A DNA stretch of 41,372 bases from Gammaproteobacteria bacterium. Its GTDB lineage: Bacteria; Pseudomonadota; Gammaproteobacteria; GCA-001735895. Each line of letters opens with the position of its first letter. Position 1 is the first letter of the stretch. This document shows, piece after piece, positions 1 through 41,372 of this stretch. The notes below the pieces were generated by a model. The model saw only the letters and a list, made by a program, of their open reading frames with translations, was not told the DNA's origin and made no database searches. A program made the position numbers and the translations under genes. The stretch lies in NCBI GenBank assembly GCA_024232855.1, contig JAAEPH010000330.1:1-41372 (forward strand). The letters run 5' to 3'.

Positions 1-155
1 CTCCAAATTAAAACCCACAGGTTCGAAAGCGTGCCTACGGTTCGAGGCAAGCGATGATTCCCCTCGCGACGTAGCACTTATGATATTCCCACGTGCACGG
101 GAATAACGAGAGGGGTTTTAAGGTTTGTAAGTGTGCGGGGAATGGCGACGGGGGG
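1..155. other. Non-coding flank downstream of polA
   Basis: No gene is recognised here. Around positions 84-106 there is a hairpin-capable sequence with arms TATTCCC and GGGAATA around an 8-base loop. It lies just past the 3' end of polA, but in the polA direction it is not followed by a run of T, so it is not a convincing intrinsic terminator. Confidence 0.4.
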
Positions 156-2867
156 CTAGTGGGCTTCGTGCCAGTTGAGGCCGACGCCGGCATCCACTTC
201 CAGCGCCACGTTCAGATCAGCCGCCGAGGTCATCAAGCCGGCAATGGCGTCGCGGCAAAGATCGACTTCAGCGCTGTTCACTTCGAATACGAGTTCATCG
301 TGAACCTGCATTATCATCTTGCAATCCGGTTGGGTGTCAACCAGCCAGGACTGCACCCTGATCATGGCGCGCTTGATGATATCGGCGGCGGTACCCTGCA
401 TTGGCGCATTGATCGCGGTGCGCTCCGCGTACTGGCGCAGGTTGCCATTGCGCGCATTGATGTCGGGCAGGTAAAGCCTGCGCCCGAAAACCGTTTCCAC
501 GTATCCCTGCTCGCGAGCGCGTTGCTTTGTTTCCTCCATGTAGCGCCTGACGCCAGGGTATCGCTCGAAGTAGGTATCGACATACTGTTGCGCCTCGTTG
601 CGGCCAATGCTCAATTGCTTGCCGAGGCCGAAGGCCGACATGCCGTAGATCAGGCCGAAGTTGATCGCCTTGGCCGCGCGCCGCTGCTCGTTACTGACCT
701 GTTCCAGCTGCTTGTCAAACACTTCGGCGGCGGTCGCGCGATGCACATCGAGCCCGCGCGCAAAAGCGCCTAGCAGGCTTTCATCGGCCGACAGGTGAGC
801 CATGATACGCAATTCGATCTGCGAATAGTCGAGCGCCAGGAGGCTGTATCCCGATGGCGCAACAAAGGCTTCGCGAATGCGGCGCCCCTCGGCGGTGCGT
901 ATGGGTATGTTCTGCAGGTTCGGGCTGGTCGATGACAAGCGCCCGGTCGAGGCGACCGCCTGCTGGTACGAGGTATGCACACGACCGGTACGGGCATTGA
1001 TTTCCTGGGGTAATTTGTCGATGTAGGTCGACATCAATTTGTTGAGGCTGCGATGCTCTAGCAGCAGCGCCGGAATTTCATAATCACGCGCGAGTTCTTC
1101 GAGCACGTCTTCCGCCGTCGATGGCTGCCCCTTGGGTGTCTTGCGCAACACCGGCAGTTCCAGCTTTTCAAAGAAAATGGCCTGGATTTGCTTGGGTGAA
1201 CCGAGATTGAACACCTCACCCGCCTGTTCATAAATCGATTGCTCTATGCGCTGTAATTTCTGGTCGAGTTCCTTCCCCTGCTTTTGCAGTAACTGGGGAT
1301 CGATCAACACGCCATTCTGTTCCACGTCGATAAGCACATCGACCAGCGGCATTTCAATGTTTCGGTAAACCTCGCCGAGTTTTTCATTCTGGCTCAGTTC
1401 GTCACCGAGCTTGCGGTGCAACTGTAGCGTAACATCGGCATCTTCCGCGGCGTAATCACTGGCCTGTTCGAGTTCGATCAGATCGAATGTTTTCTGTTTG
1501 ACGCCCTTGCCCGCAATATCCTCGTAGTGGATGGTTTCGCGGCCAAGATAGTGCTTCGCAAGGTCATCCATGTTATGGCGGCTCGCGGTCGAGTTGAAGA
1601 CATAGGATTCGAGCATGGTATCGTCGGCGATGCCACGCAGCCGGATGCCCTCACCGATGAATATATGCGCATCGTACTTGATGTTCTGGCCGATCTTGCC
1701 GATCGCCGGATCTTCTAGCAGCGGTTTGAGCGCGGCCAGCACGGTCGCCTTGTCGAGCTGCTCGGGCGCCCCGTCATAGCGATGCGCAAGCGGAATGTAA
1801 CAGGCCTCGCCGGGCTCGACGCAAAGCGAAATTCCAACCAGCTCGGCCTGCATGTAATCAATGCTGGTGGTTTCGGTATCGACGGCGAAGGTCCCCGCCT
1901 TGCGCAGCCGCTCGAGCCACTGGTCGAAGTCCGCCTGCGTCAACACGCACTGGTAGTCCGCATCGGGCTTGCTTTTCCCGGGTCCAACCGCGGCGGCTCC
2001 ATCGTCGCCGAGCTCATCCAGCCAGCGGGTAAACCCGTATTCCCGGTACAGAGCCGCCAGCGTGGCGGGGTCCGCATCGCGCTGCTCGAGTTCATCGATC
2101 CCGATACCGGTATCGCAGTCGAGCTTGACCGTCGCCAGCTGGTAGGACATGGGCAAAAAGCCAAGCGATTCGCGCAGATATTCGCCGACTTTGCCACCAA
2201 TTTCATCGGCGTGGTCGATCACACCCTGCATGCTGCCGTACTCCTCGATCCACTTCGCCGCGGTCTTGGGGCCAACCTTGGGAACACCCGGAATATTGTC
2301 CGAGCTGTCGCCCATCAGTGCCAGATAATCCACGATCTGGTCGGGGCGTACCTGGAATTTTTCCTTTACGCGATCCTCGTCGAGCAACTGATTGCTCATC
2401 GTATTGATCAGCGTCACCTTGTCGTTGACCAGTTGTGCGAGATCCTTGTCGCCAGTGGAAATCAACACCTGGTAACCTTGCTCTGTCGCCTCACGGCTCA
2501 TGGTGCCGATGATGTCGTCCGCCTCGACGCCCTCGATACAGACCAGCGGCATTCCCTGGGCCTTGATGAGTTCATGCAGCGGTACGATCTGTTCGCGCAA
2601 CTCGTCCGGCATTGGCGGCCTGTTAGCCTTGTACTCCGGATAGATATCGTTACGGAATGTCTTGCCCTTGGCGTCGAACACCACGGCGATGCGATCGGGT
2701 TGCTCGTCCTTGATCAGCTTGCGCAGCATGTTGATGACGATATAGATCGCCTGCGTCGGGAACCCGGTCGGGCTCGTCATTCTCTGGTTAAGCCGCGTAT
2801 GGTAGGCGCGGAACAGGTAAGAACTGCCGTCAACCAGCACCAGTTTTTTTTGATTATTTTGATTCAT
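156..2867 (-). CDS. polA: DNA polymerase I
   Basis: Family A DNA polymerase of 903 residues, the full usual length, acting in Okazaki-fragment processing and repair. In order it has an N-terminal 5'-3' exonuclease/flap domain (starts LVLVDGSSYLFRAYH, with the metal-site stretch GVEADDIIGT and the GDSSDNIPGVPKVGPKTA helix-hairpin-helix), a 3'-5' proofreading domain whose first acidic motif is intact (FAVDTETTS near residue 330), and a polymerase domain with STGRLSSTSPNLQNIP, LALDYSQIELR and the C-terminal MQVHDELVFE. The proofreading site therefore looks active, unlike in many Gram-positive PolA proteins. It is transcribed away from a thrB-like remnant at 2886-3092. A TATGAT-like -10 lies at 2908-2913 on the minus strand, but without a clear -35. 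The ATG start is followed by an A-rich stretch and has no good ribosome binding site. Confidence 0.97.
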   Translation of the reverse strand: MNQNNQKKLVLVDGSSYLFRAYHTRLNQRMTSPTGFPTQAIYIVINMLRKLIKDEQPDRIAVVFDAKGKTFRNDIYPEYKANRPPMPDELREQIVPLHELIKAQGMPLVCIEGVEADDIIGTMSREATEQGYQVLISTGDKDLAQLVNDKVTLINTMSNQLLDEDRVKEKFQVRPDQIVDYLALMGDSSDNIPGVPKVGPKTAAKWIEEYGSMQGVIDHADEIGGKVGEYLRESLGFLPMSYQLATVKLDCDTGIGIDELEQRDADPATLAALYREYGFTRWLDELGDDGAAAVGPGKSKPDADYQCVLTQADFDQWLERLRKAGTFAVDTETTSIDYMQAELVGISLCVEPGEACYIPLAHRYDGAPEQLDKATVLAALKPLLEDPAIGKIGQNIKYDAHIFIGEGIRLRGIADDTMLESYVFNSTASRHNMDDLAKHYLGRETIHYEDIAGKGVKQKTFDLIELEQASDYAAEDADVTLQLHRKLGDELSQNEKLGEVYRNIEMPLVDVLIDVEQNGVLIDPQLLQKQGKELDQKLQRIEQSIYEQAGEVFNLGSPKQIQAIFFEKLELPVLRKTPKGQPSTAEDVLEELARDYEIPALLLEHRSLNKLMSTYIDKLPQEINARTGRVHTSYQQAVASTGRLSSTSPNLQNIPIRTAEGRRIREAFVAPSGYSLLALDYSQIELRIMAHLSADESLLGAFARGLDVHRATAAEVFDKQLEQVSNEQRRAAKAINFGLIYGMSAFGLGKQLSIGRNEAQQYVDTYFERYPGVRRYMEETKQRAREQGYVETVFGRRLYLPDINARNGNLRQYAERTAINAPMQGTAADIIKRAMIRVQSWLVDTQPDCKMIMQVHDELVFEVNSAEVDLCRDAIAGLMTSAADLNVALEVDAGVGLNWHEAH

Positions 2868-2885
2868 TTTTTAACCGATGCGTAA

Positions 2886-3092
2886 AAATGCCCGACCCTG
2901 AACCCGGATCATATCACAGCCGCAACGGCAGCTTCGCGCTTCTGGTTGTCGCGGCTTTACGACAAGGCCTTCCCGCTGAGCGGCGAACTGACCTTTATCA
3001 AATACCCCGACATTTTTCGCGAAATGCACCGCTTGCGCGGTACACAGTCCGTCATTCCGGGCCTCGCGGATCCAGTCCCGCGCACGGGCTAA
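2886..3092 (+). pseudogene. thrB: Remnant of homoserine kinase ThrB (C-terminal end)
   Basis: This open stretch has no start codon. A stop lies in frame at 2883-2885, and it ends at TAA 3090-3092. Its translation includes RFWLSRLYDKAFP, then GELTFIKYPDIF, which strongly resembles the C-terminus of the aminoglycoside-phosphotransferase-type ThrB (typically RFWLSRL..., FP..GE.T..K.P..F). From memory, thrB is a neighbour of polA in some gammaproteobacteria, which fits. Everything upstream of about the last 50 residues is missing, and the kinase active-site motifs are absent, so it cannot be functional. The tail after about 3045 shows no family similarity I recognise. Reading is by motif memory only. 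Confidence 0.55.
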
Positions 3093-3129
3093 CCCGGATG
3101 TTGCATCAGCCGAGTAAACTCCCGGTCAA

Positions 3130-4464
3130 CTACTTGCCGATACAAAAGCTGGAAAATATCCGGCCGAGCAAGTCGTCACTGCTGAATTCGCCGGTAATTT
3201 CATTCAGGTCGTGCTGTGCCTGGCGCAGGTCTTCGGCCATCAGCTCACCGCTACGGGATTGCTCGAAGCCGTGTGCGGCCTGGCGCAGGCACTCGAGAGC
3301 GCGTTGCAGGGCGTCGACATGGCGGCGCCGCGCCATGAAGGTGTGATTGTCCTGATTGTAATCGGATATGTGGCCGGTAATACTGTCAACCAGCTTGTCC
3401 ATGCCGCGGTCGGCGCGTGTTGAAATATAGAGGCCGGCCGGGTCTGGCGCTTCACTTTCCGCGAGTAAATCACTCTTGCTGTAGACCAGTTGCAGGTTCG
3501 CAGCAGCGAGATCATCGAGTATGCGCCGGTCTTCACCCGTCATGCCCTTGCCGGCATCGACCAGGTATATGACGACGTCCGCCTGGCCAATTGACTCCCA
3601 GGCACGGCGTATGCCCTCACGCTCCACCGGATTTTGCGATTCGCTCAGGCCCGCGGTGTCGTTAATCCTGATGGGGACGCCGCGCAACGAAATATGTTCG
3701 CGCAGTACGTCCCGTGTGGTGCCTGCGATTTCGGTGACGATGGCGGCCTCGTAACCCGCGAGATAATTCAGCAGGCTCGACTTGCCGGCATTCGGCAACC
3801 CGGCCAGCGAGACGCTCAGACCTTCCTGCAGGGTTCTTCCCTGTTCGGCCTGTTCGAGCAAAGCCTGCAGTTTCACGGTGGCTTCGTCGAGGCGGCGGCC
3901 GATATCGATGTCGTTGAGAAAGTCGATTTCCTCCTCGGCAAAATCGAGGGCGGCTTCGATATAGGTGCGCAGGTTGACGATGTCGTCGTCGAGGTCATGC
4001 ACCTGTTGCGAAAACCGGCCCTCCAGCGAACGCATGGCGGCGCGCGACGCCGCCCGGCTACCCGACTCGATGAGATCGGCAATGGCTTCGGCCTGGGTCA
4101 GGTCGACCTTTCCGTTGAGAAATGCACGTTCCGAAAACTCACCGGCACGCGCCAGTCGGGCACCCAGCCCGCAGACACGTTCGAGCAGCATATCGAGCAC
4201 GATCGGCCCGCCATGCGCCTGAATCTCGACGCAATCTTCACCGCTGAAACTGTGCGGCGCCTTGAAAAACAGGCACAACCCATGATCAATGACCTGCTCA
4301 CCGGCATCGAAAAAGCGTCGGAACTGTATTTTCACGGGCACGAGGCTGCTGTGGCTTAACGCCTCGGCGATGGCGAGCGCCCTGCTTCCGGAAAGCCGTA
4401 CGATACCGATTCCGCCCGTACCGGGTGGAGTGGCAATGGCGGCTATGGTCTCATGCGCTGGCAT
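3130..4464 (-). CDS. mnmE: tRNA uridine-5-carboxymethylaminomethyl modification GTPase MnmE
   Basis: A 444-residue protein of normal length. With MnmG it makes the cmnm5 group on the wobble uridine of certain tRNAs. The N-terminal folate-binding domain begins ETIAAIATPPGTGGIGIVRLSG. The G domain is inserted in the helical domain, with GLPNAGKSSLLN (G1), EIAGTTRD (G2), NDTAGL (G3) and YSKSD (G4). The protein ends in the diagnostic CIGK, whose cysteine is required in the family. It lies 36 bases downstream of yidC in the usual rpmH-rnpA-yidD-yidC-mnmE order. The partner gene mnmG, which often follows, is not in this window. Confidence 0.97.
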   Translation of the reverse strand: MPAHETIAAIATPPGTGGIGIVRLSGSRALAIAEALSHSSLVPVKIQFRRFFDAGEQVIDHGLCLFFKAPHSFSGEDCVEIQAHGGPIVLDMLLERVCGLGARLARAGEFSERAFLNGKVDLTQAEAIADLIESGSRAASRAAMRSLEGRFSQQVHDLDDDIVNLRTYIEAALDFAEEEIDFLNDIDIGRRLDEATVKLQALLEQAEQGRTLQEGLSVSLAGLPNAGKSSLLNYLAGYEAAIVTEIAGTTRDVLREHISLRGVPIRINDTAGLSESQNPVEREGIRRAWESIGQADVVIYLVDAGKGMTGEDRRILDDLAAANLQLVYSKSDLLAESEAPDPAGLYISTRADRGMDKLVDSITGHISDYNQDNHTFMARRRHVDALQRALECLRQAAHGFEQSRSGELMAEDLRQAQHDLNEITGEFSSDDLLGRIFSSFCIGK

Positions 4465-4500
4465 CGTGATTTTGACGAGCGATGCGGGCCCGACCGCGGC

Positions 4501-6183
4501 TTACTTGTTGGCCCCGGCTTCGATACGCTTGGTGATTATCCATTGCTGGGTGATCGACAACACGTTGTTGATCACCCAGTACAGGACCAGGCCCGAGGGA
4601 AAGAAGGCGAAGAAGATGGTAAACACGAATGGCAGAGCCATCATGATCTTGGCCTGGATCGGATCGGGCGGCGGTGGATTGAGGCGTTGCTGGATGAACA
4701 TGCTGATGCCCATTACAAGCGGCAGCACATAGAAGGGATCCATAACGGATAAATCCTTGATCCAGAAAATAAAAGGCGCCTGGCGCAGGTCGACGCTTTC
4801 CAGCAAGGCCCAGTAGAGTGCGATAAAAACCGGAATTTGAACCAGGATCGGCAGGCAGCCACCCATCGGGTTTATCTTCTCGGTTTTGTATAGTTCCATC
4901 ATCGCCTGGTTCATCTTCTGACGATCGTCGCCATAGCGCTCTTTCAGGGTTTTCAGGCGCGGGCTCACTTTGCGCATTTTCGCCATCGAGCGATAACTGG
5001 TCTCGGAAAGCTTGTAGAACAGTGTCTTGACGGTCAACGTCAACAGGATAATCGCCACGCCCCAGTTACCGACAAAACCGTGATACCAGGACAGCAACCA
5101 GTAGAGCGGCTTGGACAGGAAGGTCAGAACACCATAGTCGACCGTGAGATCAAGCCCCGGCGAAATCTCTTCGAGGCGGTTGACTATCTTGGGCCCGACG
5201 AACAACTGGCTGTTAAACTCCGCGCTGCCGCCGGCCGCGGCCACCCTGTTTCCGGAACGCAGCCCTATGGTGTAGGTGGGCGGGTTACGCCGGGTATTGG
5301 CGATGGTGTAAACCAGGTTCGTTTCCTCCTGCTGTGGCACCCAGGCGGAAAGAAAATAGTGCTGAATCATCGCAATCCAGCCGCCGGTCGACTCCAGCTT
5401 CAATTGCGAATCTTCCATATCGTCGAACTTGACCTTTTCGTACTTGGTTTCTTCGTTGTAGTAAACCGATCCGGTATAGGTATAAAGCAGACGTGATGTT
5501 TCCAGTGGTGGAGAACGCTGGATCTGCCGGTACTGGCTACCCTGCCAATCCTGATGTGACTGGTTGCTGACCCGGTGCTTGACGTCAACCAGGTAGTCGC
5601 CCGGCCTGAAATGGTAGCTTTTTACCACCTCGATACCGTCCTGGCTCCAGTAAAAGGGCACGATCAATTCTTCCTGCCCGGTATCGAGCCTGTACTCGGT
5701 TTGATCGACACGGTAAAGGCTATGGTGAGTCGGCGCGGTCGATTGCTTGTTGCGCAAGCCGCTTTGCAAAATATGTAATGAATCGCTATCGCTGTGCACT
5801 AACTCGAGCCAGTCGTCGGGCTGCTCCAGCGAAGTCGGATACTTTTTCAGTTTGAGCGAGCGGATGACACCGCCGCGAGTATCGATCAACACCTGGATGA
5901 CATCGGTATCTACGCTCACCAGTTGTTGCGTCTCGACGCCTGGCGTTGTGCCTGCCGCGGCGTTGTCGCCGCCCTGCGCGCTATCCTTGCTGACAACTTC
6001 GGCCAGGTCCGGCAAATCATCGACGATCGCCTGCTGCCCTGAATCGGCGCCTAGCGCGGTGCTTTCTACCTGACTGTCTGAATGCGCTACCGGTTGCGGG
6101 CCATAATCGGCCTGCCACTGTTGCCACAACAACATGCCAACGAAGGCCAGCGCCGCGAACAGGAAAAGGCGGGTATTATCCAT
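4501..6183 (-). CDS. yidC: Membrane protein insertase YidC
   Basis: Inner-membrane insertase/chaperone of the YidC/Oxa1/Alb3 family, 560 residues from the start chosen here. It has an N-terminal membrane anchor (about residues 5-23, [15 protein letters not shown]), a large periplasmic beta domain typical of Gram-negative YidC, then the conserved C-terminal membrane domain from about residue 350 ([57 protein letters not shown]). The ATG at 6181-6183 gives the family-typical start MDNTRLFLF. An upstream in-frame ATG at 6225 would add 14 residues lying wholly inside yidD and is rejected. The chosen start overlaps the end of yidD by 8 bases, suggesting translational coupling. Confidence 0.97.
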
Positions 6184-6424
6184 GTTTATGCTCTGTACCA
6201 GCTCCGGGAACCGGATCATAACCACCGGCGTGCCAGGGATGACAACTACCGACGCGTTTCAACGCCAGCCAAAGTCCCTTGATAGCGCCATGGGATTCGA
6301 TTGCCTCGACGGCATATTGTGAACAACTGGGGGTGTAACGGCAATGATTACCGAGCAGGGGACTCAGCAGATAGCGATAAGCCTGGATCAGTAGAATCAG
6401 CGGTGCTATCAGGGATTTTCGCAT
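6176..6424 (-). CDS. yidD: Membrane protein insertion efficiency factor YidD
   Basis: Small 82-residue protein of the YidD family (UPF0161), thought to help YidC-dependent insertion at the inner face of the membrane. It shows the family signature [27 protein letters not shown], with its cysteines, followed by [24 protein letters not shown] and GGYDPVP. It overlaps the end of rnpA by 16 bases and the start of yidC by 8 bases, so this is a tightly packed operon. Confidence 0.95.
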
Positions 6425-6777
6425 TTTCTTATTATGCTATTCCAATGTTGATCCAGGATAGCCGGGATTTTTTCCGGCCCGATTAAAAGTATCTCGCGTC
6501 TTACCATAATAACCAGGTCTCGCGCCGGTAATCGATGTTGTTCTTTACGAAAGCTTTCGCGAAACAGCCGTTTCAACCGGTTTCGCTTAACCGCTGTTGG
6601 TATCTGTTTGCGCGCTATTGCAAATCCCAGGCGCGGCGCGTCACCGTCTTTTCTTCCGACCAGGATCGTGATGCAGTCGCCAGCACATCGAAAATTGTTC
6701 TTAAAAACCTGCTGAAACTCGAAAGCACGCGTTAGTCTCAACCGTCTCGGGAAAGACTCACCGGTGCACGCACTCAC
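6409..6777 (-). CDS. rnpA: Ribonuclease P protein component
   Basis: Protein subunit of RNase P, 122 residues, which binds the catalytic RNA and helps mature the 5' ends of tRNAs. It contains [44 protein letters not shown] (the RNR basic signature) and [12 protein letters not shown]. The start is GTG at 6775-6777, only three bases after the rpmH stop, consistent with co-translation. Internal positions agree with the family; no alternative start is needed. Confidence 0.95.
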
Positions 6778-6780
6778 GTT

Positions 6781-6915
6781 TTACAGGGCGAGACGCGCTC
6801 TGCCTTTCGCGCGACGCGCCCTAATAACACCTCGCCCGCCGCGAGTTTGCATGCGCGCACGGAAACCATGCGTTCTGGCACGCCTAATTTTACTGGGTTG
6901 AAATGTACGTTTCAT
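6781..6915 (-). CDS. rpmH: 50S ribosomal protein L34
   Basis: A 44-residue, very basic protein read directly from the minus strand: it begins [20 protein letters not shown] and continues with [18 protein letters not shown]. This is the invariant L34 pattern. It is the first gene of the rpmH-rnpA-yidD-yidC-mnmE cluster and marks the origin neighbourhood in many bacteria. A good sigma-70-type promoter lies 46 bases upstream of its ATG. Confidence 0.98.
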
Positions 6916-6961
6916 ATCAAACGCCTCGGCTCACTGTTTGTCACTTTCAACAAGGCGCGAC

Positions 6962-6990
6962 AATGTACTGTTAGACTTGCTCTACGTCAA
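6962..6990 (-). promoter_or_regulatory. Promoter of the rpmH operon
   Basis: On the minus strand TTGACG is followed after exactly 17 bases by TACATT: a five-of-six -35 match and a four-of-six -10 match, with an AT-rich upstream stretch (TTAATTAT) like an UP element. It reads into rpmH. No experimental support. Confidence 0.6.
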
Positions 6991-7085
6991 TAATTAATTA
7001 CCTCAATCAAGCAGATTTTACGCTTTGGCTCGCCGCACAACCCTGCGCCCCTTTGGCAGATTAGGGGGGAGACCCGGGCAGGGCT

Positions 7086-7247
7086 GAGTTTACACTTCGT
7101 TTAGCGGGCCGACGATTCGGGGTATAGCACCAAAAGCAGGCGCTTTTGGGCGACGCACGGAACTGTTTCCGAGTACGACTGCATGGACGCAGGAGGTAGA
7201 GCAATGCTGGAGCAATTGCCGAGGAAACCGGTGATATATGCGGGCTA
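7086..7247 (-). repeat. Dispersed palindromic element, copy A (rpmH-dnaA gap)
   Basis: Read on the minus strand it starts TAGCCCGCATATATCACC and continues with CTCGGCAATTGCTCC, GCATTGCTCTACCTCC and CATGCAGTCGTACT. The same blocks occur in the same order in the copy at 41030. It also holds CCCGCTAAACGAAGTGTAAACT, shared with the copy at 30807. It has no matching second terminal repeat that I can see, so its inner end (near 7086) is approximate; similarity may extend somewhat further. It lies between the divergent rpmH and dnaA promoters. A minus-strand open frame across it is judged not to be a gene. Confidence 0.7.
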
Positions 7248-7304
7248 ACGGCCGATACGTAGTGATTAACACGCAAAACATTGCTGATTTTCGAATTCGC
7301 CTCT

Positions 7305-7332
7305 TTGCTCGGGCTGTGGATAAGTATAGTAT
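7305..7332 (+). promoter_or_regulatory. Likely dnaA promoter with an embedded DnaA box
   Basis: TTGCTC (7305-7310) and TAGTAT (7327-7332) are separated by 16 bases. The spacer contains TGTGGATAA (7315-7323), the complement of the consensus DnaA box TTATCCACA. DnaA binding here would block the promoter, the classic autoregulation of dnaA. The expected RNA start is near 7339. The DnaA box is exact; the promoter hexamers are only moderate matches. Confidence 0.55.
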
Positions 7333-7482
7333 TGGGGGCTGGCCAATGTGTTTCGACAGAATCGAAAAATCGGGCATATTGCCAACAATCTTATTCATGG
7401 TGAAGCCCTCCTGACTGCGTTGAAGGTTGGCAATCGATTCCGTGTTGGTTTCGCACGGAAAGACAGACTAGCGGTAAATTTT

Positions 7483-8799
7483 TTGAATTCAATCTGGCAA
7501 CAGTGTATTTCCTGCCTCGAAGGCGAAATCAGTGAACAACAACTGAACACCTGGATTTTGCCGTTACAGGTTGAGCAGGACCCGAATTCGCTCAAACTGT
7601 TAGCACCCAATCGTTTTGTCATGGACTGGGTGCGTAAACATTTCCTCGATCGCATTCGCGAACTCGTTGTCAGCCTCGATGACAGCAAATCGATTTCGGT
7701 CAGCCTCTCTATAGGATCTCGATCCCGGGGTATAGAACCTGAAGCAACCGTCTCGAGCCCCCCGCCTCGAGCCTACCGATCCTCGGGTCTCAACGAGTCG
7801 CAGAAGTTCAGGAATTTTGTCGAAGGCAAGTCCAACCAACTGGCGCGGGCCGCATCAATCCAGATCAGCAGCCACCCGGGATCCGAGTACAACCCGCTTT
7901 ACATCTACGGTGGTGTAGGGCTCGGTAAAACCCATTTGATGCATGCGATTGGCAATCAGATACGAGAATACAACCCCGACGCCAACATCCTCTATGTGAA
8001 TTGCGAGCGCTTCGTGTCGGATATGGTCAAGGCCTTGCAGCATGGCCGCATGAATGATTTTAAAAACTCCTATCGTAGCCTCGACGCACTATTGATCGAC
8101 GATATCCAGTTTCTGGCCGATAAGAACCGCTCCCAGGAAGAGTTTTTCCATACTTTTAATTCGCTTTACGAGGCGAATGCGCAGATGGTGATTACCTGCG
8201 ATCGTTTTCCCAAGGAAATCGAGGGTCTCGAAGATCGTATCTGTTCCCGTCTCGGCTGGGGTCTTGCAGTCGATATCAAACCCCCCGACCTCGAGACCCG
8301 CGTTGCTATACTGAACAGCAAGGCGGAGCAGATCAATGCCGACGTGCCCGATGAAGTCGCTTTTTTTATTGCCGAGCGTTTCAAATCTAACATACGCGAA
8401 CTCGAGGGCGCATTGAAGCGCGTGGTAGCACATGCTCGTTTCACCGGGCAGCCGATTACCCAGGAATTTGCGCGCCAGGCGCTCAAGGAGTTGCTTGCCG
8501 TACAGGATAAACCGATAACCATCGATAACATCCAGAAGCTGGTAGCCGAGTACTACAAAATCCGTGTCGCTGATCTTTTATCAAGCCGTCGCAACCGTTC
8601 GATCACACGGCCACGTCAAATCGCGATGTCGCTGGCGAAATCGTTGACGCGACACAGTTTACCGGAAATTGGAAATGCCTTCGGCGGGCGGGATCACACT
8701 ACTGTACTGCATGCATGCCGTAAAGTTGTTGAATTGCGCAGCGAAGATCGGCGCATCGATGAAGATGTTGAAATCCTGGAGAGGATGTTAAGTAACTAA
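7483..8799 (+). CDS. dnaA: Chromosomal replication initiator protein DnaA
   Basis: AAA+ initiator that opens the origin and loads the helicase. Domain I is NSIWQQCISCLEGEISEQQLNTWILPLQ. A short variable linker follows. Domain III has Walker A GGVGLGKTHL, Walker B LLIDDIQF and RFKSNIRELEGAL. Domain IV has the DnaA-box signature GRDHTTVLHACRK. The start is uncertain. The TTG at 7483 gives 438 residues and puts Met three residues before IWQQC, as in the family. The ATG at 7348 would add 45 residues with no DnaA similarity and would lie almost at the predicted RNA start. Neither the TTG nor nearby codons has a strong ribosome binding site, so translation may be weak. It is followed by dnaN, recF and gyrB. 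Confidence 0.95.
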   Translation: MNSIWQQCISCLEGEISEQQLNTWILPLQVEQDPNSLKLLAPNRFVMDWVRKHFLDRIRELVVSLDDSKSISVSLSIGSRSRGIEPEATVSSPPPRAYRSSGLNESQKFRNFVEGKSNQLARAASIQISSHPGSEYNPLYIYGGVGLGKTHLMHAIGNQIREYNPDANILYVNCERFVSDMVKALQHGRMNDFKNSYRSLDALLIDDIQFLADKNRSQEEFFHTFNSLYEANAQMVITCDRFPKEIEGLEDRICSRLGWGLAVDIKPPDLETRVAILNSKAEQINADVPDEVAFFIAERFKSNIRELEGALKRVVAHARFTGQPITQEFARQALKELLAVQDKPITIDNIQKLVAEYYKIRVADLLSSRRNRSITRPRQIAMSLAKSLTRHSLPEIGNAFGGRDHTTVLHACRKVVELRSEDRRIDEDVEILERMLSN

Positions 8800-8813
8800 A
8801 CGAAGGTAGAAAC

Positions 8814-8822
8814 TGTGGATAA
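8814..8822 (-). promoter_or_regulatory. DnaA box
   Basis: TGTGGATAA on the plus strand, an exact TTATCCACA on the minus strand, 15 bases after the dnaA stop codon. Confidence 0.7.
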
Positions 8823-8859
8823 GCTATAGACAAAAAAGAAACCCATTTTTGTCCCGTAG

Positions 8860-8868
8860 TTATTCACA
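8860..8868 (+). promoter_or_regulatory. DnaA box
   Basis: TTATTCACA, one base from the strict consensus and within TTATNCACA. It is in opposite orientation to the box 38 bases upstream. Confidence 0.65.
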
Positions 8869-8995
8869 GTTTAGTAATAAGACCCGAACAGAAAGAAAGC
8901 CGTTTAACTTTGCGTAACACACTGATTTTAAAGGTTAAATTGAAGTTACTCAGTAAAAGGTAAGTTAATTAATAAACACAGTAATATATAAATAG

Positions 8996-10096
8996 ATGAA
9001 AACTACTATTAAAAGAGAAGACCTTCTTTCCCCCTTGCAGCAAGTTATCGGTGCAGTAGAGCGCAGACAGACTTTGCCAATTTTGGGTAACATTCTACTT
9101 AAGTCAACGGGTGGTGACCTTACGTTGTCCGCGACTGATCTCGAAATCGAAATGATTGCGAGTGTTGACTCTGATGGAAACGAGGACTTCCAGACCACTA
9201 TACCAGCACGCAAACTACTCGATATCTGTAAAGCGTTAGCGGATGGCTCGCAGATTAATTTCAATATCGATGAAAACCGGGTTTCGCTAACCTCCGCCCG
9301 TAGTCGTTTCACCCTTTCAACTTTACCCGCACGTGATTTCCCGAGTCTCGATGAAATCGAAGTTCAGCAAACGTTTGAAATCCCCCAGAAACTGTTCAAG
9401 GGTTTGATCGAAAAGACTTCGTTTGCTATGGCGCAGCAGGACGTACGCTACTATCTTAACGGTATACTGATGGAGATATCGCCGAGCAGCATCAAGCTGG
9501 TCGCAACCGATGGCCATCGGCTCGCGTTAAGCGAACTGGCGCTCGAAAGCGGAGTCAACGAAGACAGGCAGATTATCATTCCGCGCAAGGCAGTACTGGA
9601 GTTATCAAGGTTGCTCGATTCCGGCGATGGCCTGGCCAGATGTGAAATGAGTCAGAATCACCTGCGTGTTGAAACCGGATCACTGATCTTCACCACGAAA
9701 CTGATCGACGGTAAGTTTCCTGAATACCAGCGTGTTATACCGGTGGATGGAAACAAGGTCATGCAAGTCGAGCGCGAGACCCTGAAACACTCGATGAGCC
9801 GCATCGCAATTCTGTCGAATGAAAAGTATCGAGGTATACGGTTGACGTTATCGGCAGGAAATCTGTCGATACAGGCTAATAATCCGGACCAGGAAGAAGC
9901 TGAGGAAGAACTGCAGGTCGATTACGATGAAACGGATATGGAGATTGGATTCAACGTGACCTATCTGATCGACGTGTTGAATGTACTGGGTTCGGAGAAG
10001 GTGCAGATAAAACTCAAGGACTCAAACAGCAGCGCCATTATCAGTGATAGCGCGGACGAATCGAGTCTGTATGTTGTCATGCCGATGCGTTTATAG
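8996..10096 (+). CDS. dnaN: DNA polymerase III subunit beta (sliding clamp)
   Basis: A 366-residue clamp protein, the normal length, with three repeated clamp folds. It starts MKTTIKREDLLSPLQQVIGAVERRQTLPILGNILL and includes LSATDLEIEM, LVATDGHRLA and the conserved C-terminus YVVMPMRL. As a ring dimer it holds polymerase on DNA. It lies between dnaA and recF in the conserved order, 32 bases before recF. Confidence 0.98.
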   Translation: MKTTIKREDLLSPLQQVIGAVERRQTLPILGNILLKSTGGDLTLSATDLEIEMIASVDSDGNEDFQTTIPARKLLDICKALADGSQINFNIDENRVSLTSARSRFTLSTLPARDFPSLDEIEVQQTFEIPQKLFKGLIEKTSFAMAQQDVRYYLNGILMEISPSSIKLVATDGHRLALSELALESGVNEDRQIIIPRKAVLELSRLLDSGDGLARCEMSQNHLRVETGSLIFTTKLIDGKFPEYQRVIPVDGNKVMQVERETLKHSMSRIAILSNEKYRGIRLTLSAGNLSIQANNPDQEEAEEELQVDYDETDMEIGFNVTYLIDVLNVLGSEKVQIKLKDSNSSAIISDSADESSLYVVMPMRL

Positions 10097-10128
10097 GGGC
10101 TTGTTTAGTAGGACAGGACGAGGCGTTT

Positions 10129-13616
<3,488 letters not shown>

Positions 13617-13627
13617 CAACTTCTTGA

Positions 13628-13671
13628 TTTTATTGAAATAATCCCTATATATAGGGATTATTTCAATAAAA
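13628..13671. terminator. 44-bp perfect palindrome after gyrB
   Basis: Two 22-base arms, TTTTATTGAAATAATCCCTA plus TA and its exact complement, meet with no spacer. As RNA it would form a long AU-rich hairpin with a short CCC/GGG core, beginning in a U run and ending in an A run, so it could terminate transcription from either side. It ends 12 bases before the lemA start. Confidence 0.6.
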
Positions 13672-13683
13672 AGGATAAACCCA

Positions 13684-14259
13684 ATGGATATTGCCAGCAT
13701 TATATTCTGGGCTGTGGTGGTAGGGTTGGCGCTGTATGTCATCGGTATATACAACCACCTGGTGCGACTCAAGCACAATGTTTCGAAGGCCTGGTCAAAC
13801 ATTGATGTTTTACTCAGGCAACGCCACGATGAAGTTCCGAAACTGGTCGAAACCTGCAAGCAATACATGAAATTTGAGCAGGACACCCTGGAAAAGGTCA
13901 TGCAAGCGCGTTCGCGAGTTTCCGAGGCAAGGCAGAGTCAGGATGTCCCCGGTCTCGGTCTGGCTGAGGGAGCGCTGCGTATGGGGCTGGGGCAGCTGTT
14001 TGCGCTGGCCGAGGATTACCCGGAACTGCGCGCCAATGAAAACTTCCAACATTTGCAGGGGCGCATTTCCGCGCTCGAAAACACCATCGCCGATCGCCGC
14101 GAATTTTATAACGAATCCGTGAATATCAATAACATCGGCATCGAAACATTCCCCGACCTGATCGTGGCCAGGTTATTTGGCTTTGGTTCCCGTGATCTGC
14201 TCGAGTTCGAAGCCAGTGAAATTGAGGATGTCAGCGTAAAACAATTGTTCGAAACCTGA
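13684..14259 (+). CDS. lemA: LemA family protein
   Basis: A 191-residue LemA-family membrane protein with one N-terminal membrane helix (about residues 5-22) and then a long helical domain: YNHLVRLKHNVSKAWSNIDVLLRQRHDEVPKLVETC, LFALAEDYPELRANENFQ and LENTIADRREFYNESVNINN are family hallmarks. Its molecular role is not established. The ribosome binding site AAGGA is well placed. It is followed by a GIDE-domain protein, a pairing seen in other bacteria, suggesting a joint role at the envelope. Confidence 0.92.
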   Translation: MDIASIIFWAVVVGLALYVIGIYNHLVRLKHNVSKAWSNIDVLLRQRHDEVPKLVETCKQYMKFEQDTLEKVMQARSRVSEARQSQDVPGLGLAEGALRMGLGQLFALAEDYPELRANENFQHLQGRISALENTIADRREFYNESVNINNIGIETFPDLIVARLFGFGSRDLLEFEASEIEDVSVKQLFET

Positions 14260-14281
14260 TATCCGGCACCTGAACCCAGTC

Positions 14282-15217
14282 ATGTACTCCTGGCTAGAGT
14301 CTGAAGTCTTGGCGCTGTCTGAGCCGGATTACCTGGTTCTGTTCACGATGCTGGTCGCCTTGTTTGGTTACCTGGTCTACTTCTGCTACCGCGCCTTCAA
14401 ACGCTTTCGTTTTGTCGACGGCACCGCGACCTCGAAGATAAGATCGGCCGCACAGGGACAGGTCGAGCTCAAGGGGTTGGGTGAATGGTTACCCGGGGAT
14501 TCTATAAACTCTCCATTCAGCGAAAGCCGCTGTGTCTGGTATCACTGTACTATCGATAAAAAGCAACGCAGCGGTAAACGTACCACCTGGATCAGTATTT
14601 CAGACGAGTGTAGCAGCCACCTGTTTCGGTTGGTCGATGACACTGGTGACTGCATCATCGATCCCGACGATGCCCATGTCATTCCGGAAACGGACATCAC
14701 CTGGTATGGCCGCGATGCGGACGCGCGCACCCGGGCCCCGACCAGGGCCAGCTGGGTTCAGCTCGGCATTGGTAATTATCGCTTCCGAGAATGCCTGATC
14801 CGTCCCGCCACATCGCTTTATGCACTCGGCTGGTTTCGCACCTTGCACAGCAATCCCTCCGAAGAATTTATTGCCAGGCAGGTTGACGACCTGGTCAGGC
14901 AGTGGAAACTGCAGCCACACCGATATCTCGGTGAATTTGATTTCGATGCGAATGGAAAAATCCAGAAACAGGAGTGGAAGGCGATCAGGGCGGCAGCTCG
15001 CAAACAGGTGTTGGCAAAATTGAATAGCGAAAACAGGGAACATCATGTCCTCTCGCGCCCGCAAGACAAGAGACACCCCTATATTCTGTCGGCAACCGAG
15101 GAAGAGGGACTGGTAGCACGTAAAAAGTTATACGCCTATGCCTCGGCGAGCGGGGCATTTTTGACTCTGGTAGCGCTAGCCGTCATATCCGCCATCCGAC
15201 TGGTTTTTCCGGCTTGA
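14282..15217 (+). CDS. GIDE-domain membrane protein (E3 ubiquitin ligase-like family)
   Basis: A 311-residue protein with a membrane helix near residues 17-38 and another near the C-terminus (about 283-308). The central part (SAAQGQVELKGLGEWLPGD..., SRCVWYHCTI, LVDDTGDCIIDPDDAHV) matches the GIDE domain known from mitochondrial MULAN and its bacterial relatives. No RING finger is present, so ubiquitin-ligase activity is not expected despite the family name. Bacterial members often sit next to lemA, as here (22 bases downstream). Function unknown. Confidence 0.75.
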   Translation: MYSWLESEVLALSEPDYLVLFTMLVALFGYLVYFCYRAFKRFRFVDGTATSKIRSAAQGQVELKGLGEWLPGDSINSPFSESRCVWYHCTIDKKQRSGKRTTWISISDECSSHLFRLVDDTGDCIIDPDDAHVIPETDITWYGRDADARTRAPTRASWVQLGIGNYRFRECLIRPATSLYALGWFRTLHSNPSEEFIARQVDDLVRQWKLQPHRYLGEFDFDANGKIQKQEWKAIRAAARKQVLAKLNSENREHHVLSRPQDKRHPYILSATEEEGLVARKKLYAYASASGAFLTLVALAVISAIRLVFPA

Positions 15218-15367
15218 TTGCCTGACCGGGATCGGTAGACTAGTGCTCTTTCAACCCTATAATTACGGATTCAGCGCCCCTGTGGTGTTAGCTTGTCTAC
15301 GCCTACGGACTGCGTCGCACCTCTTGACAGGGGTAGCGCCCATTATTTTAATCACAGAGACCAGATC

Positions 15368-17407
15368 TTGACCAATCCGATACTCAATCCCGGCAGCCTG
15401 CCGGCGTTCAGCGAAATCGACCCCGAAATGATCCAGCCCGCCATCAGCCAGCTGATCGATCAAAACCGGGACGCGATAGCAAAGCTTGGCGAGCAGCGAC
15501 ACGTAAACTGGGACAAACTGATAAAACCGCTCTCGTTGATGAATGACCGCCTGGAAAAAGCATGGTCGCCGGTGCGCCACCTGAACTCGGTCAAAAGCAG
15601 TCCGGAGTTACGAGACGCCTACAACAACTGCCTGCCGCTACTGAGTGAATACGCCAGCGAGGTAAGCCAGAATCACGCGCTTTACACGGGTTATCGCAGC
15701 ATTGCCGAATCCAGCGCTTTCGCCGGGTTCACAGCGGCGCAGCAAAAAACCATTACCGATGCCCTGTTGCATTTTCGCCTGGGCGGCGTAGAGCTAGAAG
15801 GCGATGACCGGGCGCGCTACCAGCAAATCCAGACGGAACTGTCGGAATTGCAGTCGCGTTTCGAAAACAACCTGCTCGATTCGACCCAGGCCTGGCAATA
15901 CCTGACCGAAGATGAAGCTGACCTGGCGGGGTTGCCTGACTACGCAATAGCGATGCTGCGACAGCTTGCCGAGCAAAAGGAATTGCCGGGTTATCGGTTG
16001 ACGCTGGATATGCCCTGTTACCTTGCCGTCATTACCTATGCCGACAATCGGTCGCTACGCCAGACCATCTACGAAGCCTATGTAACGCGCGCTTCGGATC
16101 GAGGAATCACCGATAAAATCTGGGATAATGCGTCGATAATGCAGGAAATTGTAGCGAAAAGGCAAGAAAAGGCGAAAATGCTGGGATTCTCCAACTATGC
16201 CGAATACTCACTGCAAAGCAAAATGGCGAGCAGCGTCGAACAAGTGCTGGAGTTCCTCCACGATCTTGCCGCACATTCGCGCCAGGCTGCCAGTGACGAA
16301 GTTCGGGAGCGCCAGACCTATGCCGAGTCGTTGGGCTTTGACGGCGAATTGCAAGCCTGGGACTGGGCCTACTACAGTGAAAAACTGAAGCGGCATCGCT
16401 ACCGGATTTCAGACGAAGACCTGAAGCCTTACTTTTCCGACAAGCGGGTGATCGAGGGCCTGTTCGAGATCGTCGCCAAGCTTTACCGCATCCGGATTAG
16501 CCGTATCGACGAAGGCGTCGATCGTTGGCACGAGAGCGTCGGTTTTTACCAGATCGAAGACGCCGAGGGTGCGCCGCTCGGTCAGTTTTACCTGGATCTC
16601 TACGCGCGTGAGAACAAACGAGGCGGCGCGTGGATGGATGAATGCATCAACCGTTATCGCATTGACGGCAAGACCCAATTGCCAGTGGCCTACCTGACCT
16701 GCAACCTGACGCCGCCACTGGGCGACGAGCCCGCGTTGTTTACGCATGATGAAGTGATCACGCTTTTTCACGAGTTTGGCCACGGACTGCATCACCTGCT
16801 TACGCGTATCGACGTACCGGATGTCGCCGGCATCAATGGCGTCGAATGGGATGCCGTCGAGTTGCCGAGCCAGTTCATGGAAAACTATTGCTGGGAATAC
16901 GACGCCCTGCGTCTGTTTGCCCGCCACCACCAGAGTAACGAGCCGTTACCGCAGAAACTGTATCAACGAATGCTGGCCGCGCGGAATTTTCAAAGCGCGC
17001 TACAAATGCTGCGCCAGATCGAATTTGCCCTGTTCGACATACGTCTGCATCAGCAACCCGACATCACCACGGCCGATCAGATACAGCAGACCCTGGACCA
17101 GGTGCGGGACGATATTGCGGTGGTCGATACCCCGGCGATAAATTGCTTCCAGAATGGCTTTTCACATATTTTTGCAGGTGGGTATGCGGCAGGCTATTAT
17201 AGCTACAAGTGGGCGGAGGTCCTGTCCGCCGACGCTTTTGCGGCATTTGAAGAAGAGGGGATTTTCAATCCCGGGACCGGGCAAAGATTTCTGCAATGCG
17301 TGCTCGAAAAGGGCGGTTCCAGACCCGCAATGGAATCTTTCTGTTGCTTTCGTGGGCGTGAACCGGATATCGAAGCCTTGTTAAGGCATAGTGGAATAGG
17401 TCAGTGA
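15368..17407 (+). CDS. prlC: Oligopeptidase A
   Basis: Zinc metallopeptidase of family M3 (thimet oligopeptidase group), degrading short peptides in the cytoplasm. The zinc site HEFGHGLHH lies in LFHEFGHGLHHLLTRID, with the family stretches GVEWDAVELPSQFMENYCWE and GYAAGYYSYKWAEVLSADAF. A TTG at 15368 gives MTNPILNPGSLPAFSEI, which aligns with known OpdA starts, and 679 residues, the family length. A further TTG at 15293 would add 25 residues without family similarity. The 3' end overlaps the next gene in a GTGA motif. Confidence 0.94.
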   Translation: MTNPILNPGSLPAFSEIDPEMIQPAISQLIDQNRDAIAKLGEQRHVNWDKLIKPLSLMNDRLEKAWSPVRHLNSVKSSPELRDAYNNCLPLLSEYASEVSQNHALYTGYRSIAESSAFAGFTAAQQKTITDALLHFRLGGVELEGDDRARYQQIQTELSELQSRFENNLLDSTQAWQYLTEDEADLAGLPDYAIAMLRQLAEQKELPGYRLTLDMPCYLAVITYADNRSLRQTIYEAYVTRASDRGITDKIWDNASIMQEIVAKRQEKAKMLGFSNYAEYSLQSKMASSVEQVLEFLHDLAAHSRQAASDEVRERQTYAESLGFDGELQAWDWAYYSEKLKRHRYRISDEDLKPYFSDKRVIEGLFEIVAKLYRIRISRIDEGVDRWHESVGFYQIEDAEGAPLGQFYLDLYARENKRGGAWMDECINRYRIDGKTQLPVAYLTCNLTPPLGDEPALFTHDEVITLFHEFGHGLHHLLTRIDVPDVAGINGVEWDAVELPSQFMENYCWEYDALRLFARHHQSNEPLPQKLYQRMLAARNFQSALQMLRQIEFALFDIRLHQQPDITTADQIQQTLDQVRDDIAVVDTPAINCFQNGFSHIFAGGYAAGYYSYKWAEVLSADAFAAFEEEGIFNPGTGQRFLQCVLEKGGSRPAMESFCCFRGREPDIEALLRHSGIGQ

Positions 17408-18075
17408 TAAATAGATTTCTCCTTGGGTTGACCCTGCTTGCGTTGAGCCTGCCCGTGCTCGCCCAGGATACCGATAATGCGGACAAGGACCGGCAGTGGG
17501 TCACCGACCAGCTACGCCTTTCGCTCTACCAGGACCCCAACTCGCAGAGTAAAGTCCTGAAGCTGTTGCGATCCGGGGATTTGCTCATCGTCGATGAAAT
17601 TCGCGGCCCCTACGCCCTGGTCACCACCTCCGATGGCGTTCACGGCTGGGTTAAAAGGGGCTTCCTGGTCAGTAACCCGACAGCAAACATCCTGCTGCTT
17701 GAAGAACGACAGAAAAGTGCGAGCCTGTTCGACGAGCTGGAAAAACTCGGCAACAGCAAGACCGTCATCGATACTTATGAAAAGGATATGGACGGCCTGG
17801 TGGCGAAAATGGAAAATCTCGAAGCCAGCAAACGCGAAGCGACCGAAACCATTGCCAGGCTGGAGCAGGAAATCGAGGCTGCACAACAGCAGGGGGACAA
17901 TAGTAATTCGCCGCAAAGCGTATCGCCGCCCTCGGATTTACTGGATATGTCGAGAGATCACTGGAAAGCCATCGCCTCGATACTTCTCGTCATCGTCTTG
18001 CTGACCTTCCTGATCAGCAAGCTAATCATCGAGGCTCGAATCAAAAGTAGATTCCACGGCATCAAGATCTGGTAA
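17404..18075 (+). CDS. SH3-domain periplasmic/membrane protein, YgiM-type (TIGR04211-like)
   Basis: A 223-residue protein. It has a signal peptide (residues 1-20, ending VLAQ), a bacterial SH3 domain (about 30-92: QWVTDQLRLSLYQDPNSQSKVLKLLRSGD..., DGVHGWVKRGFL), a coiled-coil stretch (about 105-160), and a C-terminal membrane helix (about 196-213) with a short basic tail. This layout matches the TIGR04211 SH3 proteins such as E. coli YgiM, whose exact role is unclear. It starts at GTG overlapping the prlC stop and ends immediately before ubiD. Confidence 0.85.
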   Translation: MINRFLLGLTLLALSLPVLAQDTDNADKDRQWVTDQLRLSLYQDPNSQSKVLKLLRSGDLLIVDEIRGPYALVTTSDGVHGWVKRGFLVSNPTANILLLEERQKSASLFDELEKLGNSKTVIDTYEKDMDGLVAKMENLEASKREATETIARLEQEIEAAQQQGDNSNSPQSVSPPSDLLDMSRDHWKAIASILLVIVLLTFLISKLIIEARIKSRFHGIKIW

Positions 18076-19542
18076 ATGGAATACCGGGATCTGCGAGACT
18101 TCATCGACCAGCTGGAAGCGCAGGGTGATCTCAAGCGTATCAGCCAGCAGGTTTCGCCCGAGCTTGAAATAACCGAAATTTGCGATCGCGTGTTACGCGC
18201 CGGAGGTCCGGCACTGCTGTTCGAACACCCCACTAACAGTAAAATTCCGCTGCTGGCGAATCTTTTCGGCACCGCGCAACGGGTCGCGCAGGCGCTCGGC
18301 GAAGAAAATGCAGAAACCCTGCGCGAGGTGGGTAAGCTGCTCGCATTCTTGAAGGAGCCGGAACCCCCCAAGGGCTTCAAAGATGCGATGAAAGCCCTGC
18401 CTATTTACAAGAAAATCCTCGATATGTCGCCAAAAGTAGTGAAAAAAGGCAAATGCCAGGAAGTGCAGTTCCTGGCCGACGACGTCGATTTGTCTATGCT
18501 GCCAATCCAGACCTGTTGGCCTGACGATGTCGGACCACTGATCACCTGGGGGCTAGTCACCACCCGGGGACCCCACAAGAAACGTCAGAACCTGGGCATT
18601 TACCGCCAGCAATTGATCGGCCGTAACCGCCTGATCATGCGTTGGTTATCGCATCGTGGCGGCGCACTCGATTACAGGGAGTGGCGCCGGCAGCACGGCG
18701 ACGAGCCGTTCCCGGTATCGGTCGTACTCGGTTGTGACCCGGCGACCATACTCGCGGCGGTTACCCCGATACCCGATACCCTGGCCGAGTACGCGTTTGC
18801 GGGGTTGCTGCGCGGGTCGAAAACCGAAGTGACCCGATCGCTTTTGTCAGACCTCGAAATTCCGGCGCGCGCCGAGATAGTCCTGGAAGGGCATATATAT
18901 GCCGATGATGAAGCCGAAGAAGGCCCGTTTGGCGATCACACCGGGTACTATAACGAAGTCGAGCGCTTTCCGGTGTTTACCGTGGAAGCGATGAGCATGC
19001 GTGAAAATCCCGTGTACCACAGTACCTATACCGGCAGGCCGCCGGATGAGCCATCGGTGCTGGGGCTGGCGCTAAACGAGGTTTTCATTCCCATTCTGCA
19101 GAAGCAGTTTCCTGAAATTATCGATTTCTACCTGCCACCCGAAGGTTGTTCCTACCGGGTAGCCGTGGTCAGTATCAAGAAGCAGTACCCGGGACACGCC
19201 AAGCGCGTGATGATGGGAGTCTGGTCATTCCTGCGCCAGTTCATGTACACCAAGTTCGTGATCGTCGTTGACGACGATATCGATGCGCGCAACTGGGAGG
19301 ACGTCATCTGGGCGATATCGACGCGCACCGACCCGGCAAGAGACATCACCATGGTCGAAAACACCCCGATCGATTATCTCGATTTCGCTTCACCGGTATC
19401 GGGACTGGGCTCGAAAATGGGATTGGACGCGACCAACAAGCTTTCTGGTGAGACCACCCGCGAATGGGGTAAACCGATCAGCATGTCGGCCGACATCATT
19501 GCCCGAATCGACGCGTTGTGGGATGAGCTGGGCCTCGATTGA
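18076..19542 (+). CDS. ubiD: 4-hydroxy-3-polyprenylbenzoate decarboxylase
   Basis: UbiD decarboxylase of 488 residues, which uses prenylated FMN (made by UbiX) in ubiquinone synthesis. Typical stretches are [59 protein letters not shown] with the catalytic-site glutamate region, and [21 protein letters not shown]. Its ATG directly follows the stop of the SH3 gene, with no gap. ubiX is not in the window. A short inverted-repeat element ending in a T run follows and might serve as its terminator. Confidence 0.96.
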
Positions 19543-19579
19543 GGGCCCTGGATCCAACCTGCCGGCGCTTTCCCGGGGA

Positions 19580-19722
19580 GGTTCTCGCAAAGACGCAAAG
19601 ACGCAAAGACGCAGAGACCGCTGAGGGCATGTTGCAGGGTAGGTGCCCGGGCTCTCTATTTCAACAACGACAACCTCTATACCTCTTCGCGCGCCCTGCG
19701 TCCTTGCGTCTTCGCGAGAACC
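19580..19722. repeat. Short inverted-repeat element with GCAAAGAC tandem repeats
   Basis: The ends are GGTTCTCGCAAAGACGCAA and, in reverse complement, GGTTCTCGCGAAGACGCAA, so it has near-perfect terminal inverted repeats. The left end holds an 8-base unit GCAAAGAC three times in tandem plus a variant GCAGAGAC (19587-19618). The interior, about 90 bases, has no gene. Sequences of this CGCAAAGACGCAAAG type are scattered in many bacterial genomes and, from memory, often flank small GxxExxY-type genes. Six further T residues follow the right end. Confidence 0.75.
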
Positions 19723-19836
19723 TTTTTTGAATAGCTCCGCATCGTGGACCCGTTGGTGTAATATGCGGGCCAGGGGCAGGTTTTGCACCACCCCGGAAAT
19801 TGGACGATAATCGAAAACCCGGACAACGGAGGTAAC

Positions 19837-20481
19837 ATGCGCTCGATCATGGTATTGAATTCCAAGGGAGGCTCGGGCAAAAGCACCATCGCCACCAGTA
19901 TCGCCAGCTATTACGCCACGCAGGGGAAAAAAGTTCTCCTGGTCGATTTTGATTCACAGGCGTCCAGCCTCGACTGGCTGGCTGCGCGACCCAGCGGTCG
20001 CAGTTCGATAACCGGGATCAATGGCGCCGGCGGCCATTTCCGGGTACCGCGCAGTGCCGACTATGTTATCTACGATACCCCGGCCGCGGTCCACGGCGCC
20101 GAACTGAGCGCTTTTCTGCGCCGCCCCCAGAGCATCATCGTCCCGATATTGCCATCGCCGATCGACATGCGCGCGGCAACGCCCTTCGTGCAGAAGCTGC
20201 TCGACTATGGACGCGTCGCACGCAAGGAAGCCAGGGTTGCATTAATCGCCAACCGCTGTCGCGAACACTACAACGTCTATCATCAACTCGACACTTACCT
20301 GCGCAAGGTTCGCAAGGCGCCCTTCATCAGCGCATTACGCGAAACCCAGAACTACGTTCGCGCCGCCGAGCGCGGTCTCGGAATATTCGAGCTGCCGCCC
20401 TATCTGGTGCGCAAGGATCTCGATCAATGGGACCCCATCATTCGTTGGCTCAACAGCAAGCGCAGTCAACCGCGAACCTGA
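19837..20481 (+). CDS. Orphan ParA/MinD-type ATPase
   Basis: A 214-residue deviant-Walker ATPase. It has the Walker A motif KGGSGKST with the extra lysine (residues 10-17), the second motif LLVDFDSQASSLDW, and DTPAA. A strong ribosome binding site GGAGGT (19828-19833) fixes the ATG at 19837; an upstream TTG is rejected. No parB follows and it lacks an N-terminal DNA-binding domain, so it is probably not the chromosomal ParA. It may position another cargo. It is flanked by a repeat element and a convergent racemase gene. Confidence 0.85.
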   Translation: MRSIMVLNSKGGSGKSTIATSIASYYATQGKKVLLVDFDSQASSLDWLAARPSGRSSITGINGAGGHFRVPRSADYVIYDTPAAVHGAELSAFLRRPQSIIVPILPSPIDMRAATPFVQKLLDYGRVARKEARVALIANRCREHYNVYHQLDTYLRKVRKAPFISALRETQNYVRAAERGLGIFELPPYLVRKDLDQWDPIIRWLNSKRSQPRT

Positions 20482-20523
20482 ATTCATCGCCAGTGCGGTC
20501 TACCAGGTTACGGTTCTGCCGGG

Positions 20524-21219
20524 CTATTCGCGCAACGCGTAGTCGACCGCCTGTTGGGCATGGATTTCGGTGGTATCGTAAAGCCTGATATCGGTGTGCC
20601 GCGATTCCAGCAACATCCCGATTTCGGTACAGCCGAGAATGACGCCGTCGATTTGCTGCGCGCGCAAGCGATCGACGATGGCGAGGTAAACCTCGCGTGA
20701 CTCGGCATCGACCTGGCCCTGGCACAACTCCTGGTAAATGATGTCGTGCACCATTTGGCGGTCGTGTAGCTCGGGCACGATGACTTCGATACCGTATTGC
20801 TGCTGGATGCGATCGCGAAAAAAGCCGAGCTCCATGGTAAACGCGGTGCCGAGCAGGCCGATACGCCGCGCCTGATCGTGTCGCAGCACCTCACCGGTGG
20901 CGTTGGCGATATGTAACAGCGGTATGCCGACAGCATCTGCGGCGGCACCGGCCACCTGGTGCATGGTATTGGTCCCGATCAGAAAGAAATCGGCGCCGCC
21001 GGCTTCGGGCCGGCGCGCCGCGTCGATCAGGATTTTGGCGGCGCCATCCCAGTCACCGCTGTGTTGCAGCTTTTCGATCGGCGCGAAATCGACGCTATAC
21101 ATCAGGAGCTGTGCCGAATGCAGGCCGCCGAGGCGCTGCTTGACGCCCTGGTTGATCAGCCGATAGTAAAGCAGGCTGCTTTCCCAGCTCATGCCGCCGA
21201 TCAAGCCGATGGTTTTCAA
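20524..21219 (-). CDS. Aspartate/glutamate racemase family protein (YgeA-like)
   Basis: A 231-residue protein closely resembling E. coli YgeA, a broad-specificity amino-acid racemase: MKTIGLIGGMSWESSLLYYRLINQGVKQRLGGLHSA, GLLGTAFTME, and VILGCTEIGMLL, which carries the second catalytic cysteine. The first cysteine, expected in CTNTMHK, is replaced by glycine here (LIGTNTMHQ, near residue 82). Two-base racemization needs both cysteines, so this protein may be a one-base enzyme or have another activity. It is transcribed towards the ParA-like gene. Confidence 0.85.
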   Translation of the reverse strand: MKTIGLIGGMSWESSLLYYRLINQGVKQRLGGLHSAQLLMYSVDFAPIEKLQHSGDWDGAAKILIDAARRPEAGGADFFLIGTNTMHQVAGAAADAVGIPLLHIANATGEVLRHDQARRIGLLGTAFTMELGFFRDRIQQQYGIEVIVPELHDRQMVHDIIYQELCQGQVDAESREVYLAIVDRLRAQQIDGVILGCTEIGMLLESRHTDIRLYDTTEIHAQQAVDYALRE

Positions 21220-21300
21220 TGGTCTAGCCCCCTATTCATTTTCAACAGCGCAATCGGCCTATACAAGAAGTCAAGCCGTGCGCTTGCTTGCTGGCGAGCT

Positions 21301-21537
21301 TTAGTCTTCGATTTTACCGACGATATCGATGTGATGGTCGATGAAATCAATCTGGTCGCCGGCGCGAATTTTCTTGCGCTTGCGCGTTTCGACTTCACCA
21401 TTGACGCTGACCAGGCCATCGGCGATGGCCTGCTTGGCGCTGCCGCCGGTTTCGCTCAGACCTTCAAACTTCAGAATCTTGTAGAGTTCGACAAATTCCA
21501 ACTCGAGTTGCGCGATGATATTGTCCGAATCACTCAT
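21301..21537 (-). CDS. S4-domain RNA-binding protein (YbcJ-like)
   Basis: A 78-residue S4-domain protein: FVELYKILKFEGLSETGGSAKQAIADGLVSVNGEVETRKRKKIRAGDQIDF matches the YbcJ/YaaA type of small S4 proteins, probably binding structured RNA. The ATG at 21535-21537 is chosen because the S4 domain begins soon after it. An upstream in-frame ATG at 21582 would overlap the preceding gene. It starts two bases after the stop of the truncated SRPBCC-like gene, so the two are likely co-transcribed. Confidence 0.85.
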   Translation of the reverse strand: MSDSDNIIAQLELEFVELYKILKFEGLSETGGSAKQAIADGLVSVNGEVETRKRKKIRAGDQIDFIDHHIDIVGKIED

Positions 21538-21539
21538 GT

Positions 21540-21785
21540 CTATTCGTCGCAGTCGATATGAGCATCGTTCGAATGTCGCCACACCACCTTGCGATCGGTA
21601 ACCCGCTCGATTACTTCGAAATCGGGACTACCCCCGCCAAAGCGGAAAGCGATAATCGAACCGACGTCGCCGGCCCCGCGGGTGTTGGAGGTCCACCATT
21701 TCGATAAATCGGCGACGGTAGTCGGAAACGGGTAGATGTCGTGCTCGCCACTGCGGATACCGACACGATGCTTGATCTCAGCCAT
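21540..21785 (-). CDS. Truncated SRPBCC (AHSA1-like) domain protein
   Basis: An 81-residue reading frame beginning MAEIKHRVGIRSGEHDIY, with LSKWWTSNTRGAGDVGSIIAFRFGGG and DFEVIERVTDRKVVWR. This is the N-terminal half of an SRPBCC/AHSA1-type lipid-binding fold, normally about 140-150 residues. After the WRH segment it ends abruptly at TAG. The C-terminal strands and long helix that close the cavity are missing. The start has a good ribosome binding site (AAAGGAG), which lies in a hairpin. It is probably a decaying gene but could be a short functional protein. The longer open frame running upstream to 22601 is a shadow of ylqF. Confidence 0.65.
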   Translation of the reverse strand: MAEIKHRVGIRSGEHDIYPFPTTVADLSKWWTSNTRGAGDVGSIIAFRFGGGSPDFEVIERVTDRKVVWRHSNDAHIDCDE

Positions 21786-21792
21786 GACGACA

Positions 21793-21823
21793 GTACTCCT
21801 TTGATGAAATACCAAAGGAGTAC
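21793..21823. promoter_or_regulatory. Hairpin covering the ribosome binding site of the SRPBCC-like gene
   Basis: GTACTCCTTTG and CAAAGGAGTAC are perfect 11-base arms around a 9-base loop. In the minus-strand transcript the 3' arm contains AAAGGAG, placed suitably before the ATG at 21785. The stem would hide the ribosome binding site, so it may limit translation. It lies in the divergent gap between this gene and ylqF. Confidence 0.55.
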
Positions 21824-21896
21824 AGTTTAAACGTTTTAATGACATTGGGAATAGACTTGGCGAGAATAACCATTTTACCCGATTTAGAGACAAGAC

Positions 21897-22808
21897 ATGA
21901 TTCAATGGTATCCGGGCCATATGCACAAGGCGAGCAAGGCGTTCAAGGAAATCTTGCCGCATGTCGATGTCGTCATCGAAATGCTCGATGCGCGCCTGCC
22001 GGGTTCCAGCGAGAATCCTATGCTGGCGCGCCTGCGCAGGGACAAGCCCTGCATCAAGCTGCTCAATAAGAGCGACCTGTCTGATCCCGACCGCCTCGCG
22101 GCCTGGGTTGTAGAGCTGGAGCAACATAGCCTGGTCAAGACGCTGGTCTGTAGCAGCACCGATAATATTCATAACCAGCTGCTGGATCTGTGCCGAGCGA
22201 TGGCGCCGAAGCGGCAGAATCGTTCGACTATGGTTTACGCCATGATCGCAGGTATACCCAATGTCGGAAAATCGACCCTGATCAATCGGCTCGCGGGCCG
22301 CAGAATCGCCAAAACCGGCAATGAAGCGGCGCTCACGCGCATGCAACAACGCATCGAAATCTCTGCCGAACTGACCCTGATCGATACCCCGGGAATGCTC
22401 TGGCCGAACATCGAAAACGAGGCCAGTGGCTACCGTCTCGCCGCCACCGGTGCAATCCGCGATACCGCGCTTGAACTGCAGGATGTGGCCAGTTTTATCG
22501 CCGAGTTTCTGATCGAAGTCTACCCCCAACGCCTGATTCGGCGTTATGATATCGAAACACTGCCCTCCGCCGAGGTTGAATTGCTTGAGCTGATTGCGCA
22601 CCAGCGAGGTTGCCTGGTGTCCGGTGGCCGAGTCGACCTGGAAAAAGTATCTCGCCTGCTGATCAGCGAATTCCGTGCCGGCGAACTGGGCGGTATGTGC
22701 CTCGAAACACCCGCCGGATTCGCTGCCGAATGGGAACAGGTCGCGGTTATCAGGGCGCAGAAGGCGGCCGCAAAAGAAGCGCGCAAGTCAAGGCGCCGCA
22801 ATAAGTAA
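21897..22808 (+). CDS. ylqF: Ribosome biogenesis GTPase YlqF/RbgA
   Basis: A 303-residue circularly permuted GTPase. The G4 motif LLNKSDLSD comes before the G1 motif GIPNVGKSTLIN and G3 LIDTPGMLWP, the order that defines the YlqF/RbgA/YawG group. The start MIQWYPGHMHKASKAF is the family signature. It assists late assembly of the large ribosomal subunit in Bacillus; the proteobacterial role is presumed similar. The C-terminus is rich in Lys and Arg. A GNAT gene follows 16 bases later. Confidence 0.93.
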   Translation: MIQWYPGHMHKASKAFKEILPHVDVVIEMLDARLPGSSENPMLARLRRDKPCIKLLNKSDLSDPDRLAAWVVELEQHSLVKTLVCSSTDNIHNQLLDLCRAMAPKRQNRSTMVYAMIAGIPNVGKSTLINRLAGRRIAKTGNEAALTRMQQRIEISAELTLIDTPGMLWPNIENEASGYRLAATGAIRDTALELQDVASFIAEFLIEVYPQRLIRRYDIETLPSAEVELLELIAHQRGCLVSGGRVDLEKVSRLLISEFRAGELGGMCLETPAGFAAEWEQVAVIRAQKAAAKEARKSRRRNK

Positions 22809-22824
22809 CAGGAGATAGTGGAAC

Positions 22825-23292
22825 ATGATTATTCGCCGCGCACTCGCACAAGACGCTGCCGAGCTGGCCGAGTTTAACATCAACATGGCGCGTGAAACCG
22901 AGTCCATCGAACTCATACCCGAGGTGATCGGCGCCGGCGTCAGGACCATGATCGAAAATCCACAGATGGGCTTTTATCTGGTCGTCGAACTCGACAACGG
23001 CATCCAGGCTTCGCTGATGATCACGACCGAATGGAGCGACTGGCGTAATGGCATGTTCTGGTGGATTCAAAGTGTTTACGTGCGCCCGCAGTATCGTCGC
23101 CAGGGCCTCTACCGGGAACTCTACGCCCGCGTCAAGGAACTCGCGGAACAGGAGCCGACGGTATGCGGCTTTCGCCTCTACGTCGAAAACGAAAACGTCC
23201 AGGCGCAAAAAACCTACCAGTCGCTGGGGATGTCCGAAACCGAGTACAAGGTGTTTGAAGAACTCAAGCAGGACCTCGAATATCGGAAATAA
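22825..23292 (+). CDS. GNAT family N-acetyltransferase
   Basis: A 155-residue single GNAT domain. MIIRRALAQDAAELAEFNINMA starts the fold. The acetyl-CoA-binding motif is WIQSVYVRPQYRRQGLYRELYARV (V-x-P-x-x-R-x-x-G), followed by FRLYVENENVQAQKTYQSLGM. The substrate cannot be inferred; it may act on a small molecule or a protein N-terminus. The short gap after ylqF and the ribosome binding site ACAGGAGATA suggest co-transcription with it. Confidence 0.88.
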   Translation: MIIRRALAQDAAELAEFNINMARETESIELIPEVIGAGVRTMIENPQMGFYLVVELDNGIQASLMITTEWSDWRNGMFWWIQSVYVRPQYRRQGLYRELYARVKELAEQEPTVCGFRLYVENENVQAQKTYQSLGMSETEYKVFEELKQDLEYRK

Positions 23293-23298
23293 TGCCAT

Positions 23299-23376
23299 TT
23301 AACCCGCATCGCTCACCGTTTGCGTGCAGTGAAGCGGATTCCCGCTTGCGCGCCAAACGAGCGGGTAATATAGTTA
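23299..23376 (+). repeat. Dispersed palindromic element, copy D (partial)
   Basis: TTAACCCGCATCGCTCACCG matches the 20-base terminal repeat of the copy at 30807 at 18 positions. Only one end is evident. The rest holds CCCGCT...AGCGGG arms (about 23341-23366) that could form a hairpin and may terminate the ylqF-GNAT transcript. It sits directly before the TPP riboswitch. The right boundary is approximate. Confidence 0.6.
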
Positions 23377-23380
23377 GTCC

Positions 23381-23475
23381 TCCTCAACGGGGTGCTCATT
23401 CCGAGCTGAGAGTTGTCTTGCCGACATCAACCCGATGAACCTGATCCAGTTAATACTGGCGTAGGGATGTGAGTG
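23381..23475 (+). ncRNA. TPP riboswitch (THI element)
   Basis: It contains the conserved TPP aptamer pieces in order: GGGGTGC, GCTGAGAG, ACCCGATGAACCTGATC, and GTTAATACTGGCGTAGGGA. CTCA near the 5' end can pair with TGAG at the 3' end to close P1. It lies about 55 bases before thiB and should reduce expression of the thiamine operon when TPP is abundant. No intrinsic terminator with a U run is evident between it and thiB, so control is probably at translation start, as is common in Gram-negative bacteria. Confidence 0.95.
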
Positions 23476-23529
23476 GATCCGAATATCCCCCACCCTCCGT
23501 TTATTCATTCCAGCTAGATGGAGACCAAT

Positions 23530-24537
23530 ATGTATTCCTTTTTTTGCAGCACCGGCACAGGCCTGGCGTTGTTGTTGCTTTCCTTTAACCTGCAGGCGGC
23601 GCCTCCCAACCTGGTCGTCTATACCTACGACTCTTTCACCAGCGAGTGGGGTCCCGGTCCCCAGGTGAAGACCGCCTTCGAGGCGAAATGCGCCTGCACG
23701 CTCGAACTGGTGGGTCTTTCCGACGGAGTCGCCATGCTTAACCGGTTGCGCCTGGAGGGCAGCAACAGCCGTGCCGATGTTCTGCTCGGCCTCGATACCA
23801 ACCTGACCGCCGAGGCGCGCGCCAGCGGGCTCTTCGAGCCTCATAACCTGACGCTGCAGGCCAGTGCGTTGCCCAGGCCGTGGCGGGACGACCTGTTTCT
23901 GCCCTATGATTTTGGTTACTTCGCTTTTGTTTACAATCGCGAGAAGCTCGCCAGTCCGCCGCCGAGCCTGCGTCAGTTGGTAGGCGACCCGAACGGACCG
24001 ACCATTCTGATACAGGATCCGCGCACCTCGACCCCGGGTCTCGGGTTGCTGCTGTGGATGAAAGCGGTGTTCGGTGACGAGGCGGATGAGGCATGGGCGA
24101 GCCTGTCGCCGCGGGTGGTCACGGTCAGCAAGGGTTGGAGCGAAGCCTATGGTTTGTTTCTCAAGGGCGAAGCCGACATGGTGTTAAGCTATACCACCTC
24201 GCCGGCCTACCACATCATCGCCGAACAGGACGGCCGTTACGCCGCGGCGCCGTTTAGCGAGGGCCACTATCAGCAGATCGAGGTTGCCGGCATGCTGCGC
24301 AGCAGCCGGCAAAAGAAACTGGCGGGTGAATTTCTCGAATTCATGCTAAGCGACGATTTCCAGCAGATCATTCCCACCACCAACTGGATGTATCCGGCGG
24401 TCGTGAGCGAGTCCGTGCTGCCGGCGGAATTTGGCGAGTTGATCGATCCCTCTCCCGCGCTGCTGCTCGAGGAAACGCAGGTAGCCAGGGAGCGCAAAGC
24501 CTGGGTCGATGATTGGCTGGAGGTTATGTCGCGCTAG
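23530..24537 (+). CDS. thiB: Thiamine ABC transporter substrate-binding protein
   Basis: A periplasmic binding protein of 335 residues with a signal peptide (hydrophobic stretch LALLLLSFNL, likely cut after QAA). The mature start LVVYTYDSFTSEWGPGPQVKTAFEAKC, then LNRLRLEG and ADVLLGLD, is typical of ThiB. It delivers thiamine and possibly its phosphates to ThiPQ. The ATG at 23530 has GGAGA five bases before it. The ATG at 23518 would add four residues and lacks such a site. First gene behind the TPP riboswitch; it ends 3 bases before thiP. Confidence 0.95.
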   Translation: MYSFFCSTGTGLALLLLSFNLQAAPPNLVVYTYDSFTSEWGPGPQVKTAFEAKCACTLELVGLSDGVAMLNRLRLEGSNSRADVLLGLDTNLTAEARASGLFEPHNLTLQASALPRPWRDDLFLPYDFGYFAFVYNREKLASPPPSLRQLVGDPNGPTILIQDPRTSTPGLGLLLWMKAVFGDEADEAWASLSPRVVTVSKGWSEAYGLFLKGEADMVLSYTTSPAYHIIAEQDGRYAAAPFSEGHYQQIEVAGMLRSSRQKKLAGEFLEFMLSDDFQQIIPTTNWMYPAVVSESVLPAEFGELIDPSPALLLEETQVARERKAWVDDWLEVMSR

Positions 24538-24540
24538 CGC

Positions 24541-26118
24541 ATGACCGATATGTCGCGGCGTCTCCCTGCAGTTCTGGTCCTCGTCTTGCTGGCGTTTATG
24601 GTGCTGGCGCCGATGGCGGGCCTGCTCAATCTGGGCGGCTTGCCCGGATACGAGGCGACCGATCTCCGTTTCTGGCAAAGCACCTATCTGCGCCGGGTAT
24701 TTTTCTTCAGTGTCTGGCAGGCGTCACTGTCGGCCCTGCTAAGCGTGTTGCCGGCAATACTGGTGGCGCGCGCCTTCGCCCTGCAGCCGGATTTGCCGAT
24801 GCGCCGGGTCCTGTTGCGACTGTTTGCGTTACCGTTGGTGGTGCCCGCGGTCGTTGCGGTGATGGCGGTGGTGTCGGTTTATGGCAGCGACGGCTGGTTG
24901 CCGTTCGGGCGTTCGCTTTACGGGCTCGACGGAATTTTAATCGCACACGTTTTCTTCAATTTACCGCTAGCGGTGCGCCTCTTGCTGCCACAGTGGCAGG
25001 CGATTCCGCGACACCACTGGCAGTTGAGCGAGCAACTGGGGATGAACAGCTGGCAACGCTGGCGCTTTCTCGAATGGCCAATGTTGCGCGAAGCGCTGCC
25101 CGGCGTGTTGCTGTTGGTATTCATGTTGTGCCTGACCAGTTTCGCGGTGGTGTTGACGCTGGGCGGAGGCCCGCGCAGCACGACCCTGGAGGTCGCCATC
25201 TACCAGTCGCTACGCTTTGATTTCGATCCGGCGCGGGCGGTAGTGCTGGCGTTGTTGCAGCTGGGCTTGTGTATGCTGGTCGCCATGGCGACGCTCAAAC
25301 TACAGCGTCTGCCGGAGGTCGAGATCGCCGATTCGGCGCCGGCTGCCCCGCTCTCCGCGTTGCATAAAGCGATCGATATCGCGCTCATTGTGGCGGCCAC
25401 GATCTATGTGGGCATGCCGCTGCTTTCGGTGCTGATCGACGCGCTGGGAGGGCCGGTGTTGAGCGTGCTGTCCGGCGCTTCCCTGTGGCGTTCGATCGTT
25501 AACACCTTGTTGATCGGCCTGTCGGCGGCGGTGCTGGCGGTGTCTGCCGGCTGGTTCCTGCTGCGCTACAGCGCCAGTCTTGCGCACGCAGGCCATAGCC
25601 GGCGCGCGCGCCTGGTCGACCTTGCCGGCTCGATCGTCTACGTGGTGCCGCCGCTGGTTATCGGCACCGGTATGTTCGTACTGTTGTCGCCGCATGTCGA
25701 TGTCCTTGACTGGGTTTTTCCGATCGTGATATCGATCAATGCGCTGATGGGGCTACCTTTCGTGATTCGTTGCCTGGGGCCGGCCATGCGCCAGAATCAC
25801 GCGCGTTATCACCACCTGTGTCTGAGCATCGCACTGCGGGGCTGGTACCGTTTTCGTTACCTGGAATGGCCGTTGCTGCGGCGGCCGCTGGCACTGGCCA
25901 TCGCCCTGGTCACGGTATTGGCGATGGGCGATCTCGGTGTCATCGCGCTGTTTGGTTCGCCCGCCAGTGCGACCCTGGCGCTGCTCATCTATCAGCAACT
26001 GGGCGCCTACCTGATTCCGCAGGCTACCGTGACCGCGATGGTGTTACTGTTGCTCTGCCTCGGCGTCTTCGCTTTGCTTGAGCGACTTATAGGAGGAAAC
26101 AGAGATGCTGGTTATTGA
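24541..26118 (+). CDS. thiP: Thiamine ABC transporter permease
   Basis: A 525-residue inner-membrane permease with two fused binding-protein-dependent transport domains and about 12 membrane helices. Each half has the EAA-type loop contacting the ATPase: the first in QLGMNSWQRWRFLEWPMLREALPG, the second in SIALRGWYRFRYLEWPLLRRPLALA. The conserved TSFAVVLTLGGGPRSTTLEVAIYQSL is typical of ThiP. It overlaps thiQ by 14 bases. Confidence 0.95.
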   Translation: MTDMSRRLPAVLVLVLLAFMVLAPMAGLLNLGGLPGYEATDLRFWQSTYLRRVFFFSVWQASLSALLSVLPAILVARAFALQPDLPMRRVLLRLFALPLVVPAVVAVMAVVSVYGSDGWLPFGRSLYGLDGILIAHVFFNLPLAVRLLLPQWQAIPRHHWQLSEQLGMNSWQRWRFLEWPMLREALPGVLLLVFMLCLTSFAVVLTLGGGPRSTTLEVAIYQSLRFDFDPARAVVLALLQLGLCMLVAMATLKLQRLPEVEIADSAPAAPLSALHKAIDIALIVAATIYVGMPLLSVLIDALGGPVLSVLSGASLWRSIVNTLLIGLSAAVLAVSAGWFLLRYSASLAHAGHSRRARLVDLAGSIVYVVPPLVIGTGMFVLLSPHVDVLDWVFPIVISINALMGLPFVIRCLGPAMRQNHARYHHLCLSIALRGWYRFRYLEWPLLRRPLALAIALVTVLAMGDLGVIALFGSPASATLALLIYQQLGAYLIPQATVTAMVLLLLCLGVFALLERLIGGNRDAGY

Positions 26119-26815
26119 GCGCCTTGAATTTGCATACGATGTTGCCTCCGCGGCGTCCATGCGCTTCGAGCTCGAGGTCGCGGACGGTGAAGTACTAAGC
26201 CTGATCGGCCCTAGCGGATCCGGTAAATCAACCCTCCTCAACCTGATCGCGGGGTTTCTGCCGGCCCGCTCGGGGCGCATATTGATCGATGAGGTAGCGA
26301 TCGAAGGATTTGAGGTAGCCGAACGCCCCGTTTCTATCGTATTTCAGCAACATAACCTGTTTCCCCACCTCGACCTTTACACTAATGTCGCCCTCGGAGT
26401 CGAGCCTTCGTTGCGCCTGAACGGCGCCCAGGTGGAAACAGTTCGGGAGGCGCTTGCGAGACTGGGCCTGGAACAGTTACAGCGACGTAAGCCTGGCGAG
26501 TTATCAGGCGGCCAGCGCCAGCGCGTGGCGCTGGCGCGAGCGCTGGTGCGAAAACGTAAAATCCTGTTGCTGGATGAAGCCTTTGCCGCGCTCGGCCCAG
26601 CCATGCGGGCGGAGCTGATCGAACTGGTCAAGGAGCTGGTGTGTGAGCAGGGGATGGTCGGATTGCTGGTGAGCCACCAGCCGCGCGACGCGCTGATCGC
26701 TTCCGCGCGTACCGCGTTTATCTGCGATGGACAGGTTACGGCGAGCGCAACCACGGCAGAGCTGCTCGAGCAGACCGAGTTGCCGGAACTGCGAAATTAT
26801 CTGGGGTCAATGTGA
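26105..26815 (+). CDS. thiQ: Thiamine ABC transporter ATP-binding protein
   Basis: An ABC ATPase of 236 residues with Walker A GPSGSGKSTLLN (near residue 37), Q-loop VFQQHNLFPHLD, signature LSGGQRQRVALARALV and Walker B ILLLDEAFAALGP. In the last motif the usual Asp-Pro after the D-loop is altered to GPAM, which is common in ThiQ. It drives import with ThiP and ThiB. The ribosome binding site AGGAGG lies inside the end of thiP. Confidence 0.95.
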   Translation: MLVIERLEFAYDVASAASMRFELEVADGEVLSLIGPSGSGKSTLLNLIAGFLPARSGRILIDEVAIEGFEVAERPVSIVFQQHNLFPHLDLYTNVALGVEPSLRLNGAQVETVREALARLGLEQLQRRKPGELSGGQRQRVALARALVRKRKILLLDEAFAALGPAMRAELIELVKELVCEQGMVGLLVSHQPRDALIASARTAFICDGQVTASATTAELLEQTELPELRNYLGSM

Positions 26816-27603
26816 CTGACGCAGAGCTCTCGCGGGTATTTTCGAGCGTACCGCTACTTCGGGACTACAGCATCGGTGATTTCACCATTGCGCCACTGCC
26901 GGGTTACACCAATCGCAACTACCGGCTTTACAACCAGCGATTCGACTGGGTTCTGCGCATACCGAAACCCGCTACCGGTTGTTTTATCGATCGCGACGCG
27001 GAGGCGCATAACCAGGCTCTGGCGCGGCAGCTGGGCCTGGCGCCGCAAGTGGTGTGGCGAGACGCGAGCGGGCTTAGCCTGACCCCGACACTGACGGCCA
27101 GCCGTACCCTACGCGCCGCCGATTTCGCGGCTGATGACATAGCACGGCTTTGTGTCAGGTCGTTGCAGCAACTGCATCGTAGCGGTCTTCAGTTTCGGGG
27201 ACGGGTAGACCTCGGCGTCTTGCTGCACGAGCATTTTGCGCTGTTGCCCGAGGCCGACCGGCAACGCTTCAGTAAGCGCTTGTCACGGGCGGAAGACCTG
27301 CTGGCACGGCTCGACGACGCCGATCAGGGCTACGTCGCATCGCATAACGACCTGGTGCTGGGAAACCTGCTGCTCGAGCGCTCGCGCCTGTGGATCATCG
27401 ACTGGGAGTACTCGGCCATGGCTTCACCCTACTGGGACCTGGCGACGCTGTGCAACGAGGCGCAATTCGACCGTCAACAAAGTCGTCGCCTGTTGCGGAC
27501 GTATTGCGCAGGCGGCGAAGCAATGAAAGAATCGACGCTCTTCGATTATCGGGACCTCCTCAAGTTGCTCAGCGATTGCTGGATGGCCGCGCTCGCGGAT
27601 TAA
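26812..27603 (+). CDS. thiK: Thiamine kinase-like phosphotransferase
   Basis: A 263-residue protein of the choline/aminoglycoside kinase fold. The Brenner motif SHNDLVLGNLLLE and the metal motif LWIIDWEYSAMASPYWDLA are intact, as is the N-terminal loop GYTNRNYRL. Family members include thiamine kinase, choline kinase and homoserine kinase. Position in a TPP-riboswitch operon behind thiBPQ points to thiamine kinase (thiamine to thiamine phosphate, salvage). It starts at GTG, overlapping the thiQ stop in GTGA. Confidence 0.82.
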   Translation: MTDAELSRVFSSVPLLRDYSIGDFTIAPLPGYTNRNYRLYNQRFDWVLRIPKPATGCFIDRDAEAHNQALARQLGLAPQVVWRDASGLSLTPTLTASRTLRAADFAADDIARLCVRSLQQLHRSGLQFRGRVDLGVLLHEHFALLPEADRQRFSKRLSRAEDLLARLDDADQGYVASHNDLVLGNLLLERSRLWIIDWEYSAMASPYWDLATLCNEAQFDRQQSRRLLRTYCAGGEAMKESTLFDYRDLLKLLSDCWMAALAD

Positions 27604-27615
27604 CAAGGGCTCTGT

Positions 27616-27885
27616 ATGTTGACTCACTCGATAACCCTGTACCTGTCAGCGGTCCTGATCTGGGGTTCCACCTGGTTCGCGATCAAGTTCCAGCTCGGTG
27701 TGGTGGCGGCCGAGGTGTCGCTGGTTTATCGCTTCGGCATGGCGGCGGTGCTGTTTCCGGTGATTGCACTGGGGCTTTCGACCCTGTTCGAAGATTACCA
27801 GTGGACCCTGCGCGCTCTCTTCGGTTTCGCCCTGGTGCTGCTCGGCAACTACATCGTGTTGAATCGTAAGCGAAACCGACGTTGA
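27616..27885 (+). CDS. Miniature, internally deleted EamA/DMT-type membrane protein
   Basis: An 89-residue protein. The N-terminal part (ITLYLSAVLIWGSTWFAIKFQLGVVAAEVSLVYRFGMAA) is the first helix and a half of an EamA drug/metabolite transporter. The next residues (VLFPVIALGLSTLFEDYQWTLRALFGFALVLLGNYIVL) match the last two helices of the same family. About 200 residues, roughly helices 3 to 8, are missing, and the join is in frame. It probably forms three membrane helices. It follows thiK by 12 bases in the thiamine operon. It may be a decayed gene that kept its frame, or a small functional membrane protein. Confidence 0.7.
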   Translation: MLTHSITLYLSAVLIWGSTWFAIKFQLGVVAAEVSLVYRFGMAAVLFPVIALGLSTLFEDYQWTLRALFGFALVLLGNYIVLNRKRNRR

Positions 27886-27913
27886 GGCCTCCGCTTATGA
27901 AGCGCGAGGCGGT

Positions 27914-30016
27914 TCATACTCCCGACAGCGGATCTCCCAGCAGGTTGGAGACGTTCGGCACCTGTTCAAGCGCCCATTTCAACTGATCGCGCGCGGCCGG
28001 GCTGACACTGCCCGGGGAGACACGATTCGACAGCGGGATACCGGCTTCGAGGTCGAGCAACTGTTGCAGCAGGATGGCGTTGAATATGATGCGATGCGCT
28101 TCCACCATGTTGCGCAGCGTGGCCTGCATCTTGCCGAGGTCATCGCTTACGGCGGCGAAGCGTTGCGGGGTCGACTGCACTCGCTCGCCGTGCTTGATGG
28201 CGAGGATCCTGGCGGTCGAAAACAGCGGCATGATGCCCCCCATTTTCAGGTCCATGCGTCCATTATCGAGCTTGAAACGGCCGAACATTCCGAGCGGTGG
28301 CGAATTCTTGCAGGCGTTGATCGACATCAGCTTGACAAACTGATTCGATTTACGCGCCCATTTGAAGGCCTTCTTCAGCACCGCCTTGGCGAGGCGCATA
28401 TCGCCATGTACCCCGACGGCATCGAAAAAGATGTCGCAGTTCAGAATATCCTCGGGTGACTGGCGACTCAACCAGGTTTTTACCACGGCGTGCCAGCTCT
28501 CCAGCGACCTGCGCCACTCCGGGTTGCTGGCCATGATGTTACCCTTGCAGAAGGGTACACCCGCTGCATCGAGCATTGTCGACACGCGTTCGCCGAGCTC
28601 GGCGAACCAGCGGTCCTCGGGTCCGCCGGGTTCGCCTTCGGCGTATACGATGGCATTGTCCTGGTCCATCGCCAGCAGGCTTTCACCACGCCCGCCGGAG
28701 CCGAGCACCAGCATCGCGTAAGAGCAGGGCGGCGGCGACTCCATGCTGCGCTCGGCGAGAATACAGGCCTGGCGTGTGAGCGCGCACAGCTCGCGTGAAA
28801 TGACCGCTGCGATATCGCGCACATCGACATCCTCGGCGACCAGGCTTTTTGCGACCAGTGTGATCTTGCCCCATACGGCCGACATTTCACCGGTTGTCTC
28901 GGCGGTGTCGATATGATCGCCGAGCAGAATGGCGTCGTCGGCGCGCTGGCGCAGCAAGTCACGCGCCGACAGCGCACCGATGATTTTACCGTGCTTGTTG
29001 TGTACGCCGAGATGGCGGACGTGCATTCGTTTCATGCGCGCGATTGCGCGATAGACGAAAGCCTCCGCGGACAGGCTCGCCAGCGGATAGACCGTGATCT
29101 CGCTCACCGGCAGTGCAAAAGCGGCCTTCCCTGCCTGGTGAAGCTTTCGCAGCAGGTCGCGCTCGGTAACGATGCCGGGTTTGTCGCCCTCGACGACGGG
29201 ATGCACGTAGAGCGAGCTGATCTGGTTATCGATCAGTTGCGCCAGCGCCTTGCGTAAACTGATCCCGGGGTCGATCATGATTGGCGGGCTGTTCATCAGA
29301 TCGCCGAGGCGATGCCGGTACGGAAAGCTGTCGATGCGCTCTAGCGTGGTGCGCGTCTTGCTGGCTTGCTGGATGTCGAGCCAGCCAATTTGCGCCTCGC
29401 GCGTGCTGGCCTCGTCGAAACGCTCGCAGGCGCGTTCGACCTCCGCCAGGGTACGGATGCCGCGGTCCCGCAGCAGCGGAATCAGCTCAACGAAAATGTC
29501 GGCGGTCGCAATCGCATCACCGAGCGCACTGTGCCGATGCTTTATCTCGACACCGACCCAGCCTGCGATGGTGTCGAGCGAAAAGTCCGGCAGGTTGGGC
29601 GCCAGCAGGTTGACCAGGAAGCGCACGTCGAGACAGCGCGGCGCAACCCACTCGAGGCCGGCCAGCTCGCGCCCGCGTTTCAACATCGCCAGGTCAAACC
29701 CGCTCGCGTAACCCACCAGCACCGAATCCTGTCGCCACGCCTCGAAGTCCTTTACAACCTCGGCAAAGCCGGCGGCATCGGCGACATCGGCATCGCTGAT
29801 GCCGTGTATCGCCTGGCTGGCTGGCGGAATCGGTACGCCCGGGTTGATCATCGCCCGGAAACTGTGCGATTCGTCGACTTCGCCGTGCACAATACGCACC
29901 GCACCGAGTTGAATCATGCGCGCCTGGCTGGTGTCGAGCCCGGTGGTCTCGCTGTCGAAAGCGATCGCGTTCAGCGACAGCAGCGGAATCGAGGCGGGAT
30001 TGTATTTTGCAGCCAT
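27914..30016 (-). CDS. Exonuclease-CBS-DUF294 nucleotidyltransferase fusion protein
   Basis: A 700-residue protein with three parts. Residues about 15-185 are a DnaQ-type DEDDh 3'-5' exonuclease (D21 and E23 in FDSETTGLD, D108 in GFDLAML, H162 and D167 in HRHSALGD). Residues about 235-360 are a pair of CBS domains (LIDNQISSLYVHPV...GIVTERDLLR; MHVRHLGVHN...GALSARDLL). Residues about 390-690 are a DUF294-type nucleotidyltransferase (GSGGRGE 439-445, D451 and D453) with its C-terminal domain. CBS-DUF294 proteins are often linked to nucleotide sensing; the joined exonuclease suggests nucleic-acid or nucleotide turnover under adenylate control. ATG 30016 has GAGGA before it; 25 upstream codons overlapping the SDR gene are rejected. 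Confidence 0.85.
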   Translation of the reverse strand: MAAKYNPASIPLLSLNAIAFDSETTGLDTSQARMIQLGAVRIVHGEVDESHSFRAMINPGVPIPPASQAIHGISDADVADAAGFAEVVKDFEAWRQDSVLVGYASGFDLAMLKRGRELAGLEWVAPRCLDVRFLVNLLAPNLPDFSLDTIAGWVGVEIKHRHSALGDAIATADIFVELIPLLRDRGIRTLAEVERACERFDEASTREAQIGWLDIQQASKTRTTLERIDSFPYRHRLGDLMNSPPIMIDPGISLRKALAQLIDNQISSLYVHPVVEGDKPGIVTERDLLRKLHQAGKAAFALPVSEITVYPLASLSAEAFVYRAIARMKRMHVRHLGVHNKHGKIIGALSARDLLRQRADDAILLGDHIDTAETTGEMSAVWGKITLVAKSLVAEDVDVRDIAAVISRELCALTRQACILAERSMESPPPCSYAMLVLGSGGRGESLLAMDQDNAIVYAEGEPGGPEDRWFAELGERVSTMLDAAGVPFCKGNIMASNPEWRRSLESWHAVVKTWLSRQSPEDILNCDIFFDAVGVHGDMRLAKAVLKKAFKWARKSNQFVKLMSINACKNSPPLGMFGRFKLDNGRMDLKMGGIMPLFSTARILAIKHGERVQSTPQRFAAVSDDLGKMQATLRNMVEAHRIIFNAILLQQLLDLEAGIPLSNRVSPGSVSPAARDQLKWALEQVPNVSNLLGDPLSGV

Positions 30017-30024
30017 GGGAATCC

Positions 30025-30771
30025 TCAGCGCCCCCCGGAAACATCGACGAAGCTGCCGGAGGTATAGCTCGAGGCATCGGACAGCAACCACAGTACCGCC
30101 TCGGCTACCTCGACTGGCAATCCGCCGCGCTGCATCGGTACACCCGCCTTGAGGCGGTCGACACGCCCGGCTTCCCCGCTATCGGCGTGGATATCGGTAT
30201 AGATTAGCCCGGGTTTGACGGCGTTGACGCGAATACCCTGGTCGCCGACCTCTTTGGCGAGGCCGATGGTCATCGCATCGATCGCCCCTTTTGAAGCGGC
30301 ATAGTCGATGTATTCGTGCGCCGCGCCGAGATGGGCCGCGCGCGAGGACAGGTTGACGATAGCGCCTCCCTGTCCGCCATTGCGGGTCGACATGCGCCGC
30401 ACCGCTTCGCGCGCGCACAGGAAACTGCCGATCACGTTGATGTCGAGGATGCGCTGCCAGCGCTCGCGCGACATGTCGACGAGATCGCTCTGCTGTTCGA
30501 GGATGCCGGCATTGTTGACTAGCCCGTCGAGGCGCCCGAATTCGCGATCGATAGCCTGGTACATCGCCATCACCTCGGACTCGACGCCGACGTTGGCCTG
30601 GTGGGTTATGACGTGATGGCCGTCACCGGCAAGTGACGTAACCAGTTTCTCTACTGCACCGTGGCTATGCAGGTAATTCAGGCAGAGGGCATAGCCACGC
30701 TCGGCGGCGAGACGCGCGGTTTCGGCGCCTATGCCGCGGCTTGCCCCGGTGATGAGTAGAACTTTCGACAT
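30025..30771 (-). CDS. SDR family NAD(P)-dependent oxidoreductase
   Basis: A 248-residue classical short-chain dehydrogenase. It has the cofactor motif TGASRGIG (residues 8-15), NNAG in GLVNNAGIL, catalytic Ser in NLSSRAA, YxxxK in YIDYAASKGA, and the PG motif AVKPGLIYTDI. The C-terminus TSGSFVDVSGGR is typical. The substrate is unknown. It is the first gene of a likely two-gene operon: the exonuclease-CBS-DUF294 gene starts 8 bases after it ends. Confidence 0.9.
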   Translation of the reverse strand: MSKVLLITGASRGIGAETARLAAERGYALCLNYLHSHGAVEKLVTSLAGDGHHVITHQANVGVESEVMAMYQAIDREFGRLDGLVNNAGILEQQSDLVDMSRERWQRILDINVIGSFLCAREAVRRMSTRNGGQGGAIVNLSSRAAHLGAAHEYIDYAASKGAIDAMTIGLAKEVGDQGIRVNAVKPGLIYTDIHADSGEAGRVDRLKAGVPMQRGGLPVEVAEAVLWLLSDASSYTSGSFVDVSGGR

Positions 30772-30806
30772 GGCGCTGGCATCTCCTTCGGCGATTTCCA
30801 GAGGCT

Positions 30807-30990
30807 CTAGCCCGCATCGCTCACCGATTTCCTACTGCGGACGCCGCAAAGCGCACTGTGGCGCGCCGTACTCCCGTCGGCCCGCTAAACGTAGTGTAAA
30901 CTACGCCGGCGCGGACCTCTGGTCCGTGCGGCGCGCCACAGCGTCTTTGCAACGCCCTCGCTACGTGAAACGGTGAGCGATGCGGGCTAG
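30807..30990. repeat. Dispersed palindromic element, copy B (complete, 20-bp terminal inverted repeats)
   Basis: The ends are CTAGCCCGCATCGCTCACCG and its exact reverse complement. The interior is also an imperfect palindrome (TGTGGCGCGCCG near the left, matched near the right), with nested stems CGTAGT-GTAA-ACTACG and GGACCTCTGGTCC. The whole 184 bp could fold into one long hairpin. It encodes no protein. The right end is two bases from the stop codon of the unknown gene at 30993, and the left end lies 35 bases upstream of the SDR start. Confidence 0.85.
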
Positions 30991-30992
30991 CG

Positions 30993-31328
30993 TTACTGGT
31001 AGATCAGCTCGAGCGTTTGCGGGCTTGTATTGCGGTTGCTGATCGCATGCAAGCCCAGCACTCCCTTGGTATCCTGCCGTATCTCGATAAATACCTGGCT
31101 GTCTGGAACCGTCAGTCTATCCACCAGCGCGAACGCGTCGGCATGCTGATTGTAAACGACGACCGCCTCGGGCCGGGCATCGAGACTGACCTGCAGTTGA
31201 TGCTGATCAAGGCAGGGTTCGCAGTCGGCGGCGCCCGGCATTAACAGCGCCACCAGCGGTTGCGCCTCCAGGTTTACGGCGCGGGTGATAATCCGGTAAC
31301 TGCAACTGCGCTGGATGGTCAATGTCAT
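30993..31328 (-). CDS. Unknown protein following gatB
   Basis: A 111-residue protein I do not recognise. It is rich in beta-forming residues with no signal peptide or membrane helix, and it contains CEPC (near residue 37), a possible metal or redox pair. The ATG lies two bases after the gatB stop, so it is probably the fourth gene of the gatCAB operon. The reading frame ends at TAA, two bases from the palindromic element. It does not resemble a GatCAB component. Confidence 0.65.
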   Translation of the reverse strand: MTLTIQRSCSYRIITRAVNLEAQPLVALLMPGAADCEPCLDQHQLQVSLDARPEAVVVYNQHADAFALVDRLTVPDSQVFIEIRQDTKGVLGLHAISNRNTSPQTLELIYQ

Positions 31329-31330
31329 AT

Positions 31331-32785
31331 CTATTTCAACTTGTCACGCAGGATCGTGTTCACCTGTCCAGGGTTAGCCTTGCCGCGGGATTGGTTCATC
31401 ACCTGGCCGACGAAGAATCCGAGCACCTTTTCCTTGCCGGCGCGAAACTGCTCGACCTGATCGGGATTGGCCGCGATGACCTCGTCAATGAGGGTTTCGA
31501 TTGCGCCGCTATCGGTAATCTGCCTGAGGCCACGCGTCTCGATGATTTCATCGGCGCCGCCCTCGCCCTGCCACATCGCGTCGAATACCTGCTTGGCGAT
31601 TTTACCGGAAATGGTGTTGTCTGCAATGCGAGCCACCAGCTGTACCAGCATCGGCGACGAGATCGGCGAATCGACGATATCGAGCCCGGCCTTGTTGAGT
31701 GCGCCGGCGAGGTCTCCGAGAATCCAGTTGGCGAGTTGCGCGGCGGCCGCGCTGTCGCCCTCGGCGTAGGCGGCCTCAAAGTAGACGGCGGTATCACGGT
31801 TGGCGGTTAACTGTTCGGCGTTGTAATCCGACAGGCCGAGATCGTCGATGTAGCGTTGTTTCTTTTGTTCGGGCAGCTCCGGCAGTGCGGCGCGAATTTG
31901 AGCGATATCCTCGTCGCTGATCGCCACGGGCAATAAATCCGGATCGGGGAAGTAGCGGTAATCATTGGCCTCCTCCTTGCTGCGCATCGAGCGGGTTTCA
32001 TCGCGCTCGGAATCATATAATCGGGTTTCCTGCACGACCGTACCGCCATCCTCGACCAGGTCGATCTGGCGCTCGATTTCGTAATTGATCGCGCGCTCGA
32101 GGAAACGGAAGGAATTGATGTTTTTCAATTCGGCGCGCGTGCCAAGCCGGTCGTCGTCCTTGCGGCGTATCGAAACGTTGGCGTCACAGCGGAACGAGCC
32201 TTCCTGCATATTGCCGTCGCATATTTCGAGGTAGCGCACCAGGCTGTGGATCTTGCGCGCGTAGGCGACCGCCTCTTTGGCCGAGCGCATGTCGGGCTCC
32301 GATACGATTTCGAGCAACGGCGTGCCGGCGCGGTTAAGGTCGATACCGCTTTGCTCGGGAAACTGGTCGTGAGTCGATTTGCCGGCATCTTCTTCGAGAT
32401 GGGCGCGTGTTATGCCGATTTCCCTGTGCTCGCCTTCGGCGGGACTGATGCCGATGTGCCCCTTGCCGACGATCGGATGTTCGAACTGCGAAATCTGGTA
32501 GCCCTTGGGCAGGTCGGGGTAAAAGTAATTCTTGCGCGCGAAAATCGATTGATGATCGATGACGGCATCGATAGCGACGCCGAAACGAATCGCCATGCGT
32601 ACCGCCTCGCGATTCAGTACCGGCAACACGCCCGGCATGCCGAGGTCGACGGCGCAGGCCTGGGTGTTCGGCTCGGCGCCATAGGCGGTCGAGGCACCCG
32701 AAAAGATCTTGCTCGCGGTCGCAAGCTGCGCGTGTATCTCGAGTCCGATGACGCTTTCCCATTGGTTCATGAGATTGGTGCTCAT
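31331..32785 (-). CDS. gatB: Aspartyl/glutamyl-tRNA amidotransferase subunit B
   Basis: A 484-residue GatB, binding misacylated tRNA and activating its side chain with ATP. Markers are [63 protein letters not shown]-like [32 protein letters not shown], and the C-terminal YqeY-like tail ending [16 protein letters not shown]. It overlaps gatA by 4 bases (ATGA). The presence of GatCAB implies formation of Gln-tRNA or Asn-tRNA by transamidation. Confidence 0.97.
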
Positions 32786-34233
32786 GAGAATGCCTCCGGG
32801 GTTTGCAGGTGCCAGTCGCTGACCTGCTGGTACTGGTGCGCGGTCTGTAACAGCCGGGCTTCGTCGAAGTAGTTGGCGATCAATTGTATGCCGACCGGCA
32901 GGCCGTCGACGAATCCGGCCGGCAGTGACATGCCGGGCAGCCCGGCGAGGTTTAGCGAAATTGTGTAGATATCCTGCAGGTACATGCTCACCGGATCGTC
33001 GGTCTTGGCGCCGATGGCGAAAGCGACCTCGGGCGTGGTCGGACCCAGGATCAGGTCGACGCTGTCGAAAGCCTTCTGGAAGTCATCCTTGATCATGCGC
33101 CGCAACTGCTGCGCCTTGAGGTAGTAGGCATCGTAATAACCGGCCGAGAGTGCGTAGGTGCCGATGAGGATGCGGCGCTTGACCTCTTCGCCGAAACCCT
33201 CGCCGCGCGAACGTTTGTAGAGGTCTTCGAGATCGACCGGGTTGGCGCAGCGATGACCGAAGCGAACGCCGTCGAAGCGTGACAGGTTGGAGGAAGCTTC
33301 CGCCATCGCGATCACGTAATAGGTCGGAATCGACAGGCCGGTATTGGGCAATGAAATTTCACTGATGTCGGCGCCTAGCTTACGCAATTCGTCTATCGCG
33401 GTGTCGATAACCCCGGCCAGCCTGCTATCCAGGCCTTCGGCGAAATACTCTTTCGGTAGCCCGATCCTGAGACCCTCGACGCCCTGCTCGAGGGACGCGC
33501 TGTAGTCGGGGACGTCGGTTTCGGACGAGGTTGAATCCCGCCCGTCGAATCCCGCCATGGCCTGCAATAACAACGCGCAATCCGCGGCGCTGCGCGCGAA
33601 CGGTCCCCCCTGGTCGAGACTCGAGCCAAAGGCGATCATGCCGTAACGTGAAACCCGGCCATAGGTCGGCTTGATACCGGTTACGCCGCACAGGGCTGCC
33701 GGCTGGCGGATCGAGCCGCCGGTATCGGTGCCGGTGGCGGCCGCAGCCAGGCCGGCGGCGACGGCCGCTGCGGAGCCGCCCGAGGAGCCGCCAGGTACGT
33801 GGGTGGTCTTCCACGGGTTGGCGACGTTGCCGTAATGGGAATTTTCATTGGAAGAACCCATCGCGAATTCATCCATGTTGGTCTTGCCGAGCATGACCGC
33901 GCCCGTTTGTCTGAAGCGCTCGACGACGGTGGCGTCATAGGGGGCGACAAAATTATCGAGAATGCGTGAACCACAGCTGGTTCTGACGCCGTCGGTGCAA
34001 AACAGGTCCTTGTGCGCTATTGGCACCCCGGTCAATAATCCCGCCTTGCCCTGCGCGAGCCGTGCGTCGGCCTGGCGCGCCTGATCGAGCGCAAGCGCCT
34101 CGGTAACGCTGATAAAACAGTTGAGCGTCGGGTTGTGCTGCGCGATCCGCGCCAGGTAATCGCGGGTGATCTCGCTGCTGGAGAACTCGCCGGCCGCCAG
34201 TCCCTGGCGAATTTCGGTAACCGTCATCGGCAT
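32782..34233 (-). CDS. gatA: Aspartyl/glutamyl-tRNA amidotransferase subunit A
   Basis: A 483-residue amidase-signature protein, the glutaminase that supplies ammonia. The Ser-cisSer-Lys triad is visible: Lys in PIAHKDLFC, cis-Ser in [16 protein letters not shown], and nucleophile Ser in [32 protein letters not shown] and [19 protein letters not shown] are also typical. It shares one base with the gatC stop (TAATG) and overlaps gatB by four, indicating coupled translation. Confidence 0.97.
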
Positions 34234-34520
34234 TATTCGATCACCCTGGGAACCCGGTAAAGGCCATCGGCGACATCCGGGGCGATCGCCTGAAACTTCT
34301 CGCGCTGGTCGCCTTCGGTGACTTCATCGGCGCGCAGCCGCTGGCTTGCATCGAGCGGATTGGCAAGGGGTTTGACGCCGCTGCTATCGATCTGGTTCAT
34401 CTGATCGACCAGCGTCAGAATACTGGACAAATCATCCACATACCGGTCGACAGAGTCATCGTCAATGTGGAGTCGCGCGAGGTGAGCTATACTTCGGACG
34501 TCATCGGCTTTCAGGGTCAT
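34233..34520 (-). CDS. gatC: Aspartyl/glutamyl-tRNA amidotransferase subunit C
   Basis: A 95-residue GatC, the small subunit that wraps around GatA and GatB. It starts [19 protein letters not shown] and ends [11 protein letters not shown], both family signatures. It is the first gene of gatCAB. It is divergent from mreB with a 212-base gap that must hold both promoters; I could not assign either with confidence. Confidence 0.95.
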
Positions 34521-34723
34521 TTGAGGATATTTCTAAAGCGCTTCGGAAAAGTCCGCAAACTTACCACAGTTTCACCGCTTGTATAAGCAAAAGACTGATT
34601 TTTAAGGTATTTCGCCTTGTGAAAATGACGAGCCGTTGCTAGAGTACGCCCGTTCTGCGGTAAATTAGCGCAGCCTCGGGGAAAAACAGGCAAGCGCGCA
34701 TCCACAATTTTACGATAGGTTAA

Positions 34724-35779
<1,056 letters not shown>

Positions 35780-35799
35780 TCCATATCGCCACCGCCTAA

Positions 35800-36618
35800 A
35801 TGAAAATTCTATTCCAGGCTCGTGGCGCAGCGTTGCAGGCGCTTTTTCTGATCGTCCTTAGTATCGCCATCATGGTGGTCGACCATCGCTTCCAGCACCT
35901 GGAAATCGTTCGCTCCAACCTTGCGCTGGCGATCTCGCCGCTGCGCTACCTGGTCAGCCTTCCCGCGACCGCCGGCAACTGGCTCGGTGACTGGTTTACC
36001 TCGCATACCGAGTTGCTTGAGGAAAATGAGACGCTCAAGGCCGAGGGCCGTATCCTCAACGCACGCCTGCAAAAGCTCGAAATCCTGGCCGAGGAGAACG
36101 CACGCCTGCGCAACCTGCTGGGTTCATCGCGCAAGATAGCGGACGATGTCATCGTCGCGGAACTGTTATCGGTCGATCAGAGTCCCTATCGCCGGCTCAT
36201 CGAAATCAACAAGGGCAGCAGCGATGGTGTCAAAATCGGCCATGCCGTGATCGACGATTCCGGGGTTATGGGACAGGTGATCCATGTCAACGCGCAATCG
36301 GCGACCACCATTCTGATCTCCGACCCCGAACATGCCATCCCGGTGCAGTTTATCCGTAGCGGTACCCGCTCGGTCGCTTTTGGCCGGGGCTCGACGCGCC
36401 AGCTTGAACTACGCTACCTGCCCGCGACCGCCGACATCATGATCGATGACGAACTGGTCACCTCGGGACTGGGCGGTCGCTTTCCCCCCAACTATCCGGT
36501 CGCCAGGGTTACCTCGATCAGCGAGGATCGTATCCGTGGATTCGTCTCGGTGATCGCCGAACCGAAGGCGCAGCTCGATTCAAGCCGTGAAGTGCTTGTG
36601 ATCAAGCCCAGGCAATAA
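35800..36618 (+). CDS. mreC: Rod shape-determining protein MreC
   Basis: A 272-residue protein with a short cytoplasmic start, one membrane helix (about residues 11-27), a coiled coil (about 65-105: ELLEENETLKAEGRILNARL...), then the periplasmic beta-barrel pair (SPYRRLIEINKGSSDGVKIGHAVID; GLGGRFPPNYPVARV). It links MreB to the wall-synthesis machine. It starts 20 bases after mreB and ends two bases before mreD. Confidence 0.96.
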   Translation: MKILFQARGAALQALFLIVLSIAIMVVDHRFQHLEIVRSNLALAISPLRYLVSLPATAGNWLGDWFTSHTELLEENETLKAEGRILNARLQKLEILAEENARLRNLLGSSRKIADDVIVAELLSVDQSPYRRLIEINKGSSDGVKIGHAVIDDSGVMGQVIHVNAQSATTILISDPEHAIPVQFIRSGTRSVAFGRGSTRQLELRYLPATADIMIDDELVTSGLGGRFPPNYPVARVTSISEDRIRGFVSVIAEPKAQLDSSREVLVIKPRQ

Positions 36619-36620
36619 CA

Positions 36621-37100
36621 GTGTCGCAGCTGAAATATCTGGTTATCTATGCAAGCCTGGTGGTAGCGCTGATTCTTATGATCTTGCCATTGCCCGACTG
36701 GGCGCAGATCTATCGGCCAAACTGGGTGGCGCTGGTGTTGATCTACTGGAGTATGGCCCTGCCCAGGCGTGTCGGCCTGTGGTTTGCCTTTTTCTCCGGA
36801 ATCGTGCTCGATACCTCGCTCGGTACCCTGCTCGGTCAGCATGCCATGGGGCTGGTCATCATCATATTTTTCAATCTCAATTTTCACCAGCGCATTCGCG
36901 TACTGGGTCTGGCGCAACAGGCCGTTTACGTATTTGCGCTATTGCTCATCAACCAGGGAGTGGTTGCCTGGGTGGAAGGAATCATGGGTCGCCCGATACC
37001 CTTGCTGGCGTTTTTCAGTGCGCCGCTGGTGGGTATGCTGATCTGGCCCTGGGTATTCGTCATACTGCGCGACATACGGCGCAAGGCGCTCTTGAGATAG
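36621..37100 (+). CDS. mreD: Rod shape-determining protein MreD
   Basis: A 159-residue inner-membrane protein with five or six hydrophobic helices. PNWVALVLIYWSMALPRRVGLWFAFFSGIVLD and LLGQHAMGLVIIIFFN are typical of gammaproteobacterial MreD. The start is GTG two bases after the mreC stop. An rnd gene follows, where many relatives have a maf-like and rng gene instead. Confidence 0.93.
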   Translation: MSQLKYLVIYASLVVALILMILPLPDWAQIYRPNWVALVLIYWSMALPRRVGLWFAFFSGIVLDTSLGTLLGQHAMGLVIIIFFNLNFHQRIRVLGLAQQAVYVFALLLINQGVVAWVEGIMGRPIPLLAFFSAPLVGMLIWPWVFVILRDIRRKALLR

Positions 37101-37106
37101 AATCGA

Positions 37107-38261
37107 GTGACCCGGGATTACAGTTATATCGACAACGACGAAGCGCTGGCTCGATTTTGCGCCGATCTCGGCGAGGCCCCCTATTGTGCGATCGACACCG
37201 AGTTTATTCGCGAAAGCACCTACTACGCGGAACTGGCGTTGATCCAGGTCGTCAGCGGTGACCGTTTCGCCTGCATCGACCCGCTCGCAATCACCGACTT
37301 CGAGCCATTTGCCGAGCTGCTGGTGAAGCCGGATTTAGTGAAGGTATTCCACTCGTCTTCCCAGGATCTCGAAATTCTCTACCAGAAGTTTGCAGCGGTG
37401 CCGTCCCCGGTTTTCGATACCCAGCTTGCCGCGGCGGTGCTCGGATATAACCACCAGATTTCCTACGCCGACCTGGTGCAGCAGCTCTGCGGAGTTACGC
37501 TGGAGAAGAAACATACCCGCGCCAACTGGAAGCGGCGCCCCTTGAGCGAGGATGAACTCGACTATGCCATGGATGACGTTCGCTACCTGTTGTCGATCTA
37601 TGAGCAGTTGCACGAACAATTACAGGCGAGTCGACGCGCGAGCTGGCTAGAGCGTGATTTACGCGACCTGACCGATCCCGAGAAGTACCGGGTGGACATG
37701 GGGCAGTTGTGGAAACGACTTAAGGGTGTACAAAAGCTCAAGGGTGAAAAACTGCAGATTGCGAGCGATTTATGCCGCTGGCGCGAACAGCAGGCGCAAC
37801 GCCGTAATCGACCGCGGCGCTGGATCCTCAAGGATGACATCATCATCGAAATCGCACGCCACAAACCCGACAGCATCGAAGCCCTGTCACGGATCCGGGA
37901 ACTGGGCGACAAGACGATCCAGCGCCACGGCGACAAGTTGCTGCGAACTGTCGCGCAGGCTCAAACCGTGGATGCGCAGCAGTGGCCGCGACTGGACAAG
38001 GTCGAGAGTCTCAGTAAGCAACAACTCGCGCTCGGTGATTGCCTGATGGCGCTGTGTCGCGTCTTTGCCGAACAGAATCAGATTGCGCTGGCGACGCTGG
38101 TGACGCGTAAGGATATCGACAACCTGGTTCTGAACCATAAAAACAGTCGCCTCACCCAGGGTTGGCGCTTCAGCATGGCCGGTGAAAAGCTGCTCGAATT
38201 CATCCACGGCCAGTCTGCGATCAGCGTCGAGGACGACCAGCTAAAACTCAACCCACGCTAA
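37107..38261 (+). CDS. rnd: Ribonuclease D
   Basis: A 384-residue DEDDy-type 3'-5' exoribonuclease trimming tRNA 3' ends. Motif I is CAIDTEFIRE, motif II VFHSSSQDLEIL, motif III YAMDDVRYLLSIY with the tyrosine. A single HRDC domain follows (about residues 210-290: RWREQQAQRRNRPRRWILKDDIIIEIA). The start GTG at 37107 is six bases after mreD. A hairpin-rich repeat lies downstream. Confidence 0.94.
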   Translation: MTRDYSYIDNDEALARFCADLGEAPYCAIDTEFIRESTYYAELALIQVVSGDRFACIDPLAITDFEPFAELLVKPDLVKVFHSSSQDLEILYQKFAAVPSPVFDTQLAAAVLGYNHQISYADLVQQLCGVTLEKKHTRANWKRRPLSEDELDYAMDDVRYLLSIYEQLHEQLQASRRASWLERDLRDLTDPEKYRVDMGQLWKRLKGVQKLKGEKLQIASDLCRWREQQAQRRNRPRRWILKDDIIIEIARHKPDSIEALSRIRELGDKTIQRHGDKLLRTVAQAQTVDAQQWPRLDKVESLSKQQLALGDCLMALCRVFAEQNQIALATLVTRKDIDNLVLNHKNSRLTQGWRFSMAGEKLLEFIHGQSAISVEDDQLKLNPR

Positions 38262-38272
38262 AGTCCTGAACC

Positions 38273-38356
38273 CTCGGGGACAGATTTTAATCTGTTCCCT
38301 TCGTAGGCACAGCTGCGAGGCTTCGATGGGGACAGACCGGTAGGTCTGTCCCCGAG
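38273..38356. repeat. GGGGACAG-type inverted-repeat element
   Basis: It has perfect 12-base ends CTCGGGGACAGA and TCTGTCCCCGAG. Inside are two hairpins: GGGACAGATT with AATCTGTTCCC, and GGGGACAGACC with GGTCTGTCCCC around a GGTA loop (38328-38353). It is 84 bp, non-coding, and follows rnd, so it may also stop transcription. From memory, GGGGACAG repeats resemble the REP-like sequences linked to Y1 tyrosine transposases in gammaproteobacteria; no such gene is here. Confidence 0.75.
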
Positions 38357-38451
38357 TGTCAAGAGCTGAAAATATCAGGAATTGCATGGTTATTACGGCG
38401 CGCATTTGTACTATAGTTGTCGGCCTGTTTTAACGCTCCGACAGTTTATTC

Positions 38452-38682
38452 ATGACCCCCGAACAGATACAGCAGTTAATTGTGGCCCACATACCCGATG
38501 CGACCGTGGCGGTCAGCGGCGGCGACGGCAATTTTGTCGCCAATGTGACCAGCGATGCATTCGATGGGCTGACCCCGATAAAACGCCACAAGCTGGTATA
38601 TGCCTGCGTAAACGATGAAATTGTTTCCGGGGAACTGCACGCGCTAACCATAGTTGCAAAGACGCCGGCCGAGCTGGCCTAG
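38452..38682 (+). CDS. ibaG: BolA family protein, IbaG-like
   Basis: A 76-residue BolA/IbaG protein: DATVAVSGGDGNFVANVTSDAFDGLTPIKRHKLVYACVNDEI with the conserved RHKLVY segment and a later ELHAL. These proteins bind [2Fe-2S] clusters with monothiol glutaredoxins. The short form without the BolA N-terminus fits IbaG (YrbA). It is often found before murA; murA is not seen here. Confidence 0.9.
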   Translation: MTPEQIQQLIVAHIPDATVAVSGGDGNFVANVTSDAFDGLTPIKRHKLVYACVNDEIVSGELHALTIVAKTPAELA

Positions 38683-38739
38683 TCGACCCAATTCGGGAGC
38701 ATTCCGGGACAGGCCCCCCGGTTTACGGGATGACAATGT

Positions 38740-40059
38740 TTACCTGCTCGGCGTCGCGTAAAGGTCGTATTCGTCGGCCGCGCTGATTTCGACCTCGCAG
38801 AAATCCCCGGGTGCCAGTTCGGTATCGGTTTCAATATGCACCAGGCCGTCGATTTCGGGCGCATCGGCATAACTGCGGCCCTGGTATCCCTCCTGGTTAC
38901 CGGTTTCTACCAGAACCTTCATTTTCTGACCGACTCGCTGCCGTAGCTTTTGCGCGCTGATGGCCTGTTGCCTGAGCATGAATCGATGGTAGCGTTCCTG
39001 CTTGATCGACTCGGGTACCGGGTCCGGCAGCGAGTTGGCGGCGGCGCCGTCGACGGCGGAATAGGTAAAGCAGCCGACCCGGTCGAGCTGAGCAATCTCG
39101 AGAAAATCGAGCAGTTCCTCGAAGTCGGTATCGGTTTCACCGGGAAAGCCGACGATAAAGGTACTGCGAATAACGAGATCGGAGCAGATTTCGCGCCAGT
39201 TTGTGATTCGCTCGAGCACCCGTTCGCGGTTACCGGGACGCTTCATCGCTTTCAGAATTCGCGGGCTTGCGTGCTGAAACGGAATATCCAGGTAAGGCAG
39301 GATGGCGCCATCCGCCATCAGCGGGATGACGTCATCGACATGTGGGTAGGGATAGACGTAATGCAGGCGCACCCACACCCCGAGCTGACCGAGCGCGCGC
39401 GCGAGGTCAAAAAAACGGGTCCGCAAGGGTTGCCCGCGCCAGAACCGGGTCGCGTAGCGGCAGTCCACGCCGTAAGCGCTGGTATCCTGTGAAATCACCA
39501 GGATTTCGCGGATACCGGCCTCCGCGAGGATTTGCGCCTCTTCCATGACGTCGTCGATCGGGCGGCTCACCATGTCGCCGCGCATAGACGGGATGATGCA
39601 AAAGCTGCAACGGTGGTTGCAGCCCTCGGAAATTTTCAGGTAGGCGTAGTGCCACGGCGTCAGGCGTACCCCCTGCCTCGGCACGAGATCGAGAAAGGGA
39701 TCGTGTGGCGCCGGCAGGTGCCGATGCACCGCCTGCATAACCTCGTCGCGGGCATGCGGGCCGGTCACCGCCAGCAGGGAAGGAAAACGCTCCTGGATCA
39801 TGTCGGCGCGTGCGCCGAGACAACCGGTGACGATGACGCGGCCGTTTTCCTGTAGCGCCTCATCGATGGTTTCGAGCGACTCTTCGACCGCGGCGTCGAT
39901 GAAGCCGCAGGTATTGACGATGACCATGTCGGCGCGATCGAACTCGGGTTCGATATCGTAACCCTCGGCGCGTAACCGGGTAATCACCTGTTCCGAGTCG
40001 ACCGTCGCCTTGGGGCAGCCCAGGCTGACGAAACCGATTTTGGGAGCGTTTTGCGGCAT
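38740..40059 (-). CDS. rimO: Ribosomal protein S12 methylthiotransferase RimO
   Basis: A 439-residue radical-SAM methylthiotransferase modifying an aspartate of ribosomal protein S12. It has the UPF0004 N-terminal domain ([37 protein letters not shown]) with three cluster-binding cysteines, the radical-SAM triad [15 protein letters not shown], and a C-terminal TRAM domain ending near GDFCEVEIS. The start [11 protein letters not shown] and the [10 protein letters not shown] segment separate RimO from MiaB. Convergent with ibaG. Confidence 0.97.
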
Positions 40060-40071
40060 TAGCGGGAGGCC

Positions 40072-40254
40072 GTGTGCGAGCGCAATGGATCGGGTTTCCG
40101 CGCGAAGGTTAAACTATACTGTAAAGATGGACATGGGCAGGGGCGTTTCAAATGGGTGATACCGGGCAAAAAAGGACGTCGCATTATCCTTGAATTAGTA
40201 AATCAGCGCAAAAATGAAAAGCCCGCTGCACTGGATGAAACGCTTGATCCATGA
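40072..40254 (+). CDS. Possible small basic protein
   Basis: A 60-codon open frame from GTG with a basic middle part ([25 protein letters not shown]). It has no family resemblance I know. GGGAGG lies before the GTG but only two bases away, too close for a good ribosome binding site. It is divergent from rimO with 12 bases between the starts. It may be a real small protein or chance. Confidence 0.3.
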
Positions 40255-40289
40255 TTTAATCTTGTATATCAGAAGAGTACGGTAACATT

Positions 40290-41033
40290 ATGAAATTTCA
40301 AAGTTTGCTGTTTGTGCTACTCGCTCTGCTCAGCCTTGCTTCCGGCGCTCGCGCCGAGCTCAAGGATCAGGGGTTGAGTTCGATCATGGACATCATTGAC
40401 AAGGCTATCGCCGAGCTTGAGCAGCATGCCGGCGAAGGTAATTCGGATATCGACCCCACCGACCTCGAAAATGCACTCAAGAATGCGTCCAATGCCGTGA
40501 TCAGCCTGTCGCGAACGCTGGGAACCTTGAGCTATTCACGCCTGCAGTGCGGGCAGGCGGAGGTGCTGTCAGAGTTCACTCGGCGTGTGCAATTGATGCC
40601 GGATGACAGCCGCGACCCGATGCGCGATGCCTTTCAGGAAGGTTTCGACAAGAGCAAGGAAGAAACCCCGCTGTTATCCGAGGATGAATGCCAGCGCCTG
40701 ACGCGTTCGCGTTTGCGCACCGAAGCCACCGAACAAGCCAATGTACAGCAGGAAAAGTCCACCGCGGCGGCCGAGGAGCCGGTGGTCGAAGAAGTTGTTG
40801 AGGAACTACCGGCCGAAGATCCGAAGTTTCGCCACTTACGCGTCGCCGAGCTTTCCGGACAACTCGCCTACAAGCGCCGTTTTTGCGCCGACGAAAAGGT
40901 TTTCAACCGCGACTACAACGAATACCTCGAATCTATTCCCGAAGACTATTGGGAAGAAGCGAAAACCGCCTACTGGAAGGGTTACAAGCACGGCAAGCGC
41001 CTTAATAAAAACCTGACCCGGGATCAGTGCTAG
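40290..41033 (+). CDS. Secreted unknown protein with a duplicated two-cysteine module
   Basis: A 247-residue protein with a signal peptide (about residues 1-22, ending ARAE). No known family is recognised. Two similar segments follow: one begins LSYSRLQCGQAEVL and ends LSEDEC, with 48 residues from cysteine to cysteine; the other begins LAYKRRFCADEKVF and ends LTRDQC, with 49. Between them is an acidic, Ala/Glu/Val-rich linker (about residues 145-178). Each module shares Y-x-R-x-x-C, a central P-D/E and a G-F/Y. The stop codon TAG lies inside the terminal repeat of the palindromic element at 41030, so the true end may have been altered by an insertion. Confidence 0.75.
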   Translation: MKFQSLLFVLLALLSLASGARAELKDQGLSSIMDIIDKAIAELEQHAGEGNSDIDPTDLENALKNASNAVISLSRTLGTLSYSRLQCGQAEVLSEFTRRVQLMPDDSRDPMRDAFQEGFDKSKEETPLLSEDECQRLTRSRLRTEATEQANVQQEKSTAAAEEPVVEEVVEELPAEDPKFRHLRVAELSGQLAYKRRFCADEKVFNRDYNEYLESIPEDYWEEAKTAYWKGYKHGKRLNKNLTRDQC

Positions 41034-41235
41034 CCCGCATATCTCACCACCGTTCTCGGCAATTGCTCCTGCATTGCTCTACCTCCGGAACGCCGGACCG
41101 CTGCATCCATGCAGTCGTACTGCGGCGCCGCTATGCCGCACCCTGCCTGGCTTTCACTCGGTCAGGGCGCTCAACATAGTGTAACTATGCCTGCGCACTC
41201 TTCGGTCGCGACAAATCTGCCGGGAGCAGATTTGA
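41030..41235 (+). repeat. Dispersed palindromic element, copy C
   Basis: It begins CTAGCCCGCATATCTCACC and shares with the copy at 7086 the blocks CTCGGCAATTGCTCC, GCATTGCTCTACCTCC and CATGCAGTCGTACT in the same order, then a diverged part (AGTGTAACT, AAATCTGCC). The interior has local stems such as AAATCTGCCGGGAGCAGATTT and GGCGCCGCTATGCCGC. The right end is not sharply defined. Its first bases supply the stop codon of the preceding gene. Confidence 0.7.
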
Positions 41236-41277
41236 ACCTAAAATCCTCAGTTGAATCTACTGCGGTCGTCTACTGCA

Positions 41278-41369
41278 CTGAATCTCATGCATTTTTTCAT
41301 TATTTTAAGCTCACCCGTAGAGTGACTACGCGATCGCCTAAAATAACGAAAGAAATACCTGATATTCAG
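41278..41369. repeat. Long imperfect inverted repeat at the window end
   Basis: The left arm starts CTGAATCTCATGCATTTTTT and the right arm, read in reverse, starts CTGAATATCAGGTATTTCTT. Both go on to a TTATTTTA stretch, so about 31 bases pair with a few mismatches. CGTAG...CTACG forms an inner stem. No gene is seen. It is AT-rich, unlike the surrounding sequence. Confidence 0.6.
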
Positions 41370-41372
41370 CAC

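Follow-up and report, generated by a model that had tools for sequence, protein, structure and literature searches.

The palindromic repeat at positions 30807-30990 of the window (the whole analysed stretch of 41,372 nucleotides, contig C327 of a 4.15-Mb gammaproteobacterial assembly of 546 contigs) is very probably a MITE (a short, non-coding DNA transposon with no transposase gene of its own), which is moved in trans by IS1380-family transposases and inserts at YTAR sites. This reading is supported by many further copies, by the occurrence of the same ends on elements that carry a transposase gene, and by empty sites with a target duplication. According to the proposed mechanism, IS1380-family (DDE) transposases would recognise the terminal repeat RCCCGCATNNCTCACC and act in trans, insertion would occur at YTAR sites, mostly CTAG, and only TA would be duplicated. 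The family appears to be new, while the kind of element is an ordinary and well-known one.

The element and its copies in the window

The element is bounded by a perfect 20-bp inverted repeat, CTAGCCCGCATCGCTCACCG (left) and CGGTGAGCGATGCGGGCTAG (right) being exact reverse complements of each other, as the original prediction had read directly from these positions; the element proper is probably 30810-30987 (Table 1). At 184 bp the unit falls in the size class of MITEs (~30-300 bp), and no transposase gene is present, the length being too small for one. The predicted fold of this strand is one long hairpin of -119.2 kcal/mol over 184 nt, compared with -72.2 +/- 4.3 kcal/mol for dinucleotide shuffles (z -10.9), which bears out the self-complementary interior proposed earlier. 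No match to Rfam was found on the 184-bp element, and thus its assignment to a known RNA family is not supported.

The end motif occurs six times in the window at up to three mismatches, with 0.1 occurrences expected. All four sites of the previously claimed four copies were recognised, although only the one at 30807-30990 is a complete copy. Two other features were observed in the window: a TPP riboswitch (RF00059, 73 bits; 23378-23485, plus strand), located just downstream of the solitary end and before ORF 23518-24537, and a perfect 44-bp AT-rich palindrome (TTTTATTGAAATAATCCCTATA/TATAGGGATTATTTCAATAAAA) at 13628-13671, between ORFs 11208-13616 and 13684-14259.

Table 1. Features of the putative MITE and of related copies in the window
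Feature	Position	Strand	Basis
Complete 184-bp putative MITE of subfamily A, flanking CTAG included on both sides	30807-30990		Sequence, fold, homologues, orthologous empty sites
Left TA, putative target duplication, CTAG context	30808-30809		Left/right 4-mer statistics, 78 elements
Left terminal inverted repeat (GCCCGCATCGCTCACCG; IS1380-family end type)	30810-30826	+	Sequence, IS1380 end comparison
Non-coding hairpin interior	30827-30970		Fold; strong two-sided covariation of helices, 19 copies
Right terminal inverted repeat, exactly complementary to the left	30971-30987	-	Sequence
Right TA, putative target duplication, CTAG context	30988-30989		Left/right 4-mer statistics, 78 elements
Decayed copy of hybrid subfamily (A interior and C-type end), one recognisable end	7089-7248		75% to L007 element over 7089-7247; repeats I1, I2, I8
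Solitary end of an element, with 22 of its first bases and no recognisable interior	23299-23321		Repeat and end-motif searches
Partial copy of hybrid subfamily with one intact and one decayed end	41030-~41196		72% to L007 element over 41030-41196; ORF list

Distribution and subfamilies

In the genome, the 15-bp end CCCGCATNNCTCACC (at most one mismatch) is matched 132 times on either strand, and its reversed pattern, used as a control, 0 and 1 times; 61 matches are listed for the 184-bp query, the other full-length ones from 92% identity down. Dozens of two-ended copies are dispersed in the genome, with at least three different interiors behind common ends: A (184 bp), B (~168 or 214 bp) and C (~105-125 bp), as well as A/C mosaics. 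One example of each subfamily was more stable than its own shuffles (A, z -10.9; B, z -4.4 for the first 150 nt; C, z -7.3). Identities within subfamily A span from 92% down to ~71%, which, together with the mosaic subfamilies, fits the several rounds of spread and decay suggested earlier. Subfamily A has a match in 15 of the 39 genomes searched, including the source genome and others of the genus; viral contigs gave no match to the 19-bp end.

The probable IS1380-family partner

Exact 19-bp ends were found in other Gammaproteobacteria. Their distance to the end of the contig is often ~130-150 bases, which is expected for a longer repeated element, and at one such locus a C-terminal portion of an IS1380 transposase adjoins the repeat end. 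In the surveyed PF13701 genes, MITE-type ends precede the open frame by ~54 bases and follow it by ~235 bases. Two elements from the same class (L312, 1746 bp, and L314, 1756 bp) carry open 486-aa IS1380 frames and have CTAG adjoining CCCGCATTTCTCAC on both sides. In the same genus, an IS1380 copy of 982 bp that has lost internal sequence (L165, genome G023) has the ends CTAGCCCGCATATCTCACCACCGG and CTAGCCCGCATCGCTCACC; its left 23 bases are those of window positions 41030-41052, and its right 19 bases are those of the ends of 30807-30990. Transposase-bearing elements with the same ends, named in the original prediction as a possible check, thus exist in the class and, in deleted form, in the genus. 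Further cases, one-sided, are L122, L124, L127 and L136. The transposases match NCBIfam transpos_IS1380 (NF033539) and PF13701 (DDE_Tnp_1_4), the deleted copy and the C-terminal fragment scoring under the curated cut-off because they are short. By blastn, the MITE shares only ~19-23 terminal bases with the IS, and derivation of its interior from an IS1380 gene was rejected since the ends alone are matched.

No intact IS1380 element with exactly the MITE ends CCCGCATMKCTCACC was found in the 546-contig assembly of the source genome. The one long IS1380 gene there, on C23, ends differently (CCCGAATGTTTCAT), and the copy on C11 is broken, so neither could be taken as the immediate source; repeated IS copies could be missing from an assembly in so many contigs. 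The right end of the C23 gene (L101; G000:C23:1-1500), CTAG followed by CCCGAATGTTTCATAAACCC, represents a second end type of the same family with the same CTAG border. A separate observation concerns a Sedimenticola MAG (L045/L124), in which a Y1-type (HUH) transposase-like gene lies beside a truncated IS1380 gene.

Empty sites and target duplication

Empty sites were sought for seven elements with queries composed of flank, CTAG-type site and flank, and relatives were found to align continuously across the junction. The window locus is present without the element in four genomes (G013, G056, G019 and G031), where both flanks align at ~75% identity; at this level, the precise sequence into which the window copy was inserted is not certain. 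Paralogous empty sites are provided by a palindromic host repeat with GGCGACTAGCGGCAGG in its loop, which is empty in at least six copies (on C479, C82, C232, C204, C304 and C453), and whose CTAG is filled by MITEs on C97, C415, C12 and, probably, C44. This host repeat is itself a second palindromic family (GGGGTTTGCGCGCAGGCGACTAGCGGCAGGATAGCCGCGGGACCGGGCC...) with about a dozen copies in the source genome (L293, L295, L299-L302 and the flanks of L016, L017 and L079), and MITEs have landed repeatedly at the CTAG in its loop. Target duplications and empty sites, proposed earlier as a further check, are thus both present.

The comparison covered 78 elements with YTAR on both sides, of which 41 have CTAG/CTAG borders. 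Single departures from CTAG fall on the outer base in 14 cases and on the inner base in one (binomial p = 0.001; 78 elements). Duplication of the whole CTAG would give equal numbers of inner and outer departures, and the ratio of 14 to 1 speaks against it; a 4-bp duplication with overhangs carried from the donor makes the same prediction and is disfavoured on the same ground. The pattern is best fitted by a duplication of TA only, in which the target would contribute the outer bases and the element the inner R...Y pair. The sites of two elements, L098 and L091, read CTAA in G054 and G014, respectively, in agreement with TA-only duplication. This reading stays conditional, as old copies mutate and the inner bases are unmatched in 10 of the 78 elements. 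For published members of the IS1380 family, direct repeats of 4-5 bp are given (ISPa33a 4, ISPsp9 5) (PMC4133298).

Insertion at stop codons

Three copies were claimed to lie near gene 3' ends, and this was confirmed: the right edge of the complete element (30990) and the stop of ORF 30993-31328, on the minus strand, are 3 bp apart, the solitary end at 23299 begins ~7 bp after ORF 22825-23292, and the copy at 41030-41196 supplies the TAG stop (41031-41033) of ORF 40290-41033. Of 80 element sides tested (~42 elements), 14 have a border TAG or TAA that terminates an ORF of 120 codons or more, compared with 6 and 7 for the other two frames; about a third of insertions are on the stop codon of such an ORF, a suggestive rather than strong result. 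Since YTAR contains TAG or TAA, the target itself would explain the copies near gene 3' ends, and an insertion on a stop codon leaves a stop in place, which would help to explain why it is tolerated.

Covariation of the hairpin arms

The arms were compared in 19 subfamily-A copies (positions 1501-1684 of L001 and 18 others). The predicted hairpin has 88% of its cells paired, changes on both sides occur in 22 of 71 pairs versus 12 in shuffles, and double-change cells number 81 versus 28.5 in shuffles and 10-20 in slid controls. The 13 own copies contain six private two-sided compensatory changes along with 34 private one-sided ones, while independent mutation would, by our estimate, give well under one private two-sided change. 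This covariation exceeds what simple decay of dead copies predicts; possible causes are selection on the hairpin, arm-to-arm correction in replication and descent from source copies outside the sample.

Such covariation, a very stable hairpin and frequent siting at stop codons would also be compatible with a host role, in which the hairpin acts as a terminator or a stabiliser of mRNA 3' ends, like a large REP/BIME, and is not primarily mobile. We consider this improbable, given that the ends are common to IS1380 elements, that the target-site pattern and the empty orthologous and paralogous sites speak for insertion, that unrelated interiors stand behind identical ends and that Rfam gave no match. 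The element might still have a secondary effect on transcripts.

With the element taken as an IS1380-dependent MITE, a wider model may be offered tentatively. This branch of the IS1380 family might duplicate TA only, the neighbouring R and Y coming from the element, and the arms of hairpin MITEs might be kept matched by arm-to-arm correction (template switching in replication) or by selection on the hairpin; one set of ends could thereby have spread several palindromic interiors unrelated to each other.

Comparison with known elements

A TA target is associated with IS630, and Correia, RUP and similar TA-flanked elements are MITEs of IS630/Tc1-mariner-type transposons. The apparent duplication of TA within a CTAG context would therefore suit a MITE of this type as well, with the likeness to IS1380 ends arising by chance. 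Yet DDE_3 (PF13358) genes were detected in only 3 of the 31 genomes of the genus, none of the eight PF13358 loci of the genus has the end motif correctly placed, and no IS630-type element with GCCCGCATNNCTCACC was found among them, whereas IS1380 genes have the motif at a fixed distance in many genomes. Judged from these sequence comparisons, the IS630 alternative appears largely refuted and very improbable. The original prediction had left the choice between a MITE and a large REP-type unit; the former stands, and the latter is not supported by size and ends. REP/BIME are palindromes of 20-40 bp linked to a RAYT transposase; a length of 184 bp, IS1380-type terminal inverted repeats, target duplication and an IS partner are those of a MITE.

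Regarding the IS1380 family itself (NF033539, DDE_Tnp_1_4), transposase-bearing elements share with the MITE the terminal repeat CCCGCATNNCTCACC and the CTAG borders; unlike them, the MITE has no gene. TA fits its duplication better than CTAG, in contrast to the 4-5 bp of published members. Correia/CREE, RUP and ERIC are long intergenic hairpins with TA-type borders and high copy number. The present family resembles them in size, hairpin, intergenic position, borders and copy number but differs in having an IS1380 partner, the IS630-type genes of the genus being without MITE ends (the MITE definition used in this comparison is that of PMC4133298). MITEPye1 (IS1182-related) and TIMEs (Tn3-related) are likewise non-autonomous, with IS-type ends and a long RNA stem-loop, but depend on other transposase families, have other ends and target duplications, and are present in few copies per genome.

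The original suggestion that the family is undescribed agrees with a literature search for its ends: no description of the family or of its end sequences was found in the papers searched, most subscription journals and ISfinder lying outside the search. The literature matches for IS1380 together with MITEs that were examined concern other partners, and no paper joining IS1380 with piggyBac and TTAA was found in the literature searched.

Significance

The finding carries a warning for annotation, as a gene's stop codon can be provided by an element inserted at CTAG behind it. It adds a high-copy MITE family with, very probably, an IS1380 partner, no MITE being described for IS1380 in the papers searched. 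The many copies and empty sites in 31 genomes of one genus form a clean data set, which may serve to test the target duplication made by IS1380 transposases and to study the origin of palindromic MITE interiors and how their palindromic form is maintained.
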